From: an uncultured Glaciecola sp.
GTDB taxonomy: Bacteria > Pseudomonadota > Gammaproteobacteria > Enterobacterales > Alteromonadaceae
NCBI GenBank assembly: GCA_947496235.1
Contig: CANMCE010000002.1
Location: 124,001 to 188,000 of the forward strand
Reading direction: 5' to 3'
Length of the DNA: 64,000 nt
Part shown: piece after piece, positions 1 through 64,000 of the stretch
Position numbering within the stretch: the stretch's first letter is position 1
Layout of the letters: each line of letters begins with the position of its first letter
The notes under the pieces: generated by a model
Database searches by the model: none
What the model saw: only the letters and a program-made list of their open reading frames with translations
Told to the model about the DNA's origin: nothing
Position numbers and translations under genes: made by a program

Positions 1-873
1 CCAGGCATGTACTTCATTTATCATTTAGAGAGTAATAAACTGGAGTTTTTGCAAAATAGATATTTCAATATAGCGAGTAAAAACTTATCCCTAATTTCAC
101 CCATTGATTACACCACTCGTGATGGACTCTCTATCCGCAGTTATTTGTATCATCCGGAAAACCTAGAAGACAAATTATATCCGCTAATCATAATGCCTCA
201 TGGTGGGCCTCACGCTCGCGACCGTGCTACTTATGATGATTTTGCACAGTTACTCGCAACACGTGGGTATTTGGTGCTTAAGCCCAATTTCCGTGGTTCT
301 TTGGGGTTTGGCAAAGCTTTTGAAGAAGCGGGATATAAACAATGGGGTCAAGCCATGCAAGATGACTTGACTGACGGCATAAACGAACTGGTTAAAGGGC
401 AATTGGTCGATCCTAAACGCGTATGCATTGTCGGTATTTCTTATGGCGGTTATGCAGCCATGATGGGGATTGCAAAAGACCCAGACTTATACCAGTGTGC
501 TGTGGCGATTAATGGCATTTCTGATTTGCACGCAATGATCGAATTTGACGAGGGAAAGTTAGATGATAAACAGGTCGAAAGATACGTATATAGACGTGTT
601 GGTCATCCAGAGCAAGATGCAAAAATGCTAAGCGACTTTTCGCCCATCAATCACATCGATAAAATTAAAGCGCCCTTATTACTCATTGCGGGCACAGATG
701 ATGATGTAGTGGATTATGATCAGTCTGACGACATGTTCGAAGCCATGAAAGAAAAGGATAAAACGGTTAAGTTCATAACACTTGAAGATACAGGGCATAA
801 TCCTTTCTATTATCATGTAGACATAGAAGTAGTTTACAATGAGGTGGTGGAGTTTTTAGATAAGCACTTGTAG
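1..873 (+). CDS. S9 family (prolyl oligopeptidase-type) serine peptidase, 5' end outside window
   Basis: The reading frame is open from base 1, so this is the C-terminal part of a longer protein. It shows the alpha/beta-hydrolase catalytic half of an S9 peptidase: an oxyanion-side HGGPHA motif (about residue 65 from the first Met in view), the nucleophile elbow GISYGGYAAM with Ser145, a GTDDD acid motif near 230, and a His in DTGHNP near 264. S9 enzymes cleave short peptides, usually after proline, or act as acylaminoacyl peptidases. The N-terminal beta-propeller that gates access is not in the window. The Ser, Asp and His are all present, so the visible part looks functional. The exact S9 subfamily cannot be decided. 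Confidence 0.9.
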   Translation, partial: PGMYFIYHLESNKLEFLQNRYFNIASKNLSLISPIDYTTRDGLSIRSYLYHPENLEDKLYPLIIMPHGGPHARDRATYDDFAQLLATRGYLVLKPNFRGSLGFGKAFEEAGYKQWGQAMQDDLTDGINELVKGQLVDPKRVCIVGISYGGYAAMMGIAKDPDLYQCAVAINGISDLHAMIEFDEGKLDDKQVERYVYRRVGHPEQDAKMLSDFSPINHIDKIKAPLLLIAGTDDDVVDYDQSDDMFEAMKEKDKTVKFITLEDTGHNPFYYHVDIEVVYNEVVEFLDKHL

Positions 874-905
874 TAGGCACGTAGTAGGTACGCCTGAAAT
901 GGGAA

Positions 906-1089
906 AGGATACTGTCACCGTGAACTTTCCTGTCACCGAGTGCTCTACCGCCGTCACCGTGGACTCTACCTCCGTCACTGTGGACTCTACCGCCGTCACC
1001 GTGGACTCTACCTCCGTCACTGTGGACTCTACCGCCGTCACCGTGGACTCTACCTCCATCACTGTGCATTTTACCGCCGTCGCTGTGAC
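906..1089. repeat. 21-bp minisatellite with 42-bp higher-order pattern
   Basis: Seven 21-bp units run without gaps from 943 to 1089. Two versions alternate strictly (CTACCGCCGTCACCGTGGA-type and CTACCTCCGTCACTGTGGA-type), giving a 42-bp higher-order unit. The last two copies are diverged, and degenerate copies precede the array from about 906. Because 21 is a multiple of 3, several frames on both strands stay open through it (Thr/Val/Ser/Asp-rich or Val/Glu/Ser/Thr-rich). I see no ribosome binding site before any of these frames and treat them as non-coding. The array is more GC-rich than its surroundings. Confidence 0.9.
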
Positions 1090-1393
1090 GAAAGTCGCGG
1101 CCTCCAAAGTAGCCCTCTGGCGTGCAATTGTCAGTGACTTGGCACTCTTATGGCGTTGGCGCCATTGCAATTCATTTAAACATTGAAGATATGACCTCAA
1201 ATAAATACATACATGCTTGGGGCATAAATATACTGGAGTTGTTGTACGCCGGCTTGTTTGCAGAAATTGTCTTGCGCCCGTTAAAATTTAAATTAACGAG
1301 CGCGCTATAAGAGTTTCATTATTATAAAATTTATCCCTACTAAATTGGCTGGCTTACAAAACTAGTTAGGGATTATATGTTAGATACAGCCGT
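1090..1393. other. Intergenic, no supported gene
   Basis: Between the minisatellite and the stop of the leftward PEP-CTERM-like gene I see no frame with a credible start, no clear terminator and no RNA gene. A 62-codon rightward frame (1122-1310) lacks a ribosome binding site and recognisable features and is not called. Confidence 0.6.
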
Positions 1394-2149
1394 TTAGGGT
1401 CTTCTGCGTAACGCACCAGCTACAATAGCTAAAGCACCAAATAATAACATTATCATCGGTGGTTCGTTTACCGAAGAAAATGTACCGGTGTTGGTTAAAA
1501 TGTTGATATTATCTATACCAAAAGGACCTGAATTACTAGTAAATCTCATTCTGTTGTCGCTTCTTAGATCAGAAAAGATAGTATCAGAGAACATGAATTG
1601 ATTGTTTATATAAACGTCAACAAGCTGATCAAGGTAGTTGACATCGAATAAATAATTATTCCATTGGGACAAATCAAATAGGGTACCAACATCATGTGAT
1701 GCTTCATAAATATTATCATATCGGACACAGCATCCTTCAAAGCGTCGAGATGTAGGGTCAATGTTTTCAGCTGTAATGATACCGGTTGCATAAAAGTCAT
1801 ATCGTTGGATATTAGGAATATCAAAGAAAAAAGTAGCTTGCTCCGACACTTTTAAATCAAAAGAAAATTGCAAAGTGTCAGTATAGTTAGATCGAGATAC
1901 TATAACTTGATCATATGGGGACGCTCCCCCATTATCAGAGGCATTCAATTCTAGATACTTGTTACCATCTTCCTCTCGGATTTTTGGATCTCCAAACCTA
2001 AGTTCGTTTAACATAGTTGAATCAGAAAAACTAAAGGATGGTAACTCTCCTACGGTTTCGTTCTCAAAATCAATGGTTTTTATAATCTCAGCATAGACCG
2101 AAAAGTGCATTCCAATTGACAATAGTAAAGCGATGATGACCTTATTCAT
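1394..2149 (-). CDS. Exported protein with PEP-CTERM-like sorting tail
   Basis: The 251-residue product starts at an ATG preceded by TAAGGAATAAA, a good ribosome binding site; an upstream in-frame start (2188) lacks one. Residues 1-20 form a Sec signal peptide ending near VYA-E. The body is a predicted beta-rich extracellular domain with no family I can name. The C-terminus has a short NEPP motif, a hydrophobic stretch (MIMLLFGALAIVAGA) and a terminal Arg cluster, the three-part layout of PEP-CTERM signals processed by exosortases in gram-negative bacteria that make exopolysaccharide. The motif is NEP rather than the usual VPEP. No exosortase gene is in the window. Confidence 0.75.
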   Translation of the reverse strand: MNKVIIALLLSIGMHFSVYAEIIKTIDFENETVGELPSFSFSDSTMLNELRFGDPKIREEDGNKYLELNASDNGGASPYDQVIVSRSNYTDTLQFSFDLKVSEQATFFFDIPNIQRYDFYATGIITAENIDPTSRRFEGCCVRYDNIYEASHDVGTLFDLSQWNNYLFDVNYLDQLVDVYINNQFMFSDTIFSDLRSDNRMRFTSNSGPFGIDNINILTNTGTFSSVNEPPMIMLLFGALAIVAGALRRRP

Positions 2150-2420
2150 TTTATTCCTTAAGTGTTTAATCGGATGTTGAGTAAGCAACCAGCCTATCTA
2201 ATGCAAAGTAAAAAGACCTAAAAAAAGCTAAAAAAAATCTAAAATCTGAGTATTTTGAAAATAACTTTATTTGGTATTTAACAATTTAGACAGTAAACAA
2301 ATGTTGTGTTAACGGAAAAAATGATAGGCGAGGGAGGTTGATTGAAATTCGGCTCTTTGCATTAGATGAGTTTTGCGTTGACATTATCCCTATTTCGGTA
2401 TCAAACTGAATCACGCTTGC

Positions 2421-2513
2421 ATGTTTAGCTTGGGATTGATGTTCAAGTTTGGATGGGTAATAGACCCAGAAGGAAATAAGATCGAGCTTTGGGAACCTCC
2501 TGCTGGCGAATAA
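2421..2513 (+). pseudogene. C-terminal remnant of a VOC/glyoxalase-family gene
   Basis: A 30-codon rightward frame ends with GWVIDPEGNKIELWEPPAGE, followed by TAA. This is the classic last beta-strand of the vicinal oxygen chelate (glyoxalase I/bleomycin resistance) fold, with Glu in IELW as the usual metal ligand. A normal VOC protein has 120-140 residues. Here the frame hits a stop at 2379-2381, and neighbouring frames also contain stops, so only the tail survives. It is best read as a decayed gene; a frame-shifted longer remnant upstream could not be reconstructed by eye. Confidence 0.65.
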
Positions 2514-2568
2514 TGTACAACAATCCACAGCGCTATAAATTAAGGTAGCGATTGAATGAAATACTAGA

Positions 2569-2596
2569 AAAAGGTGTACCACAACGTACACCTTTT
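2569..2596 (-). terminator. Rho-independent terminator of the acyltransferase gene
   Basis: An 11-bp perfect stem (AAAAGGTGTAC pairing with GTACACCTTTT) encloses a 6-base loop, 17 bases past the stop of the leftward acyltransferase. Read leftward, the descending arm ends in a run of T. The symmetric A/T ends mean it could also stop rightward transcription from the VOC remnant. Confidence 0.75.
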
Positions 2597-2612
2597 CTAT
2601 TTCTAGCTTGTT

Positions 2613-3824
2613 CTACACTTGTTGTGTAGCGAGTGTTTGAGGTTCGGCTTTGGCTTTTTTACGACCATTTAATAACCAACCAATTGGCGTCCATCTTACA
2701 AACATCAAGTAGGTGATGAAACCAATGGCAAAAGTAAGTAATGAGCTTATAGCAAACTCAGTGATGAGTGAGTAATTCACATCTAACAACTTGAATTGGA
2801 TGAACATAAGCACAGGGAAATGTATGATGTAAATCCAGTAAGACGCATCTGAAATCAAGCGCACACTTTTGCTTTGTTTGTTCAAGAAACGACGGGCAAA
2901 AAGAATAATGCTAACACTTAGGAAAACCGAGGACATTCCTTCTAGCCAAGCTTCTAGCACCTGTGTAGAGGTAAAAACAGGACCTTGCATCATGCGCATC
3001 ATCGCTTCTTGACCACTCACTTGCGCAGGTAACATGTAAAACATTGCGCCATAGGCCGCACAACCAGCAATAAACAGCAATAGTGCATGTGGCGCTAGCT
3101 TATCTAAGATCTCTGGCGCTTTATTCAACGCATATCCCAACAAGAAAAACAGGAAGAAGAAACCGAATACCCAAAGCTGAGGCATAAACTTTTCAGGCGC
3201 TGGAAAAGGTGTATATTGGGTTGCTAACGCTGGAATCATTAGCACAGGTAACAGCGCAACAATAAGCAACGGACGGGCGCTGCTCCAGCCAACCCAGTTT
3301 ACTTTAAGCTGGTTAAATTTGTTGCCTAATTTATTGCAGATAAGTACCACGGCATAGAAAAACGTCAGTTGATACAAAAACCATAAATGGGTTGTGGTCA
3401 ATGGCGGCGCTGGGGCATCGGGATTTTGCGCCATCATCGCAATAAAGCCTAACAAAGGGTTTTTCTGCTGCACGTTTTCAATCGCCCAACCCATGATCAA
3501 AACGATAGATATGATAACGAAAGGCAAGAAAATCACAAAAGGAAGTACTATTCTTAATCCTCTGTTTTTAGCAGTTGCACCTATACCGCGCTTTTGGATT
3601 AAAAGGGCAGCAAAGAAGCCCGCAACGATGAAAAACAGTGGCATTCTAAAGGTATGACTAAAGAAAGCTAGTACATCAACTACCACAGAATTTTGCGGAT
3701 CTGAGGTCAACCAAAGATTTGCTAACATGGGGCTATACGCCAATGCTGCATGGAAAAATATCCCTAAAAGCATGGCGAACGCGCGCAAGTTGTCCATGTA
3801 GTGGACACGATTATCACTACTCAT
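2613..3824 (-). CDS. Membrane acyltransferase family 3 (OpgC/MdoC-like)
   Basis: The product has 403 residues. The start is the ATG of MSSDNRVHYMDNLRAFAM, because AAGG lies 8 bases upstream; an in-frame GTG at 3833 lies inside that ribosome binding site region. The family-typical opening YMDNLRAFAMLLGIFFHA carries the conserved Arg and His, and about ten hydrophobic helices follow. Members of PF01757 move acyl groups (acetyl, succinyl) onto periplasmic or surface carbohydrates. The resemblance to glucan succinyl transferase OpgC is in the general layout; the true acceptor is unknown. The gene has its own terminator and no obvious partner. Confidence 0.85.
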   Translation of the reverse strand: MSSDNRVHYMDNLRAFAMLLGIFFHAALAYSPMLANLWLTSDPQNSVVVDVLAFFSHTFRMPLFFIVAGFFAALLIQKRGIGATAKNRGLRIVLPFVIFLPFVIISIVLIMGWAIENVQQKNPLLGFIAMMAQNPDAPAPPLTTTHLWFLYQLTFFYAVVLICNKLGNKFNQLKVNWVGWSSARPLLIVALLPVLMIPALATQYTPFPAPEKFMPQLWVFGFFFLFFLLGYALNKAPEILDKLAPHALLLFIAGCAAYGAMFYMLPAQVSGQEAMMRMMQGPVFTSTQVLEAWLEGMSSVFLSVSIILFARRFLNKQSKSVRLISDASYWIYIIHFPVLMFIQFKLLDVNYSLITEFAISSLLTFAIGFITYLMFVRWTPIGWLLNGRKKAKAEPQTLATQQV

Positions 3825-3871
3825 AATAAGCACCTTGTAAAAAGTAAGTTTTCGGGAGGTTTAGTGCCTGC

Positions 3872-4555
3872 TTATAAAAAACAGGCGTTTCTGGATTTAA
3901 TAAATAAGGTAAGACTCAAGACTAAAATAAGGGCGAGAATTTCAATGCCGAAAACACTAAAGAAGGTAGCATTAAACACGGCTTCATTGCCCTGTATGAA
4001 TTCACTGATCCCTGGCAATTGACCAACAACGCTTAGGAATAAGTTGAATAAGATATTAAAGATAACCACCATCACTATGGTGAAACCTTCGGATCCTGTA
4101 CCAACACCAATGCACAATACAACAACGACCCCAGTCAATATTTGCAAGAAACAAAGTATCGATATCGGAATTAACCCATTGGGTAAATGGCTGAAATAAA
4201 TCAAGGACAATGTTATAACCAACATTGGCAACCAATTAAGAAAGTAAACCACCATTCCACCAACCGTTTTAGAAACAGCGTAATCTGTGGCATTTATCGG
4301 TAAACCCATGATAAAAGACATCTGGTTTTCCTTTTTCTCAATGATGACGGAGGTCAGTGCAAAGTGAATTCCGGAACCAATTGAGACAGTAATTACTAAT
4401 ATAACCCCTAGGTAGTAAGCGCCTTCTATTGGCGCAATCATAACACCTGCAGCTAATGCGCAAATGAGTATGTAAACCACCAAAAATGGACGAAATAGTA
4501 AAAAATCTTTGGTCGTTAATTTATAGATCATAGAAGGATTTAAACGTAAGTTCAT
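3872..4555 (-). CDS. ABC-2-type transporter permease
   Basis: The 227-residue membrane protein has about six hydrophobic helices (near residues 24-45, 50-75, 100-125, 128-155, 160-180 and 198-220). It starts two bases after the stop of the ATPase gene upstream on the same strand, so the two are translationally coupled and form one exporter. The order GntR regulator, ATPase, permease is that of YtrA-type ABC operons, which are induced by cell-envelope stress or antibiotics in other bacteria. The substrate cannot be told from the sequence. Confidence 0.8.
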   Translation of the reverse strand: MNLRLNPSMIYKLTTKDFLLFRPFLVVYILICALAAGVMIAPIEGAYYLGVILVITVSIGSGIHFALTSVIIEKKENQMSFIMGLPINATDYAVSKTVGGMVVYFLNWLPMLVITLSLIYFSHLPNGLIPISILCFLQILTGVVVVLCIGVGTGSEGFTIVMVVIFNILFNLFLSVVGQLPGISEFIQGNEAVFNATFFSVFGIEILALILVLSLTLFIKSRNACFL

Positions 4556-4557
4556 AG

Positions 4558-5448
4558 CTATTCTCCTTGACGACGATAGCTGACATTAGCAATGAATATC
4601 TCTTCCAAAGACATCTTTTCTACTGCCAGCACTTTAATATTTTGCTTTTGCATATCGGTTAAAATTTCAGGTGTAAATGCATTGGTTGTGACCGAGGCCA
4701 ACTTACCTGCTTGTTCAATACCAATTGATCTGTGATGTCTAAACAGCAAGGTTTCAGAAGGCAGTTCTACCTGGATTTTTTTCCAATTTTCAAAAAAGCT
4801 TTCTTTATCGTTGGAATCCAAAATACGGCCGCGATCGATAAAGGTGATTTGGTCACTGATTTTTTCCACATCCGCCGTGTTGTGGGATGAAAATAGAACA
4901 GTTCTGTCTTCATCTCTTAGAATCAGTGCTAATTCCGCCATGACCTCATGTCGCGCCACTGGATCTAAACCTGTGGTAGGTTCATCTAGAACCAATAATT
5001 TTGGTTTGCGAGCTAGCACTAAAAGCAACTGTGCTTTAATTTGCTGACCCTTTGAGAATTGCTTTATTTTCTGTTCTAGATTTAGATCGAATCTTTTAAG
5101 TAGCTCATTGGCATATGCTTGATTCCATTGTGGATAAATGGATTTAATAAAATCTATATGCCAAGCAAGATTTTTAGCGCCATAGAGTTTCATTTCTTCT
5201 GAACTAAAACCAACTTCCTTTTTCACTAGCGTTTGGTTTTCTGGCTGGGAGTGACCAAGGACTTTTACTACGCCAGAATCTGCTTGCATCAAACCCATTA
5301 AAATACGAATTGTGGTAGATTTTCCCGCGCCATTAGCGCCCACGAAACCCATAATCTGGCCAGTGGGTAAGGTAAGGTCGACATTTTTCAATTGAAAATA
5401 TTTAAACGACTTGCTTACGTTTTCCAATTGTATTGCTAAATTTTCCAT
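4558..5448 (-). CDS. ABC transporter ATP-binding protein
   Basis: The product is a 296-residue cytoplasmic ATPase. Walker A is GANGAGKST (about 38-46), the signature is FSKGQ instead of LSGGQ, Walker B is LLVLDEPTTGLD, and the switch His is in LFSSHNT. The C-terminal ~90 residues are a short extension typical of drug/antibiotic exporter ATPases. It lies 15 bases after the GntR gene and two bases before the permease, so it energises that permease. The ATG is preceded by GGAAATTA, a plausible ribosome binding site overlapping the intergenic gap. Confidence 0.92.
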   Translation of the reverse strand: MENLAIQLENVSKSFKYFQLKNVDLTLPTGQIMGFVGANGAGKSTTIRILMGLMQADSGVVKVLGHSQPENQTLVKKEVGFSSEEMKLYGAKNLAWHIDFIKSIYPQWNQAYANELLKRFDLNLEQKIKQFSKGQQIKAQLLLVLARKPKLLVLDEPTTGLDPVARHEVMAELALILRDEDRTVLFSSHNTADVEKISDQITFIDRGRILDSNDKESFFENWKKIQVELPSETLLFRHHRSIGIEQAGKLASVTTNAFTPEILTDMQKQNIKVLAVEKMSLEEIFIANVSYRRQGE

Positions 5449-5463
5449 AATTAATTTCCAAAT

Positions 5464-5856
5464 TTAACCGTTGTCAGATTTGTGCTCATCGCATAGCTTA
5501 GCTATGCGTTGCAGCAATTCTTGATGAGTCAGTCCCATTTGTATCCCAAGAGAAATGGCCTGTTTAATCTTCTCATCGAGCTCTTCGTACTGAAGGGCTG
5601 TTTGCATTTTGTTAGTATCAGCAATAAAACTGCCTTTACCTTGTTGGGTGTAAATAACCCCTTCGCGCTCCAATTCGAGATAAGCGCGTTTAACTGTAAT
5701 CACGCTTACCCCTGTACTGGCGGCGAGTTCCCGAATTGAAGGCAAATGAAAGCCAGTTGGCCAATCGCCTACCATCACTTTTTGTTTGATCTGCGCCATG
5801 ATCTGCAGGTACATGGGACGAGAATCTGTTTGTGAAAGAAAGAGTTTAATCGTCAT
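5464..5856 (-). CDS. GntR-family regulator, YtrA subfamily
   Basis: The product has 130 residues: a winged helix at the N-terminus (about 12-80, with LPSIRELAASTGVSVITVKR as the helix-turn-helix) and only a ~50-residue tail instead of a large ligand domain. That short tail defines the YtrA subfamily, which represses its own ABC operon. It is the first gene of the operon with the ATPase and permease. The upstream region holds a strong promoter overlapped by repeated TGTGTATA operator-like elements, consistent with autoregulation. Confidence 0.9.
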   Translation of the reverse strand: MTIKLFLSQTDSRPMYLQIMAQIKQKVMVGDWPTGFHLPSIRELAASTGVSVITVKRAYLELEREGVIYTQQGKGSFIADTNKMQTALQYEELDEKIKQAISLGIQMGLTHQELLQRIAKLCDEHKSDNG

Positions 5857-5867
5857 TAAAAACTAAT

Positions 5868-6049
5868 CTGTGTATATCATATATGCACAGTATACACAGA
5901 TATACACAGTTGACAAATAAAATTTGTACAAAAAATAGATGATAGTTATTTAACTTATTGAAAATAATAAACTTTAAAATTTTTATGGCTGTGTATATGA
6001 AGCATCAAAAGAGCACCTTGTATATACACAGTGCTTAGTCTGTATATAT
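5868..6049. promoter_or_regulatory. Array of TGTGTATA-type operator elements
   Basis: CTGTGTATATC (5868-5878) and its exact reverse complement GATATACACAG (5899-5909) flank a third copy at 5890-5899. Further copies are CTGTGTATATG (5989-5999), TGTATATACACAG (6019-6031) and CTGTATATAT (6040-6049). YtrA-type regulators bind inverted GTGTA/TACAC sequences, so these are likely sites for the adjacent GntR protein. The second cluster lies closer to the divergent dehydrogenase gene and may bring it under the same control. Confidence 0.7.
5889..5916 (-). promoter_or_regulatory. Sigma-70 promoter of the GntR-ABC operon
   Basis: Read leftward, TTGTCA (5911-5916) and TATACT (5889-5894) are 16 bases apart, a near-consensus promoter 33 bases before the GntR start codon. 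The spacer carries the operator-like element 5899-5909, so a bound repressor would block RNA polymerase. Confidence 0.7.
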
Positions 6050-6162
6050 TCACCACGGAAAACTTGATATGTGCTTGAGTATTAGGGCAAACTGGTTTAA
6101 CAAAGATAAACAGGCTCAAGTTAGTAGTCATGCTGGGTAGTCTTATGGAGTAGACAAAACTT

Positions 6163-7299
6163 ATGACAGATGATCTGTCGGTTGCACAACTGATCGCACG
6201 AGTAAAAGCATCTTCAGAACTTACCGATGCAAATAAAAAGCGGATTCTAAATGTACTCAATGAGCAAAATACGGATTATGGGTTCGACGAAAAAGGGCGC
6301 TTAAAAGTCGCGATGTTTGACGCTCGTACCTATGATAGCCACGCCTTCAACCAATATTGTCCAGATAATATTGAGATATTGCCTCTAGAAGCGGCATTAA
6401 ATGCTAACACGGCGGTCTTGGCAAAAGGATGCAAAGTTGTATGCATTTTTGTGAATGATAAATGCGATGAGCAAGCCATTGAAACCTTAGCTAAATATGG
6501 CGTAGAGCTAATTGCGCTAAGATGTGCAGGTTTTAATAATGTAGATTTAGCAGCTTGTAAACAACATAACATCGATGTGGTTCGAGTGCCGGCTTATTCA
6601 CCCCATGCAGTTGCAGAGCATACAATTGCCCTTATGATGATGCTCAATCGTAACTTACACAAAGCTTATTTACGTAATCGAACCGGGCAATTCTTACTCG
6701 ACGGTTTGGTGGGCTTTGATATGCACGGTAAAACCGTCGGTATCATTGGTACTGGTAAGATTGGGCAATGTGTAATAGATATTCTTTTAGGTTTCGGCTG
6801 TCAGATTAAGGCCTTTGATCCTTATCCAAATAAAGCGTTTGAGAATAACCCTAAGGTAGATTACGTCGATTTGGACGATTTGTTTGAACATTCTCAAATC
6901 ATCAGCCTTCACGCACCTCTGACTCAAGAAAATAAGCACTTAATCAATGCTAAAAGTATTGCCAAGATGCAATCAGGCGTAATGATAATTAACACCAGTC
7001 GCGGCGCCTTAATAGATACTAGGGCACTGATTGAGGGGCTTAAAAGCGGGCAGGTTTCTAAAGCGGGACTAGATGTTTATGAAGAAGAATCTGAAATTTT
7101 CTTTAAAGATAAATCTAACCTTGTGATAGACGATGACGTGTTTGCACGTTTAATGAGTTTTAATAATGTGGTGATTACATCCCATCAAGCGTTTTTGACT
7201 AATGAAGCCTTAGCGAACATAGCGCAAACCACCTTCGAGAATATTCAAGAATATCTGCAAGGTAAAACCGGAAATGCATTATCTTTTATTGTGGCTTGA
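6163..7299 (+). CDS. D-isomer 2-hydroxyacid dehydrogenase (D-lactate dehydrogenase type)
   Basis: The enzyme reduces a 2-keto acid (probably pyruvate) with NADH in the cytoplasm. Visible features: the opening LKVAMFDARTYD as in fermentative D-LDH, the dinucleotide motif GIIGTGKIGQ, and the catalytic trio Arg (NTSRGALID), Glu (VYEEES) and His (SHQAFLT). With the chosen start the protein has 378 residues, about 47 more at the N-terminus than standard D-LDH; the extra part is helical and charged. The ATG has only a distant GGAG (12 bases). A later ATG at 6313 would cut into the first beta-strand, so the long form is kept with some doubt. It is transcribed divergently from the GntR operon. Confidence 0.85.
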   Translation: MTDDLSVAQLIARVKASSELTDANKKRILNVLNEQNTDYGFDEKGRLKVAMFDARTYDSHAFNQYCPDNIEILPLEAALNANTAVLAKGCKVVCIFVNDKCDEQAIETLAKYGVELIALRCAGFNNVDLAACKQHNIDVVRVPAYSPHAVAEHTIALMMMLNRNLHKAYLRNRTGQFLLDGLVGFDMHGKTVGIIGTGKIGQCVIDILLGFGCQIKAFDPYPNKAFENNPKVDYVDLDDLFEHSQIISLHAPLTQENKHLINAKSIAKMQSGVMIINTSRGALIDTRALIEGLKSGQVSKAGLDVYEEESEIFFKDKSNLVIDDDVFARLMSFNNVVITSHQAFLTNEALANIAQTTFENIQEYLQGKTGNALSFIVA

Positions 7300-7405
7300 A
7301 CAAATAAATTTAAAATAGCGTTTGCGCAATTTCTGTTTAAGGACTACCTTTATTAGTTCATACGGAAATTTTTTCTGTTTTGTTATATTTTAAAGGACTA
7401 AGAAA

Positions 7406-7963
7406 ATGTGCAATAGACACGGCAGGTGCTTGTTAATTGCCCTATTCTTATGCACATCTGTGTGCGCGAATGCAAGTATACTGTCGCAGACATACTCATC
7501 TGATCAATATGAGGGAGTAGTGGTACCTGCAGAAGATGCCGATCTTAAACTACAATCTCTTCCCGAAGATGTTCATGTAATACAGTCTGAAGTATTTAAA
7601 GAGTCTTTGTTCGGAACAGATCCCTTAGCCTTGCAAGTCGGTTGGGTGGATAATCCTAACAGCTTAGGCTATCAAACCAGTATCCAAAGCTTATTTTACG
7701 ATCCCCCTGTCATTCTTAAATCGAATTTAGGGCATCGTTTTTTTAGTGCCTCATCTTTTTCCGCAACCTTAAAGCAACCATTTGTCATGCCTGTAGAAGA
7801 ATTTGACTATTCAGTATCCGAAAAGACAGACAAGCTAACCTTTACCGCGGCACCAGCGGTAGCTGCCGCATTTTTTATCGGTTGCTTACTGCTGGTATTG
7901 TTAAGAAGTGCTAAAGAAGACCAATCAGCTGAATTTGAACAGCTAAGAAAAAGCACGCTCTAA
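7406..7963 (+). CDS. Unknown exported protein with one C-terminal membrane helix
   Basis: The 185-residue product has a ribosome binding site AAAGGA upstream, a signal peptide (residues 1-24, ending VCANA), a ~115-residue polar domain, and a single hydrophobic helix (about 147-167, AAAFFIGCLLLVLL) followed by a charged cytoplasmic tail. That layout implies a periplasmic domain anchored at its C-terminus. I recognise no family. It converges on the pagL-like gene with 8 bases between stops. Confidence 0.6.
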   Translation: MCNRHGRCLLIALFLCTSVCANASILSQTYSSDQYEGVVVPAEDADLKLQSLPEDVHVIQSEVFKESLFGTDPLALQVGWVDNPNSLGYQTSIQSLFYDPPVILKSNLGHRFFSASSFSATLKQPFVMPVEEFDYSVSEKTDKLTFTAAPAVAAAFFIGCLLLVLLRSAKEDQSAEFEQLRKSTL

Positions 7964-7971
7964 TTCGGTAC

Positions 7972-8514
7972 TTAAAATTTGTAGGCGTAATTTGCGTAAA
8001 ATAAGTTCACACCATGATTGATACTAGCAAAATTGGCATTAGAGTAGTGATTAATACTTAACGAAACTCTATGCTGCTTTGCCAAAATTGCACCAAATTC
8101 GAATCTGTCTTCAAACAACAAATGAGTTCCTAACTGGCGATCCAGTAAATTCTCACCATTAGAATATGCTAGTCCAACCCCAATACCGGCATATATTTGT
8201 TGATTACCCACCGGATAATACAAGCGCCACATTGGGTTTAGATAAATACCTTTTTTATCACGGTCATTCCAATCATCCTGCCAAAAATGAGCGCCAGCTT
8301 CTAACTCTAGCTGTAATCTGGTAGCGTCGAAGTTCCATTGGTACAAAGCTGGCGAAATATAGCCAATGCGCACAACAGTAGAGGATAACTTACCGCTATT
8401 TGGAAATGTCCATCGACCGTAAGCTTCACCGCCTGAGATACTGATTTCTTGAGCATGGGAATGGAGACTGAAAGAACTAATAAGAAGCGTTAAACAAAAA
8501 ACAAATGAGCGCAT
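7972..8514 (-). CDS. pagL: Lipid A 3-O-deacylase (PagL-like acyloxyacyl hydrolase)
   Basis: The 180-residue outer-membrane enzyme has a signal peptide (1-21, SHAQ) and ends in a C-terminal aromatic residue (NYAYKF), typical of beta-barrels. The diagnostic element is SINHYSNAN near residue 155, matching the PagL active-site His-x-Ser motif, preceded by FEDRFEFG. PagL removes the 3-linked acyl chain from lipid A and so alters the surface and its recognition. Length fits the family. Transcription is away from ghrA, and the ATG follows the region rc of TCCGTTGGAG, which gives a CTCCAACGGAAT context with weak SD. Confidence 0.85.
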   Translation of the reverse strand: MRSFVFCLTLLISSFSLHSHAQEISISGGEAYGRWTFPNSGKLSSTVVRIGYISPALYQWNFDATRLQLELEAGAHFWQDDWNDRDKKGIYLNPMWRLYYPVGNQQIYAGIGVGLAYSNGENLLDRQLGTHLLFEDRFEFGAILAKQHRVSLSINHYSNANFASINHGVNLFYANYAYKF

Positions 8515-8682
8515 TTTATTCCGTTGGAGTTAATTAATAGATTAAGAAATTTAAGCTGTAGTGATGCAATATATTCTATCTAGCTATCGACAACGAACCG
8601 GTTTACATAAAGAAACTTTGTTATTTTTCAATAGCGTGAGATCATCAACTAAGATTGTAACCTATTTACAAAAAAGAACACT

Positions 8683-9618
8683 ATGGCATTTTTAATAAAT
8701 CTACCCAATCGAAACGTTGATAAAATCAAACAATGTTTAACCGATAAAATGACACAGAAAGGTATATCACCCATTGATATCCAAGTTTGGCCCGAAGTAT
8801 CTAAACCCGACGATATAACCTTTGCTCTTGTTTGGAAACATCATGCAGGTAGTTTAACTGAGTATAAAAACCTCGCGGGCATATCGTCTTTTGGTGCAGG
8901 TGTTGATGCAGTCTTTGCTGACTCCGAACTTCCTGATGTTCCTATTATGCGGATAGTAGATGACAAAATGTCCACTGATATGGCGCAATATGTCTGGACT
9001 ATGATCCAGCACCACCGAATTGGCTTAGGGCAATTTGCAGATAATCAAACAGCTAAAATTTGGAAACCTAAAAGCAAACAAAAAGGCAACAAGGTCGGTA
9101 TTTTAGGTTTTGGTGAGTTGGGACTTACTACCGCCAAGTTGCTTTCTAAACAGGGTTTTGATGTAACGGGTTGGCGTCGTTCAAAAAAAGGTGTTGAAGA
9201 CCATTTTTGTGTTAGCGGAGAGCAAGGGTTTCATTCCATTATCGAACAAAGTGATTATTTGGTTTGTTTATTACCCTTGACTGAACAAACAGAAAACATA
9301 CTGAACCAAGGCGTGTTCTCAAAGATGAAAAATACTGCGGTGTTAATAAACGTCGCGCGCGGCCATCATGTAGTTGAACAGGATTTGCAAGAAGCGCTTG
9401 AAACAGAGCAAATAGCGGCAGCCTATTTAGATGTATTTCGCCAAGAACCCTTACCTGAGGATCATCCATTTTGGACCACAAAGCACCTCTACATTACGCC
9501 ACACATTTCAGCGGTAACAAATTTAGACGAAGCTTGTGAGCAAATAGCAGAAAACTATAAGCGTAGCCTTGAAAATCAGCCTCTGATTAATGTCGTTGAT
9601 AGAAATTTAGGCTATTGA
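8683..9618 (+). CDS. ghrA: Glyoxylate/hydroxypyruvate reductase A
   Basis: The 311-residue NAD(P)H-dependent cytoplasmic enzyme reduces glyoxylate to glycolate and hydroxypyruvate to glycerate. Features: the GhrA-type opening without the usual long N-terminal substrate domain, SSFGAGVDAVF, the nucleotide loop GILGFGELG, and catalytic Arg (NVARGHHVV), Glu (FRQEPLP) and His (TPHISAVT). Length matches E. coli GhrA. Single gene; it converges with the RDD gene (8 bases between stops). Confidence 0.9.
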   Translation: MAFLINLPNRNVDKIKQCLTDKMTQKGISPIDIQVWPEVSKPDDITFALVWKHHAGSLTEYKNLAGISSFGAGVDAVFADSELPDVPIMRIVDDKMSTDMAQYVWTMIQHHRIGLGQFADNQTAKIWKPKSKQKGNKVGILGFGELGLTTAKLLSKQGFDVTGWRRSKKGVEDHFCVSGEQGFHSIIEQSDYLVCLLPLTEQTENILNQGVFSKMKNTAVLINVARGHHVVEQDLQEALETEQIAAAYLDVFRQEPLPEDHPFWTTKHLYITPHISAVTNLDEACEQIAENYKRSLENQPLINVVDRNLGY

Positions 9619-9626
9619 TTGCTGTG

Positions 9627-10814
9627 TTAACTTGTTTGCTGATCTGCTTCAGTATTTTGTTTATCCAATGCCCAAACATCCACTTTAGGTTGGCCTAGGT
9701 GGATGACTAGGGTTTCAGCGATCTTATCTTGAATGGCTTGTCGATTGGCATCCCAATAAATTTGAATAAAACCGAGCAAGCCTGTTGCAATGCCTGCACC
9801 ATAACCACCATATCTTTCAAAACTCTCCCATAATGTCATGCTATTACCGTCAAGTTTGATGACTTTGATTTTGCATATTTTTTTACCGGGAGTTTGACCT
9901 CGCCACCAACCGGCGAATACAGTGAAATACAGTGCAGACCAGCCAAAACCTATACCGAAATCTTCAGCAATTCCTAAAATCCATCGCAATAAACTAGGAT
10001 CGCCTTCATCATTATTAGGTACTTCGAATTTCTTGTTTTCGGCAACAGGTTGCGTTGTCGATAGCACCTCTTGGGTAGCGTCGTCATCAATTGAGGGGTC
10101 ATCACTGGTGTTCAGATCTTCAGGCGATGGGGCAACATAATTGGCGCGATAAACTTGCATTAATGCAGTCTTAACTTCGCTAGCGGTCGCATTCGCCGCA
10201 TCTGTGTCAGAAATTACTTGCGCGATATTATCAAAAACTTCGTCCACTTCAACTGGCGGTATTTGTTGTTCAGCCATCTCTTCAGCAATTGAACTGGTAT
10301 AGTCTCGCCAACATTGTCCCGAATCACAATCGCCTTGTACAACCTGGTTTATAAATGCCTCAGATTGCAAAGATTTGATCATGAGGTTAACAGCAATATC
10401 AGACACAACCTCAGAAGCCGATGACCTATCTTGTATTTCTTCTACAATGTCGTTTGAAAATCGATCCATTAGCATGCCGATAACAACAAGAAATAAGATG
10501 ATTGCGATAAACCCAAAAACCCGCCTTAACCATTTTTCACTAATATTGGCATGTTCTTGTCGACCTGCTCGCCAAAAAGCAATGCCGGATAACAACGCTA
10601 GAATGATGTTGGGCAATGACGTAAGAATAGCGATAAAAAGCAAGTCGATCAGAATGGCTATGCCTCTTCTGCTGGGTTTGGCAAGTGACGTACCTATTAG
10701 GTCTTCAGAAATCCCAAATTCGTATGGGGTAATCACATTTCTGACTTCTTTTCTGGTCATCTTATGACCGCGACTAAAAAAGACGGCGTTTTGAGAATTT
10801 TGTTTTTCAGTCAT
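9627..10814 (-). CDS. RDD-domain membrane protein with long insert
   Basis: The 395-residue protein has an N-terminal part of the RDD fold (SRRGIAILIDLLFIAIL, about 48-70), two further helices, and a C-terminal RDD half (GWWRGQTPGKKICKIKVI, then WESFERYGGYGAG). A soluble region of about 170 residues, rich in Asp/Glu/Ser with one Cys pair (GDCDSGQCW), is inserted between the helices and probably faces the periplasm. RDD proteins are small membrane proteins of mostly unknown, sometimes transport, function. It lies 20 bases downstream of the DUF4153-like gene, likely in one transcript. Confidence 0.75.
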   Translation of the reverse strand: MTEKQNSQNAVFFSRGHKMTRKEVRNVITPYEFGISEDLIGTSLAKPSRRGIAILIDLLFIAILTSLPNIILALLSGIAFWRAGRQEHANISEKWLRRVFGFIAIILFLVVIGMLMDRFSNDIVEEIQDRSSASEVVSDIAVNLMIKSLQSEAFINQVVQGDCDSGQCWRDYTSSIAEEMAEQQIPPVEVDEVFDNIAQVISDTDAANATASEVKTALMQVYRANYVAPSPEDLNTSDDPSIDDDATQEVLSTTQPVAENKKFEVPNNDEGDPSLLRWILGIAEDFGIGFGWSALYFTVFAGWWRGQTPGKKICKIKVIKLDGNSMTLWESFERYGGYGAGIATGLLGFIQIYWDANRQAIQDKIAETLVIHLGQPKVDVWALDKQNTEADQQTS

Positions 10815-10834
10815 TTTGAAATCTCTGAATTAGG

Positions 10835-12571
10835 TCAGTTTAATTTAATGGTTATGTCACCGATTACCAAGTCATCAAACTCAGGTGTTTGTTTTTGCAC
10901 TTGATTAGATTCAATGAGCTCTAACAACCTAACCTTAGACTCTGTGTTGGCATCATTTACGTCAAGGTATCGGGTGCTCCATTTTTCCTCTTGTGCAACC
11001 CAAAACCACAGATAGGCTCTACGGAAATGGTTGCTTTCCGTAAGCAAAATGTATTCATGTTCGCCGTCATTGGTTAGATCATAGGCGAGCAAAAAATAAT
11101 CGGTCTCTCGAATTGTTACATTAACAAGACCGTTCCACTTGATTAAATGTGACTCAGTAATTTTATCTACTAAGGTTTGTGGAAATTCTTCTCTGTCGGG
11201 CCAATAAACAATTCTATTTTGAAATTCTGTTTTCGCCTGTTGAACGTCTACTTGTTCATCGTTTCGTCTTGATAGATATGCACGTTCTATGCTCGAAATT
11301 AAAGGCTGATGTTCTGAATCTAGTTGCTCTTTTAGTTTAAATAAAGCGTGATAACCGGCAGCGCCTAAGTGCCATTCAAAGTAACTGATGTCCAGTGAGT
11401 CAATACCTTTATCACTCCAATAAGCGCGATCAATTTGAGATTGTGCCGACAGTGCTTGGAAATTTAAGAAAGGAGTGTTGACTAAAATGCAGACTAAAAA
11501 TACTGCCATTCCCATGTAAACATTAACTTTATTTTTGTAGCTTACCCAGCCATCACGCTTCAGTAAAATACAAACTAGGTAACTTAAAGTAAATGCTGAA
11601 GCAAAAAGATTGACTAGCAAGCCCCAAAGTCTAGATGGGGTTAGACCATATTGGTCGATGCGGACTATCAGACCATACATGGCTAACAGTGAATAAACAG
11701 GGAGCACAGCAATGCCTACCAAAATTAGCCTGTGTACCCACAAATTATAAGGAGGATCTTGTTCTTTATTGGCGTAAATAGCATTTACAAAGAACAATGT
11801 GATGGCTTGTAGCCAGAGCAGTAAATGACTTCCTGGACCTTCCTCCCACAAGCGGCCAGTCCCAGTAAATAGCAAAGTTATCGCAAAACCGATGGCGATG
11901 ATGGCTAATAAAGGCAGCAAGAATTGAATAATAATTTGTAGGATTTTAGCAAGTGCTTTAGTGAGATTTGTGTGTGATTTAAAATACAGCAGGGATAATC
12001 CATAAGTAAGACAAACCACAGGTATATTGAAATAAGCCTGGTCTAAAAGATCTGAAAAGAAACCTATTTCAACTTGTTCAAATAAGGCCGCATTCAGGTT
12101 CAGAATGAGAAATAAAACACCCGTAAAGACAGCGCTTTGGGCAAACATCACCGCATTTTGCCAAGAAACATTGTACAGATTATTAAAGGTAATGGGTTGG
12201 TTATCTAGCTTAAGTTGCGCGTACATAATAAGTTTAAAACAGGCAATGAAGCTAGTTACGCCAAGAACCTGAGTGACGTAATCATTAGAAAGAATATCTA
12301 CCGGCATCTGTTGTAATCCCGTATAGACGCCAATAATGGCTAAAAGGGCACTGGTAGCAAAAGATACAAGTAGCGCTTTAACTTGCAGTCCCTGTGTACT
12401 TACAAAAACCCACAACAGCGGAAAGCTGATACTAAAGACAACAAGTGGTACAAATAACCAAGGGATGGTTGCCGGCCATACTTCTGCTTCATTAGATACA
12501 TATAAGTAATAAAGTACCGCTGATTGAACTGCGAAAAGCACAAAAGTGAAAAAACGCGGATTAAATTTCAT
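10835..12571 (-). CDS. Polytopic membrane protein, DUF4153-like
   Basis: The 578-residue protein carries about 12 predicted membrane helices in the first ~385 residues and a soluble C-terminal domain of about 190 residues (from AYWSDKGIDSLDISYFEWHLG). The arrangement and the conserved AYWSDKGIDSLDISYFEW block resemble DUF4153 proteins, whose role is unknown. The ATG has AAGGA 7 bases upstream. It is followed closely by the RDD gene; the hemY stop lies 66 bases upstream of this start, so the heme operon may read through. Confidence 0.65.
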   Translation of the reverse strand: MKFNPRFFTFVLFAVQSAVLYYLYVSNEAEVWPATIPWLFVPLVVFSISFPLLWVFVSTQGLQVKALLVSFATSALLAIIGVYTGLQQMPVDILSNDYVTQVLGVTSFIACFKLIMYAQLKLDNQPITFNNLYNVSWQNAVMFAQSAVFTGVLFLILNLNAALFEQVEIGFFSDLLDQAYFNIPVVCLTYGLSLLYFKSHTNLTKALAKILQIIIQFLLPLLAIIAIGFAITLLFTGTGRLWEEGPGSHLLLWLQAITLFFVNAIYANKEQDPPYNLWVHRLILVGIAVLPVYSLLAMYGLIVRIDQYGLTPSRLWGLLVNLFASAFTLSYLVCILLKRDGWVSYKNKVNVYMGMAVFLVCILVNTPFLNFQALSAQSQIDRAYWSDKGIDSLDISYFEWHLGAAGYHALFKLKEQLDSEHQPLISSIERAYLSRRNDEQVDVQQAKTEFQNRIVYWPDREEFPQTLVDKITESHLIKWNGLVNVTIRETDYFLLAYDLTNDGEHEYILLTESNHFRRAYLWFWVAQEEKWSTRYLDVNDANTESKVRLLELIESNQVQKQTPEFDDLVIGDITIKLN

Positions 12572-12637
12572 AGCAAATCCTTTGCAACTTTCAAAAGGTA
12601 AGAACCTTAGAAAGTAACGACGGTAAAGGTTGTCAGT

Positions 12638-13783
12638 TTATGATTGCAATAAATTTTTGTACAGAGCATTCGCTTTATCAAAAGATTGCTGTTGTTCCAA
12701 TATAGCCGCTAACAAGAGCGCATTTTCCCTGTTATATTCAAGTTCTAAGGACTTGTTAACCGCTTTTAATGCCAGTTCGTAATCCTTTGCATTAAAGGCA
12801 AGATGGGCTAGTACTGAATAATACTGAGCGTTATCCGGTGATTGTTTTATACACTTTTCAATGAAGCGTTTGGCAACAGTTGGTTCACTATGATTAAGTT
12901 GTTTAAATAATCCCCAAAATGCAGCGTGATGCTGCTTCTCAGCGAATTCTACTAAACTAATCTCAGCTTCCGACGACAACCCTTGGTCAATCAGTAATTG
13001 TACGTAGCAAATTTGATTTGCTATGTCTTTGCGGGCTGCACGAGATAAGCTATGCCATTTTTCTTTTAGGGCATTGGCGCCTTCTTTGCTCGCAATTTCA
13101 GCAAACTCTCCTTGAGTAGCCTTGTGTGCCCACTCAATATAATCATTACCTAAGTACTTCTTATTTTCACTGATGAGGTCTTTAACATCGCGCCAACGAT
13201 GTAAAGCACCTAAAGCTCTTAGTTTTAAATTCAATACTATACTGTGCGTTTGTTGTTTTTTATCTAGCTCTTCAAGGGCTTCTAGAGATTTTTTAGGCGC
13301 GTTATGCAAATGCTTTTGGGCTTGTTTTACTGCCGCTGCGAAGGCTGATGCTTTTTCAGTGCTGGCGTGAGTAAGCAGAGTATCAATCTCTTGATTGCTG
13401 TTATTGATATCGGCGGCTAATAAATAATTAGCGCCTTGGAAATCACCGCCAAAGGTCTTTCCAATGGATTTGCGTGCGGTATCTGTATCACCTATTAAAT
13501 AAGCATTAAGTGCGGTAAAGAAAGCTCTTTCTTGTTGTTTTTTGCTGTAAGCACCAAACCAGTTTTTAGAGCCTGAAATCATGCGAACAATACGCACAAA
13601 CAGCCATTTTGCAACCCATACCCCAACAATTAACAAACCCCCGATAATGATAGAGCTTATTAACGTCATTTCTATCACTGTGCTTTCAGTGGCAATGACA
13701 ACCCGTCCTTCATAGCCAATGAGATTATGACCTAGAGCTAACGCCAAGAATAAGATTAATATGAGTACAATAATCTTAATCAT
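12638..13783 (-). CDS. hemY: Heme biosynthesis-associated TPR membrane protein HemY
   Basis: The 381-residue inner-membrane protein has two N-terminal helices (3-19 and 41-65) with the HemY_N sequence around SGSKNWFGAYSKKQQERAFFTALNAYLIGD, followed by tetratricopeptide helices to the end. HemY of this type is not the protoporphyrinogen oxidase of gram-positives; its exact role in late heme steps is unclear, but it is regularly last in hemCDXY. Its ATG overlaps the hemX stop by 4 bases, so it is translationally coupled. Confidence 0.9.
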   Translation of the reverse strand: MIKIIVLILILFLALALGHNLIGYEGRVVIATESTVIEMTLISSIIIGGLLIVGVWVAKWLFVRIVRMISGSKNWFGAYSKKQQERAFFTALNAYLIGDTDTARKSIGKTFGGDFQGANYLLAADINNSNQEIDTLLTHASTEKASAFAAAVKQAQKHLHNAPKKSLEALEELDKKQQTHSIVLNLKLRALGALHRWRDVKDLISENKKYLGNDYIEWAHKATQGEFAEIASKEGANALKEKWHSLSRAARKDIANQICYVQLLIDQGLSSEAEISLVEFAEKQHHAAFWGLFKQLNHSEPTVAKRFIEKCIKQSPDNAQYYSVLAHLAFNAKDYELALKAVNKSLELEYNRENALLLAAILEQQQSFDKANALYKNLLQS

Positions 13784-14976
13784 AGACTGTTATTTCCATT
13801 GTTAAATTGGTCTTCCATGCGAATTTGTAACAGCTCTTTTAATCCTTTCTGGGATTGAAGATTTTCAGGATATTCGCGACTGAAATCCGTATTTAATAAT
13901 TGTTCAAGTGCGCCTAAGTACTGCGTAGTCGCGGGATTATCTAATTCATAATGCTCTGTCACTATAGCCATGGCTTCTTGAATATTCTGCTGAAACAAGG
14001 TGACTTGTTCAGACAATGCCGCGCTTTGTGCGCGAGATAATGCATATTTTAGTTGTTGCTGTATTAACCACTGTTGTCGTTCAGCCAAATAAGGTTCTAT
14101 TGGAGCATCAACATGTTTAATGCTGATGAAATCACCTACAATGCTACGCCAAGTGCGCTTTAAATTTTCTTGCCAGTCACTCACATCGCTCGATAGCTGT
14201 GTATCTTCTTCTTGACTGCTTTCAGGCAATCTAAACGTACGCATAGGAAGGGACTGCACCTGAGGCACAAGACCATTGACTGCCAGTGCAATAGACGTAA
14301 CAGAAACCGTATTAATTTGGTTCAATGCGGCCAGATCTGAAGCGATTAAGGTGCGAACAGGATAAAGCGTTGGATCATTTAAATCTTCGAGTCTTGCATC
14401 GGCTTCTTGAAGCAAGGTTTTAGCGGTTCTTATATCGTGTTCCAAGTACAGCTTTCTACCTGCCATATTCACTAGATAATCTGCTTCTGCAAGTAACCAG
14501 TCGGAAGGGCGTCGACCAGAAATTTCGGCTAAATGTTGCTGTAATGCTTTGGTAGTTTGCGCATTATTTTGAAGCTCTGCTACAAGGTTTTCTAACGAAT
14601 TAGAAAACGCGTTTTGCGCACTTTGTAAATCTTCGTCTTGGGCATTGCTTTTTCGTTCAACTGCAGATAACTGAGAACGAATTTCAGTAATCGCGGTTTC
14701 TTCACCGGTCACTTTGTTTTGTTGCTGCATCCAGTACCAATAACCGGCTCCAACTACCCCAGCAATCAATAAAAAATTAATAACAGTGAACAACCAAAGT
14801 ACTTTGTTAGAAGATGAAGGCTTTGATGATGGGGTTGATGAGGGTTTTTCAGGCGCAGTCTCAGACGCTTTTTCTTCAATCACCACGGCTTCTTCTACTT
14901 GAAGATCGTCCTTTTCGTCAGAACGGCGTCTCTTAGTAGACAGATCCTTGTTTTCTGGTGGTGTTGAATTTGACAT
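13780..14976 (-). CDS. hemX: HemX, uroporphyrinogen-III C-methyltransferase-like membrane protein
   Basis: The 398-residue protein has a cytoplasmic, charged, Ser/Pro-rich N-terminus (1-60), one membrane helix (about 61-83, VLWLFTVINFLLIAGVVGAG), a coiled-coil segment and a periplasmic helical domain containing SDWLLAEADYLVNMAGRKLYLEHD, characteristic of HemX. The start is the ATG with GGGAG five bases upstream; a TTG at 14988 overlaps that site. Although often named a methyltransferase, it has no catalytic methyltransferase motif; the role is probably scaffolding or regulation. Confidence 0.9.
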   Translation of the reverse strand: MSNSTPPENKDLSTKRRRSDEKDDLQVEEAVVIEEKASETAPEKPSSTPSSKPSSSNKVLWLFTVINFLLIAGVVGAGYWYWMQQQNKVTGEETAITEIRSQLSAVERKSNAQDEDLQSAQNAFSNSLENLVAELQNNAQTTKALQQHLAEISGRRPSDWLLAEADYLVNMAGRKLYLEHDIRTAKTLLQEADARLEDLNDPTLYPVRTLIASDLAALNQINTVSVTSIALAVNGLVPQVQSLPMRTFRLPESSQEEDTQLSSDVSDWQENLKRTWRSIVGDFISIKHVDAPIEPYLAERQQWLIQQQLKYALSRAQSAALSEQVTLFQQNIQEAMAIVTEHYELDNPATTQYLGALEQLLNTDFSREYPENLQSQKGLKELLQIRMEDQFNNGNNSL

Positions 14977-14992
14977 TTTGTCTCCCAAAAAA

Positions 14993-15730
14993 TCATTCGG
15001 AGGCTATTTGCCCCTCATTTAGGTTTAAATCACGCTCTTGCCATGTTTTTGCTGCGCTAATCATAACGTCATCACTAGCGCCTTTGCTTACACTAACGTT
15101 AACAATGTTCTGTGTTTTTAAATAGTCGGCAATTCGCTTACTTGCTGCTATCCAATGCCGCTGGGTTAACCAACTAAATGTAAAGTTATCAAGTATTTGT
15201 TCAGCGATGTCATTACTTGTCACAATAATACACCTAATTGGTTTTTCCTCAACTTGTCTCACAGTATTTTGGTCAATAAAAGGCACTCTTTTATATACTT
15301 CAGCGACACTTACCTTAGCTTGTTTATCACTAAGCGATCTGGCTAACAGGTCGCGCCCTTTTTCACCCTTGAGAATAAGTACTGACTTACTTTCTACGTC
15401 CTTAAAAATAGAAAGATCCAAAACAGATTCCGAATTATGCTGTTTAGGAAGTAGGATGTCGGTGCGACTTTTTACTTCCTCATTCAGTGTCTCTAGGGTT
15501 GCTTCACCTATACAAATTATAGTGCCAAACCTAACGTCTGTATGTTGATTTAACCAATCCGCAGCATAAGTACTAGTGATAATGCCAATATCAAAAAAAT
15601 TCTGTGATAATTTAACCCCCGAAACAAACTCAATATCCATTGCGGGACAACAAGTGCAAACCAATCCAGCGGCAATAAATGCATCAGCAGATGTTTTTGC
15701 TTTCTCTTTCGGTCGGGTAATTAAAAACAT
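14993..15730 (-). CDS. hemD: Uroporphyrinogen-III synthase
   Basis: The 245-residue cytoplasmic enzyme cyclises hydroxymethylbilane to uroporphyrinogen III with inversion of ring D. The sequence is poorly conserved in this family, but LITRPKEKA at the start, the IITSTYAADWL segment, VAEVYKRVPF and IIVTSNDIAEQIL in the second half are the expected landmarks. It lies 6 bases after hemC and just before hemX, the standard order. The protein is somewhat diverged, yet its length (about 245) is normal. Confidence 0.9.
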   Translation of the reverse strand: MFLITRPKEKAKTSADAFIAAGLVCTCCPAMDIEFVSGVKLSQNFFDIGIITSTYAADWLNQHTDVRFGTIICIGEATLETLNEEVKSRTDILLPKQHNSESVLDLSIFKDVESKSVLILKGEKGRDLLARSLSDKQAKVSVAEVYKRVPFIDQNTVRQVEEKPIRCIIVTSNDIAEQILDNFTFSWLTQRHWIAASKRIADYLKTQNIVNVSVSKGASDDVMISAAKTWQERDLNLNEGQIASE

Positions 15731-15736
15731 GCAAAG

Positions 15737-16666
15737 CTATTCTTGCAACGCCGATAAAATTTCACCAGCACCCTGATCGAGCAGGGATTTGGCTACTGCA
15801 ATACCTATGCTTTCAGGATCTTCAATTGAACCTTCGGCCTCTGCTTTTAAAATTGTTTTGCCATCTGGACTAGCAACCAAACCTCTTAAACGTATCATCT
15901 CTCCTGACAACTCAGCAAAGCTACCAATAGGAACCTGACATCCGCCTTGCAGATGTGCATTCATTGCGCGTTCAGCACGCACTCGCCATTGGGTTTCTTG
16001 ATCATTTAGAGCGCTTAATATTTGAATAAGTTCCTGATCGTCATTACGACATTCAATACCAACGGCACCTTGTCCCACTGCGGGTAGACTCACTTCTGGC
16101 GCTAATGGGTGCTTTATTCTATCTTTCATTTCTAGTCGAATTAGACCCGCTGAAGCGAGAATGATGGCATCGTACTCTCCAGCATCTAGCTTAGCTAAAC
16201 GAGTATTAACGTTACCTCGTAGATCTTTAATCATTAAGTCAGGGCGAATTGCTCTTAGTTGTGCCTGGCGACGTAAACTTGATGTTCCCACTACACTGCC
16301 ATCTGGCAAAGCGTCTAAATTATCATAGGTATTAGAAACGAAGGCGTCGTAAGGATTTTCTCGTGGACAAATGGCATGTAAACCAAAACCGTCAGGAAAC
16401 TGAACAGGAACATCTTTTAATGAATGCACCGCAAGGTCAGCTCTTCCTTCTTGCATGGCTATCTCTAATTCTTTGATAAATAAACCTTTGCCGCCAATTT
16501 TTGCTAAAGGCGTGTCGAGGATTTTGTCCCCTTGGGTTGACATTGGCACTAAGCTAACGTGTATGTCTGGGTAGTAATGATTCAACTGTTGTTGAACATA
16601 TTTAGCTTGCCACATTGCCAAGGCACTTTTTCTGGTCGCAATCTTGATGGTGCGTGAAGTAGACAA
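15737..16666 (-). CDS. hemC: Hydroxymethylbilane synthase (porphobilinogen deaminase)
   Basis: The 309-residue enzyme joins four porphobilinogen units into hydroxymethylbilane. Visible hallmarks are [16 protein letters not shown], the catalytic Asp region [29 protein letters not shown] and the dipyrromethane-cofactor Cys in [16 protein letters not shown] (about residue 242). It is the first gene of hemCDXY and is transcribed away from spoT. Length and motifs are complete. Confidence 0.96.
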
Positions 16667-16754
16667 ATTAACCTCTTGTACTGCCGTTATTGTGGGCTAG
16701 ATGTTACCTAATTTCGCAAAAGAGGTTAACCGAAAAGATCCAATTAGATTTGCG

Positions 16755-17426
16755 TTAGCTCAATTGCTCTACAATAAATTTGCTGATGTCTTTAATTTCA
16801 GGCATGCAAACGTTATGTTGCATGATGTACTCTTTCCAAATGACCTTATAACCATTATTCACAATAGTTTGGTAGGCCGTTCGCCCTAAAAACAAGGGAA
16901 CAACCTCATCTTGTTGACCATGACAACACAAAATAGGCGTATTATCGTTGGCACTATGCTTTTCAAAGGTTAGGAGTTCTGGTTTACACATATAGGTCGA
17001 TAACCCGACAATGCCCGCAAGAGGCTGTGAAAACCTAGTGCCCAAGTGATACGCAATAACACCGCCTTGGGAAAAACCCACTAAAAGGATGTTTGTGGAT
17101 GGAATACCATTCGCGATTTCGTTTTCGATCAGTTTCTGTACTTGATCAGCAGATTCCCTGACGCCCTCTTCATCAGCTCTTGATTCCATGTCCATGGATT
17201 TTATGTCATACCAAGCGCGCATTTGCATGCCATTATTGATGGTAACAGGTCGAATGGGGGCATTAGGGAACACAAATTTAATCCCGAGTTCTTCAGGCAG
17301 CTGTAATTCAGGTGCAATGGGCGCAAAGCCATTGCCACTATCACCCAACCCGTGTAGCCAAATTATGGTAGCTTTGTGTACATTTGCGGGTTCAATAACG
17401 ACAGCATCTAATAACGCATCTGACAT
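16755..17426 (-). CDS. Carboxylesterase/phospholipase, alpha/beta hydrolase
   Basis: The 223-residue cytoplasmic esterase belongs to the acyl-protein-thioesterase/carboxylesterase 2 family (PF02230): WLHGLGDSGNGFAPIAPEL at the start, FVFPNAP, the nucleophile elbow GFSQGG, an Asp in GQQDEVVP, and a His at HNVC near the end. Such enzymes hydrolyse short acyl esters or lysophospholipids. It follows cyaY by 9 bases on the same strand, so the two are probably co-transcribed. The physiological substrate is not evident. Confidence 0.9.
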   Translation of the reverse strand: MSDALLDAVVIEPANVHKATIIWLHGLGDSGNGFAPIAPELQLPEELGIKFVFPNAPIRPVTINNGMQMRAWYDIKSMDMESRADEEGVRESADQVQKLIENEIANGIPSTNILLVGFSQGGVIAYHLGTRFSQPLAGIVGLSTYMCKPELLTFEKHSANDNTPILCCHGQQDEVVPLFLGRTAYQTIVNNGYKVIWKEYIMQHNVCMPEIKDISKFIVEQLS

Positions 17427-17435
17427 ACCACTTCC

Positions 17436-17756
17436 TTACTTCAAGTTTAATTTAATTGGTGTATTTGCTTGTTTACTTACAGCTTCATCTAAAAAAGAAT
17501 AGAACTCAACGCCTGTTCTTTCATCAATCCAAACGCCGTCTTCATAGTTAAAGTGGTGACCATTGAATTTGGTTGCTACCCATAATTGTTGTAAAGGCGG
17601 TTGTTTATTTAATACGATTTTAGAGTTATCAGGATGAATTATAGTAAAAATATCACCATTACTGTCATAGTCAAAAACCACTTCTTGCTCGTCTAGCGAA
17701 TCCTCGAGCGCTAAAAAAATATCTTCTATCAGTTGGTCATATTCTGCATCTTTCAT
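17436..17756 (-). CDS. cyaY: Frataxin homologue CyaY
   Basis: The 106-residue protein has the frataxin fold signature: an acidic N-terminal helix (EDIFLALEDSLDEQ), then beta-strands with IVLNKQPPLQQLWVATK, HHFNY and WIDERTG. CyaY binds iron and modulates IscS in iron-sulfur cluster assembly. The neighbourhood with heme synthesis genes is common in gammaproteobacteria and fits iron metabolism. It is the first gene of the pair with the esterase and diverges from gmk. Confidence 0.93.
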   Translation of the reverse strand: MKDAEYDQLIEDIFLALEDSLDEQEVVFDYDSNGDIFTIIHPDNSKIVLNKQPPLQQLWVATKFNGHHFNYEDGVWIDERTGVEFYSFLDEAVSKQANTPIKLNLK

Positions 17757-17859
17757 TCATTTCCCCTTGTAATTCAAGCTAACCAAAGATCACTAACGCG
17801 ACCATATGTGCTAACATAAAAAAATCTTTATCTATAACCACTATCCAGAATACGAATTT

Positions 17860-18498
17860 ATGGTTCAACCTCTTGGTAATCTTTTTATTATAGCGGCACC
17901 TTCAGGTGCTGGTAAGTCTAGTCTAATCAACGCACTTTTGGAATCAACAGAGGACCTAGGATTACTAAATCCTGCGCAACTGTCTGTTTCTCATACAACC
18001 CGAGCTCCCAGAGCTGGGGAGGAAGAGGGTAAACACTATCATTTTGTATCAGTACAAGATTTTGAATCCATGATAGGTCAGGACGCATTTTTTGAGTATG
18101 CCAAGGTGTTTAGCAATTATTATGGTACTTCGAAATCAGCCATTAGCGATAAATTGGACCAAGGAATAGACGTGTTTTTGGACATTGATTGGCAAGGTGC
18201 AAGACAAATCAAGGCAATAACTGATGCCGTCACCAGTATCTTTATTTTACCTCCATCAATTGAAGAATTAGAAAAACGCTTAGTGGGCAGAGGAAAGGAC
18301 TCTCAAGAAATTATCCAAAATAGAATGGCACAAGCGAAAAGTGAAATGTCTCATGCTGACGAATTTGACTATGTGATTTTTAATGACAATTTTGATGTCG
18401 CCTTGGCGCAGTTGGCCAGCATTGTGAAAACCGCTAGTCTAAGCGCAACAAAACAATCAATGCGGTATTCTGAGCTGTTTGATGGGCTAACCAAATGA
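17860..18498 (+). CDS. gmk: Guanylate kinase
   Basis: The 212-residue enzyme phosphorylates GMP to GDP using ATP. The P-loop [10 protein letters not shown] is at residues 12-21, the GMP-binding elements [11 protein letters not shown] and GKHYHFVS follow, and [11 protein letters not shown] is the conserved core. The start [11 protein letters not shown] agrees with the family length. The stop overlaps the next ORF by 4 bases. It opens the nucleotide/stringent-response run gmk, small ORF, rpoZ, spoT. Confidence 0.96.
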
Positions 18499-18794
18499 GT
18501 GTAAACGTAAAGCACTTATATCTCGCAGTTTTTGTTGGTTTACTCTTGGTCATTTACGGCTTCATTTATAACGAAGCGCGTAAAGAAGTATATTTCCTGT
18601 GCAGTAATTTTGTTGAAGGTATGCCAAAAGTAATAGTGGAAGAACAACTGGCAACGGCCCAGTGGTCAACTGCTATTGAACCTCATGCCAGAGAATTAAT
18701 TTCTTACAGCGCGCTTAACTTGTACATTCATCAATGTACCATTGAATTTGATTTACAGCGCAAAGTTACCAGCGCTAAATACACAAGTTTTTAA
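18495..18794 (+). CDS. Small membrane-anchored protein of unknown function
   Basis: The 99-residue product starts inside the gmk stop (ATGA overlap), which supports translation. One hydrophobic helix (about 8-26, [19 protein letters not shown]) is followed by a polar C-terminal domain with two Cys. I know no family. The coupling to gmk and position before rpoZ suggest only co-expression. Confidence 0.6.
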
Positions 18795-18959
18795 TCTATT
18801 TTGAACTCTTTGTAGGTTATTTGCGTTAATAAGGGGAGTTTCTGCCTGTTTTATGTAGAAATTTGGACGTTTGGGTAACGATTATGTCTGGTCAGTGGTA
18901 ATAAAATACAGTATACTTCGCGACCATTTTTTAAAACCATCGCAAAATCCGGAGCAATA

Positions 18960-19232
18960 ATGGCACGTGTAACAGTTGAAGACGCGGTAGATAAAATCGG
19001 TAATAGATTTGATTTAGTACTTGTTGCGGCACGTCGTGCTCGTCAAATCGCAACTGAAGGTAAAGATCCTTTAGTTGAAATGGGCAATGACAAACCGACC
19101 GTAACTGCACTTCGTGAAATCGAAGAAGGCTTAGTGACTGCTGAAACTGTTGAAGCGACAGAATTGCAAGATCAAAGAGAGCAAGAAGCAGCTGAATTTG
19201 CCTCTGTTGCCAGCATATTAGCGAATAGCTAA
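18960..19232 (+). CDS. rpoZ: RNA polymerase omega subunit
   Basis: The 90-residue protein begins [29 protein letters not shown], the almost invariant omega opening, and has the conserved [14 protein letters not shown] block. Omega assists assembly of RNA polymerase and forms part of a ppGpp-binding site, which fits its place before spoT. CGGAGCAATA upstream gives a clear ribosome binding site. A strong terminator follows. Confidence 0.97.
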
Positions 19233-19277
19233 ACAGTTATTTTTTAAATAAAAAACAAACTGAACACTTTTTATTAC

Positions 19278-19304
19278 AAACGCCGATGAAAATCGGCGTT
19301 TTTG
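19278..19304 (+). terminator. Rho-independent terminator after rpoZ
   Basis: The stem AACGCCGAT/ATCGGCGTT with a short AAA-type loop is followed by TTTTT. It lies 46 bases after the rpoZ stop and 63 bases before spoT, so spoT probably has its own promoter or depends on partial read-through. Confidence 0.85.
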
Positions 19305-19366
19305 CGTTTGCAAGTTGAGAAAATAAACGTATTCTACTCCTATGGGAAAAGTGTAAAGAATATAGC

Positions 19367-21523
19367 GTGTATCTGTTTGAAGGCCTAAAGGCTAAAATTT
19401 CTGAATATTTGACGAGAGAGCAAGTTGAAAACGTGCAGGCGGCTTTTGTGCTTGCCCAAGATGCTCATGAAGGTCAAACACGCTCCAGCGGTGACCCTTA
19501 CATCACCCATCCCGTGGCAGTTGCTGGCATTTTGGCCGACATGCGCATGGATTATGAAACCCTGATGGCGGCACTTTTACACGATGTTATCGAAGACACA
19601 GAATACAGTCGCGATGACTTAAGTTTAGCCTTCGGAGATACAGTTGCCGAACTGGTTGAAGGCGTTAGTAAACTTGATAAATTAAAGTTTAGGTCAAAAC
19701 AAGAAGCACAAGCCGAAAATTTTCGCAAAATGCTAATGGCCATGGTACAAGACATCAGGGTAATATTAATCAAGCTGGCGGATCGTACACACAATATGCG
19801 CACTCTAGGCGCGTTAAGACCTGAAAAGCGTCGCCGTATCGCCATGGAAACTCTCGAAATTTATTCACCCTTGGCTCATCGGCTTGGTATTCATGATATA
19901 AAAAATGAATTGGAAAACTTAGGTTTTCAAGCCATGCATCCAATGCGTTCCAGAGCACTCAAAAGTGCTGTGGGACAAGCTCGTGGCAACCGCAAAGAAG
20001 TCATCGAAAAAACCCGATTAGAATTGGCGACCAAAATTGCTGAACTAGGCATCCAAGGACGTGTCGTGGGTCGTGAAAAACATCTATATTCCATTTATCG
20101 GAAAATGAAAAATAAAGAGCTTTCGTTTACCGAGGTTATGGATATTTATGGATTCCGTATCATAGTTACTTCAATCGACAGTTGTTATCGTGTTTTGGGT
20201 GCCATTCATGGATTGTATAAACCCATTGAAAACCGGTTTAAAGATTATATTGCGATTCCTCGTACCAATGGCTATCAGTCATTGCACACCTCTTTAAAAG
20301 GCCCACACGGTATCCCTGTCGAAGTGCAAATTCGTACCGAAGAAATGGATCAAATGGCGGATAAAGGTGTTGCAGCACACTGGCTATATAAAAATACGGA
20401 CGATAAAAGTACCACAGCTCAACTTAGAGCAAACCAATGGATGCAATCACTGGTAGAATTGCAACAACGCGCTAGTACCTCGGTTGAATTTATTGAAAAT
20501 GTTAAGTCAGACCTCTTCCCTGATGAAATCTATGTGTTTACACCCAAGGGCAAAATTGTAGAACTACCTGTGGGTTCAACCGCGGTTGATTTTGCTTATG
20601 CAGTGCATTCTGATGTGGGTAACACCTGTGTTGGTGCCAGAGTAGATCATAGAAACTACTCATTGACCAAACCGCTGGAAAATGGCCAAAGTGTCGAAAT
20701 TATCACCTCCCCGAGAGCTAAACCAAATGCTAATTGGTTAAACTTTGTGGTGAGTGCTAGAGCACGTTCGAATATCCGGCATTATTTAAAACGTCAGCAT
20801 CTAAGGGATGCTATTTCAATGGGTAACCGTCTACTTAGGCATGCATTAGGCACGATAAAATTAGATGAAATTCCAGAGCAAGAAATTGCGCGATTGGTTA
20901 AAGAAACCAAGTACCCAACGTTTGACGATTTGCTCGCGAGTATCGGCATGGGTAACGAATTGTCAGCCATCATTGCTCGAAGATTGGTAGGTGAGTCTAC
21001 AGAAATTCCTACCAAAAAAGGCAATGTTGCTATCAAAGGCACAGAAGGTATGAGTGTCCATTTTTCCAAGTGTTGTCACCCCATTCCAGGCGATAATGTT
21101 GTTGCTATATTGAGCCCTGGCCGCGGTGTTGTAATTCATCAAACTGGTTGCACCAACATTCGGAAATTGAGTCGAGAAGAACCCAATAGAGTGCTTCCTA
21201 TGCAATGGGACGATGAAGCTCAAGGTGATTTCAAAGCAAGTCTGCGGATTGAACTGCTGAATAGGCAAGGTACCCTAGCTGCCTTAACTGCTGCAATTGC
21301 AAGTTGTGATTCCAGCATTATTCATCTAAAAACCGATGACAAAGAAGACTATAATTATTTTATTGACGTTGAACTTACTACTAAAAATCGGGTGCATCTT
21401 GCTGAGATAATGCGTAGAATCCGCAAACTTCCTGACTTGCAGAATATTTCGCGGCATAGTCAGTACAAGCAACAAGAACAACCAAATAGGAGTGCCAATG
21501 TCGAAGTCCGTCATTCAAACTAA
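19367..21523 (+). CDS. spoT: Bifunctional (p)ppGpp synthetase/hydrolase SpoT
   Basis: The 718-residue protein starts at GTG; homology ([15 protein letters not shown]) supports this start. Domain order: HD hydrolase ([13 protein letters not shown], about residue 68-80; RTHNMRTLG), RelA/SpoT synthetase with [19 protein letters not shown] (RFKD is the signature of bifunctional enzymes), TGS (about 385-445), and a C-terminal ACT domain. It makes and degrades the alarmones of the stringent response. All catalytic motifs appear intact. The coding end overlaps ridA by 26 bases. Confidence 0.97.
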
Positions 21524-21884
21524 CCAAGCACCAGCGGCTATAGGTACATACAGTCAAGCGGTAAAAGCGGGTAGCACTGTGTATTTATCTGGCCAGATTC
21601 CGTTGGTACCAGCCACTATGGAAATGGTGTCAGAGGACTTTTCTGAACAAGCTAAGCAGGTTTTTGAAAATATCAAAGCGGTTGTGACTGCAGCTGGCGG
21701 TACCATGGCAAATTTAGTCAAGGTCAATATCTTCCTTACCGATTTAGGACAATTTGCCACCGTAAATGAAATTATGGCGCAATACTTTGATATGCCTTAT
21801 CCAGCAAGAGCTGCGGTTCAAGTGAGTGCATTACCTAAAGGTGCTCAGATTGAAATTGATGCAGTGCTGGTTTTGCCGGAGTAA
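21498..21884 (+). CDS. ridA: Reactive intermediate/imine deaminase RidA
   Basis: The 128-residue enzyme hydrolyses enamine/imine intermediates such as 2-aminoacrylate produced by PLP enzymes. Landmarks are [19 protein letters not shown], the active-site Arg in [14 protein letters not shown] and the terminal Glu in IEIDAVLV. The ATG at 21498 is chosen because AGGAG ends 5 bases upstream; an in-frame GTG at 21492 is within that site. The gene starts inside the end of spoT, so the two are coupled. Confidence 0.94.
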
Positions 21885-21887
21885 GTA

Positions 21888-22589
21888 TTGCAACAGTGTA
21901 TGACTCCTGAGCGATATGCTCGGATTCAAGAGGTGTTATCTCAACGCCAAGTTGACTTAACGGTTTTACTTGAAGAAGTTCACAAGCCGCATAATATTTC
22001 CGCCATTGTGCGCACTGCTGATGCTGTGGGTGTACATAAAATTCACTCTGTTTGGGAACAGCATCCATCTTTGCGTAAAGGAACCGCCCTTGGAAGTCAA
22101 ATTTGGATTCATAATCAACATCATAAATCCACCACCAAAGCAGTCAGTCATTTAAAACAACAGGGTATGCAAGTGTTAGTTACCCATTTGGATGACACTG
22201 CTGTAGATTTTCGAGAAGTCGACTACACCAAGCCAACGGCCATCATCATGGGACAAGAAAAAGATGGTGCTACTGACGAAGCTGTGGAGCAGGCGGATCA
22301 ATCTATAATAATTCCCATGGTAGGCATGGTGCAGTCGTTAAACGTATCGGTAGCTGCGGCTACAGTGTTGTATGAAGCTCAACGTCAGCGTTCCGCGAAA
22401 GGAATGTATGGTAATTGTAACTTACCAGACGACGAAGCGCAGGAGATCTTATTCAAAGGCGGTTTTCCTGTTCTTTATAAAGAATGTGTTCGTCGCAATT
22501 TGCCATTCCCTAAGGTAGACGAAAATGGTTGCATTTCTGCCTCGGATGAGTGGTGGAAACAGTTACAGTATTCTTCACCTGAATACTAA
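21888..22589 (+). CDS. trmH: tRNA (guanosine-18-2'-O)-methyltransferase
   Basis: The SPOUT-family enzyme methylates G18 in tRNAs. It shows the TrmH blocks RYARIQEVLSQRQVDLTVLL, VHKPHNISAIVRTADAVGVH, IIMGQEKDG and IIIPMVGMVQSLNVSVA (the trefoil-knot SAM site). The start is uncertain: TTG at 21888 has a well-placed GGAG (5-base spacing), whereas the ATG at 21900 matches the E. coli protein start (MNPTRYARI) but lacks an SD. Spacing to ridA is 3 bases, so it belongs to the spoT operon. Confidence 0.94.
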   Translation: MQQCMTPERYARIQEVLSQRQVDLTVLLEEVHKPHNISAIVRTADAVGVHKIHSVWEQHPSLRKGTALGSQIWIHNQHHKSTTKAVSHLKQQGMQVLVTHLDDTAVDFREVDYTKPTAIIMGQEKDGATDEAVEQADQSIIIPMVGMVQSLNVSVAAATVLYEAQRQRSAKGMYGNCNLPDDEAQEILFKGGFPVLYKECVRRNLPFPKVDENGCISASDEWWKQLQYSSPEY

Positions 22590-22602
22590 CAAAAGTGATG
22601 AT

Positions 22603-22630
22603 GCGGATTGCACAAAAACCCAATCCGCAA
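22603..22630. terminator. Hairpin between convergent trmH and TPR gene
   Basis: A 9-bp perfect stem (TGCGGATTG/CAATCCGCA) with a 10-base loop sits between the two converging stops. There is only a mixed A/T stretch after it in both directions, so termination is plausible but not strong. Confidence 0.5.
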
Positions 22631-22636
22631 ATATAT

Positions 22637-23782
22637 TTATAAAAAATTGTTTATAAATGCTGGAGATTGGACAAAATCCTGATAGAACTCATTTTCTATT
22701 AAAGTTTCCCCGCTTATTTGGGTATCAAACTTATCATTTAAAAACAAAAGTAATTCAGCAAGCTCTGCGTAACGCTTGGTACTATTGTAGACAGTAACTA
22801 GACCCCAATATGTTTCGATATAATCTGGTTCTGCTTCAATCCCTTCGTTAAAACTCTTTTCAGCCTCTTCAAACTTTTCTTGCATAATAAACATATTACC
22901 TTTGAGACTAGATAGTTCAGCATCAATACCCGTTACCTTCATTGATGCATCTAGAGACTCAACAACAGCGGGGAGATCGTTATTTAAAAAGTGATAGTCC
23001 ATGAATAAAAAAGCAAGCTCTGGTTTATCGCCGTGGGCTTTATATAAATCAGTTAATGCTTGCATGTATAACTCATTATTCAAATTCATAGAAGTAAATA
23101 CGGAAAGTTCAAGCATTGGCTGTAAATTGCGTAAACTTTCAGGTAACGATTGAATTGCATTGTACGCTGCTTCAAAGTCTCGTTTAGCAAACGCATCAAT
23201 TACCGGTTGATAATACTCAACAGGCGATTTATCCAATGTGAGTTTTTGTACTATTTTGTCAAAGAGGCCTTCAGTTTGACCTAACATAATTGCAGTACTT
23301 CTGCCCACTGTTACAGATAGCCAAGCCCCTCTAGATAGCATAAAAATATCGTTAATTTTACCTTTATCACTTACATCAATGAGATAGTATTCCATGGAAT
23401 CATCGTTATACAAGGTGCGGATCACTGGTAAATTTGACTTATTTTGGTAGTCAGTGTTTCTCACATGAGCGATATCTACAAAGGTTGTAGGGTCTACCGC
23501 GACAAACATGTTGCCAACTAATTTTACGCTTTGCGCTTCATCATTAAACAGGTTTAGATATTGTTTTCTTAAACCTTTATTAAATCCTGCACTGTCCGCT
23601 ACCCGCCGTGTAAATGTTTGCATGTTAAATAGTTCACGCATGGCAACGTTATCTTTAGTAGAATAGGCTTGTATAAACTCATAAGCGGTTAAATTAACGG
23701 TTTCCGTATCGGCAGCTTTAACGATAAAACTGACAATTAACAAACTTTGAAAAAAAACAAGGTAAATAAATTTTTGTAACAT
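22637..23782 (-). CDS. Exported TPR-containing protein of unknown function
   Basis: The 381-residue product has a signal peptide (1-23, FIVKAAD), an N-terminal ~150-residue domain of unknown type (YEFIQAYSTKDNVAMRELF, YYLIDVSDKGKINDIFML), and a C-terminal half of helical repeats with TPR character (EEAEKSFNEGIEAEPDYIETYWGL). It is likely periplasmic. It lies alone, converging on trmH, at the left border of the accessory segment. Confidence 0.65.
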   Translation of the reverse strand: MLQKFIYLVFFQSLLIVSFIVKAADTETVNLTAYEFIQAYSTKDNVAMRELFNMQTFTRRVADSAGFNKGLRKQYLNLFNDEAQSVKLVGNMFVAVDPTTFVDIAHVRNTDYQNKSNLPVIRTLYNDDSMEYYLIDVSDKGKINDIFMLSRGAWLSVTVGRSTAIMLGQTEGLFDKIVQKLTLDKSPVEYYQPVIDAFAKRDFEAAYNAIQSLPESLRNLQPMLELSVFTSMNLNNELYMQALTDLYKAHGDKPELAFLFMDYHFLNNDLPAVVESLDASMKVTGIDAELSSLKGNMFIMQEKFEEAEKSFNEGIEAEPDYIETYWGLVTVYNSTKRYAELAELLLFLNDKFDTQISGETLIENEFYQDFVQSPAFINNFL

Positions 23783-23899
23783 AGTAAACTTCTTTCATGA
23801 TCAATAAGTTGAGTCTACCTGATAGATTTCTAATTAACCACTTTTGAAAATCAAACCTAAGTATTGGTTTTTAAACGATTAAGTAAGGTCACATCAAAA

Positions 23900-24388
23900 A
23901 TGCAAATACGCCAAGCTACAGACGATGATTGGGAGCAAATTTGGCCGATATATGAAAAGATTGTGAGGGCAGGAGAAACCTATGGTTATCCTAGGGACAC
24001 CGATAAAGAACAAGGTAAGTCTTTTTGGATGGATACCCCACGGATGACTTTTCTTGCAGAAGAAAATGGGTTCGTGCTAGGCACCTACTATTTAAAAACA
24101 AACTTTTTAGGTCCAGGCAGCCATGTTTGTAATTGCGGTTATATGGTGTCTGAGCTGGCAAGAGGAAAAGGGCTCGCCACTGCATTTTGCCAACATTCGC
24201 AACAGATTGCTCAGGAACTAGGTTACAAGGCTATGCAGTTCAACTATGTTGCTTCATCCAACGAAGGAGCCGTTAGGCTTTGGAAAAAACTGGGGTTTGA
24301 TATTGTTGGAATTTTGCCCAAGGCCTTTGACCATCCGCGACTTGGATTTGTTGACGCTTATGTGATGTATAAATGGTTAACTGATTGA
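23900..24388 (+). CDS. GNAT-family N-acetyltransferase
   Basis: The 162-residue enzyme has the GNAT layout: N-terminal IRQATDDDWEQIWPIYEKIV, the acetyl-CoA loop SELARGKGLATAFC and the C-terminal FNYVASSNEGAVRLWKKLGFDIVGILPKAF. This C-terminal pattern resembles the sub-family that includes yeast Mpr1-type azetidine-carboxylate/proline-analogue acetyltransferases, but the substrate is inferred only weakly. The ATG at 23900 fits the family start; upstream in-frame codons do not. Confidence 0.85.
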   Translation: MQIRQATDDDWEQIWPIYEKIVRAGETYGYPRDTDKEQGKSFWMDTPRMTFLAEENGFVLGTYYLKTNFLGPGSHVCNCGYMVSELARGKGLATAFCQHSQQIAQELGYKAMQFNYVASSNEGAVRLWKKLGFDIVGILPKAFDHPRLGFVDAYVMYKWLTD

Positions 24389-24559
24389 TTATAGGTAGTA
24401 TTTAATAGTTTTAGTTAGCAATGATTTTGTATGTTAAAAAGACTCAGTCCAAAAGAGGTATAAGTTCGTATACCAATTGTTAGCTAGTATATTTTAGTTC
24501 GCAATAGTTCTGGTTATATTCAGTCCCAAGTTGATGTTAAGTCTTGTTGGGGCCAAAAA

Positions 24560-25051
24560 ATGAAACTAATGATTTGTGCAGTACTTAGTGTATTTTCAGT
24601 AAGCTGTTTTGCCCAAGAGCATCTCAATATTGCTAACCTGTTTACATCGACTAATTCGGTTGAAAAGTCTCTTATTGAGCAAGAAGAAACCTCTACTACA
24701 GAAGTTTACGTTGCTAGCCCTGCTAGGGTTGAAGCAAAAATAGTTTCTCCCATTGATGCAACACTCAACAAATTACTTGCAGAAAATCCTTCAAATTTAC
24801 CCATAGGTGACCACTATGATTGGCGTCACCTAAATGAGTCAAACCTTCTAGAAAATGCTTATATTCCAGAGTTTAAAGTCGGATTCCGACAAAAGTTAGC
24901 GGGCGCTAAGAGCACTTTTTACAGTGTCGGTATTGCGTTGATTCGCCCGTCTGATAAAAGCCTCGCTTGGAATGTTGCCAATACATTAGGTGATAGAGAC
25001 CAAGATTCAAAATCAACCTTTTTGAGCTTATCTTTACAGTCGCAATTTTAA
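24560..25051 (+). CDS. Short paralogue of the TraF-like outer-membrane protein
   Basis: The 163-residue product has a signal peptide (1-18, SCFAQ). Its last ~85 residues (from PIGDHYDWRHLNESNLLENAY) closely parallel the end of the next gene product: PIGDPYQW, FFESALIPELRLGY, the SxFYSVGIAL strand and a final SLQSQF versus SVQSRF. The central ~280 residues of the longer protein are missing, so it cannot form the same full barrel. It may be a duplicated gene that suffered an internal deletion, or a small functional variant. Confidence 0.65.
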   Translation: MKLMICAVLSVFSVSCFAQEHLNIANLFTSTNSVEKSLIEQEETSTTEVYVASPARVEAKIVSPIDATLNKLLAENPSNLPIGDHYDWRHLNESNLLENAYIPEFKVGFRQKLAGAKSTFYSVGIALIRPSDKSLAWNVANTLGDRDQDSKSTFLSLSLQSQF

Positions 25052-25126
25052 TCAAAATTAACTGTCATAGTTTTACTACAATGTCCGATACAGAGACTAA
25101 TGTTAACTACATAGGTCTATCGCATA

Positions 25127-26440
25127 GTGAAATTTCCAGCGTCAGCACTTTTTGCAAGTATGTTCTTACTTGCACCAACCGTAAGCGCCCAACTAGTGGC
25201 ACCTCAGAGTGGTCAATCAACTACCCGAGGTAAAGTAGCCTCTATTCATGACTATTCCTCAATACGCGTAAACCCCGCCAGCGTTAATCATTTGTTTCCT
25301 CAGGACGAAACCTTTGATTTTAATATGTTTGGTCCATTTGGATTTGGGTATGAGGTCGGTAAAATAGACTCGTTAATGGACGAACTAGACGAGCTTATCG
25401 ATATATTAGAGCAAGACGATTTAACTGCTCAAGACGCCTTGGACGCAAAAGAAAGATTTGATCCATTTCTGCAAAATGCTGCAGTTGACGGAATGCTAAA
25501 GGCTTATGGCTACGGCTCAGTGCCCATTTTTCCGGTTATTTTTCGAATTAATGAAAACCATACCTTGTACACAGATTTGCACTTTGGCGGGAGCTTACGA
25601 GCAACAGTGTTAGACGATGAAATTGATATTATTAGTTTCAACAATACCTATGCTATCAATACAGATGCTGCCGTCTATGTTAAAAGTGTAGGCCTAGTGT
25701 CATTCGGTATTGGTTATGCAGGTACTCTTTGGGAGTTTGACTCAGCTAGCTTACACGGTGGTGTTAAAGCTAATATTAACCGCTTTTCTTTATCGAAAAA
25801 TATCATCTCTTTAGCCGGGCTAGAAGATGGCGAGGATATTGGCGATGCCATAGAAGACGACTATGAAGAAAATGCTAATTCTAGTATTGGTGTAGGCGTT
25901 GACCTTGGTCTTGAGCTGGTTGGTGATTTTTATCATTTTGGTTTAGCCGTAACTGATGTAAACGAACCTGAATATGACTATGGAAGCCTGGTTTCTGATT
26001 GTCAAAACCTAAGCGGTATTTCACTGGATAATTGTCTAGTTGCACAAAATGCCATTGGCGCAGGCCGTATCCGTGGTAACGAAACCTATCAAGCAACTGC
26101 ACAAGCAACTCTATCTGGTAGTTATAGTGTGGGCGAAAACAACGGGTTAGTTTTTGGCGCTTCTGTGGATCTGAACGAAAAGAATGACCCTATTGGTGAC
26201 CCTTATCAATGGGCGCATTTTTCTGCGACTAGCTTCTTCGAAAGCGCGCTTATTCCAGAACTACGTCTTGGATACAGTCAAAATTTAGCGGGATCAGAAC
26301 TCAGTTATTTTTCTGTCGGCCTCACCTTGTTTAAATATGCCGATTTAGACGTGGCATGGAGTGATGAGCAAGTGGAAATTGATGACAGTAAAGCGCCGCG
26401 TTCACTATTCGTTAGTTTTTCTGTTCAATCCCGTTTTTAA
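25127..26440 (+). CDS. TraF-like outer-membrane protein (conjugal transfer TraF_2 family)
   Basis: The 437-residue protein starts at GTG with a signal peptide (1-21, PTVSAQ). It has the features of the PF13729 family, named after TraF but found in many chromosomes without conjugation genes: an N-terminal RVNPASVNHLFPQDETFDFN block, an acidic helical insert, beta-barrel strands and a terminal Phe. It is probably an outer-membrane barrel. It lies 13 bases before a lipoprotein gene, suggesting one unit, and 75 bases after its short paralogue. No other transfer genes are present. Confidence 0.75.
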   Translation: MKFPASALFASMFLLAPTVSAQLVAPQSGQSTTRGKVASIHDYSSIRVNPASVNHLFPQDETFDFNMFGPFGFGYEVGKIDSLMDELDELIDILEQDDLTAQDALDAKERFDPFLQNAAVDGMLKAYGYGSVPIFPVIFRINENHTLYTDLHFGGSLRATVLDDEIDIISFNNTYAINTDAAVYVKSVGLVSFGIGYAGTLWEFDSASLHGGVKANINRFSLSKNIISLAGLEDGEDIGDAIEDDYEENANSSIGVGVDLGLELVGDFYHFGLAVTDVNEPEYDYGSLVSDCQNLSGISLDNCLVAQNAIGAGRIRGNETYQATAQATLSGSYSVGENNGLVFGASVDLNEKNDPIGDPYQWAHFSATSFFESALIPELRLGYSQNLAGSELSYFSVGLTLFKYADLDVAWSDEQVEIDDSKAPRSLFVSFSVQSRF

Positions 26441-26453
26441 TTGAGGCAAGATC

Positions 26454-28289
26454 ATGAAAAAAGTTTTTAAATATTTAACACTTTCTGCCGCAGTTAGTAC
26501 CTTATTAGCTTGTGGAAGTGCAGATGAAAACCAAGATTTACCCAGCGTTGACGAAATACCAGAAGCGACACTTAACGCTATCCCAGTTAGCATTCTTAAT
26601 GGCTATGTTGCAAATGCAGTCGTTTGGATAGATTTTAGAGATAATGGCGCAATTGATGGTTCTGAACCTTTTGCATATAGCGACGGTGAAGGCTTTGTGA
26701 GTTTCAACCCAAATACCGGAGTGAATTATTGTGAAAGTACGTTGGCTCATGAGCAAAAATACTGTTTAGCGACCGGTGTAGATGCAGGCAATTTAGTGAT
26801 AAAAGCAGCCAAAGGCATAGAGGTTATGTCTGGCGAACCCTTTAAATCAGTACTTACGACAGAAGTAACCGTTGCGCAAAGTAAAGCTAACATACAAGCT
26901 TTGGCGAATTTAGGTGAAAGACCACCCGGCGATGCAAGTGATTGGTTAGATAATCTAGATGCTAGTATCATTAAGCTTTCTGCGATTACTTCAGTGGCAT
27001 ATTTCTTACCTGAAGGTCAATCAATTGAAACTGTGCTAACCCGTAATGGCTATAGTTTACCGATTAATACTACAGTTGAAGAAGTACTCAGCCATGACTA
27101 TTGGGCAAGATTAAATAATGATGAAGCCTTAAGTAATGAATTGTTTAGAGCGGAATTAACCATTGGCCGAGTAGTGGATTTAATTGCTATCAATCTTGAC
27201 AAGGCGACTGAAAATCTCGATATGGGCGTGGATGGTTTGCCTATCAGTACGTCTGATTATATTTATCAAGCGGTCGTTGAGGCACTGATAGCGGGCGAAT
27301 TAAATACTTCATCAGCAAGACAGAATTCTAATCCCGCGGTTAAGTTTCAAAATTTATTGGAGCGAGTCCGTACAAAAATTATTGAGGTGGCTTCTAGCGT
27401 AGTGAGTAATGGCGTTTCAAATACTGTGGTTAATAATAATTTGTCTTCCAGTATTACGAACTTGGCGCAAATTCCAACTAATCATCTTACCAGTTTTTCA
27501 AGCGCGGATAAGATTGCAACCTTTCAAACCACAACGTTAGGGATAATTCCAAATCCTATCGCGTTTGAAGAATCTAATCAGGCAACTAATACACTGAATT
27601 TCATAGGTTCATTGAACAATGTAAATAATGGATTATCTGCACGCTTAAGACAAAGAGCAAGTGTTGACTTAGAATCTGGATTGGCGTCTGTCCCCAATCT
27701 TGATCTAGCAGAGATTTTTAAACAAGTGAAAGATTCATCTGATAGCAACCCAGATCTAAATTTCGAGCAAATTTTTGAGCAAACTGACATTACGCCAGCA
27801 GTAAATATTGAAGATCCTGATTTTTCTATTGCGGGCCATAATCTCAGTATTTCTGGAATTCATGATGGCAATGAATATGGTCAGGTAATTTCGTACTTTA
27901 CGGGTGAACCTGGTGATAATTCTGGTGAGCTCATTATGTGTGTTACCTATCGAAATCCTCAAGACCCAACGGACGATATTGTTGGGGAGAGATTTGTAGG
28001 ATCTTGGTCAGCGATTACTCAACGGATGTTTTCACTAGTGGCAGAAGGATTACGTGTATCGATGAAAATTCGAAATGAAGTCGATGGCGGTCAAATTCCG
28101 GTATCGTCTCAACTACCTTCTCAACCAAAAATGCCAGGTGAAAATTATGGCCAATATCGATTTAATTTAAATGATGATTTTGCTGATTGGTATTCTGATA
28201 ATCCATCTATAGATCAAAGCTTTGGTTTATTGGTGACTGAAGAAGTACCAGCAACAGATGCTGCTTGTGCAGCACAATTAAGTTTGTAG
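26454..28289 (+). CDS. Large lipoprotein of unknown function
   Basis: The 611-residue product has a lipoprotein signal (LSAAVSTLLACGS, Cys20), so it is lipid-anchored. The N-terminal ~100 residues contain VSILNGYVANAVVWIDFRDNG and a DGSEPFAYSDGEGFVSF pattern, as in calcium-binding or thrombospondin-type linker domains; the rest is helical and polar with four scattered Cys. No named family. GAGG precedes the ATG. Its position directly after the TraF-like barrel gene and before a terminator indicates an envelope-associated pair. Confidence 0.7.
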   Translation: MKKVFKYLTLSAAVSTLLACGSADENQDLPSVDEIPEATLNAIPVSILNGYVANAVVWIDFRDNGAIDGSEPFAYSDGEGFVSFNPNTGVNYCESTLAHEQKYCLATGVDAGNLVIKAAKGIEVMSGEPFKSVLTTEVTVAQSKANIQALANLGERPPGDASDWLDNLDASIIKLSAITSVAYFLPEGQSIETVLTRNGYSLPINTTVEEVLSHDYWARLNNDEALSNELFRAELTIGRVVDLIAINLDKATENLDMGVDGLPISTSDYIYQAVVEALIAGELNTSSARQNSNPAVKFQNLLERVRTKIIEVASSVVSNGVSNTVVNNNLSSSITNLAQIPTNHLTSFSSADKIATFQTTTLGIIPNPIAFEESNQATNTLNFIGSLNNVNNGLSARLRQRASVDLESGLASVPNLDLAEIFKQVKDSSDSNPDLNFEQIFEQTDITPAVNIEDPDFSIAGHNLSISGIHDGNEYGQVISYFTGEPGDNSGELIMCVTYRNPQDPTDDIVGERFVGSWSAITQRMFSLVAEGLRVSMKIRNEVDGGQIPVSSQLPSQPKMPGENYGQYRFNLNDDFADWYSDNPSIDQSFGLLVTEEVPATDAACAAQLSL

Positions 28290-28309
28290 TTGTACAATCC
28301 AACCGACAC

Positions 28310-28336
28310 AAAAAAGCCGTTTATTAACGGCTTTTT
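28310..28336 (+). terminator. Rho-independent terminator after the lipoprotein gene
   Basis: AAAAAGCCGTT pairs with AACGGCTTTTT around a short loop and is followed by a T-rich run. It closes the TraF-like/lipoprotein unit. The leading A-run makes it potentially active for the opposing AraC gene as well. Confidence 0.85.
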
Positions 28337-28395
28337 GTTTTTTTGCTCAGTAGTCTTTAGAGCCAAAACACTTAATGATTAAAGACAAACACGCC

Positions 28396-29289
28396 CTAAT
28401 TATAACGGCTTGGCGCTATCCCCATTACCTGCTTGAAGCAGCGACTAAAATGACTCACATTTAAAAATCCCATCTCATAAGCAACATAAGTAACAGAGTA
28501 GCCTTGTTTCAATAGATTCTGAGCACCCTGTATGCGCAATTGCAGTTGCAAATGGGAAGGACTACAGCCTAATGATTGTTTAAATTTTTGGAAAAATTTG
28601 GTGCGACTCATGCAGGCCTTTTTACACAGAGTATCTATATCAAGTGGCCTATTAAAATTTGCTTCTAAATAAGAGACCGCTTGGGTAATGCCATTATGTT
28701 CAGGGTTTTCGCGACTAAAATTAACCATGATTTCTCGCGTTTGATGACGCAACAAACGGGCAGTGAGTTCTGATACAGCGAGGTCACTTAAAAATGATTT
28801 ATCCGGGTGGTCTTCGGTAAATATGTTCACAATACGACTTAGCAAGGCCTGAGTCTCTTGATTGTGAGATGTATGTACCATGTGATCGTTATAATGCCAC
28901 TCACCAAGCTCCTCTGGCAACGGTGCTGAGTGATTAAGATAGTCACAGACTTGCTTTATTTTTTCTTTGGGTATTTCTATGGCTAGACAAGTGGTTGGCC
29001 GAATGTTTTGCGCATCGGGAAAGTCTATTTCCACAAGTTGTCCAGGCGCCAATATAAATGACTCATGGGGCAAAAATTCACGATGATAATTGTCCTGGTC
29101 TAGGTGCATTATTTTTTTACCAGCGATCATTCCGCAATATAGCAGTTGATCAGCTTTTAGCTTTACTCGGTCAGCTTTTTCAAAAGTATCATACACACTT
29201 AATTCAGCACTAGAAGTCGCAAAACTAATTTTGTTTTCGACCATTGTTTGCGGATTTTTTCGGACCTTAAGTAAGCTTTCACTTATCAT
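28396..29289 (-). CDS. AraC-family transcriptional regulator
   Basis: The 297-residue regulator has an N-terminal AraC-type cupin region (about 20-190) and a C-terminal pair of helix-turn-helix motifs (about 198-297; ITQAVSYLEANFNRPLDIDTLCKKACMSRTKFFQKFKQ and VTYVAYEMGFLNVSHFSRCFKQ). It is transcribed away from an aldehyde dehydrogenase gene across a 155-base gap, the usual arrangement for a regulator and its target. The inducer is unknown, perhaps an alcohol or aldehyde. Confidence 0.9.
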   Translation of the reverse strand: MISESLLKVRKNPQTMVENKISFATSSAELSVYDTFEKADRVKLKADQLLYCGMIAGKKIMHLDQDNYHREFLPHESFILAPGQLVEIDFPDAQNIRPTTCLAIEIPKEKIKQVCDYLNHSAPLPEELGEWHYNDHMVHTSHNQETQALLSRIVNIFTEDHPDKSFLSDLAVSELTARLLRHQTREIMVNFSRENPEHNGITQAVSYLEANFNRPLDIDTLCKKACMSRTKFFQKFKQSLGCSPSHLQLQLRIQGAQNLLKQGYSVTYVAYEMGFLNVSHFSRCFKQVMGIAPSRYN

Positions 29290-29444
29290 AGATGTTCCTC
29301 ACAACTTATCCTAAAAGACTTATCCCAAATAAAGCGTACTCTAAGATAAATCATTAGCACTGGTAGTCAAGTAGACTATCGAATTAACAATTATATTGCA
29401 TAAATATAACAACTTGTACAACTACAAAATATACAGAGGTAGAT

Positions 29445-30965
29445 ATGATTTATGCAAACCCAGGCTCAGAAGGCGCTCTTATTAACTTTAAGCCACAATA
29501 TGAAAACTATATTGGGGGCGAATGGGTAAAGCCAGTCAATGGTGAATATTTTGAGAATGTGAGTCCTGTTAACGGTCAAGTGTTCTGTAAAATCCCGCGC
29601 TCAGACGCAGCCGACATAGATTTAGCCTTAGATGCTGCGCATAAAGCCAGAGAAGCTTGGGGTAAAACCTCAGTCGCAGAACGCTCAAATATTCTATTAA
29701 AAATTGCCGATAGAATGGAGCAAAACCTTGAGATGCTCGCCGTAGCAGAAACTTGGGATAACGGTAAAGCGGTACGCGAAACATTAAACGCTGATATCCC
29801 ATTGTGTGTCGACCACTTCAGATATTTTGCAGGTTGTTTGCGCGCGCAAGAAGGCACAATGGGCGAAATCGACGAGCATACAGTTGCCTACCATTTTCAT
29901 GAACCATTAGGTGTAGTAGGGCAAATTATTCCTTGGAACTTTCCATTGTTAATGGCGGCATGGAAGCTCGGTCCTGCGCTTGCTGCTGGTAACTGCGTGG
30001 TGTTGAAACCAGCAGAGCAAACACCTGCTTCAATCCTAGTATTGCTCGAGTTAATTGGTGATTTACTTCCACCGGGAGTATTGAATGTAGTTAATGGTTT
30101 CGGTAAAGAAGCCGGCGAAGCACTTGCAACCAGCAAACGCATTGCAAAGATTGCATTTACTGGCTCAACTCCGGTTGGCAGTCATATTTTAAAATGTGCA
30201 GCTGAAAACATCATTCCTTCAACCGTTGAATTAGGCGGAAAATCGCCGAATGTCTATTTTGCAGACGTGCTTGATCATGAAGATGACTACTTAAGCAAAT
30301 GTGTCGAAGGTGCAGTGCTTGCTTACTTCAACCAAGGTGAGGTTTGTACTTGTCCTTCTCGTTTACTTATTCAAGAAAGTATTTATGACGAGTTTATCGC
30401 CATGGTGATTAAGCGTGCAAAAGCAATTAAACGTGGTAATCCGCTAGATGACACTACCATGGTGGGTGCACAAGCCTCAAAACAACAGCATGACAAAATA
30501 CTTAGCTATCTTGAAATTGGTAAAAACGAAGGCGCAGAAGTCTTGTTGGGCGGTGAAGTAGAAGATTTAGAAGCAGATTTAGCCAAAGGTTACTACATCA
30601 AGCCTACGTTATTTAAAGGCGATAACTCAATGCGCGTATTCCAAGAGGAAATCTTCGGGCCGGTTATTTCTGTTTGTACCTTTAAAGACGAAGCTGAAGC
30701 CCTTGCCATTGCCAATGATACCGAGTTCGGACTAGGAGCAGGCGTATGGTCTCGTGACATGAATACGGCTTATCGAATGGGACGTGGCATTCAAGCGGGT
30801 CGAGTATGGACCAATTGTTACCACATGTACCCAGCGCACGCGGCATTCGGTGGTTATAAGAAATCGGGCGTAGGACGAGAAACCCATAAAATGGCGCTAG
30901 AACATTATCAGCAAACCAAAAACTTATTGGTAAGCTATGATGTGAATCCATTGGGCTTCTTCTAA
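29445..30965 (+). CDS. NAD-dependent aldehyde dehydrogenase (ExaC/AldB type)
   Basis: The 506-residue enzyme oxidises aldehydes, probably acetaldehyde, to acids. Landmarks: the opening [38 protein letters not shown], the Glu loop VELGGKSPN and the nucleophile in [12 protein letters not shown] (about Cys303). The last part, [19 protein letters not shown] and a terminal GFF, is typical of ExaC/AldB proteins of ethanol metabolism. AGAGG lies upstream of the ATG. The divergent AraC gene is the probable regulator, and a terminator follows. Confidence 0.93.
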
Positions 30966-30997
30966 CGCCAGTTCGCTTTAACTTTTTTATTGCTTAA

Positions 30998-31029
30998 CAA
31001 AGCCCTGCATATCATGAATGCAGGGCTTT
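30998..31029 (+). terminator. Rho-independent terminator after aldehyde dehydrogenase
   Basis: AAAGCCCTGCAT pairs with ATGCAGGGCTTT around a short loop, followed by a T-rich stretch. It lies at the stop of the opposing PEP-CTERM-like gene and may serve both strands. Confidence 0.85.
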
Positions 31030-31873
31030 ATTTTATTTTAGCTGAAGAACCGTCATAGCTTAGAAAAGTGGGGCGATTTCCGAACCGATGTTTAAGAGGA
31101 TACAGAAACGCACAAGCGAGCAAAATAATCCAGATTGTGTTTGGTTCGTCTACCTGAAAAGTTACGGCTGGAGGTGCATTTGGATCAGTTGTATCTCTTA
31201 TCAGCCAATGGCCGAAGGGGTGCGTTGGGTCGGTATACAGACGCGTTTCAGCATGGGTATAAACTGTATCTCTGTAGTGGGTGTATCCTGATGAGCCCGA
31301 GCCGAAAGCAAACCTGAAAAGATCGTTATCTACAATACTAGCGACCCAGTTACGAATAGGCTCTCCATCGTCATCCAACGTAAAGACGTCAGCGAGAATA
31401 CCTGATGCTCTACCTGATATGAGCGCGGTATCTCCTATGGGATTAAAAGTTGCCCTACCCGTATCACCTAAAAGTCTGAGCGCCTGATTAACATTTCCGT
31501 TGTCATTTCCCAGATCATTGTTTGAACAATTGGGTGCAGGCATCAACAAACATTCATCATCGACGCTAATGAAGTCAAATGCGAGCATTAGTTGGGCGAA
31601 ATCAGAGCCCGTAGCACGACGCCATCCTTTCCCAACATTTCTATGGGAGAAAAAAATTCCTGTTAACGCTGTATCACCATCTAACTTGTTTGCTTCCTGA
31701 GCCAATGTTTGGTCAACCCAACTGTTGTCAACCCCCAAAGACAGGGTAACATCCAACCAATCAAGATGATTGACCGTGGTGTAAAAGTCATTGTCCACTA
31801 TGTAAGAAGCCTGAGCAGATTGCGAGAGTATGAGCGCTAATGCTCCAATGATGCTAGTTATTCTGGTTAACAT
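31028..31873 (-). CDS. Exported protein with PEP-CTERM-like tail
   Basis: The 281-residue product has a signal peptide (1-22, SAQAS), a body containing WLDVTLSLG, RRATGSDFAQLM and FGHWLIRD blocks seen in PEP-CTERM proteins of marine bacteria, and a DEP motif followed by hydrophobic TIWIILLACAFLYPL and basic KHRFGNR. The normal end would be about there; the last ~13 residues (TFLSYDGSSAKIK) are encoded by a repeat element (31031-31069) at the 3' end of the gene. GGGAATTTT before the ATG is a usable ribosome binding site. Confidence 0.75.
   Translation of the reverse strand: MLTRITSIIGALALILSQSAQASYIVDNDFYTTVNHLDWLDVTLSLGVDNSWVDQTLAQEANKLDGDTALTGIFFSHRNVGKGWRRATGSDFAQLMLAFDFISVDDECLLMPAPNCSNNDLGNDNGNVNQALRLLGDTGRATFNPIGDTALISGRASGILADVFTLDDDGEPIRNWVASIVDNDLFRFAFGSGSSGYTHYRDTVYTHAETRLYTDPTHPFGHWLIRDTTDPNAPPAVTFQVDEPNTIWIILLACAFLYPLKHRFGNRPTFLSYDGSSAKIK
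31031..31069 (+). repeat. Short copy of the GCTGAAGAACCG repeat (copy A)
   Basis: TTTTAGCTGAAGAACCGTCATAG followed by CTTAGAAAAG matches copy B (32031-32107) in the same orientation, but lacks its central hairpin segment. It overlaps the 3' end of the PEP-CTERM-like gene and supplies its last codons. Confidence 0.75.
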
Positions 31874-32030
31874 AAAATTCCCTTTTCTATAAACCTAGTC
31901 GGTTTAAAAAATTGTCTACAAACCTTATAGAAGAACCGGATGTTCAGGCAAGAAAATCATTTTGAATTAACTTGAATTAATTTGAATACTAATAAAAACA
32001 ATGGGTTACTGTGGCCATAAAAAGTGTAAA

Positions 32031-32107
32031 TTATTTTTTAGCTGAAGAACCGCCATAGTGACGAACGTCACGATCCCCCCCAAATTTATCCGCCATAGCT
32101 TATAAAA
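32031..32107 (+). repeat. Long copy of the GCTGAAGAACCG repeat with hairpin (copy B)
   Basis: TTTTTTAGCTGAAGAACCGCCATAG leads into a 6-bp hairpin (GTGACG AA CGTCAC, 32057-32070), a C-tract, and a second exact CCGCCATAG (32090-32098; first copy 32050-32058). The head resembles the GAAGAATCGTCAT start of the hairpin repeats at 33072 and 47516, so all may be one diverged family. Apart from this repeat, the stretch 31874-32211 shows nothing I can interpret. Confidence 0.7.
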
Positions 32108-32211
32108 ACACCCAATATTCAATCTAGAATAAAAGGAAATTTTGTATGAACTTGATCTAGTTTTTGCGTTCTTAACTGGCAAGTTACGGATATTCTTATG
32201 CTTGGCAGTGG

Positions 32212-32970
32212 ATGCAACTCAACAAAATAAAACCATTTGCTCTCTCTTTAGTCATTCATGTGGCGATCATCGTTTTAATCTTTGGCATCGCTTTACCAGA
32301 GCAACAGCATATTGATGAACAGCCAAGCTTAAAAAGTTACTTGTATATTAAGCCGCCGGTGATCGAATCAAGCATTATAGAGCCTACAACAGTCAAACCT
32401 GAGCATGTAAATACAGTGTCGCCGGTTGAAGAAGCTAACGAGATAGAAAAGACAACGACAGTCCAAAACCAGCCTGTACCAGAAACAGTTCCGATTGAAA
32501 TAGTTGACGAGCAACCAAAAAAAAACGCACAAGCTGAACAAGCGTCGTTGCAGAACAATGCCACAACTAATGTGAACCAGACATCTACAATCTTAAACAG
32601 CACAGCAAAGTTCATTACTGACCTAAATTCAAAAAAGCTTAATGAATTATCACAGCACTCTGCACAAGCATACCGGCAACCTAAACCGCTCATCGATAAA
32701 TCAAAAGAGCACAGTATAAATGCGCAATTAAAAGCGCAAAGTGCAGACTTCGCGCCACCTGGCTCAAATATTATAGTGTTATCAGAATTTGAGCCAAACG
32801 AAACAACAATTATGGTTGAGGACTCGTGCATGACAGTTACAGAAACCGATCTTCTAGACCCCGTTACCCGTGGCGCCACATTATGGCGATTCGGCGGCGC
32901 AGGTTGTCAGAAGTACGATAAGTTTAATGGTCAACTTCAAAAATCACTGGATAAATATTTAAAAAAATAA
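32212..32970 (+). CDS. TonB-like single-pass envelope protein, orphan
   Basis: The 252-residue product has a short basic N-terminus, one membrane helix (about 8-27, PFALSLVIHVAIIVLIFGIA) and a long Pro/Glu/Val-rich periplasmic stretch, the layout of TonB. The C-terminal ~70 residues (EDSCMTVTETDLLDPVTRGA, then WRFGGAGCQKY) are not a recognisable TonB C-terminal domain and contain two Cys that could form a disulfide. No exbB/exbD genes are nearby. It may be a TonB-derived protein with a new end domain. Confidence 0.6.
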   Translation: MQLNKIKPFALSLVIHVAIIVLIFGIALPEQQHIDEQPSLKSYLYIKPPVIESSIIEPTTVKPEHVNTVSPVEEANEIEKTTTVQNQPVPETVPIEIVDEQPKKNAQAEQASLQNNATTNVNQTSTILNSTAKFITDLNSKKLNELSQHSAQAYRQPKPLIDKSKEHSINAQLKAQSADFAPPGSNIIVLSEFEPNETTIMVEDSCMTVTETDLLDPVTRGATLWRFGGAGCQKYDKFNGQLQKSLDKYLKK

Positions 32971-33012
32971 CGACGTGTTTTGTTTTCGTGTAGCTGAAGT
33001 AATCAAGGAATT

Positions 33013-33125
33013 ATCGTTATTGAGTTAGCTACGAAGAATCGTTATTGAGTTAGCTACGAAGAATCGTCATTGAGTTAGCTACAAAGAATCGTCATCGTGG
33101 CGCAGGCCACGACCTCCTTGGAACA
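33013..33125 (+). repeat. Solitary hairpin repeat with three 25-bp tandem head units
   Basis: Three 25-bp units (ATCGTTATTGAGTTAGCTAC plus GAAGA) at 33013-33037, 33038-33062 and 33063-33087 are followed by one full hairpin arm (to 33125) with a perfect 7-bp stem TCGTGGC/GCCACGA. From 33072 the sequence is nearly identical to the inverted-repeat arms of the GIY-YIG element at 47516-48013, differing by about three bases. No nuclease gene is present here. The remaining bases up to 33314 show nothing recognisable. Confidence 0.85.
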
Positions 33126-33314
33126 AGCTGATGTATAAAAATCGAGAATTCACAATATGGATCATTTATACCCTGTTGTCGAAGCGAAAGAATAAGCCTT
33201 ACATTGACAATTCTTCTAAATTGGCATGAAATTGACTCACATTACCACATCTAGCATCTGCCAATTAGGGCATATCTAGACGTGTAGATAGTAACGCTGT
33301 TATAAGGCATATGC

Positions 33315-33698
33315 ATGGACATACAGTGGCCCAATCAGAATGAAATTGCTGAACTAAACAAGATGTTTGGCTTTGAAGCCACTGACGATGAACAAGATTG
33401 GGAAATAGAGTTTTCAGATGAAAACAGAGTAGAAGAGTTCCTCTTAACATATGAAGACGCACAATTATCAGAGCCGCAAAAAATGTCTGTCATGCAACTA
33501 ATCATTGCATCCTTTGATGAGCTGATTCATTCAGGCCAAGACAACGAAGAGATGTGGCAAAAAATAGAGAGCGCCTTAGTTAAGGATCAACATATTCATA
33601 AATACACCATCGAACATTGGTGCTGCGAGGGAGAAACCCTTGAAGAAAATATGTTTCCTACCACATCCAGAATGCGGAAAGTAGCAAATGCCTTATAA
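33315..33698 (+). CDS. Small acidic protein of unknown function, cassette-like
   Basis: The 127-residue cytoplasmic protein is strongly acidic (Asp/Glu-rich first half) and helical, with a Cys pair (HWCCEGE) near the C-terminus. I recognise no family. Its stop codon is embedded in TTATAACAAGGC and is directly followed by a strong hairpin, as in genes carried on integron cassettes. No clear SD is visible before the ATG, also common in cassettes. Confidence 0.55.
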   Translation: MDIQWPNQNEIAELNKMFGFEATDDEQDWEIEFSDENRVEEFLLTYEDAQLSEPQKMSVMQLIIASFDELIHSGQDNEEMWQKIESALVKDQHIHKYTIEHWCCEGETLEENMFPTTSRMRKVANAL

Positions 33699-33775
33699 CA
33701 AGGCCAAGCACAACGCCCACTACGTGGGCTTGTCTCAGTACTGCGTGCTTCTCCTGTGTTGGCGCCGCTAACCGC
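33695..33775 (+). other. attC-like cassette junction 1 (degenerate)
   Basis: TTATAACAAGGC at the stop codon is followed by a hairpin with stem GCCCAC/GTGGGC, flanked by CAA and TTG arms and one unpaired C on the 5' side. Unpaired bases on one arm are typical of folded attC sites. The closing GTTRRRY box expected for a complete site is not found, so this is a relic at best. Confidence 0.4.
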
Positions 33776-33847
33776 TGAATGATATTCTTGGGTTCTTCTT
33801 TTCTTTTTTAGTGGTAACATCACATTATACTATTTAGGAGCCTTCTT

Positions 33848-34066
33848 ATGTCCGATGCCTTAAAAGTCATGCTGGAAACAATCGATCAGCTTAGCACTAA
33901 AGAAAAAGCTCTTGCCGCTCATTGCTTGCTGACCGCAATGGACGCAAAAATTGATAGCGATGTAGAGTCTGAATGGCTGAAACTCGCTGAGTCTCGTAGC
34001 GCTGAAATAGAGTCCGGTAAAGTTAAGAGTATCTCATGGGAAGAAATTGAAAGAGATCTTAGATAA
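33848..34066 (+). CDS. Addiction-module antitoxin (PF09720-like)
   Basis: The 72-residue protein ends with the family signature WLKLAESRSAEIESGKVKSISWEEIERDLR, as in addiction-module component proteins that neutralise ParE/RelE-type toxins. GGAG lies 9 bases upstream of the ATG. The toxin gene begins 3 bases after its stop, the standard antitoxin-first order. The N-terminus likely handles dimerisation or DNA binding. Confidence 0.85.
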   Translation: MSDALKVMLETIDQLSTKEKALAAHCLLTAMDAKIDSDVESEWLKLAESRSAEIESGKVKSISWEEIERDLR

Positions 34067-34069
34067 GAG

Positions 34070-34366
34070 ATGCTACCAGTTTCTTTTCACCCGGAAGTTA
34101 AGACTGAAATCAAAAATTCTTTCGACTGGTATCAAGAGCAATCGCTTGGGTTGGGTTATGAGTTTTCTCAGGAATTAAAGGAATCGATAAATTCTATTCG
34201 CTCCTTGCCATCTTCTTGGGCAAAAGTCGGACAATCTCATCGGCGATTTGTCTTAAGTCGTTTTCCGTATTCGATAGTTTACAAAATCATCAAGGATAAA
34301 GAAATAATCGTGGTTGCTATTATGCACAACCACAGAAAGCCGGGATATTGGCATGAGCGCGGCTAA
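34070..34366 (+). CDS. ParE/RelE-superfamily toxin
   Basis: The 98-residue protein has the ParE/RelE fold pattern: FHPEVKTEIKNSFDWYQEQSLGLG, an Arg-rich strand RRFVLSRFPYSIVYKI and a final strand IIVVAIMHNHRKPGYW, where the HNHRKPGYW end is typical of partners of PF09720 antitoxins. Members inhibit gyrase or cut mRNA; which applies here is not clear. Its stop is in GGCTAACAAGGC, again cassette-like. Confidence 0.88.
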   Translation: MLPVSFHPEVKTEIKNSFDWYQEQSLGLGYEFSQELKESINSIRSLPSSWAKVGQSHRRFVLSRFPYSIVYKIIKDKEIIVVAIMHNHRKPGYWHERG

Positions 34367-34412
34367 CAAGGCGTAGCAACGGACTGCCAAATCTGGCGTT
34401 GTGTGCTTTGGT
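34362..34412 (+). other. attC-like cassette junction 2 (degenerate)
   Basis: GGCTAACAAGGC at the toxin stop is followed by CAAC, a 5-base bulge, stem GCCA/TGGC with loop AATC, then GTTG. The architecture (outer CAAC/GTTG arms, unpaired bases on the 5' arm) repeats at the third junction. The right-hand end is not a clean GTTRRRY. Confidence 0.45.
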
Positions 34413-34422
34413 GGAAACGAAT

Positions 34423-34881
34423 ATGGAAATCACAATTAGACGAATCGAAATAGAAAGCATTGAGGATAAAAGTACATTCGAGACTTTGTTCAAAGAGTAC
34501 CTATCTGGGTTATCGGTTGAATTAGATCCTTCTGTTATTGATCAGTTGTTTGCGCTGCCTTATTTCCATGGAATTATCAGTTTTGTAGACAACAAGCCTG
34601 CCGGGTTTGCGGTTTGTTTTGAATCTTTCTCAACTTATCGTGCGCAAAGAGTGATGAATATCCATGACTTTATGGTATCTGATAGCTTTCGTAGAAAAGG
34701 TGTTGGCAAGGCGCAACTGAGAGGTATCGAACAGTATTGTCGTGATAATAATTACGTCAAAATCACACTTGAGGTCGGTGATGATAATGTTGCAGCTAAA
34801 AAGCTCTATAGTTCATTGGACTACGAAGATTACAGAGTAGTTTTGAAAGGTCAGCAACATTGGCAAAAGTACCTGAATTAG
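34423..34881 (+). CDS. GNAT-family N-acetyltransferase, cassette-like
   Basis: The 152-residue acetyltransferase has ITIRRIEIESI at the start, the acetyl-CoA loop VSDSFRRKGVGKAQLRGIEQ and the closing LEVGDDNVAAKKLYSSLDYEDYRV. The ATG is chosen over an in-frame TTG at 34399, which falls in the preceding junction. The acceptor is unknown. GNAT enzymes and toxin-antitoxin pairs are the commonest passengers of chromosomal integron cassettes. Confidence 0.88.
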   Translation: MEITIRRIEIESIEDKSTFETLFKEYLSGLSVELDPSVIDQLFALPYFHGIISFVDNKPAGFAVCFESFSTYRAQRVMNIHDFMVSDSFRRKGVGKAQLRGIEQYCRDNNYVKITLEVGDDNVAAKKLYSSLDYEDYRVVLKGQQHWQKYLN

Positions 34882-34883
34882 CA

Positions 34884-35005
34884 CGCACATACAAACTGTT
34901 TAAGGGTGATTCGCAACGCGTGGCATATTTACTATGCGTTGGTTTAGGTGATTAGGGGTATGCGGCGGCATCAATATTACGTTGCTTAAGCCTTAGCAGT
35001 TGTTG
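34884..35005 (+). other. attC-like cassette junction 3 (Vibrio-type, degenerate)
   Basis: AAACTGTTTAAGGGTGATTC followed by GCAACGCGTGGCAT is, from memory, very close to the repeats of Vibrio superintegrons. It folds as CAACG, 5-base bulge, CATA, loop TTTAC, TATG, CGTTG. The conserved outer boxes (AAC at the left, GTTRRRY at the right) are worn. It follows the GNAT stop directly. Confidence 0.5.
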
Positions 35006-35152
35006 AATGTCAACTGCACAAGAAGAACACTAGCCGAATAAAAGGTTTTCAATCCTAGAATGCTGATAGTCGCAAAACCAACACAAAGTACAGGTGATAT
35101 TTTCCTCATTTAGCTTACATTTAGGAGACGTTTGATAATAAGGAAATTACTC

Positions 35153-35470
35153 ATGTCTAATATAAAAGTGCCAGTCACTGCTTCAACTAAAAAATGGTTA
35201 AACAAAAATTTATCTGATACTCCCTTTAAAACCATAGAAGAATATGTCGGCGCATTGATTGAACTGGAAAGGTCGGTAAAAGATATTCAAGAATTCGCTG
35301 ATTGTGGGTGTCCACTGTGTAAAGAAATGATAGAAAGTGGAGCGCCAATTATAACCCATGTGCTAGATCAGGATTTTGATGATGATATGATGGATGATGA
35401 CGACGAAGAGGGCAACAAAGGCTATTTTGTTCAGGTGGTGAGTAAACTACCCTTCGACAAAACCCACTAA
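35153..35470 (+). CDS. Small protein with CxCxxC motif, unknown function
   Basis: The 105-residue protein starts at the ATG with AAGGA 8 bases upstream; the earlier in-frame start at 35132 has none. The N-terminal half is helical (STKKWLNKNLSDTPFKTIEEYVG), followed by DCGCPLCKEM, a Cys triplet that could bind a metal, and an acidic run (DQDFDDDMMDDDDEE). No family recognised. It lies just before recG at the right border of the accessory segment. Confidence 0.6.
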   Translation: MSNIKVPVTASTKKWLNKNLSDTPFKTIEEYVGALIELERSVKDIQEFADCGCPLCKEMIESGAPIITHVLDQDFDDDMMDDDDEEGNKGYFVQVVSKLPFDKTH

Positions 35471-35548
35471 CTTTGCAGTATAGAAAAGGTGTGGATAACG
35501 GAATTCTTTGTTAATCTGTAGCAAAACAATTAATAAGAAAAAGAATTG

Positions 35549-37624
35549 ATGCAATCCCTTGCTGATACTTCTGTTACTAGCTTAAAAGGTGTAGGGGCAA
35601 AAGTAGCAGAAAAATTATCAAAATTAGGCATTAAAACGCTACAGGATGTGATATTTCACCTGCCTTTGCGTTATGAAGATCGTACTCGACTTTATCCTAT
35701 CGCTGACCTCTATGGATACTTAAATGTAACCGTTCAAGGGGAGGTTGTTTCTGCTGATATTAAATATGGTCGAAAGCGGATGCTGGTGGTCAAATTAGCT
35801 GACGGCACGGGTGGGATTAATTTGCGTTTTTTTCATTTCTCTGCTGCGCAGTTAAAAGGATTTACCACGGGTACTACAGTGCGGGCTTTTGGTGAGGTAA
35901 GGACGGGTCCTTCGGGTCTGGAGATGATGCATCCAGAATATAAAGTTGTTTCAGACGGCAGTGCGGCAGGCATGGAAGAATCCCTGACGCCAATATATCC
36001 GACGACAGAAGGCGTTAATCAATTAACCTTGCGAAAGTTATCGTCTCAAGCACTAACGCAATTGAACAAAGGTGCGTTATTAGACTTACTACCTCAGGGT
36101 TTGTATAACAATCAAATGTCGTTATCCGAGGCGTTGCATTTAGTGCATCGACCACCGCCAGATGTCGATTTAGAAATGCTAACTGAAGGTAAACATCCGG
36201 CTCAACAACGTTTAATAATCGAAGAGTTGTTGGCACATCATTTAAGTATGCTGAAAGTTAGAGCGCAGAGTAAACAAGATCCAGGTTTCTCGATTTCTCC
36301 TGATACTGGATTAAAACAGAAATTTCTTAGCACATTACCTTTTGCACCTACGGGAGCACAAGTAAGAGTGGTGCAAGAAATAGAAGCGGATTTGGTCAAG
36401 GGCTTACCCATGATGCGCCTTGTGCAAGGGGATGTGGGTTCAGGGAAAACTTTGGTGGCAGCCTTGGCTACTTTGTCTGTCATTAGTGCCGGTTATCAGG
36501 TGGCACTAATGGCGCCCACTGAATTATTAGCAGAACAGCATGCAAAAAATTTCACTGATTGGCTCACTCCTTTGGGTATTAACGTGGGTTGGCTAGCTGG
36601 AAAGCTTAAAGGGAAAACAAGAACTAATGTTCTTGAATCGCTAAAAAGTGGCGAAACTCAAGTACTTGTAGGTACTCATGCTATATTTCAAGACGCAGTT
36701 GAGTATCATAATTTAGCCTTAGTGATTGTGGACGAACAACACAGGTTTGGTGTTCATCAGCGCTTGGCGCTGAGGCAAAAAGGAGAGGTGCAAGGACGTT
36801 ATCCTCATCAATTGATAATGACTGCAACACCAATTCCCAGAACCTTGGCAATGACAGCTTACGCAGATTTAGATACCTCTATTATTGACGAACTGCCACC
36901 AGGACGAACTCCTGTAAAAACCGTAGTTTTGCCAGATTCCAGACGTTCTGAAATTATCGAAAGAGTTAGAAAGTCTGCGTTGGAAGATAAACGTCAAATC
37001 TATTGGGTTTGTACCCTGATCGAAGAATCTGAAGTACTGCAATGTCAGGCCGCAGAAGATACTGCAATCAGTTTGCGCACCGCATTACCTGATCTCAACG
37101 TTGGTTTAGTTCACGGACGCCTCAAACCTGCTGAAAAACAAGCTATAATGGACGAATTTAAACAAGGAGAACTCGATCTCTTAGTGGCGACCACTGTGAT
37201 TGAAGTAGGTGTAGATGTGCCAAATGCAAGCCTGATGATTATCGAAAATCCTGAGCGTCTAGGATTGGCACAATTGCATCAATTAAGAGGAAGGGTTGGT
37301 AGAGGCTCAGTAGAAAGTCATTGTGTATTGATGTATCAAAATCCTCTGTCAAAAACCGCGAGTAAACGCCTCGGCGTATTGCGAGAATCAAACGACGGGT
37401 TTTACATTGCAGAAATGGATTTAGAAATTCGGGGACCTGGTGAGCTATTGGGAACAAAACAAACCGGTGTGGCCGATCTTAAGATTGCAGATTTAGTTCG
37501 AGATACAGCTTTAGTCTCTGAGGTAAAACACATTGCTGAGGTAGTTTGGCAACAGCATAGAAAAAATGCATTGGCGTTAATTGATCGATGGTTGGCATAT
37601 AAAGATGACTACAGCAACGCATAA
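35549..37624 (+). CDS. recG: ATP-dependent DNA helicase RecG
   Basis: The 691-residue helicase reverses stalled forks and processes branched DNA. Domain order: wedge/OB domain (about 1-200, starting LKGVGAKVAEKLSKLG), helicase domain 1 with Walker A GDVGSGKT and DEQH box, domain 2 with TTVIEVGVDVPNAS and QLRGRVGRG, and the C-terminal TRG hook region. The ATG at 35549 is preferred over a TTG just before it. In many relatives recG follows trmH directly; here it does not. Confidence 0.97.
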   Translation: MQSLADTSVTSLKGVGAKVAEKLSKLGIKTLQDVIFHLPLRYEDRTRLYPIADLYGYLNVTVQGEVVSADIKYGRKRMLVVKLADGTGGINLRFFHFSAAQLKGFTTGTTVRAFGEVRTGPSGLEMMHPEYKVVSDGSAAGMEESLTPIYPTTEGVNQLTLRKLSSQALTQLNKGALLDLLPQGLYNNQMSLSEALHLVHRPPPDVDLEMLTEGKHPAQQRLIIEELLAHHLSMLKVRAQSKQDPGFSISPDTGLKQKFLSTLPFAPTGAQVRVVQEIEADLVKGLPMMRLVQGDVGSGKTLVAALATLSVISAGYQVALMAPTELLAEQHAKNFTDWLTPLGINVGWLAGKLKGKTRTNVLESLKSGETQVLVGTHAIFQDAVEYHNLALVIVDEQHRFGVHQRLALRQKGEVQGRYPHQLIMTATPIPRTLAMTAYADLDTSIIDELPPGRTPVKTVVLPDSRRSEIIERVRKSALEDKRQIYWVCTLIEESEVLQCQAAEDTAISLRTALPDLNVGLVHGRLKPAEKQAIMDEFKQGELDLLVATTVIEVGVDVPNASLMIIENPERLGLAQLHQLRGRVGRGSVESHCVLMYQNPLSKTASKRLGVLRESNDGFYIAEMDLEIRGPGELLGTKQTGVADLKIADLVRDTALVSEVKHIAEVVWQQHRKNALALIDRWLAYKDDYSNA

Positions 37625-38405
37625 TATTGTCATTTTAATCGAAGATATTGGTAGCATCAGTGCATTTGAATCGGCTGAAAAGCTATCTAAAAAAACCGGT
37701 TTCCCCGTATTTCAGATCAAAGGTGAAAATAAAAAGCGCACCTTTAATCAAGAACAATGGCAACTGGTGTACACCGAAAAAGGTTTATCTTTACGTTTAT
37801 CTTCAGAGCCCAGTTGGGGAGACATTCGTGTTGATTTTGCCTCTGCAGCCTTGGCTTATCGAAAACAGCACGGCGGTGGAAGAAATGAGCCTCTAGCTAA
37901 AGCCATTGGAATTAAAGGCAAAACATCCTTAAATGTACTAGATTGCACAGCGGGCATGGGCAAGGATAGTTTTGTCATGGCAAGTGTAGGTGCTCATGTC
38001 ACTATGGCCGAGCGAAGTCCTATTGTCGGCGCTTTGCTTGAAGATGCATTGATACGAGCAACGAATGACAATATAGATATCGCGAGTCGATTATCTCTTA
38101 TTAATAAAGATGCTAGTGAGGTTTTAGCCGAAAAATTAATCCAACCTGAGGTTATCTATTTGGATCCTATGTTTCCACATAAGAAAAAATCAGCTATGGT
38201 GAAAAAAGAAATGCAGGCTTTTCAACGATTATTGGGGCCAGATACTGATAGTGATAAATTGATGTCACTAGCGCTGGATTGCGCAAGTCAACGAGTGGTG
38301 GTAAAAAGACCTAATCAAGCAGAGCCAATTCATGTTGCCTCAGGCCGAAAACCTGACATGGCAATCAAATCTAAAAAGCATCGATTTGATGTGTATTTAA
38401 TTTAA
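37605..38405 (+). CDS. rsmJ: 16S rRNA (guanine-1516-N2)-methyltransferase
   Basis: The 266-residue enzyme methylates G1516 of 16S rRNA. The SAM-binding motif LDCTAGMGKDSFVMA and catalytic YLDPMFPHKKKSA are both present, along with VKRPNQAEPI near the end. The ATG at 37605 is chosen (family-like N-terminus); the resulting overlap with recG is 20 bases, suggesting co-translation. Confidence 0.94.
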   Translation: MTTATHNIVILIEDIGSISAFESAEKLSKKTGFPVFQIKGENKKRTFNQEQWQLVYTEKGLSLRLSSEPSWGDIRVDFASAALAYRKQHGGGRNEPLAKAIGIKGKTSLNVLDCTAGMGKDSFVMASVGAHVTMAERSPIVGALLEDALIRATNDNIDIASRLSLINKDASEVLAEKLIQPEVIYLDPMFPHKKKSAMVKKEMQAFQRLLGPDTDSDKLMSLALDCASQRVVVKRPNQAEPIHVASGRKPDMAIKSKKHRFDVYLI

Positions 38406-38421
38406 ATAAAGGACAGTATTT

Positions 38422-38895
38422 ATGATAGAAGTAGGCGCAGCATTACCGGAAATTACTTTCGCGACTCTCCAAGACGGCGAAATGCAAAATCCACACACCA
38501 ATGATCTATTTGCTGGCAAAAAAGTGGTTCTTTTTGCTGTACCGGGCGCATTCACACCGACCTGTTCTCAAGCCCATTTACCAGGCTATGTTGCACTCGC
38601 TGATAAAATCAAAGCTAAAGGCGTAGATAGCATTATTTGTTTGTCAGTTAACGACGCATTTGTAATGGATGCTTGGGGTAAAGCATCCAATGCAGAAGAA
38701 ATTCTTATGTTAGCAGATGGCAAAGGGGCATTTACTTCTGCTATTGGCTTAGACATGGATACAGACAACTTTGGCGGTATTCGCTCTCAACGATACAGCA
38801 TGCTAGTTGAAGATGGCATCGTAAAAGCGCTTAACCTTGAAGATCCAGGTCGCTTTGAAGTAAGCGACGCTGAGTCCATGCTGAAATCTCTCTAG
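38422..38895 (+). CDS. Peroxiredoxin (Prx5/redoxin type)
   Basis: The 157-residue thiol peroxidase has the peroxidatic site VPGAFTPTCSQAHLPGY (Cys about 49) and the later RSQRYSMLVEDG strand typical of Prx5. It reduces hydrogen peroxide and organic hydroperoxides using glutaredoxin or thioredoxin. AAAGGACAG before the ATG is the ribosome binding site; it lies 16 bases after rsmJ. Confidence 0.93.
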   Translation: MIEVGAALPEITFATLQDGEMQNPHTNDLFAGKKVVLFAVPGAFTPTCSQAHLPGYVALADKIKAKGVDSIICLSVNDAFVMDAWGKASNAEEILMLADGKGAFTSAIGLDMDTDNFGGIRSQRYSMLVEDGIVKALNLEDPGRFEVSDAESMLKSL

Positions 38896-38897
38896 GT

Positions 38898-39725
38898 CTA
38901 CAAACTAAGGGGTGCAGCTTTAAGCCAGTTAAATTCGCTGTAGTGAGTGTTTGCCGAAGTGATATGCAAGGTAAATGCATGACGAGATTTAGCTGAGCGA
39001 TTAGCTGCACTAAAGTGCGGTAACACACCATTAAACACAACCAATGAGCCAGCTTTGACTTCTACTGGCGTTGCCACAGATTCATCTGGCCATTCAATAT
39101 CTTCTAATTGCTCTAATCCAGTTGTGTCATCTGGATAACGCTTAAATTGTTCTTTTAAAGGAAAATTAGCACCATCAGGAGCAACTTGCAGACAACCATT
39201 TTCTAAGGTGGCATCTTCAATGGCAAACCAAAACGTCACTACGGATAGAGGGCTGGTGTAGAAATAGGTGGCATCTTGATGCCAACGCACTACGCCACCA
39301 ATCTTGGGTTGTTTAAAAATATACATAGATTGGCGTATTTCCGGTGATTCAACACCCAGATCCATAGCAATCTGTTTAATGATATCTGCGCTAGCAAACT
39401 GCTTAAATTCGGGCACCAACATATGTAAAGCATGGCCAATTTTATTGATACTTAACTGCTTTTCTTGGCAAAGTTCACCATCAGCGTTAAACGCATCTTC
39501 TTCAAAAAAACATCTCACTTTATCATCAGAAGTTAAGAAATATTGATCGCGATTAGTGTCTGCATTTTCCGTTGAAAAGATGGATCTGGTAGATTCGGGA
39601 TCGAACTCATCTACAATTCTCATTGCGGCTGTTTTTAATGCACTAATTTGATTAGCATTAAAAAGTTCAGGTAGTACTAAATAGCCTTGATTTTCATATA
39701 ATTGTTTTTGTTCAACCGACAACAT
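38898..39725 (-). CDS. Phytanoyl-CoA dioxygenase-family protein
   Basis: The 275-residue Fe(II)/2-oxoglutarate oxygenase has the facial triad in WHQDATYF (His, Asp) and a distal His in VLPHFSAANRS, plus an Arg in SRHAFTLH for 2-oxoglutarate. Bacterial PhyH proteins hydroxylate diverse small molecules (for example ectoine or quorum compounds); the substrate is not clear. It converges with the peroxiredoxin, leaving 2 bases between stops. Confidence 0.88.
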   Translation of the reverse strand: MLSVEQKQLYENQGYLVLPELFNANQISALKTAAMRIVDEFDPESTRSIFSTENADTNRDQYFLTSDDKVRCFFEEDAFNADGELCQEKQLSINKIGHALHMLVPEFKQFASADIIKQIAMDLGVESPEIRQSMYIFKQPKIGGVVRWHQDATYFYTSPLSVVTFWFAIEDATLENGCLQVAPDGANFPLKEQFKRYPDDTTGLEQLEDIEWPDESVATPVEVKAGSLVVFNGVLPHFSAANRSAKSRHAFTLHITSANTHYSEFNWLKAAPLSL

Positions 39726-40041
39726 TGTGTATTAACCTTGAATAAATAAATCGGCTTAATTTTATCACAGCTATTTAAAACTAGCGCGGCAGATTCTACA
39801 AGTTATCAAAGTATGCTTAAATGAATCTGATTTACCTTTTATTTTAATTTGATTTTCTTGGAGATGGAAAACTATGCCAAGAAAGATCCTAGGTTGCTTG
39901 GACTAATAAGTCGTTAAAGGTAGTCGATATAATTAAACACGGGACACAACATTGTTCAGGGAATCTATTCGCTATTTTTAGCCATGGGAATTTGATGTTG
40001 TATGCAGTTGCTAGTTTCAAAAATAGGATAAATTAAACAGC
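39726..40041. other. Intergenic, nothing recognised
   Basis: This 316-base stretch lies between divergent PhyH and TIR genes and must carry their promoters. I see no repeat, no small gene with a ribosome binding site and no RNA signature. Confidence 0.6.
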
Positions 40042-43000
40042 ATGGTACCTAAACAAAAGCAATATCACGCGTTTATTTCTTACCGTCATGCAGATAATAA
40101 ACAAGAAGGCAGAAAGTGGGCGACCTGGCTTCATCAAGCTATAGAAACCTATGAAGTTCCAGAAGATTTATTATCTCGCAAATTACCTAATGGCGAACCC
40201 ATTCCATCCCGAATATATCCTATTTTTAGAGACGAAGATGAGTTACCCGCTGATGCTGATCTAGGCGGGGCTATCACTAAAGCATTGGATAGAAGTAACC
40301 TGCTCATCGTACTTTGTTCTCCGCGTGCCGTGCAAAGTACTTATGTTGCTGATGAAATTGATTACTTTAAGAAACTCGGACGTTCAGATCGCATTATCGC
40401 AGCAATTATCGATGGCGAACCTAATGCTAGCTTGGATGCGGGCAAACAATCTAGCCAATTCTCGGCTGAAGATGAATGTTTTCCAATTCCGCTACAATAC
40501 GAATATGTGGACGGCGCAAGAACTGATAAACGAGCCGAACCCATTGCCGCTGATTTTCGAGTAACACTAGACAATATTGCACAACAAGGCTGGACCAGCC
40601 CTCAAGCTTTACGAGAGGAATTAAAGCATCAAGGTGTCGCCAACGAAAAAATAGCCGAACTAGTGGCTGACTACGAAAAGCAATTGCATCTAATGCTGCT
40701 AAAAATTATTGCCGGTATTTTAGGTGTGCCGTTAAGTGATTTAACTCAGCGGGACAAAGAATATCAGCTGGCGTTAGAGCGACAAAGAGCGAAAAAACTT
40801 CGGCGCTGGTTAGGGTTAACCGCAGGTCTTGCTACCGTTGCCATTGTCGCTGGCGCTTTTGCTTACTTTAAGCAGCAAGAAGCAGTGGAGCAGCGAGAGG
40901 TTGCCCAAGCGCAAACTAAGATCGCAGAAGCTCAGACTGTCATTGCAGAACAGCAAAAAGACAAAGCCGAGCAAGAACTCTATAAAGTGTCTATGCTCGC
41001 GGCGCGGGATTTATTTTCTCGGGGCGAAATTGACGAAGTACGCAACGTGATTCACGAAACCGCAGAAAAATATCGTAACATTGAATGGCATTGGTTCGAT
41101 AAGTTATCCAATACTCGTCCTTGGACGGTGGATCTCGGTGGCGTAGGTAAGAGCATCGATGGCACTAGCAGTATATTTGTTGTTAATGAGAAGTCATTAA
41201 TTGAGGTCGATAAATCTACTGGTAATATCCAAGGTCGCTATGACATCTCAATTGATAACCTTTGGAAAATTAATCAAGCGCAATCCTTGGTGATTGGATT
41301 GCAGCACCGATATTCCGATGGCAATTTATTGCTCGTACAAAACTATAAAACGGGTGAAGTACTTCATCAATTTGTTGTCAAAGGCGTTTCAATTTATCAA
41401 AAACCCCAGGAGCATAACGAAAAACTCTATTTAGTATTAGAGAATAACCAAATTACAAGTATCGATTTATCCAGTTTTGAACAGGCTTTTCATCAACCTT
41501 CAGGTGTACCTGAATATGCTACTTTCACTGAGGTTTATGTAGATGGTCAACATAATAAAATATTGCTCACTGGCATGGGTGATACTTTTATGCTGGATAC
41601 TCAGTGGCAGTTTCAACAACACTTCGATGGCGGCGATCTGGTAGGTAATTATGCAGATGAAGAAAGCCCGTTCAATTCTGATGCAAGTAAACTAGCGCTG
41701 GAGTATCTAAATCGAGTAGCAATTTATGATACCCAAAGCGGAGAAAGAGTATTCTCAAAACGCCTACATTCGTTTAGTTCTCGGGATCGCTATGGCCCGT
41801 CAACAAAAATTAATGCCCTTAGTTTTATTAACGATCAAACCCTATTATCCGCCGGCAACGATAATACAGTCAAAATCCTTAATTGGCAGGATGAAACTTG
41901 GCTAACCTTAGGCGATGAAAATGGTTATGATTGGGATGATTATCCCATCTACCAAGTACACCGATTAAATGCCCATGAAATTTTAGTACATGGCGTTTCA
42001 GGTCTGCATTTGTACACAGGTGAAAAGTTTACCAATCACAAAACCCTGTTTATTGAAGGAGAACCCATTACCTCCTTATTCGTCTCTGAACAAGGGAACG
42101 AAATTTATATGGGAGCCAAAAATGGACAGTTTCAAAGATGGAATAAGTCTAATCAACTAGGTGCTTTTCAAGCAAAACCTAAACATAATCTAAGGCTATC
42201 AACGCCGAGTCTAGACTATACAAATGACGGGATAATTGATGCCAGCGGAGAACTAGTAGCGTCTGGTGTCTGGTTTACCCAGACATTTGAAGGCAAACAG
42301 GTGCATTGGCTTAAAGACAAAGAAAATAACATCCTTGGGGCTTACACCACTGAGGTTGAAACTACTAATGAAGTTCAAAAAAGCAATGCAGAAACCGCCC
42401 AAGAAATTGACTATCCCTTTATGAATCAACAAGGACTTTGTATTAGCGCGCGTCAAAGTGGTAGCAATGAGATCTTTACCTTACTCGACTGCAATTCCTA
42501 TGATCCGCCTAAAACTGACTGGTTTCAGTTAAGTAATAACGATCGAATAGCCGAATCGAACTTTTTAACCAATGAGCGGCTATTACTACAAACATCGGGC
42601 GAATACTTTTTGGAATTTGATATTACTAAAAATCAAATTATTCGACAGTGGCATATGCCAACCCAAAGCCGAGGCTCAGAAACAATAACAGTGCAAGCCG
42701 CCACCTTTGAAGAGCAAGATAGTTACACCTCTAGTTTGGGTGAATGGGAGCCAATTTTTTATGATGACGGTACAGTTCTGCTTACTAAAGATGACCAACT
42801 TTATTCATTTAATCTGCAACGTTTTAGTGCCGAAGAAGTGGTTTCCGAAACTGAGACTGTGCAAGGCGCTTGTTTAAATACCACGACGGGCAGTTCTGCT
42901 AGCTATGCAAAAAATAGCGTAAAAATAACCCATGCTCCGCGCAACACAGAACGCGAATTTAATTTTCCAGAACTCGTTGATAATTGTACTTGGTTAGATG

Positions 43001-43785
43001 CTGATAACTTGCTGGTGGATAGCTTGCGCATCACGGCGATTTATAATGTAGCTGAAGGGCAAATCATCCATACGTTATTGAACACTTCCACGTCTGATGA
43101 CTCAATAGTGGATTTGAATACGGATACCAGTTTGCCGATTCTGCCATTATTCTCGGTTGAGCAAAACAAGCTGTTATTTGAATACGGTTATGAAAGAGGG
43201 AGCTTTGATTTTTATGACGAATACGATGAGTATAATCCTTGGAAAAAGACCAGCTATAGGCGAGGGGCTCGTTTACTCGATCTTGCGACCGGTAAATCAA
43301 TGCCATGGTTGGAAGACTACAAACCCAACGGAAACTATGTACATGCTGTCAGTCAGGATCAAAAGCTAGTATTTGTCACGGAAGATGGACAACAAAGCGG
43401 CATTTGGTCGTCCGATGGCAAAAAACTTCACACCATCAAGAGTCTTTCTGGTGAACTATTGTCAGCTAATTTTTCTAACAATGGTGCTTTATTAGCCCTA
43501 GGAACCTCTGATCGCTTGGTGCGTATCTTTGATGTTCAGACAGGAAAACTCAGGTTAGAATTAGCTGGCCATAACGATGGTGTAGTTAACATTATTTGGC
43601 TTGCAGAAGATTCACGCCTACTCAGTTTTGGCTTGGACGGCATCTTAAATCTATGGGATCCAAATACTGGCCGATTAATGTTTTCCTATCAACTAAACAA
43701 AAAAGCTAACCAAATACTATTGAATGAAAAAGACAAAAGCTTGATAGGGCTGTTTGAAGATTCTCGCCTTATCATTCCGTTATAA
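40042..43785 (+). CDS. TIR domain - membrane helix - WD40-like protein
   Basis: The 1247-residue protein starts with a TIR-like domain (about 7-165): HAFISYRHAD, PIFRDEDELPADADLGGAI, LLIVLCSPRAV and TYVADEIDYF, with Glu105 at the position of the catalytic Glu of NAD-cleaving TIRs. A helical region follows, then one membrane helix (about 256-276), a Gln/Glu/Lys coiled coil (277-315), and a ~900-residue beta-propeller region with clear WD40 repeats at the end (LALGTSDRLVRIFDVQTGKL, FGLDGILNLWDPNTGRL). TIR proteins act in signalling or antiviral defence; the WD40 part may sense a ligand. The neighbouring RNase H-fold gene begins 50 bases downstream. Confidence 0.85.
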   Translation: MVPKQKQYHAFISYRHADNKQEGRKWATWLHQAIETYEVPEDLLSRKLPNGEPIPSRIYPIFRDEDELPADADLGGAITKALDRSNLLIVLCSPRAVQSTYVADEIDYFKKLGRSDRIIAAIIDGEPNASLDAGKQSSQFSAEDECFPIPLQYEYVDGARTDKRAEPIAADFRVTLDNIAQQGWTSPQALREELKHQGVANEKIAELVADYEKQLHLMLLKIIAGILGVPLSDLTQRDKEYQLALERQRAKKLRRWLGLTAGLATVAIVAGAFAYFKQQEAVEQREVAQAQTKIAEAQTVIAEQQKDKAEQELYKVSMLAARDLFSRGEIDEVRNVIHETAEKYRNIEWHWFDKLSNTRPWTVDLGGVGKSIDGTSSIFVVNEKSLIEVDKSTGNIQGRYDISIDNLWKINQAQSLVIGLQHRYSDGNLLLVQNYKTGEVLHQFVVKGVSIYQKPQEHNEKLYLVLENNQITSIDLSSFEQAFHQPSGVPEYATFTEVYVDGQHNKILLTGMGDTFMLDTQWQFQQHFDGGDLVGNYADEESPFNSDASKLALEYLNRVAIYDTQSGERVFSKRLHSFSSRDRYGPSTKINALSFINDQTLLSAGNDNTVKILNWQDETWLTLGDENGYDWDDYPIYQVHRLNAHEILVHGVSGLHLYTGEKFTNHKTLFIEGEPITSLFVSEQGNEIYMGAKNGQFQRWNKSNQLGAFQAKPKHNLRLSTPSLDYTNDGIIDASGELVASGVWFTQTFEGKQVHWLKDKENNILGAYTTEVETTNEVQKSNAETAQEIDYPFMNQQGLCISARQSGSNEIFTLLDCNSYDPPKTDWFQLSNNDRIAESNFLTNERLLLQTSGEYFLEFDITKNQIIRQWHMPTQSRGSETITVQAATFEEQDSYTSSLGEWEPIFYDDGTVLLTKDDQLYSFNLQRFSAEEVVSETETVQGACLNTTTGSSASYAKNSVKITHAPRNTEREFNFPELVDNCTWLDADNLLVDSLRITAIYNVAEGQIIHTLLNTSTSDDSIVDLNTDTSLPILPLFSVEQNKLLFEYGYERGSFDFYDEYDEYNPWKKTSYRRGARLLDLATGKSMPWLEDYKPNGNYVHAVSQDQKLVFVTEDGQQSGIWSSDGKKLHTIKSLSGELLSANFSNNGALLALGTSDRLVRIFDVQTGKLRLELAGHNDGVVNIIWLAEDSRLLSFGLDGILNLWDPNTGRLMFSYQLNKKANQILLNEKDKSLIGLFEDSRLIIPL

Positions 43786-43835
43786 ATAGATTCCGTTGTA
43801 AACCAGCATTAGTTTAAGACTCAAAGGCGTAGATC

Positions 43836-44717
43836 ATGTTTGAACAAGTTGCCGCAATTGATTGGTCTGGCGCAAAATCGCCGCAACGAAGCTTTGCTGT
43901 GTCTTTAGCTGTGTGCCAAGCTAATTCCACGGACGCCCCTGTTGCAATTCCCAATAAAATGTCACGAACAGATATTTATCATTGGATTAGCGAGCAAATT
44001 GTTAACCATAAAAAAACCTTAGTGGGTATAGATTGCAATTTAGGTTACGCCGCTAATGTAGTTAAGAACCAATTTGGCAATCACATGAATTATTGGCAAC
44101 TTTGGTCAGAAATTGAAAATATATGCAGTGCTGAGGGTAATTTTTTTGCCGGTAAATTTTGGACCCATGAAGTCTATGGTGAAACCTTTTGGACACAAGG
44201 GAAAAAACCTGACTGGTTTGATACTAAATTACTTCGCAGAAAAACCGAACATGCCGCAGTGAGCCAAGGGTTTGGTGATCCTGAAAGCCCATTTAAACTC
44301 ATTGGTGCGAAGCAAGTAGGGAAAGGCGGTCTTGCAGGTATGCGAGTCATGCATAAATTGAAATCAGAATTTGGCGATAAAATTGCCATTTGGCCATTTG
44401 AAGCTGGATTAATAAACTCGGCGACCGTTGTAGTGTCTGAAAATTTTCCACGAACTTTCATTCGTAAAGCGGGAATGGGCAATCAAAAACTGCGCACTTT
44501 AGAAGACTTAAATCAAGCATTAGCGTACTTCAATACACGCCCTTATTTTACTTCTGATAGTATTAATGACCATCTCACTGATGCAATCATCGCCGCCGCC
44601 GGCATGCGATGGGTGTTTGAAAATGAAACTCCTTTGAACACCGAGTTGTTGCCTGAAGAATCAACCCAAATTGAAGGTTGGATTTTTGCTGTTGCGCCTG
44701 AATATGCGCTTACCTAA
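43836..44717 (+). CDS. Predicted RNase H-fold protein (DUF429-like)
   Basis: The 293-residue protein opens with AAIDWSGAKSPQRSFAVSLA, a first beta-strand with Asp as in RNase H-like folds, has a second acid in LVGIDCNLGY and a late acid in NDHLTDAIIAAAGMRW. This spacing is that of the DUF429 group of predicted nucleases. Activity is not established for the family. It follows the TIR gene by 50 bases on the same strand and its stop overlaps the DapA-like stop by 4 bases. Confidence 0.65.
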   Translation: MFEQVAAIDWSGAKSPQRSFAVSLAVCQANSTDAPVAIPNKMSRTDIYHWISEQIVNHKKTLVGIDCNLGYAANVVKNQFGNHMNYWQLWSEIENICSAEGNFFAGKFWTHEVYGETFWTQGKKPDWFDTKLLRRKTEHAAVSQGFGDPESPFKLIGAKQVGKGGLAGMRVMHKLKSEFGDKIAIWPFEAGLINSATVVVSENFPRTFIRKAGMGNQKLRTLEDLNQALAYFNTRPYFTSDSINDHLTDAIIAAAGMRWVFENETPLNTELLPEESTQIEGWIFAVAPEYALT

Positions 44718-45604
44718 AGCTGTTTGCTACGAATAAATGACTCAAGCTGTGCTCGGTCTTCAGAATCCAAGGCTTTTAATGGCGAAGGAAGGTTTGACTC
44801 TTGGGTAATGCCTAAAATGTTTGCAGCACTAGCCATAACTCGTAAACCGCCTTTATTTTTAGCAAATAACTCCCAAAGAACAGCATAGTCATCAGATTCC
44901 GTTTGGGCGTCATCAGCGCGGTTGTCGGCTACCATTGATATCCATTTTTTTATGGTTGTTGGAAAAAGTCCACCCACCACCGATAACCATAAATCACAGC
45001 CTTGTGCCATTCCAGCCACACCAAATTTGTCACCGCTGACGCCAATGGCTACATGTTCTGGAAACAGGTTTCTCAAGCGTTCTAGCCGTTGCTTTCCTGA
45101 ATCATTTTCGAAAGGCATGCCGGGAATCTTGACCGCGCCTATATTGGGTAATTTGCTTAGGGATCCATATACCGAATCACTAAATTCAAAACCTGTGACG
45201 CCGGGGTTTTCATAAATGCAAAGTGGCACTGATATTTGAGAACAAACAGTCTCATATAAAGAAATGACCTCATGATCATGTAATCTATGATAGGAAACTG
45301 GCGCTAGTAAAAGGGCATCAACCCCGGCTTTCTGAGCTATTTCAGCCTTTTTGAGTACCTCTTTGGTTCGCACTGCACCAATGCCCACCATCACAGGTGT
45401 ATTACCGGCGAGTTCCACGGCTCTTTTCGTCACTTGAGCATATTCGTCATGGTTCATGTAAGGGTATAAACCAGTTGAACCAAGAGGGCAAATAGAGTCA
45501 ACGTTCGCTGACACCAACCTTTCTATCAATACTTCAAAGGCAGCAAAATCAACTTCATCATTTTTGAAGGGGGTGAGAGGAAAAGCGGCGAGACCTTCGA
45601 ACAT
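44714..45604 (-). CDS. Dihydrodipicolinate synthase-family lyase/aldolase
   Basis: The 296-residue protein has the class I aldolase barrel of DapA: PLGSTGLYPYMNHDEY, the Tyr in CIYENPG and the Schiff-base Lys in GAVKIPGMPF. Substitution of LGSTGEY-type motif by LGSTGLYPYM argues against true DapA and for a related enzyme of sugar acid or hydroxyproline/sialic acid type. Single gene; the substrate cannot be fixed. Confidence 0.88.
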   Translation of the reverse strand: MFEGLAAFPLTPFKNDEVDFAAFEVLIERLVSANVDSICPLGSTGLYPYMNHDEYAQVTKRAVELAGNTPVMVGIGAVRTKEVLKKAEIAQKAGVDALLLAPVSYHRLHDHEVISLYETVCSQISVPLCIYENPGVTGFEFSDSVYGSLSKLPNIGAVKIPGMPFENDSGKQRLERLRNLFPEHVAIGVSGDKFGVAGMAQGCDLWLSVVGGLFPTTIKKWISMVADNRADDAQTESDDYAVLWELFAKNKGGLRVMASAANILGITQESNLPSPLKALDSEDRAQLESFIRSKQL

Positions 45605-45753
45605 GTTTCTACACTATATGAACTAAAATCCTAGCATACTAAATAGAACTTAATTGCGCAGTAGAAAAACGTCATTCATTGAAAAAGTCCACTTAAAAAC
45701 CCAGTCTTGATCATTTATACTACTTTTGGAACAGACTTCGAAGAACAACAACA

Positions 45754-46194
45754 ATGATAAATGTCCCTCCGGTAGTACAAGCGCTAGTTGCGGCCATTTT
45801 AATGTCTACAGTGGCTATCATTGATAGGCAATACAGTGGAATGTTAAGAGGTATTGCCGTTGGATTGGCGTTTATTGGTATGGCGATAGCCGTTATAGGT
45901 GTATGGCAATTCAAAAAACATCGCACCACGGTGAATCCAGTCTCCCCTGAAAAAAGCTCGACCTTAGTTACTTGGGGCATTTATGCCTATACACGCAATC
46001 CCATGTATGTCGGAATGGTATTTGTATTGATTGCATGGGCGCTTTGGTTGGGAAGCGCGTTTTCGTTGATCATTGTGCCATTGTTTATGCTATCCATGAC
46101 CTATCTACAGATTAAACGAGAAGAAATTGCTTTGCAGCAAATCTTCGGCGATGACTACATCGAATATTCAAACAAAGTGCGGCGTTGGCTTTAA
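45754..46194 (+). CDS. Isoprenylcysteine methyltransferase-like membrane protein
   Basis: The 146-residue membrane protein has about four helices and the YTRNPMYVGM motif near residue 83, the SAM-site signature of the ICMT/PEMT families, followed by IKREEIALQQIFGDDYIEY. Bacterial members probably methylate small hydrophobic molecules or lipids. It lies 6 bases before the flavoprotein gene, suggesting one transcript. Confidence 0.85.
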   Translation: MINVPPVVQALVAAILMSTVAIIDRQYSGMLRGIAVGLAFIGMAIAVIGVWQFKKHRTTVNPVSPEKSSTLVTWGIYAYTRNPMYVGMVFVLIAWALWLGSAFSLIIVPLFMLSMTYLQIKREEIALQQIFGDDYIEYSNKVRRWL

Positions 46195-46200
46195 TCTCTT

Positions 46201-47391
46201 ATGTCTTTGATAACCGATTATGATGTAGTTGTGTTAGGCGCGGGTGCGGCAGGACTTTTTTGCGCCATTGAAGCCGGAAAGCGCGGTCGAAAAGTGGTAG
46301 TGATTGACCATGCGAAGCGCCTTGGCGGTAAAATTTTAATGTCAGGAGGTGGTCGCTGTAATTTTACCAACATGTACACCAGCCCTGAAAATTACATTTC
46401 TGAAAACCCACACTTTTGTAAGTCCGCACTAAGTCGTTATACCCAGTGGGATTTTATTGATTTGGTTTGCCAGTATAAAATTCCTTACCATGAAAAGACC
46501 CTCGGCCAATTATTTTGCGATGATACTGCAAAATATATAGTGGACATGCTATTAGCCGAATGTAAGAAAGCCGGCGTTATTATCTTAAACCGGTGTGACT
46601 TTAACGCTGTTGTTAAGCTTGGTTCGGGGTATCAGGTGGATACTGCTAAAGGTCAATTCTTAGCGCAAAGTTTTGTTGTTGCAACCGGTGGATTGAGTAT
46701 GCCAAAGCTAGGGGCAACGCCCGTTGGTTATAAGATTGCAGAACAATTTGGTATGCAAATAGTGCCTACCAGAGCAGGGCTGGTTCCTTTTACTCTGCAC
46801 GAGCAAGATAAAGAAGTGTTATCCACCTTGAGTGGGGTTTCTGTTGATGCCAGCGCCGAGTGCAATAACACCCATTTCAATGAAAATATTCTATTCACAC
46901 ACCGTGGTTTAAGCGGCCCAGCGGTGCTGCAAATATCATCCTATTGGCTGCCCGGCCAAGAAGTAGAATTCAATTTATCACCGCAGGTGGATTTAGCTGA
47001 TTATCTAAGCCAATCTCAACAAAAAACGCCAGACGCATTGGTGTCTACAGCATTGTCGAATCATTACCCAAAACGAATGGTGCAAGCACTGCTACCTTAT
47101 TTTGGTATTAGCAATAAACCGCTTAAACAGTTCAATCTAAGAGAGTTACAACAGGTAATTGATGCCTTTACGCAATGGCGTATAAAACCCAATGGCACCG
47201 AAGGATACAGAACCGCAGAGGTCACCTTGGGTGGCGTTGATACCAAGTACTTATCCTCTAAAACCATGGAATCCACCCAACATAAAGGCTTGTACTTTAT
47301 TGGTGAAGTCATAGATGTCACTGGCTGGCTAGGAGGCTACAATTTCCAATGGGCTTGGTCCAGTGGCTGGGTAGCAGGGCAGGTGGTTTGA
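46201..47391 (+). CDS. NAD(P)/FAD-dependent oxidoreductase, HI0933/YhiN family
   Basis: The 396-residue flavoprotein has the Rossmann motif VLGAGAAGLFCAIEAGKRG, the family signature GGKILMSGGGRCNFTN and a closing GEVIDVTGWLGGYNFQWAWSSG that completes the FAD site. The family is conserved in bacteria but its substrate is unknown. The complete length and both signatures suggest a working enzyme. Confidence 0.93.
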   Translation: MSLITDYDVVVLGAGAAGLFCAIEAGKRGRKVVVIDHAKRLGGKILMSGGGRCNFTNMYTSPENYISENPHFCKSALSRYTQWDFIDLVCQYKIPYHEKTLGQLFCDDTAKYIVDMLLAECKKAGVIILNRCDFNAVVKLGSGYQVDTAKGQFLAQSFVVATGGLSMPKLGATPVGYKIAEQFGMQIVPTRAGLVPFTLHEQDKEVLSTLSGVSVDASAECNNTHFNENILFTHRGLSGPAVLQISSYWLPGQEVEFNLSPQVDLADYLSQSQQKTPDALVSTALSNHYPKRMVQALLPYFGISNKPLKQFNLRELQQVIDAFTQWRIKPNGTEGYRTAEVTLGGVDTKYLSSKTMESTQHKGLYFIGEVIDVTGWLGGYNFQWAWSSGWVAGQVV

Positions 47392-47515
47392 ATTTGTGTA
47401 TTTACAATTTAGTTTGCACGCTTCCCTTAAAGTTTGCACATAAATTTTGTTAAACAAAAAACTATCATACTGAACGGCGCAAATGTACGTTAAGCGGAAG
47501 TAAGCAACACAGAGC

Positions 47516-47563
47516 TAACTACGAAGAATCGTCATCGTGGCGCAGGCCACGACCTCCTTGGAA
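47516..47563 (+). repeat. Left inverted-repeat arm with hairpin
   Basis: Perfect inverse of 47966-48013. The internal stem-loop TCGTGGC-GCAG-GCCACGA is self-complementary within the arm, as in REP sequences. Similarity to the solitary copy extends a few bases outward (GAG before the arm). Confidence 0.92.
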
Positions 47564-47657
47564 CATAGTAAATTTAATTAAAACCGATACAAAGAACAGT
47601 CTAAATAAAATGAAAATTCGCTAAGCTTGCTTTATTTGATTACAGGGCATTCCAGTA

Positions 47658-47951
47658 GTGAAGCAACCTTGTGTTTACATTATTACCAATACGCACAATA
47701 CAACACTATATATCGGCGTAACGATTAATCTAATTCAACGTATTCATCAACACAAAAACAAGCAAGTAGATGGCTTTAGCAAAAAGTACAACTTGCAAAA
47801 GCTGGTGTACTTTGAACAGTTTGTCCTTATGGAGGATGCAATATTAAGAGAAAAGCGCTTAAAAAACTGGCATAGAGAATGGAAAGATAAATTGATCAAT
47901 ACAGAGAATCCGGATTGGGACGATTTGTATGAAGCTTTACTTGTGAATTAA
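47658..47951 (+). CDS. GIY-YIG family endonuclease, small standalone type
   Basis: The 97-residue protein starts at GTG with weak SD. It consists only of the GIY-YIG domain: CVYIIT (Tyr7), TTLYIGVT (Tyr18, Gly20), LIQRIHQHK (Arg28) and a Glu in LREKRLKNW (about 65), then KDKLINTENPDWDDLYE. This COG2827-type nuclease nicks DNA; its cellular role is unknown. Lying alone between inverted hairpin repeats it is the best candidate for moving them, as RAYT transposases do for REP sequences. Confidence 0.88.
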   Translation: MKQPCVYIITNTHNTTLYIGVTINLIQRIHQHKNKQVDGFSKKYNLQKLVYFEQFVLMEDAILREKRLKNWHREWKDKLINTENPDWDDLYEALLVN

Positions 47952-47965
47952 CCAACTGCATTAAT

Positions 47966-48013
47966 TTCCAAGGAGGTCGTGGCCTGCGCCACGATGACGA
48001 TTCTTCGTAGTTA
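47966..48013 (-). repeat. Right inverted-repeat arm with hairpin
   Basis: Exact reverse complement of the left arm over 48 bases, starting 14 bases after the nuclease stop codon. The hairpin could also act as a transcription stop for the nuclease gene. Confidence 0.92.
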
Positions 48014-48152
48014 ACTTTTAGGCCGCAATTTGTCTCAAGATGCCCATGGCACATTGGGGGTTCAAATGTATGTAAAACTGACGCAGTGAGATTTTCTGAA
48101 TAATTTCATTCCCCCTGAACATTACTACTGAAGATGGTAAAAATTAGCGTGT

Positions 48153-48641
48153 CTAGCTATTTAATTTCGGTTCCATAGACACTGATAACGGATGAGAAAG
48201 CAGTTTAGTTAACACATTGTTCCAGAAGCCTAAAGTCACCTGCATTACATCGAGCAAACTTGTGTAATCCAAAGGTTTTGACAAGTATGCGCTGCATCCA
48301 AGTTGATAACAATCCTGGATGTCTTTGTCAGCATCAGACGTAGAAAAAATGATCACAGGAATATGACGAAAGGTATCGCTTTTCTTTAAGGTTGCTAGTA
48401 CTTCTTTGCCGTCCATTTTGGGCATATTCAAGTCTAATAATATAAATCTGGGCAAGGTATTGTTTTGTTGTAATTTTTCGATTAAATCAAAACCATTGGC
48501 AGCGAGCTGAATCTGATCTTTGTTCAACTTATTTTCCATTAAGGCATCAGAAATTAATTCGCGATCGTCAATGTCATCGTCAACAACGAAAATATACCCC
48601 TTGTGTAGAGATAATTTCTGAAGAGATTCGGTTGTTGTCAT
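48153..48641 (-). CDS. Single-domain response regulator (CheY-like)
   Basis: The 162-residue protein is a lone receiver domain: FVVDDDIDDRELI acidic pocket, phospho-acceptor Asp in FILLDLNMPKMDG, Thr/Ser in IIFSTSD and Lys in YLSKPLD. The arrangement IxxDLNMPxMDGxE with FSTSD is typical of receivers that pair with hybrid or phytochrome-like histidine kinases. The ATG has GAGGA 7 bases upstream. No kinase is adjacent. Two palindromes lie upstream (48697-48728). Confidence 0.92.
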   Translation of the reverse strand: MTTTESLQKLSLHKGYIFVVDDDIDDRELISDALMENKLNKDQIQLAANGFDLIEKLQQNNTLPRFILLDLNMPKMDGKEVLATLKKSDTFRHIPVIIFSTSDADKDIQDCYQLGCSAYLSKPLDYTSLLDVMQVTLGFWNNVLTKLLSHPLSVSMEPKLNS

Positions 48642-48696
48642 GTGATTTCCTCTAAGGGGAGTCAAGTGCTAAAGGAAATAAGAATCAAAAGACTAG

Positions 48697-48728
48697 AATT
48701 AGAATTCTAATTTTATTAGCTAGCTAAT
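48697..48728. promoter_or_regulatory. Two adjacent palindromes upstream of the response regulator
   Basis: AATTAGAATTCTAATT (48697-48712) and ATTAGCTAGCTAAT (48715-48728) are both perfect palindromes with centres 17 bases apart, 55-90 bases before the regulator's start. They look like operator sites for a dimeric protein. The rest of 48666-48971 shows nothing else I can interpret. Confidence 0.5.
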
Positions 48729-48971
48729 ATTTCATCAGGCTATCATACTCCCGAGGCTTAATTCAACTGAAATAAAGAGCTTTAACTTACTATTTTGGCG
48801 ATATAAATAAGTATTACTTATATTTAAAGGGCTCTTGTTAGAATTTGTCGTGGCGAGTCTTCATAGGATAGCGGCTGAGTAAAAATAGAATATTTTAACC
48901 ACGCGGACACTATTAAAAGGAATGAGATCGGTAAGTAAGAGCTTCAGATCCCGTCGTATAATGCAAAAGCT

Positions 48972-49775
48972 CTACTTATTGTCATTTTTTGCTAACTGGG
49001 AAAGTTGTTCTCTGAGCCCTTTTATTTCAGATTCTATCGATTCAAACCTAGCGACATGAGAGCTTTTCTCTGCAGCAAGCTCAGTGGTAATTTTGGCTCT
49101 TATTGCCCAAATTTGCAGTACTTCTTCTTTTGGTAATGAGTAAGATTTAAATTCAGCATTGTCGCTTTTGAATATAAAGTGGTTTTCTTCATGCAGATAC
49201 ACGCGTTTAGCAACAATTCCTTCAGCAGTGATCACAATATATAAAGAGCCATCCTGTATAGCTGTGATAGGAGAAACCTTTTCTGTCACAACAATTTCTC
49301 TGGGGTGAATCGTCGGCAGCATACTGTCACCGATAATTTCAAACATCCTAAAATCCCCATTGTCAAAGCCGGGAATTCTGTACACATCCAAAGTGGAGAT
49401 GTAATCAGGTGTTTCGTAGTTTTTTACATATCCGGCATGCGCTTCTTCATTAATAAGTGGTATGAGAGCATCAAGATAAAAAGCGTGGGAAGGCTTTTGT
49501 TGGTTTTGGTTAGTTCCGTCTACAGACATATCATTACTTCTAACATTATTTCGAAAAGGCACAGTTCCTAAACCAAGCAATAACCAATTACTGTCTATGC
49601 TAAATACGTCACAGAGTTTCTGTATCGTTTGCAGAGATAGAGTGGACTTACCTGCTTCAAGTTGAGATAACGCACCTTGTGTTATTCCTATCTGCGACGC
49701 GAAGGCCTTTTGAGACAGTTTTAAATCCGCTCTGATTTCAGTAAGGCGTTCGGCAGTAGATAAAATTTCGGTCAT
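48972..49775 (-). CDS. XRE/S24 repressor (LexA/CI-like)
   Basis: The 267-residue protein has an N-terminal helix-turn-helix (about 8-63; LKLSQKAFASQIGITQGALSQLEAG) and a C-terminal S24 peptidase fold with Ser in IIGDSMLPT and Lys in GIVAKRVYL, the catalytic pair for RecA-stimulated self-cleavage. The last ~30 residues form a short coiled coil. Such proteins repress prophages or stress genes. No phage genes are nearby, so it may be a remnant or a host regulator. It probably regulates itself from 49776-49830. Confidence 0.9.
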   Translation of the reverse strand: MTEILSTAERLTEIRADLKLSQKAFASQIGITQGALSQLEAGKSTLSLQTIQKLCDVFSIDSNWLLLGLGTVPFRNNVRSNDMSVDGTNQNQQKPSHAFYLDALIPLINEEAHAGYVKNYETPDYISTLDVYRIPGFDNGDFRMFEIIGDSMLPTIHPREIVVTEKVSPITAIQDGSLYIVITAEGIVAKRVYLHEENHFIFKSDNAEFKSYSLPKEEVLQIWAIRAKITTELAAEKSSHVARFESIESEIKGLREQLSQLAKNDNK

Positions 49776-50013
49776 AATATTAATATGCTAATCATTAAAT
49801 TTAAAGTGTTATTAATAAACTTATAGATATTGCTCGTGAACTAAAGGTAGAGCTTATAGAAATTTTGTTCAGGTCTAAAGCATTTAAATCAATAACTTGA
49901 TTAATTAATCTTAAATATCAGCAAACAGACTCGCGTATTTTTATTTTTTTATGCACATTATTGGAGTAAATAGCAAATCGTCAGCAAGTGTGCTGGACTT
50001 TGAACTACACTTA

Positions 50014-50055
50014 TAAAAAAAGCCCCAATAATTGGAATTTCCAATCACTAGGGGC
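50014..50055 (-). terminator. Rho-independent terminator of the fatty acid hydroxylase gene
   Basis: Read leftward, GCCCCTAGTG-ATTGGAAATTCCAAT-TATTGGGGC folds into a long stem and is followed by TTTTTTT. It lies about 80 bases after the stop at 50137. The rest of 49776-50136 is AT-rich and shows no gene. Confidence 0.85.
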
Positions 50056-50136
50056 AATTTAAAGTTTGGGCGTATCTACAATAAGATAAAGCATCAAATA
50101 CTGTAATTTCTCTCGCCACTTTTAGTTAAGCTTTTA

Positions 50137-50940
50137 TTAACTAAGCCCTGTGTCTGGTTCCTTCTGCATGTCATTAGGTGATGATTTTAACTTAGGTGTG
50201 TATACATCTTTAAAACACAACATTTCGATGATGCGATCTGAGGCTCCTTGATAAAACCCAGTGTCAACTTCATCTGTTTTGGGATTTCTAAATGTGCCAA
50301 AAATGATATCGAAAATGGGAAGATCGCTATAGTTATACTTATGAATTCCGCGTCCATGATGAATTCTATGACTTTCAGGTCGTTGAATTACAAAACCCAA
50401 CCAATAAGGAGTTTTCACATTACAATGTTGGAAAACAGCTAAAAATTGCGTGATAAAAAGAAAGTATGTGGCGGCTTCAGGTGACACACCCACAATAACG
50501 ACTAAACTTAAACTGCCAAGCATTGTAAACCCAAGCATATCGAAGGGACTAAAATAAAAGGCGCCCATTGCATCGACGGTTTCAGCACTGTGGTGCATTT
50601 GGTGGAATATCCGCCATAACCATTTGGATTCATGCATAGCTCTGTGCCATACGTATAATAAAAACTCAAATGTAAAAAATGCGGTGATAGCACTGAGCCA
50701 AGGATTTGCTTGGGTTAGATCAAATAGTTGATAACTGGCTAAATGAGAGTCCCAAAGCAGGGGTAAGTAACTGGCTAAGTAAAAGTAACAAATAAAGGCG
50801 ATAGCACACTTTACATACCAGGCTTTCGGTCGCTGCAATTGTTTTGCTGGAAATAAATGTTCTAATATAAAAAGTGTACTGAACATGGCTAAAAGTCCCA
50901 AAGAGATTGGGTCGAGTAATATTTCTATTGGTGTTGGCAT
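50137..50940 (-). CDS. Fatty acid hydroxylase/sterol desaturase-family membrane protein
   Basis: The 267-residue protein has four or five membrane helices and three His clusters for a di-iron centre: HRAMH, HQMHHS and HRIHHG. The start MPTPIEILLDPISLG is preferred because AGGAG lies 6 bases before it; a longer frame to 51021 begins in divergent non-coding sequence. Members hydroxylate or desaturate lipids, sterols or carotenoids. The product is not evident. Confidence 0.9.
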   Translation of the reverse strand: MPTPIEILLDPISLGLLAMFSTLFILEHLFPAKQLQRPKAWYVKCAIAFICYFYLASYLPLLWDSHLASYQLFDLTQANPWLSAITAFFTFEFLLYVWHRAMHESKWLWRIFHQMHHSAETVDAMGAFYFSPFDMLGFTMLGSLSLVVIVGVSPEAATYFLFITQFLAVFQHCNVKTPYWLGFVIQRPESHRIHHGRGIHKYNYSDLPIFDIIFGTFRNPKTDEVDTGFYQGASDRIIEMLCFKDVYTPKLKSSPNDMQKEPDTGLS

Positions 50941-51163
50941 AATTGCTCCTAGGATGTTGGTGTAAATGGTCTGCAAATTATGCGCGGTGGAAAATAATAA
51001 ACATGAAGAAGAACACATCAATAGATAATATTTAGATAATTATTAGATAATGATTTCGTTTGTTTAACTAAATCGCTGTATTACCCATAGAAATAGGCTC
51101 TATATCATGGTTAATATTAGGGGCTCATATAAGGATGTTTAACGATAAGGATTTAACCTCATC

Positions 51164-53053
51164 ATGATTTACCATTTGGGTAATATTCAGATTGATACAT
51201 TGCAATTTACTGTTTCGGTAGATGGCAAGGCTATATCTGTAGAGCCCAAAGTATTCGATTTGATAGTCTACTTAATAAATCATCGTGGTTTAGTTATTAC
51301 TAGAGATGAATTATTTTCCCAGATATGGAAAGATAGATCGGTCTCAGATACAACCCTCAGTAATCATATAAAGTCAGCCCGGAAAATTCTGGGAGATGAT
51401 GGTGAGCTTCAAAAAATCATCAAAACCATTAGGGGGAGAGGCTACCAATTCATTGGTAATGTAGAAGAAATATCAACGCATACAGAGTTACAAGTTAATA
51501 GCCAACAATCAGGATTCTCCGGTAATATAAAATCTACTAAAAATTGGTCTTCACTGGATTTTAGTTATCTAGTTTATGGAATAATCATTTGTTTCTTAAT
51601 CGGGTTTTTATGGTTTTTTTCCTCAACACCAACAAAAAGGCAAAATCCGCATATTTTGGTTATGCCCTTTGAAATCTCAAGTTCTGACGATCAATATTGG
51701 CAGCCCTTTGCTGATCAAATGACGCGAGAAGTCATACGCAAACTTAGCCAAGTTTCTTCGTTAAAAGTCGTACCAGCTACTTCAGCCTTTTCACTGAATC
51801 AACAAAATAATAACCGCAGCATTGAAGAGAATTTACCGCAAGTGAACTTAATTTTAACGGCTGTGGTGAATGTTGCAGGCGACAACAAGGTGCGTATTAC
51901 AACGGATTTGTTAGAGGTAGACCAACAACAATTTATTTGGAATAAAGCCTATGAAACCGCAATCGACAATACTAACTTTTTCTCTGTACAAGAGGATATA
52001 GCACGTTCAGTTACTAACTCATTGAAACTAGTGTTAGGTCAGGCAGAACAGCATGCATTATCAAGTTTTCCAACATCAAACTTAGCCGCATATGAGCTAT
52101 ACGTGAATGGTCAATATGAAGCGAGCAAGCTAAATCATGAAGCGTTAATTCATGCAATCTCTCTATTTGATCAAGCCATTAGCTTAGATCCTGAGTTCGC
52201 ATTGGCTTATCTAGCAAAAGCAGATGCCTATCGCAATATAATGGCGTATTTCGATACGCCGGCAAAAATATTACCTGAAGTGATCAAAGCTGTCGAAGAA
52301 GCGCTTAATCATAAAGTAGACACGGCCGACGCTTTATCATCCCTTGGTTTGGCTTACGCCTTTGCGTGGCGATGGGAAGATGCAATACAAACCTTATCCG
52401 CAGCTAAAGACCTTAATCCGAGACTTGCACAAACGGAATTGGGGTTAGCTATTTATTATTCTGGATTGGGGGATACTCAAAACGTTGTCAATTCAATCAC
52501 ACTTGCTGACAAGTTAGATCCTTTGAATGTTGAAATTGCTGATTGGGGACACTGGATATTGGCTGTGGTTGGTGAATTAGAAGCTGCTAAGCAGTGGAGT
52601 GAAGAGAAAACAAAGCTTTATCCGAATGTAGGGATGATTTTTAGCGGTGCCAGTATGTCAGCCTCCCTTAGAAATGAGCATTCAGATGCGATTAGACTGG
52701 CGGAACAGGGAATTTTACTCGATCCAGAATCACCATACTCCTATTTGGCACTAGCGCAAGTCTACGGCTATGCGGGGCAACCAGAAAAAATTAACGATCT
52801 ACTTAAACGGGCTGATACATTCGACAGTTACGTTTGTCCCTACGAAAAGGCGATAAATCATATTCTACTAGATGACATTGATCAGGCATTTTCAGATCTA
52901 CAAGACGCAGTTGATGCTCGCTCTAACTGTTTAGTATTTACCAGACAAGACCCTCGCTTAGCACCTTTGAGAGATGATCCTAGGTACCTGACCTTATTGA
53001 AACGTATCGGTTTGGATGATGAATCTATATTGCGATATTCGAAGTTAAACTAA
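51164..53053 (+). CDS. CadC-like membrane-bound transcription regulator with TPRs
   Basis: The 629-residue protein has an OmpR-type winged helix at the N-terminus (about 5-98, RDELFSQIWKDRSVSDTTLSNHIKSARKIL), one membrane helix (about 135-153), a periplasmic domain (ILVMPFEISSSDDQYWQPFADQM, resembling the adenylyl-cyclase-associated/TolB-N fold) and about five TPR repeats. CadC-type regulators read a periplasmic signal and activate a neighbouring gene directly from the membrane. The adjacent GlyGly-CTERM gene 119 bases downstream is the obvious candidate target. Confidence 0.88.
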   Translation: MIYHLGNIQIDTLQFTVSVDGKAISVEPKVFDLIVYLINHRGLVITRDELFSQIWKDRSVSDTTLSNHIKSARKILGDDGELQKIIKTIRGRGYQFIGNVEEISTHTELQVNSQQSGFSGNIKSTKNWSSLDFSYLVYGIIICFLIGFLWFFSSTPTKRQNPHILVMPFEISSSDDQYWQPFADQMTREVIRKLSQVSSLKVVPATSAFSLNQQNNNRSIEENLPQVNLILTAVVNVAGDNKVRITTDLLEVDQQQFIWNKAYETAIDNTNFFSVQEDIARSVTNSLKLVLGQAEQHALSSFPTSNLAAYELYVNGQYEASKLNHEALIHAISLFDQAISLDPEFALAYLAKADAYRNIMAYFDTPAKILPEVIKAVEEALNHKVDTADALSSLGLAYAFAWRWEDAIQTLSAAKDLNPRLAQTELGLAIYYSGLGDTQNVVNSITLADKLDPLNVEIADWGHWILAVVGELEAAKQWSEEKTKLYPNVGMIFSGASMSASLRNEHSDAIRLAEQGILLDPESPYSYLALAQVYGYAGQPEKINDLLKRADTFDSYVCPYEKAINHILLDDIDQAFSDLQDAVDARSNCLVFTRQDPRLAPLRDDPRYLTLLKRIGLDDESILRYSKLN

Positions 53054-53172
53054 AGCGCGTTTATCGTTTTTCAAAAATTGCGTAGTAAATGCGTAAAAAT
53101 TAGGTAGTCCATCACTAACACTTAATTGTCATTGTTTTTACACTTTAGTAAGTGCAAAAAAGGACGATGACG

Positions 53173-55674
53173 ATGCAAAAAATTTTAAGGACACAAATAA
53201 CACCAAAAGTCGCGGCATTGACCGCGTTAACCTATTTCTCGTTTTGTAATTTTACAAGTGCAAATCAAACTTTGGCTGTAGTGCAGACAGGTTTTAGTGT
53301 ATCGGATGGAAATGGGACCTTTTCAAATTTTACCGTTCCGACTATCAATCGTAGCAACAATATAGTGTTTACGGCGCGATTAGCAGATACAGCAAATGGT
53401 ATTTTCGATGACAGTGGTATTTACCAAGTAGCATTGCCTTCTACAATAGGACCTGGGGTTTATACTATTGAGCAAATTGCTAGAGAATTTACGGATTTTA
53501 ATGCGGGTGGTAAGTCGTTTGAATTAGCTGATCTTTTCCTTAATAGCGACTATTTGTTGCAGGACTATCCTATTTTAGTAATGGGCGCAGTAGGAGAATT
53601 TAACAACCTTGCTTTAATGCTGCCCTTGGTGCCTTTTTCTGGAGATTTTGGCAATTCAATTATAGTTGCTGAGTCAGGTAGTAATTTTGAGCTAGTAGCA
53701 GAAGCTCTAGCGCCGGTGGAGTCGGGAAATGGTGTTTACCGTGGTTTCAGCGTTTTCAGTTTGATCGGCATGAGTAACAACAACGAAGTGACATTTTTTT
53801 CTGCATTAAACGAAACTGAAAATGGTGATGTTGATAATACGGCATACTTTAAGCGTTTTAATGACAATTCTGTGGTCGAACTAGTGAGAAAAGGAGATAG
53901 TTCTTTTCATGGCATTTTCAGTCATATTGCGGGCGCTTATTCAAACGATATTGGAAATTCAGTATTTTTTGGTTATCACGGCATCATTAATTCAGGACAT
54001 ACAACGGGAATCTATCTGGCACAAGGAAATGGATATGGCCAAGTAGTGTATGAAGGCGATTCAGCGCCAGTAGAATCAGCAGAGCCTAGAATTTTTTCAA
54101 GATTAAGTGAAGCCAGAGTTAATAACCAAAATAATGTTGCATTTGTAAGCAGAATTGCTGATTCCGATGGATTTGCTGTCACAAATGGTACGGGTTTATT
54201 TTTTTATAATGGCATGTCAATTAGCCCTGTCGTCATGGAGGGTCAATCCACCCCAGATGGCGCGGCAACCTTCGGAGCTTTTGTCCAATTATCTGGCGGT
54301 AGTAACATTTCCCCAGCCTTTAATGATCTCGACCAAACTGCATTTGATATCACAATTTTGACTGAGGATGGGCACCAACTCCAAGGGATATTTTTAGCAT
54401 CAACAGATGAGATTATTGAAGTTGCTCGAAGGCATGACATTTACGATGACGGTACGTTGCAATATTTCCAAGATCCTTTGATCAACAATAATGGTTTAGT
54501 ACTTTTCCAAGCAGATTTAGCCACACAAGAGGTGATAGGAGATGAGGGGAGTTATTTTATTACCGACGATATCCTAATCATCACTGATGGTGTGCATTAC
54601 CAGACCGTTGCACGTCAAGGGGATGAGGTTAATGGGAAAGTTATAAAAGATATCACCATAAATTATCAATCTTATGGCACAGCAAACGCGTTTAGTGACA
54701 AAGGTTCAGTGGCATATAGAGTTCAGTACGAGGATTTCACTTATGGCATACATGTTTGGAAGCCTGACTTTGGTTGGCGAAACGATGCCTCAACAGGGAG
54801 TTGGGACGATATTACGAATTGGAATTTTGCTGGCTTCCCTGATGCTTCTAGTGACCTAGTGTTCGCTTTTGATCAAGATATCATTATTCAAGGGCCATCT
54901 GCAGATACTAGTTTGAATTCACTTGAAATCGGCGGCGGAGCAGGTCAAATACAGCTAGATTTGGTAGGAAGTCAATTCACAGTTAATGAACCCATTGTCA
55001 TTCAAACAGGTTCCATACTAAGTGGATATGGCAATCTTGAGGCAACAATAGAAAATGATGGCAGTATCAGTGTACCTCAAGACCAAATATTGACGGTTCT
55101 TGGTAACCTAATAAATACTGGCGAAATTTCTGTTGAATCTGGCTCTCAACTTATTATTAACGGTGATTACAGCGGTAGTGAGCACATACTGGGGCAGGGG
55201 CTGGTTTCGTTAAATGGAAGCGTAGATTTAGGTGAAAACCCAAATTTAATCCAGGTCGCTGGAGATCTAAGGCTACAGACAAATGCTAATGTTCAATTAC
55301 GTATTCAAGGTACAGAGCGAGGTACTCAGTACGATGCTGTTGATGTTGGTGGGGCGGTTGAATTAACTGGGACGCTAAATATTTCACTGAGCGATAGCAT
55401 GAATTTGACTGCTGGCGATCGATTTGACTTACTAACTGCCGGACAAATCAGTGGTGAATTTGATAATGTTCAATTACCCGAAACCTCAAACTCAAATTTG
55501 AATGTATCATTGGAGGCAACGGCTACTGCTGTAACCTTAGTGGTGACGTCAACAAATGTTGAGCCAGAACCTCCTACGCCAGAACCTGAATCGGACAGCG
55601 GTGGCGGGTCGCTAGGTCTTTTTGTGCTATTTTTGTTGTTGATTTCTTATTATCGGCGCCTCTATAAACACTAG
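53173..55674 (+). CDS. Large surface protein with GlyGly-CTERM tail
   Basis: The 833-residue exported protein starts at the third in-frame start because AGGA lies 8 bases upstream. It has a signal peptide (to about SFCNFTSAN), a repeated beta-rich N-terminal half (NRSNNIVFTARLAD, NNEVTFFSALNE, NNVAFVSRIADSD type strands) and a C-terminal beta-helix-like region (NSLEIGGGAGQI... GTLNISLSDS) as in autotransporter passengers. The end PEPPTPEPESDSGGGSLGLF with hydrophobic stretch and RR is a GlyGly-CTERM sorting signal, processed by rhombosortase and linked to type II secretion. Confidence 0.78.
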   Translation: MQKILRTQITPKVAALTALTYFSFCNFTSANQTLAVVQTGFSVSDGNGTFSNFTVPTINRSNNIVFTARLADTANGIFDDSGIYQVALPSTIGPGVYTIEQIAREFTDFNAGGKSFELADLFLNSDYLLQDYPILVMGAVGEFNNLALMLPLVPFSGDFGNSIIVAESGSNFELVAEALAPVESGNGVYRGFSVFSLIGMSNNNEVTFFSALNETENGDVDNTAYFKRFNDNSVVELVRKGDSSFHGIFSHIAGAYSNDIGNSVFFGYHGIINSGHTTGIYLAQGNGYGQVVYEGDSAPVESAEPRIFSRLSEARVNNQNNVAFVSRIADSDGFAVTNGTGLFFYNGMSISPVVMEGQSTPDGAATFGAFVQLSGGSNISPAFNDLDQTAFDITILTEDGHQLQGIFLASTDEIIEVARRHDIYDDGTLQYFQDPLINNNGLVLFQADLATQEVIGDEGSYFITDDILIITDGVHYQTVARQGDEVNGKVIKDITINYQSYGTANAFSDKGSVAYRVQYEDFTYGIHVWKPDFGWRNDASTGSWDDITNWNFAGFPDASSDLVFAFDQDIIIQGPSADTSLNSLEIGGGAGQIQLDLVGSQFTVNEPIVIQTGSILSGYGNLEATIENDGSISVPQDQILTVLGNLINTGEISVESGSQLIINGDYSGSEHILGQGLVSLNGSVDLGENPNLIQVAGDLRLQTNANVQLRIQGTERGTQYDAVDVGGAVELTGTLNISLSDSMNLTAGDRFDLLTAGQISGEFDNVQLPETSNSNLNVSLEATATAVTLVVTSTNVEPEPPTPEPESDSGGGSLGLFVLFLLLISYYRRLYKH

Positions 55675-55731
55675 TAAAATCAATAGATTTTTGTGTATGC
55701 TAATAGCATTAGCGAATGTTGGAGTAGAGCA

Positions 55732-56169
55732 TTGGACAAATTTATGCAAGCCGCGATAGAAGAGGCTGAAAAAGGGCTAGCAGAAGGTGGAATTCCGATT
55801 GGTTCTGTTATCGTATACCGTGATGAAATCATAGGACGAGGGCACAATAGACGAGTTCAGTCGGGTAGCCCAATTCTGCATGGCGAAATGGACGCGTTCG
55901 AAAACGCAGGCCGCAGAAGCGCAGCGGTTTATCGAGAGTGTACTCTCTACACAACGCTTTCTCCTTGTTCCATGTGCAGTGGTGCTATTTTGCTATATGA
56001 GATCCCCAAAATTGTAATTGGTGAAAATAAGACATTTTTGGGAGAAGAAGCATTGCTTGCTTCGAGAGGAGTAGAGTTGAGCGTGCTACAGAACCAGACT
56101 TGTATCGATTTGATGAAGAACTTTATTGCTGATAAGCCAGAATTGTGGAATGAAGATATAGGTGTGTAA
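55732..56169 (+). CDS. Cytosine/nucleoside deaminase, yeast Fcy1 type
   Basis: The 145-residue zinc enzyme has HGEMDAFENAG (His ligand, catalytic Glu) and TLSPCSMCSGA (two Cys ligands), with GGIPIGSVIV, LYTTLSPC and VIGENKTFLG. The pattern, up to the end (FIADKPELWNEDIG), matches yeast cytosine deaminase better than bacterial CodA. The start is a TTG with GGAG 7 bases before it; the first ATG (55744) would also serve. It converges on the halogenase gene. Confidence 0.88.
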   Translation: MDKFMQAAIEEAEKGLAEGGIPIGSVIVYRDEIIGRGHNRRVQSGSPILHGEMDAFENAGRRSAAVYRECTLYTTLSPCSMCSGAILLYEIPKIVIGENKTFLGEEALLASRGVELSVLQNQTCIDLMKNFIADKPELWNEDIGV

Positions 56170-56198
56170 GTGATTACATACTTGCATCTTTATGTTAA

Positions 56199-57680
56199 TT
56201 AAACAATCGGAAATTGTTGTTTGTAAAAGTAATGATTTACCGCTTTCTGTAATAGCGCCAAAGACTCCTCATTTTTAGGTGCTACAGGGTTTGGCTGAGT
56301 GCCTTTAAATCGTCCCATACCTGCTAAAATGCAATACCAAGAGGGACGCAAATAGACCAACTGTGTATCCAGATGATCCAGCGCAGTTTCAAAACAGGCG
56401 CCTGAATCCCATGCATCAAGCAGATAAGCTAAATTGTCCGGAACTTTTATTTGTTCGCGACATGCTCGCCAATAGGCTGTATCTTCACGAGTGTTCAAAT
56501 AATAATGCGCGGCGATGTAATCACGGATGCCATCAAACATTCGATTGATTTCGTTGTTATAGTTTTGCTGGGCGGTTTGCAATGGATGATTGGATGTAAA
56601 ACCTTTTTCTAGTTCATAAATCGCATATTGCACCAACATCAAGGCTGTCGCTTCAAGAGGTTCGATAAAACCTTCTGCCAAGCCGATAGCAACACAATTT
56701 CCCTGCCAGTGGTTCTCTAATCTTCCTACCTGCATTTTCAAATGACGAGCAGGTACAGATTCGTCAACATTTAATGCTTGGCGAACTTCCGTTTCAGCTT
56801 CTTCAGGACTACAAAATTCCGTACTATACACATAGCCGTTACCAATACGGCTGGTTAGTGGGATTTGCCACATCCAGCCATTTTTCAATCCAATAGATTT
56901 GGTTTGGGGAACTAAAGGCGCTTGATCACTGTGCAGGGTGCCAATGGCCACAGCAGCATTATTAAACAAGGTATCGCTGTAGCTTATAAAGTTTGCCTTT
57001 AAGGCTTGTTTCATCAACAGGCCGCTAAATCCAGAGCAATCAACATAAAGATCGGCGGTAAGTGTCTCACCTGATTCCAAGAGCAAGGATTGAATTTGTG
57101 AATTCTGAGTAAATACCTCATTAATTTTACCTTCAATATGATACACCCCTAAATTCAAAGCGAAATTCTTTAGTAAAGCTGCGAGTTTAATGGCGTCAAA
57201 ATGGTACGCGTAATCTATATCACCTGGTAATTTGACACTGGATGGAGAAAGCCGTTGGCGAACTAATTCTGCCGCGCTGAAGTAATGTTCAGGCTTAACA
57301 TCTGCATCACCTCTTCCGGTTCTAAGTCGGTTGCAATGCTCGAAAAAGGCATCACCAGTGGATAAATCCAAAGGCGTAAAAAACGGGTGGAAATAAGAGG
57401 CAAACCGCTCACTATTGGTCCACTGGGAAAACTCAATCCCTGTTTTGTAAGTGGCATTACATTGAGGCATCCAGTCTTCTTCATGCCAGCCAAGGTCTGC
57501 AAAAAATTGCTTTAAAAAAGGAGTAGAGCCTTCTCCCACACCCACTGTACCAATTTGCGAAGATTCTATCAGTGATATTTGGGTTTTCTGCCCCCATTTT
57601 TTCGCTAGATAAGCCGCGGTCATCCAACCTGCGATTCCTCCGCCGACAATTACAATGGATTTTGGAAGTTGCACCATCAT
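56199..57680 (-). CDS. Flavin-dependent tryptophan halogenase-family protein
   Basis: The 493-residue protein has the FAD motif VIVGGGIAGWMTAAYLAKKW, Lys79 in NATYKTGIEF (the catalytic Lys position of PrnA), and the halogenase signature WxWxIP as GWMWQIPL (269-274). Length is a little short of classical halogenases. In marine Alteromonadales such proteins are frequent near TonB-dependent receptor genes of sugar loci, where the actual substrate is unknown. It sits between the deaminase and the LacI gene, transcribed with the latter (7 bases between). Confidence 0.88.
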   Translation of the reverse strand: MMVQLPKSIVIVGGGIAGWMTAAYLAKKWGQKTQISLIESSQIGTVGVGEGSTPFLKQFFADLGWHEEDWMPQCNATYKTGIEFSQWTNSERFASYFHPFFTPLDLSTGDAFFEHCNRLRTGRGDADVKPEHYFSAAELVRQRLSPSSVKLPGDIDYAYHFDAIKLAALLKNFALNLGVYHIEGKINEVFTQNSQIQSLLLESGETLTADLYVDCSGFSGLLMKQALKANFISYSDTLFNNAAVAIGTLHSDQAPLVPQTKSIGLKNGWMWQIPLTSRIGNGYVYSTEFCSPEEAETEVRQALNVDESVPARHLKMQVGRLENHWQGNCVAIGLAEGFIEPLEATALMLVQYAIYELEKGFTSNHPLQTAQQNYNNEINRMFDGIRDYIAAHYYLNTREDTAYWRACREQIKVPDNLAYLLDAWDSGACFETALDHLDTQLVYLRPSWYCILAGMGRFKGTQPNPVAPKNEESLALLQKAVNHYFYKQQFPIV

Positions 57681-57687
57681 AGTTGAA

Positions 57688-58713
57688 TTACTGATTAGTA
57701 GATTCGCGCACCACTAACTCAGGCACAAATACATGAGCGGGTATACTGGCTTTGTCCTGTCCCAATTTACGCGCTTTTAGCGACTGGATAAGCGTTGCTG
57801 TGGCTCGTTCTGCAATTTGGGCCGTCGGCTGAGAAGCTGTGGTTAATGGTGGAAATGTTTGTCGAGAAAAGGGGCTGTTTTCAAACCCGGCAATGGCCAA
57901 TTGTTTTGGAACATCTATACCTCGCATCCGAGCTCCAAAAAGCGCCCCGGCCGCAATTTCGTCGTTACAGGCAAACACAGCCGTAGGGGGTTGAGTAAGG
58001 TTAAGCAATTGTTCTATGCTTTGAACACCTGTGCCAAAAGAATAGGTGCCTTTCATCATAAACTCGGGATGTTGAGCGATGTTATGAGCTTGAAGGGCGG
58101 CGGAGAACCCTTTTTGACGTTCAATAGTTGAGTTGTGCTGCTCTTCACCCGCAATAAAAGCAATGTCTTTGTGCCCTTGGTTAATCAAATGTTCGGTAAT
58201 TTGATAGGCGGCTTCAAAGTCATCCACCAATACACAAGGTTGGGAATCTTTATCAGCTTTGCTACCAGACAATATGCGGACATAACGCACGCCTTTGGTA
58301 TCGAGTGCTGACAACACATCGGGCATTTCTGATAGCGGTGGTGACAAAATTAAACCCGCTAGTCTCGCGCTTTCCACCATACCAATAATTTCATCAATGA
58401 TATTTTTGCTACTTGCATCACAAGGGTGGATCAGGAGTTCGTAACCTTTCGCACGACATTCGTTTAAAATACCTTTTTGCATATCAATGATGTAATAGGC
58501 ATTTGGGTTGTCGTATACGTAGCCAAGGACAAAATTTTCTCGTCCTGCAAGATCTCGAGCCGCTTTGTTTGGTTTGTAGTTCAGTTTTTCTATGGCTTCT
58601 TGCACTTTCGCCAGCGTTTCTGGTTTTACGGTTCCTTCGTTGTTGATAACACGGGAAACGGTTTTTATCGAAACCCCTGCATGTTCAGCAACACTTTTAA
58701 TTGTGGCAGACAC
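57688..58713 (-). CDS. nagR: LacI-family repressor, NagR-like
   Basis: The 341-residue regulator has an N-terminal LacI helix-turn-helix (IKSVAEHAGVSIKTVSRVINNEGTV) and a periplasmic-binding-type ligand domain (ANYYIIDMQKGIL, CNDEIAAGALFGARMRGI, IAGFENSPFSRQTFPPLTT). Two operator-type palindromes lie in the intergenic region between it and the TonB-dependent receptor. In Shewanella NagR controls GlcNAc genes with very similar sites, so GlcNAc or its phosphate is the likely inducer. Confidence 0.88.
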   Translation of the reverse strand: MSATIKSVAEHAGVSIKTVSRVINNEGTVKPETLAKVQEAIEKLNYKPNKAARDLAGRENFVLGYVYDNPNAYYIIDMQKGILNECRAKGYELLIHPCDASSKNIIDEIIGMVESARLAGLILSPPLSEMPDVLSALDTKGVRYVRILSGSKADKDSQPCVLVDDFEAAYQITEHLINQGHKDIAFIAGEEQHNSTIERQKGFSAALQAHNIAQHPEFMMKGTYSFGTGVQSIEQLLNLTQPPTAVFACNDEIAAGALFGARMRGIDVPKQLAIAGFENSPFSRQTFPPLTTASQPTAQIAERATATLIQSLKARKLGQDKASIPAHVFVPELVVRESTNQ

Positions 58714-58840
58714 TGTGCCTCCAATCTAAAAATTTATGTTAAAAAATATTCAATAAAATCAATAAATTAAAACTAAATCAAAATTTATTTTTTAATTTTA
58801 TGTTTACAAAAGTAATTTTGTTGCTGTAACGTTAACACTC

Positions 58841-58858
58841 AATGATAGCGTTGTCATT
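58841..58858. promoter_or_regulatory. NagR-type operator 1
   Basis: AATGATAGCGTTGTCATT is an 18-base imperfect palindrome (one A-C mismatch pair) of the LacI-family type. It is 67 bases (centre to centre) from the second operator. Confidence 0.7.
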
Positions 58859-58906
58859 TAGTTTTTGCGCTAAATTTAGGCACCACTGTCATTTTATTTT
58901 TGAAAT

Positions 58907-58926
58907 AAATGACAGCGCTGTCATTT
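58907..58926. promoter_or_regulatory. NagR-type operator 2
   Basis: AAATGACAGCGCTGTCATTT is a perfect 20-base palindrome with a central CG, matching the LacI/NagR operator form known from Shewanella GlcNAc genes. It ends 24 bases before the receptor start codon. Confidence 0.85.
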
Positions 58927-58950
58927 CTTCGGAGAACAAGGACTTCAGTG

Positions 58951-61680
58951 ATGAAACAACATAAATTAAACAATTTAACGCGTGGTTTGAGGTTAGCATT
59001 TGCCGTAGGTGCAATCACTGCCACTACCGCGCCTTTCGCAGTTGCACAAGAAAGCACCTCAGAAACAGAAATCATCGAAATTAGCGGTATTCGAGCAAGC
59101 CAAGAAGCCAACATTAATACCAAGCGCTTTTCCAATTCTATAGTGGACGCTATTACTGCTGAAGATATTGGGAAATTCCCAGATAAAAACGTCGCTGAAT
59201 CCTTGTCTCGTATTCCAGGGATCACAATCGACCGTGATTTTGGTGAAGGTCAAGGGGTTACTATTCGTGGTGTTCAACCGGATCAAAACTTAACCTTAGT
59301 GAACGGCCAAGCAGTAGGGACAGCGCAATGGTTTGTATTGTCGGATGCAACGCGTAACTTTAACTTTGAGATTTTAGCGTCGGAAATGGTCGCTGGTCTT
59401 GAAGTATACAAATCGTCACAAGCAGATTTAGACGAAGGAGCCTTAGGCGGAACCGTTATTCTGCGCACACGCAAGCCTTTAGAGTTGGATGCGAATACTG
59501 CTCAAGTTTCGGTAGAAGCACAATACAATGATATCGCAGAAGAAACGGATCCTTCCCTTTCTGGCCTATACAGTTGGAAAAATGATGAAGGCACATTCGG
59601 TATTTTAGTGTCAGGTAGTTATCAGCAGCGTACAGTACATCGTGAAACAAACGAAGACTTTGGTTGGTTTGGTCCAAGCATTCCGCGTATCGATCCTTTA
59701 GTCGAAGCTCCTCAAGGCGCCAGTGAAAAAGGTGCGATTCCTTGGGGCATGGGCTCAGCTTTGTTCAAGCAAGACCGTAAACGTCAGGGTATAGATGTAA
59801 CAGCACAATGGTTACCAACTGACGACCTCGACATCTCAGTGCACTATTTGTCATCAAAAATGGAAGCAGATAACGTCAACTCCAACCTAATAGGTATTCC
59901 ATTTAGAGGCGTTGCTTACATGGGAACCGATACTAACTCGGGAACTGTCAGCAATAATATCGTTGAATCCTTGGCAGTAACAGGCTTGGCGCAACGTCCT
60001 GCTTGGGCGCGCCACATGGCCTATGACAATATCTTCCGAGATGGCTCTGAAATGTCGACTGAAATTTTGGATTTGGAAGGTAAATATACCTTAGAAAGCG
60101 GTGAACTACATTTCCAACTAGGTACCACTACGGGTGAAGGCACCAACCGAGACTTCTTTACTGAATTTTGGGTAACACCGGATGACGAACGCGCAAATTT
60201 TGATTTTTATAATCCTGGTGGAGCAAGTCCTTATATTGATTTCACTACCGCAAGTCCTTGGTTGGCTAACCCAGATGATGAAATGTGGTTAGGCGGTATT
60301 TTCGATCAAGCAAACCTTACCGAAGATGAAGAAAACTATCTGCAAATCGACTATTCGCATTTTGTAGAGTGGGGTGCGATTACTGAAATCAAGTCAGGCT
60401 TTAAAATTCGAGATAGAAGCTTTGGTCAACATAGATATCGTACTGATTTAGCTAACCTTGCGCCAACAGGTGATGGCAGTTTAGGGCCAGCAAGTGATTT
60501 TTGGACAGGTGATATGGTCCATGTTGAACATTCGCAAACCAACGGCGTTGCTGCTAGTTACTTCATGCCAGATAAAGATAGCATGTATAACGCCCTTTAC
60601 GCTGTGTCCGAGTGTAATGATGCCAATGCAGCAAGTCTTTGTCGCACTACCGATGTATATTTAAAAGACGCATCATTTGATATTGAAGAAGATATCACTG
60701 CACTTTACGTGATGGCTAAATTCGACACAGAAGGGTTGCGAGGTAATTTAGGTTTACGTTACGTAGAAACAGATACAACTTCTATGGGTTTTGACTTAAA
60801 TAGTGGTGATGCTGTTTCTTTTGACGGCGACTATAACGAATGGTTACCTAGCGCGAACATTGCCTATGATGTATCGGAAGACGTAGTTTTACGTTTCGCG
60901 GCGGCACGCGTTATTACGCGTCCTGCACCTTTCCAACTAGCGCCTGCAGTGAACCTAACCCCAGAAACCAGTTCTGGAACAGCGGGTAACCCAGCCCTTA
61001 ACCCATTAACTGCAAATCAGTTTGAAGCGGGTGTGGAATGGTATTTTGATTCTTCTTCTTTGGCGTCGGTAACCTTGTTTAAGAAAGATATCAGCGACTT
61101 TATCTTTACTAAAACGGTTTCAAGAGAAATCAACGGCCAACAAATTAACCAGTTAAGCACGCCTGAAAATGGAGGTTCTACTTCGCTTGAAGGCTTTGAA
61201 TTCCAGATTCAGCATGCATTTGAAAATGGTTTTGGTGGTTACTTTAACTATACCTACACTGAAATTGACGATGCAGAAATTGATGAAGCAGCTCCGGTAC
61301 TGGATGATGCTGGAAATATCATTGGTGCAACTTTGGCGACTCGTACAGTGAGTTTCCCAAGAACTTCGAAAAATTCATATAATATTGGGGTTTATTACGA
61401 GAATGATGTGTACAGCGCTCGTTTAAATTACAACTATCGTTCTGAATATTTCCTTGCTCAAGCTGAAATTGGCGATACATACCGTGATGATCAATCACAG
61501 TTAGACGCGCAATTTAGCTGGCATTTCAACGATAACTTAACCTTCAAAGCCGAAGCCTTGAACCTTACAGATGAAATTTGGGAAAATTACTATGTAAGAT
61601 CCAGCGACGGTGCTCGATTAGGCGGTACACAAAGTGCCAACGGTCGTAGAATCTTTGTGGGCGCTAGTTATAGCTTTTAA
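58951..61680 (+). CDS. TonB-dependent receptor, probable chitooligosaccharide/GlcNAc uptake (NagP-like)
   Basis: The 909-residue outer-membrane receptor has a signal peptide (to FAVAQ), an N-terminal EIIEISGIRASQ TonB-box-like region, plug domain (DAITAEDIGKFPDKNVAESLSRIPGI... IRGVQPDQNLTLVNGQ) and a 22-strand barrel ending in ...VGASYSF. The start is the ATG with AAGGA 8 bases upstream; a longer frame (58909) crosses the operator. Operator location and neighbours suggest that it imports chitin oligomers or GlcNAc, as NagP does. Confidence 0.85.
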   Translation: MKQHKLNNLTRGLRLAFAVGAITATTAPFAVAQESTSETEIIEISGIRASQEANINTKRFSNSIVDAITAEDIGKFPDKNVAESLSRIPGITIDRDFGEGQGVTIRGVQPDQNLTLVNGQAVGTAQWFVLSDATRNFNFEILASEMVAGLEVYKSSQADLDEGALGGTVILRTRKPLELDANTAQVSVEAQYNDIAEETDPSLSGLYSWKNDEGTFGILVSGSYQQRTVHRETNEDFGWFGPSIPRIDPLVEAPQGASEKGAIPWGMGSALFKQDRKRQGIDVTAQWLPTDDLDISVHYLSSKMEADNVNSNLIGIPFRGVAYMGTDTNSGTVSNNIVESLAVTGLAQRPAWARHMAYDNIFRDGSEMSTEILDLEGKYTLESGELHFQLGTTTGEGTNRDFFTEFWVTPDDERANFDFYNPGGASPYIDFTTASPWLANPDDEMWLGGIFDQANLTEDEENYLQIDYSHFVEWGAITEIKSGFKIRDRSFGQHRYRTDLANLAPTGDGSLGPASDFWTGDMVHVEHSQTNGVAASYFMPDKDSMYNALYAVSECNDANAASLCRTTDVYLKDASFDIEEDITALYVMAKFDTEGLRGNLGLRYVETDTTSMGFDLNSGDAVSFDGDYNEWLPSANIAYDVSEDVVLRFAAARVITRPAPFQLAPAVNLTPETSSGTAGNPALNPLTANQFEAGVEWYFDSSSLASVTLFKKDISDFIFTKTVSREINGQQINQLSTPENGGSTSLEGFEFQIQHAFENGFGGYFNYTYTEIDDAEIDEAAPVLDDAGNIIGATLATRTVSFPRTSKNSYNIGVYYENDVYSARLNYNYRSEYFLAQAEIGDTYRDDQSQLDAQFSWHFNDNLTFKAEALNLTDEIWENYYVRSSDGARLGGTQSANGRRIFVGASYSF

Positions 61681-61713
61681 TTAAAGTCAAAACAGGTAAT
61701 GTGTAAACAAACG

Positions 61714-61746
61714 GCAGCTTATTGGCATTTCAATGAGCTGCTTTTT
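61714..61746 (+). terminator. Rho-independent terminator after the TonB-dependent receptor
   Basis: An 11-bp stem (GCAGCTTATTG/CAATGAGCTGC, one G-T pair) with a GCATTT loop is followed by TTTTT. It separates the receptor from nagK. Confidence 0.85.
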
Positions 61747-61877
61747 AACCACAACACCACAATTTTAAACATCTGTAGTGTAGTTTTCGTATCAAGCCTT
61801 TAGAAAAGACAAGTAAGGTTTCAATCTTGGCAACAATAGTAATCCTAAATTCAGACTAATTATTGAGAAATAATACA

Positions 61878-62756
61878 ATGAGTAGCAAACATTTTTTCAT
61901 AGGCGTTGATGGTGGTGGTAGTCGCTGTCGAGTTCGCTTAGAGTCTGACGACGGTAAATTACTGGCAAGCGCGGAAAGCGGCCCAGCCAATATAATGCGA
62001 AGCCTGGAAACGGCATGTAAATCTATAATGGATGCGACTGAACAAGCCATTAAGCTTTCTGGACAGAAAATGTCTAGCGAACAAATTGTACTTTGTGCTG
62101 GATTAGCAGGTGCCAATATTTCGTCTGCTAAAAAAGCGTTTTTAGATCAGCATTTACCTTTTCAAAAAGTGCAGTTAATCAGTGATCTTCATGCAGCTTG
62201 TGCAGGCGCTCATGCTGGAGAAAATGGTGCTGTTATCGTTTGCGGTACAGGCTCATCAGCAACCCGTTACCTTGATGGACAGTTTACCGATTATGGTGGC
62301 TATGGATTTCCTATTGGAGATAAAGCCAGCGGTGCTTGGTTAGGTTTACAAGCAATTCAATTTTGCCTACAGGCTTTCGATAATTTAAGGCCGAAAGAGG
62401 CAACTTTTCATGCAGTCTGTCGTCATCTTAATGCAACATCTGCAGAAGATATTGTACGTAAATGTGCAGATTTTAATTCCAATAATTATGCCGAGATCGT
62501 TTTGCCACTATTGCCTCTATTTGAGGAAAAAAACGCAGTGGTGACAGGATTTATAAATGAAGGGCTTGGATATATTCAACGTCTAGCTGACGAAGTATTA
62601 ATTACTGAAGATATGCGTCTTTGTTTAATCGGTGGTTTAACTCAAATTTATCGTCCAATGTTAAGTAACGCTGTGCAGAAACGAATAAAAGACTGTCAGC
62701 TAAGCCCAGAACAAGGCGCTATTTTATTGGCCAAACAGACAGGAGATTTTTCATGA
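61878..62756 (+). CDS. nagK: N-acetylglucosamine kinase (BadF/BadG ATPase type)
   Basis: The 292-residue kinase phosphorylates GlcNAc. It has the ASKHA fold phosphate loop GVDGGGSRCRVRL, the Asp in ISDLHAACAGAH and GAVIVCGTGSSATRY as second phosphate loop, characteristic of the non-orthologous NagK of Shewanella/Alteromonas loci. The ATG at 61878 fits the family; TTG at 61863 is less likely. Its stop overlaps the nagB start (ATGA). Confidence 0.9.
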   Translation: MSSKHFFIGVDGGGSRCRVRLESDDGKLLASAESGPANIMRSLETACKSIMDATEQAIKLSGQKMSSEQIVLCAGLAGANISSAKKAFLDQHLPFQKVQLISDLHAACAGAHAGENGAVIVCGTGSSATRYLDGQFTDYGGYGFPIGDKASGAWLGLQAIQFCLQAFDNLRPKEATFHAVCRHLNATSAEDIVRKCADFNSNNYAEIVLPLLPLFEEKNAVVTGFINEGLGYIQRLADEVLITEDMRLCLIGGLTQIYRPMLSNAVQKRIKDCQLSPEQGAILLAKQTGDFS

Positions 62757-63751
62757 CCAATAGCATTATGGCCAAAGAAGCTAGACAAGCTGGCAGCGCT
62801 ATAGCAGGGCAACTAACGCACAACAAATCAGTGTGCGAGAAAATAGTAGCCAATATAAAAAACCGTCCCATCAATATGATAATGATGATAGCGCGAGGTT
62901 CTTCAGATCATGCTGGCGTATTTGCCAAGTACCTTTTTGAAGTTGAACTGGGTATTCCAGTGTGTGCAGCTGCGCCTTCAGTTTCCGGGGTGTTCAATAA
63001 ACAATTAAAACTTTCCAATGCATTGGTGATTGTGATTTCTCAATCAGGCCGAAGCCCGGATATTTTAAGACAAGCCAAAGACGCCAAAGCCGGTGGAGCT
63101 TACACTGTGGCTTTAGTGAATGACGAATCTTCGCCATTGGCTCAATTATGTGATGAAGTTCTGCCTATTCGAGCAGGAGAAGAAAAAGCGGTTGCGGCAA
63201 CAAAAAGCTATCTCGCCAGTTTATCTGCTCTTTTACAGCTTTGCGCCGTTTGGTCTGAAAATGACGATTTGCTTGCTTCTTTGGATAAATTACCAGCCGC
63301 TTTGAATACGGTTTGCGAGCAAACTCAGCAGTTACGCTTAGAGCATTTAACCGCCATGCACAACTGTATCGTATTAGGCCGAGCTTTTGGTTACGCCATA
63401 GCTCGAGAGGTCGCCTTGAAATTAAAAGAAGTGTTAGGCATTCATGCCGAGGCTTTTAGCAGCGCAGAGTTTATCCATGGTCCAGTGACATTGGCTGAAA
63501 AACCTTTATCTATTATCGATTTAGAAATTCAAGATGAATCCCATAGCTATCATCGTGCTATGATTGAAGATATTGGTCGACGTCGTGCAAAGCTGGTAAA
63601 ACTTGCTAATGTGTCAAACGATTTTCACCCTAGAGTCTTGCCTTTGCTTTTAATGCAAAGGTTTTATTTAGATATAGAACAGGTTGCGGCAGATATGGGA
63701 TTAAATCCAGATGCACCTCCTGGATTAAACAAAGTCACGGAGACGGTGTAA
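62753..63751 (+). CDS. nagB: Glucosamine-6-phosphate deaminase, SIS-domain type (NagB-II)
   Basis: The 332-residue enzyme converts glucosamine-6-P to fructose-6-P and ammonia. It consists of two SIS sugar-isomerase domains (MIARGSSDHAGVFAKYLFE; VVISQSGRSPDILRQAKDAKAGG; LGRAFGYAIAREVALKLKEVLGIHAEAFSSAEFIHGP), not the NagB fold of E. coli. It is coupled to nagK, and nagA starts directly after its stop. Confidence 0.9.
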   Translation: MTNSIMAKEARQAGSAIAGQLTHNKSVCEKIVANIKNRPINMIMMIARGSSDHAGVFAKYLFEVELGIPVCAAAPSVSGVFNKQLKLSNALVIVISQSGRSPDILRQAKDAKAGGAYTVALVNDESSPLAQLCDEVLPIRAGEEKAVAATKSYLASLSALLQLCAVWSENDDLLASLDKLPAALNTVCEQTQQLRLEHLTAMHNCIVLGRAFGYAIAREVALKLKEVLGIHAEAFSSAEFIHGPVTLAEKPLSIIDLEIQDESHSYHRAMIEDIGRRRAKLVKLANVSNDFHPRVLPLLLMQRFYLDIEQVAADMGLNPDAPPGLNKVTETV

Positions 63752-64000
63752 ATGAAGCTTTGTGTTGAGCGCGCAATCACGCCAGCAGGAATTGTAAACA
63801 ACGCGGCAATTTCAATCGAAAATGGAGTAATAACTCAGATTGAAGCATCGGTAGATCTACCCGTGCTTTCAGGCACTTTACTTCCTGGCTATGTAGATAC
63901 GCAAGTCAACGGTGGTGGAGGTGTTTTGTTTAATCAACACCTCGATTATAAAAGTCTAGATGTTCTTGCTAAAGCGCATTTGCAATACGGTACCACATCG
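63752..64000 (+). CDS. nagA: N-acetylglucosamine-6-phosphate deacetylase, 3' end outside window
   Basis: The first 83 codons are visible: MKLCVERAITPAGIVNNAAI, then LLPGYVDTQVNGGGGVLFNQ, the conserved metal-site entry of NagA (DxQVNG motif), and YGTTS. NagA removes the acetyl group from GlcNAc-6-P before NagB. The ATG overlaps none but directly follows the nagB stop (TAAATG), so it is the third gene of nagKBA. The catalytic remainder lies beyond the window. Confidence 0.88.
   Translation, partial: MKLCVERAITPAGIVNNAAISIENGVITQIEASVDLPVLSGTLLPGYVDTQVNGGGGVLFNQHLDYKSLDVLAKAHLQYGTTS

Follow-up and report, generated by a model that had tools for sequence, protein, structure and literature searches.

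The CGTC REPs are a superfamily of repeats described in five phyla by Di Nocera, De Gregorio, and Rocco in 2013, and are defined, in that survey, by an unpaired CGTC (or TGTC, CCTC) tag at one end, a stem of 8-9 bp with a complementary A-T pair first, a loop of 4-5 nt, and a short unpaired tail that is mostly CCA (PMC3733652). According to the same survey, dRS3 of Neisseria is CGTC-1, many REPs are proposed to act as RNA elements, the tyrosine transposase genes of CGTC-bearing species are not flanked by CGTC REPs, and the authors, having found no dedicated transposase, left open how the repeats spread (PMC3733652). No word beginning with GIY was found in the main text of the survey, and our literature search retrieved no paper tying GIY-YIG proteins to REPs, which is no proof that none exists in print.

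Two groups of GIY-YIG enzymes are also relevant. Homing endonucleases such as I-TevI are copied into the site that they cut when the break is repaired. Ssn proteins are reportedly GIY-YIG nucleases specific for single-stranded DNA that have a Neisseria repeat as target, work that is attributed to Chenal and colleagues in Nat Commun in 2025; the Ssn of Neisseria meningitidis is reported to act on repeated sites and to modulate natural transformation.

We analyzed a stretch of 64,000 nucleotides from the genome of an uncultured Glaciecola sp., referred to here as the window, in which a GIY-YIG gene lies between two inverted repeats (Table 1). The first-pass annotation had described perfect 48-bp inverted arms, a 7-bp hairpin in each of them (TCGTGGC-GCAG-GCCACGA), and a 97-residue GIY-YIG nuclease as the only gene in between, and all of these features are confirmed in the sequence. 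The limit of 48 bp holds for exact complementarity, but similar tails continue beyond it at some other copies, and a repeat search reports a single inverted pair around the unit, of 69 nt at 87% identity. The left tail (GGAAGTAAGCAAC) is alike at the arms at the end of contig C5, on C10 and C19, and at two arms on C18, and the arm-end comparison did not find it at the left end of the C8 copy described below. The right tail (AGACAAATTGC) is present at five ends, namely that of the window and four others (the C8 right end, with one change, the start of C5, the end of C7, and the start of C8).

Table 1. Features of the nuclease unit and of a solitary arm, numbered from the first base of the window
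Feature	Position	Strand	Basis or remark
Outer left tail (GTACG...GGAAGTAAGCAAC)	47485..47515	+	Similar at several other arms; limits read by eye
Left 48-bp arm, CGTC-tagged REP-like repeat	47516..47563	+	Exact reverse complement of 47966-48013
CGTC tag preceding left main hairpin	47530..47533	+	Tag as defined in PMC3733652
Left-arm main hairpin, 7-bp stem, GCAG loop	47535..47552	+	Sequence, folding
GIY-YIG nuclease gene, 97 aa, GTG start	47658..47951	+	ORF, Pfam, alignment
Right 48-bp arm, inverted	47966..48013	-	Sequence comparison
Right-arm main hairpin	47977..47994	-	Sequence, folding
Right-arm CGTC tag	47996..47999	-	Sequence
Outer right tail (AGACAAATTGC... on minus strand)	48014..48036	-	Limits read by eye
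Solitary arm (core 33086-33112) and preceding 25-bp units	33011..33122	+	Sequence search

When folded as single-stranded DNA, the two arms give energies of -11.4 and -10.6 kcal/mol (z -3.3 and -3.6), with a small outer hairpin of 4 bp in addition to the main hairpin, which follows the CGTC tag in each arm. When 47513-48016 is folded as a single strand, pairing of the arms with one another brings the energy to -95.6 kcal/mol, compared with a mean of -46.0 kcal/mol for 100 shuffles. Moreover, the 27-bp arm core is matched exactly at three places in the window, where chance predicts 0.00 matches, and the third place is the solitary arm. This arm is preceded by two full and one partial head-to-tail units of 25 bp that correspond to the outer half of the arm, and contigs C10 and C19 of the genome terminate in arrays of a similar kind.

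As judged from the definition in the 2013 survey, the arms resemble CGTC REPs in having a CGTC tag before a short palindrome, in opposite orientations, and a 4-nt loop as in family 1, and they are repeated in the genome (10 arms at ≤3 mismatches; control 0). They differ in that their number is low relative to the usual high copy numbers of REPs, the first A of the stem is unpaired, and their tail is CCTCC rather than CCA, although the word "most" in the survey implies that CCA is not strictly required. A CCA tail is frequent, if not universal, in the arms of relatives. The stem of the window arms has 7 bp and a loop of 4, and the left arm of the C8 copy is able to form an 8-bp stem with A-T. 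A further difference is the GIY-YIG gene between the repeats, the authors having reported no dedicated transposase. The hairpins fit the CGTC REP superfamily, and the earlier proposal that the element is undescribed does not hold in full.

The 97-residue protein matches the Pfam GIY-YIG family at E 2.4e-15. An alignment of 25 proteins, consisting of the window protein and 24 relatives, has Tyr7, Tyr18, Arg28, His32, Glu65, and Asn84 among its invariant residues, all six of which we take to be GIY-YIG catalytic positions. Among solved structures, a profile search places UPF0213 proteins highest, at E 3.9e-6 and 8.4e-4, followed by UvrC (E 0.0036). In addition, there is a weak PADLOC match covering 36 residues, and a search of a phage collection gave no match at E 1e-8. 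The window protein is most likely of Ssn type, being, like Ssn, a small GIY-YIG protein near repeated hairpins, and this resemblance further reduces the novelty claimed at first. A gonococcal homologue, which we assume to be Ssn itself, is 49% identical over 86 aa and is located in a 1.66-kb stretch with ten tagged hairpins. The role reported for Ssn, however, is in transformation, whereas mobility of the unit is argued here. The protein also shares its fold with the homing endonucleases (1mk0, E 0.033), and copying into a cut site is a possible further likeness; unlike the I-TevI type, the unit has no intron and possesses hairpin arms, and 97 residues leave no room for a separate DNA-binding domain. 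A nuclease gene between inverted hairpin repeats, with solitary and paired repeats elsewhere, is likewise seen in RAYT/REPIN systems (REPtrons) as described in PMC3733652, but the enzyme of the window is GIY-YIG rather than a Y1 HUH transposase and the tag is CGTC rather than GTAG. As a result of this difference in the defining enzyme, the unit is not placed in the RAYT/REPIN family.

Four protein matches are present in the Glaciecola genome itself, namely the window copy, an intact copy on C8 that is 91% identical to the window protein, a copy on C5 with an internal deletion, and a remnant on C2. The count of elements and arms suggested by the first-pass annotation therefore yields a second intact copy, a deleted copy, and a remnant, together with lone arms elsewhere in the genome, where the outer half of the arm has 22 matches at ≤2 mismatches (control 2). 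Between the window (C2) and C8 units the identity is 92.4% over 528 nt, and inspection shows that their neighboring genes are unrelated. The perfect identity of the arms, which had been stressed earlier, is a property of the window copy and is not general, since the two arms of the C8 copy differ from each other. Three arms, at the end of C5 and the starts of C8 and C18, are all broken at the same base by TATATGGACTCCC..., which a genome search finds only at those three contig ends; such a pattern would be as expected of an insertion sequence targeting these hairpins. One Y1 transposase gene was found in the genome (G000:C4:247526-247858). It is flanked by an inverted repeat of its own (GGAGCCGTAGTTCATTTT) that is unrelated to the arms, and no arm lies within 1.5 kb on either side of it; action of a RAYT in trans on the arms is not supported.

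The association between nuclease and hairpins extends well beyond this genome. From a scan of genome contigs of many phyla we used the best 80 of 216 confirmed loci, a sample that leans to close relatives as a consequence of this choice, and added the two intact Glaciecola copies and four congeners to give 86 loci with different gene sequences, of which two with short flanks were dropped. Inverted arms scoring at least 16 flank 58 of the remaining 84 genes but none of the 135 control positions taken from these loci (p 6e-33), in agreement with the earlier view that nuclease and hairpins belong together, although 26 of the 84 genes have no strong arms, which counts against the reading that we favor below. 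Among arms with a hairpin of at least 6 bp, in whose detection the tag was not used, GTCA is present in 49 of 53, of which 35 have it on the outer side and 14 on the inner. When the tag is required, a hairpin is found within 450 bp of 73 of the 84 genes versus 25 of the 135 controls, and on both sides of 50 genes versus none of the controls. Where neighboring tagged hairpins are ≤80 bp apart, they mostly face opposite ways (inward in 61 cases and outward in 39, compared with 24 in the same direction). Going by record titles, the loci with tagged hairpins on both sides belong to Proteobacteria, Chloroflexi, Nitrospinota, Cyanobacteria (Leptolyngbya, Gastranaerophilales), Treponema, and, as one example of the candidate phyla, Portnoybacteria. 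Such flanking is absent from more distant GIY-YIG genes: in 25 loci from a profile search, a tagged hairpin lies within 450 bp in 3, each one-sided, and on both sides in none.

Hairpin class also clusters on the nuclease tree, where it changes 15 times as opposed to 35.3 times with shuffled labels, a value as low being reached in 0 of 200 shuffles. The tree contains 80 of 95 loci, the 15 that lack a tagged hairpin within 250 bp being omitted, and the loop classes were assigned to the nearest tagged hairpin within that distance by ad hoc rules that leave 9 rows as "other". With 8 of 75 inner branches starred, the branches are weakly supported, and the class of hairpin perhaps tracks phylum as well, so that common descent alone could explain part of the clustering; the pattern may reflect shared descent.

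Co-occurrence was assessed in 229 genomes of the class, that of the window included, at a gene cut-off of E≤1e-10. The gene is present in 53 of them and the hairpin pattern GTCATNNNNGCGNANGCNNNNATCC in 77, compared with one match in total for a control pattern. The pattern is present in 36 of the 53 gene-bearing and 41 of the 176 other genomes (Fisher p 4.6e-9). Arms in genomes devoid of the gene had been named at the outset as evidence against the link, and this is partly what is seen: 22 of the 41 gene-less genomes with the pattern have at least five copies, a count for which a generic hairpin pattern was used in place of the window's own arm. The 17 gene-bearing genomes in which the pattern is missing count against the link as well. 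GIY-YIG profile matches occur in 13 of the 22 hairpin-rich gene-less genomes and, at about the same frequency, in 9 of 22 genomes with neither. Hairpins can evidently persist, or be kept, without a detectable gene of this kind, which makes it less convincing that they depend on the nuclease.

Evidence for movement was sought in eight genomes with at least two copies, that of the window included, and unit-sized close copies were found in three, namely the Glaciecola genome and two others (G107 and G229). Three unit pairs in G107 are 95.6% identical over 406 nt, 96.1% over 356 nt, and 94.4% over 359 nt, with homology that stops at or inside the hairpins, and a pair in G229 is 91.8% identical over 392 nt; for these pairs no flank ORF beyond 700 nt matches the other flank. 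Nevertheless, the flanks in G107 and G229 have additional short repeat blocks in common, a further G107 pair (93.5% over 821 nt) exceeds the unit, and no unit-sized close pair exists in the other five of the eight genomes, all of which counts against mobility. Occupied and unoccupied versions of one site could be compared in Sphingobium plasmids, where the position between fnrL and a response regulator gene is occupied in 7 of the 11 records covering at least 75% of the query (sequences were read for 8 of the 11). Two of the four unoccupied sites have a single palindrome, perfect in one and imperfect in the other, and two have none. The palindrome consists of the outer half of the left arm fused to the outer half of the right arm. 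Similarly, the gltA-lpxB site of Sinorhizobium CP090106 has one unit and a partial copy, and a relative with 96% identical flanks has there a single palindrome joined in the same way. Since both arms share a half-stem in the same direction, deletion between the half-stems yields a single palindrome; homing into a palindrome is the reverse of this deletion, so that the single-palindrome sites fit both and the palindrome could be ancestor or remnant of the unit. The Shinella sites gave no clean junction, no empty site was evident among the matches listed for a Rhizobium query, and a search for target duplications, which was not systematic, found none. The copies in unrelated contexts, together with the palindrome sites, support movement as a unit, in line with the mobility claimed by the first-pass annotation, in which the nuclease would act without a transposase.

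It had also been suggested that a nuclease found at a fixed locus in all relatives without the repeats would speak against a mobile element. The gene is present in 6 of 12 congeners (E≤1e-10), and in none of the 12 is it at the site of either Glaciecola copy. For the window copy, the 1.5 kb downstream of the flavoprotein gene was covered (one locus being shorter); this gene is present in all 12 congeners but the gene downstream of it varies, and for this reason there is no clean empty-site junction. For the C8 copy, the search extended 1.5 kb around a conserved CNNM-type gene, next to which the following gene or intergenic region varies among congeners. Downstream of the CNNM-type gene, one congener (G008) has an inverted pair of hairpins with related tags that encloses no gene, and its genome has no nuclease match at E≤1e-10, making this a gene-less hairpin pair. 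In two congeners the inverted arms next to the nuclease gene are expanded into arrays, which are built of ~20-bp units or of complete hairpins.

This nuclease unit is real and recurrent and is linked to CGTC-type hairpins, with the same arrangement recurring across phyla, hairpin classes that cluster by nuclease lineage, and copies of the unit in unrelated contexts. We consider it moderately probable that the window contains a small REPtron-like unit in which a GIY-YIG nuclease, likely of Ssn type, and its cognate CGTC hairpins spread in a homing-like manner. By analogy with Ssn, the nuclease would most likely recognize and nick the CGTC hairpin as single-stranded DNA, perhaps on the lagging strand or in transforming or repaired DNA. 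The break might then be repaired on the template of another copy, short homology being provided by the half-stems, and arms or the entire arm-gene-arm unit could in this way be inserted at further hairpin sites, much as happens with a homing endonuclease. The gene could be lost, and one palindrome left behind, by slippage or annealing between the half-stems, which are equal in the two arms, and further products might be the internally deleted copies and solitary arms that are seen. Action of the nuclease on CGTC-type hairpins is likely, and it is plausible that it drives the spread of the hairpins and the unit.

An alternative is that the nuclease is a resident protein that modulates DNA uptake or recombination, with the hairpins as its sites, ordinary recombination as the means of spread, and a gene that is not selfish. 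The activity reported for meningococcal Ssn on repeated sites and the ten tagged hairpins around the gonococcal homologue are in accord with such a host function, which we nonetheless regard as unlikely given the patchy presence of the gene (6 of 12 congeners, 53 of 229 class genomes), its absence from both checked sites in the congeners, and the existence of decayed copies and of unit copies in unrelated contexts. We regard it as less likely still that the gene is a passenger captured between two arms moved by another transposase, either a Y1 RAYT or an insertion sequence. The arms do resemble REPIN ends, a Y1 gene exists in the genome, and hairpins are found in many genomes lacking the nuclease gene; against this, the repeats of the Y1 gene are unrelated and no arm lies within 1.5 kb of it, a single nuclease subfamily is found between arms in different phyla, and, in the 2013 survey, tyrosine transposase genes of CGTC-bearing species are not CGTC REP-flanked (PMC3733652).

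That the arms serve as bidirectional terminators or mRNA-stabilizing hairpins of a small gene, their two-sidedness being incidental, seems highly improbable. Inverted hairpins on both sides of the gene and the role as RNA elements proposed for many REPs in the survey (PMC3733652) would be compatible with this regulatory function, but no terminator-like site was found at 47390-48160, solitary arms exist elsewhere in the genome, and the control positions have no such flanking. Chance or an assembly artefact can practically be dismissed: several further arms do lie at contig ends, yet no match to the arm core is expected by chance and the same design recurs in 58 of 84 loci, which already refutes this idea.

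The fact that related genes of very different bacteria often lie between related hairpins makes the enzyme a good candidate for the missing partner of these widespread REPs. The wider proposal, that this GIY-YIG nuclease is the missing dedicated enzyme of the CGTC REPs and spreads both the hairpins and its own gene across phyla by single-strand cutting and repair copying, is in our opinion possible but somewhat doubtful. If true, it would represent movement of DNA without a transposase or a site-specific recombinase, and would connect the maintenance of a widespread bacterial repeat with a single-strand nuclease that is reported to affect natural transformation. The spread of CGTC REPs, left open in 2013, can also be tested directly, using a protein of 97 residues and an oligonucleotide of 48 nt.

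Two plasmid-borne relatives have features of their own. The nuclease gene at the occupied site in Sphingobium sp. TomTYG73 seems to be frameshifted and is unannotated, and that of a Planktothrix agardhii plasmid has a gene annotated as an MmeI-type restriction enzyme on one side and one annotated as DISARM drmA on the other.
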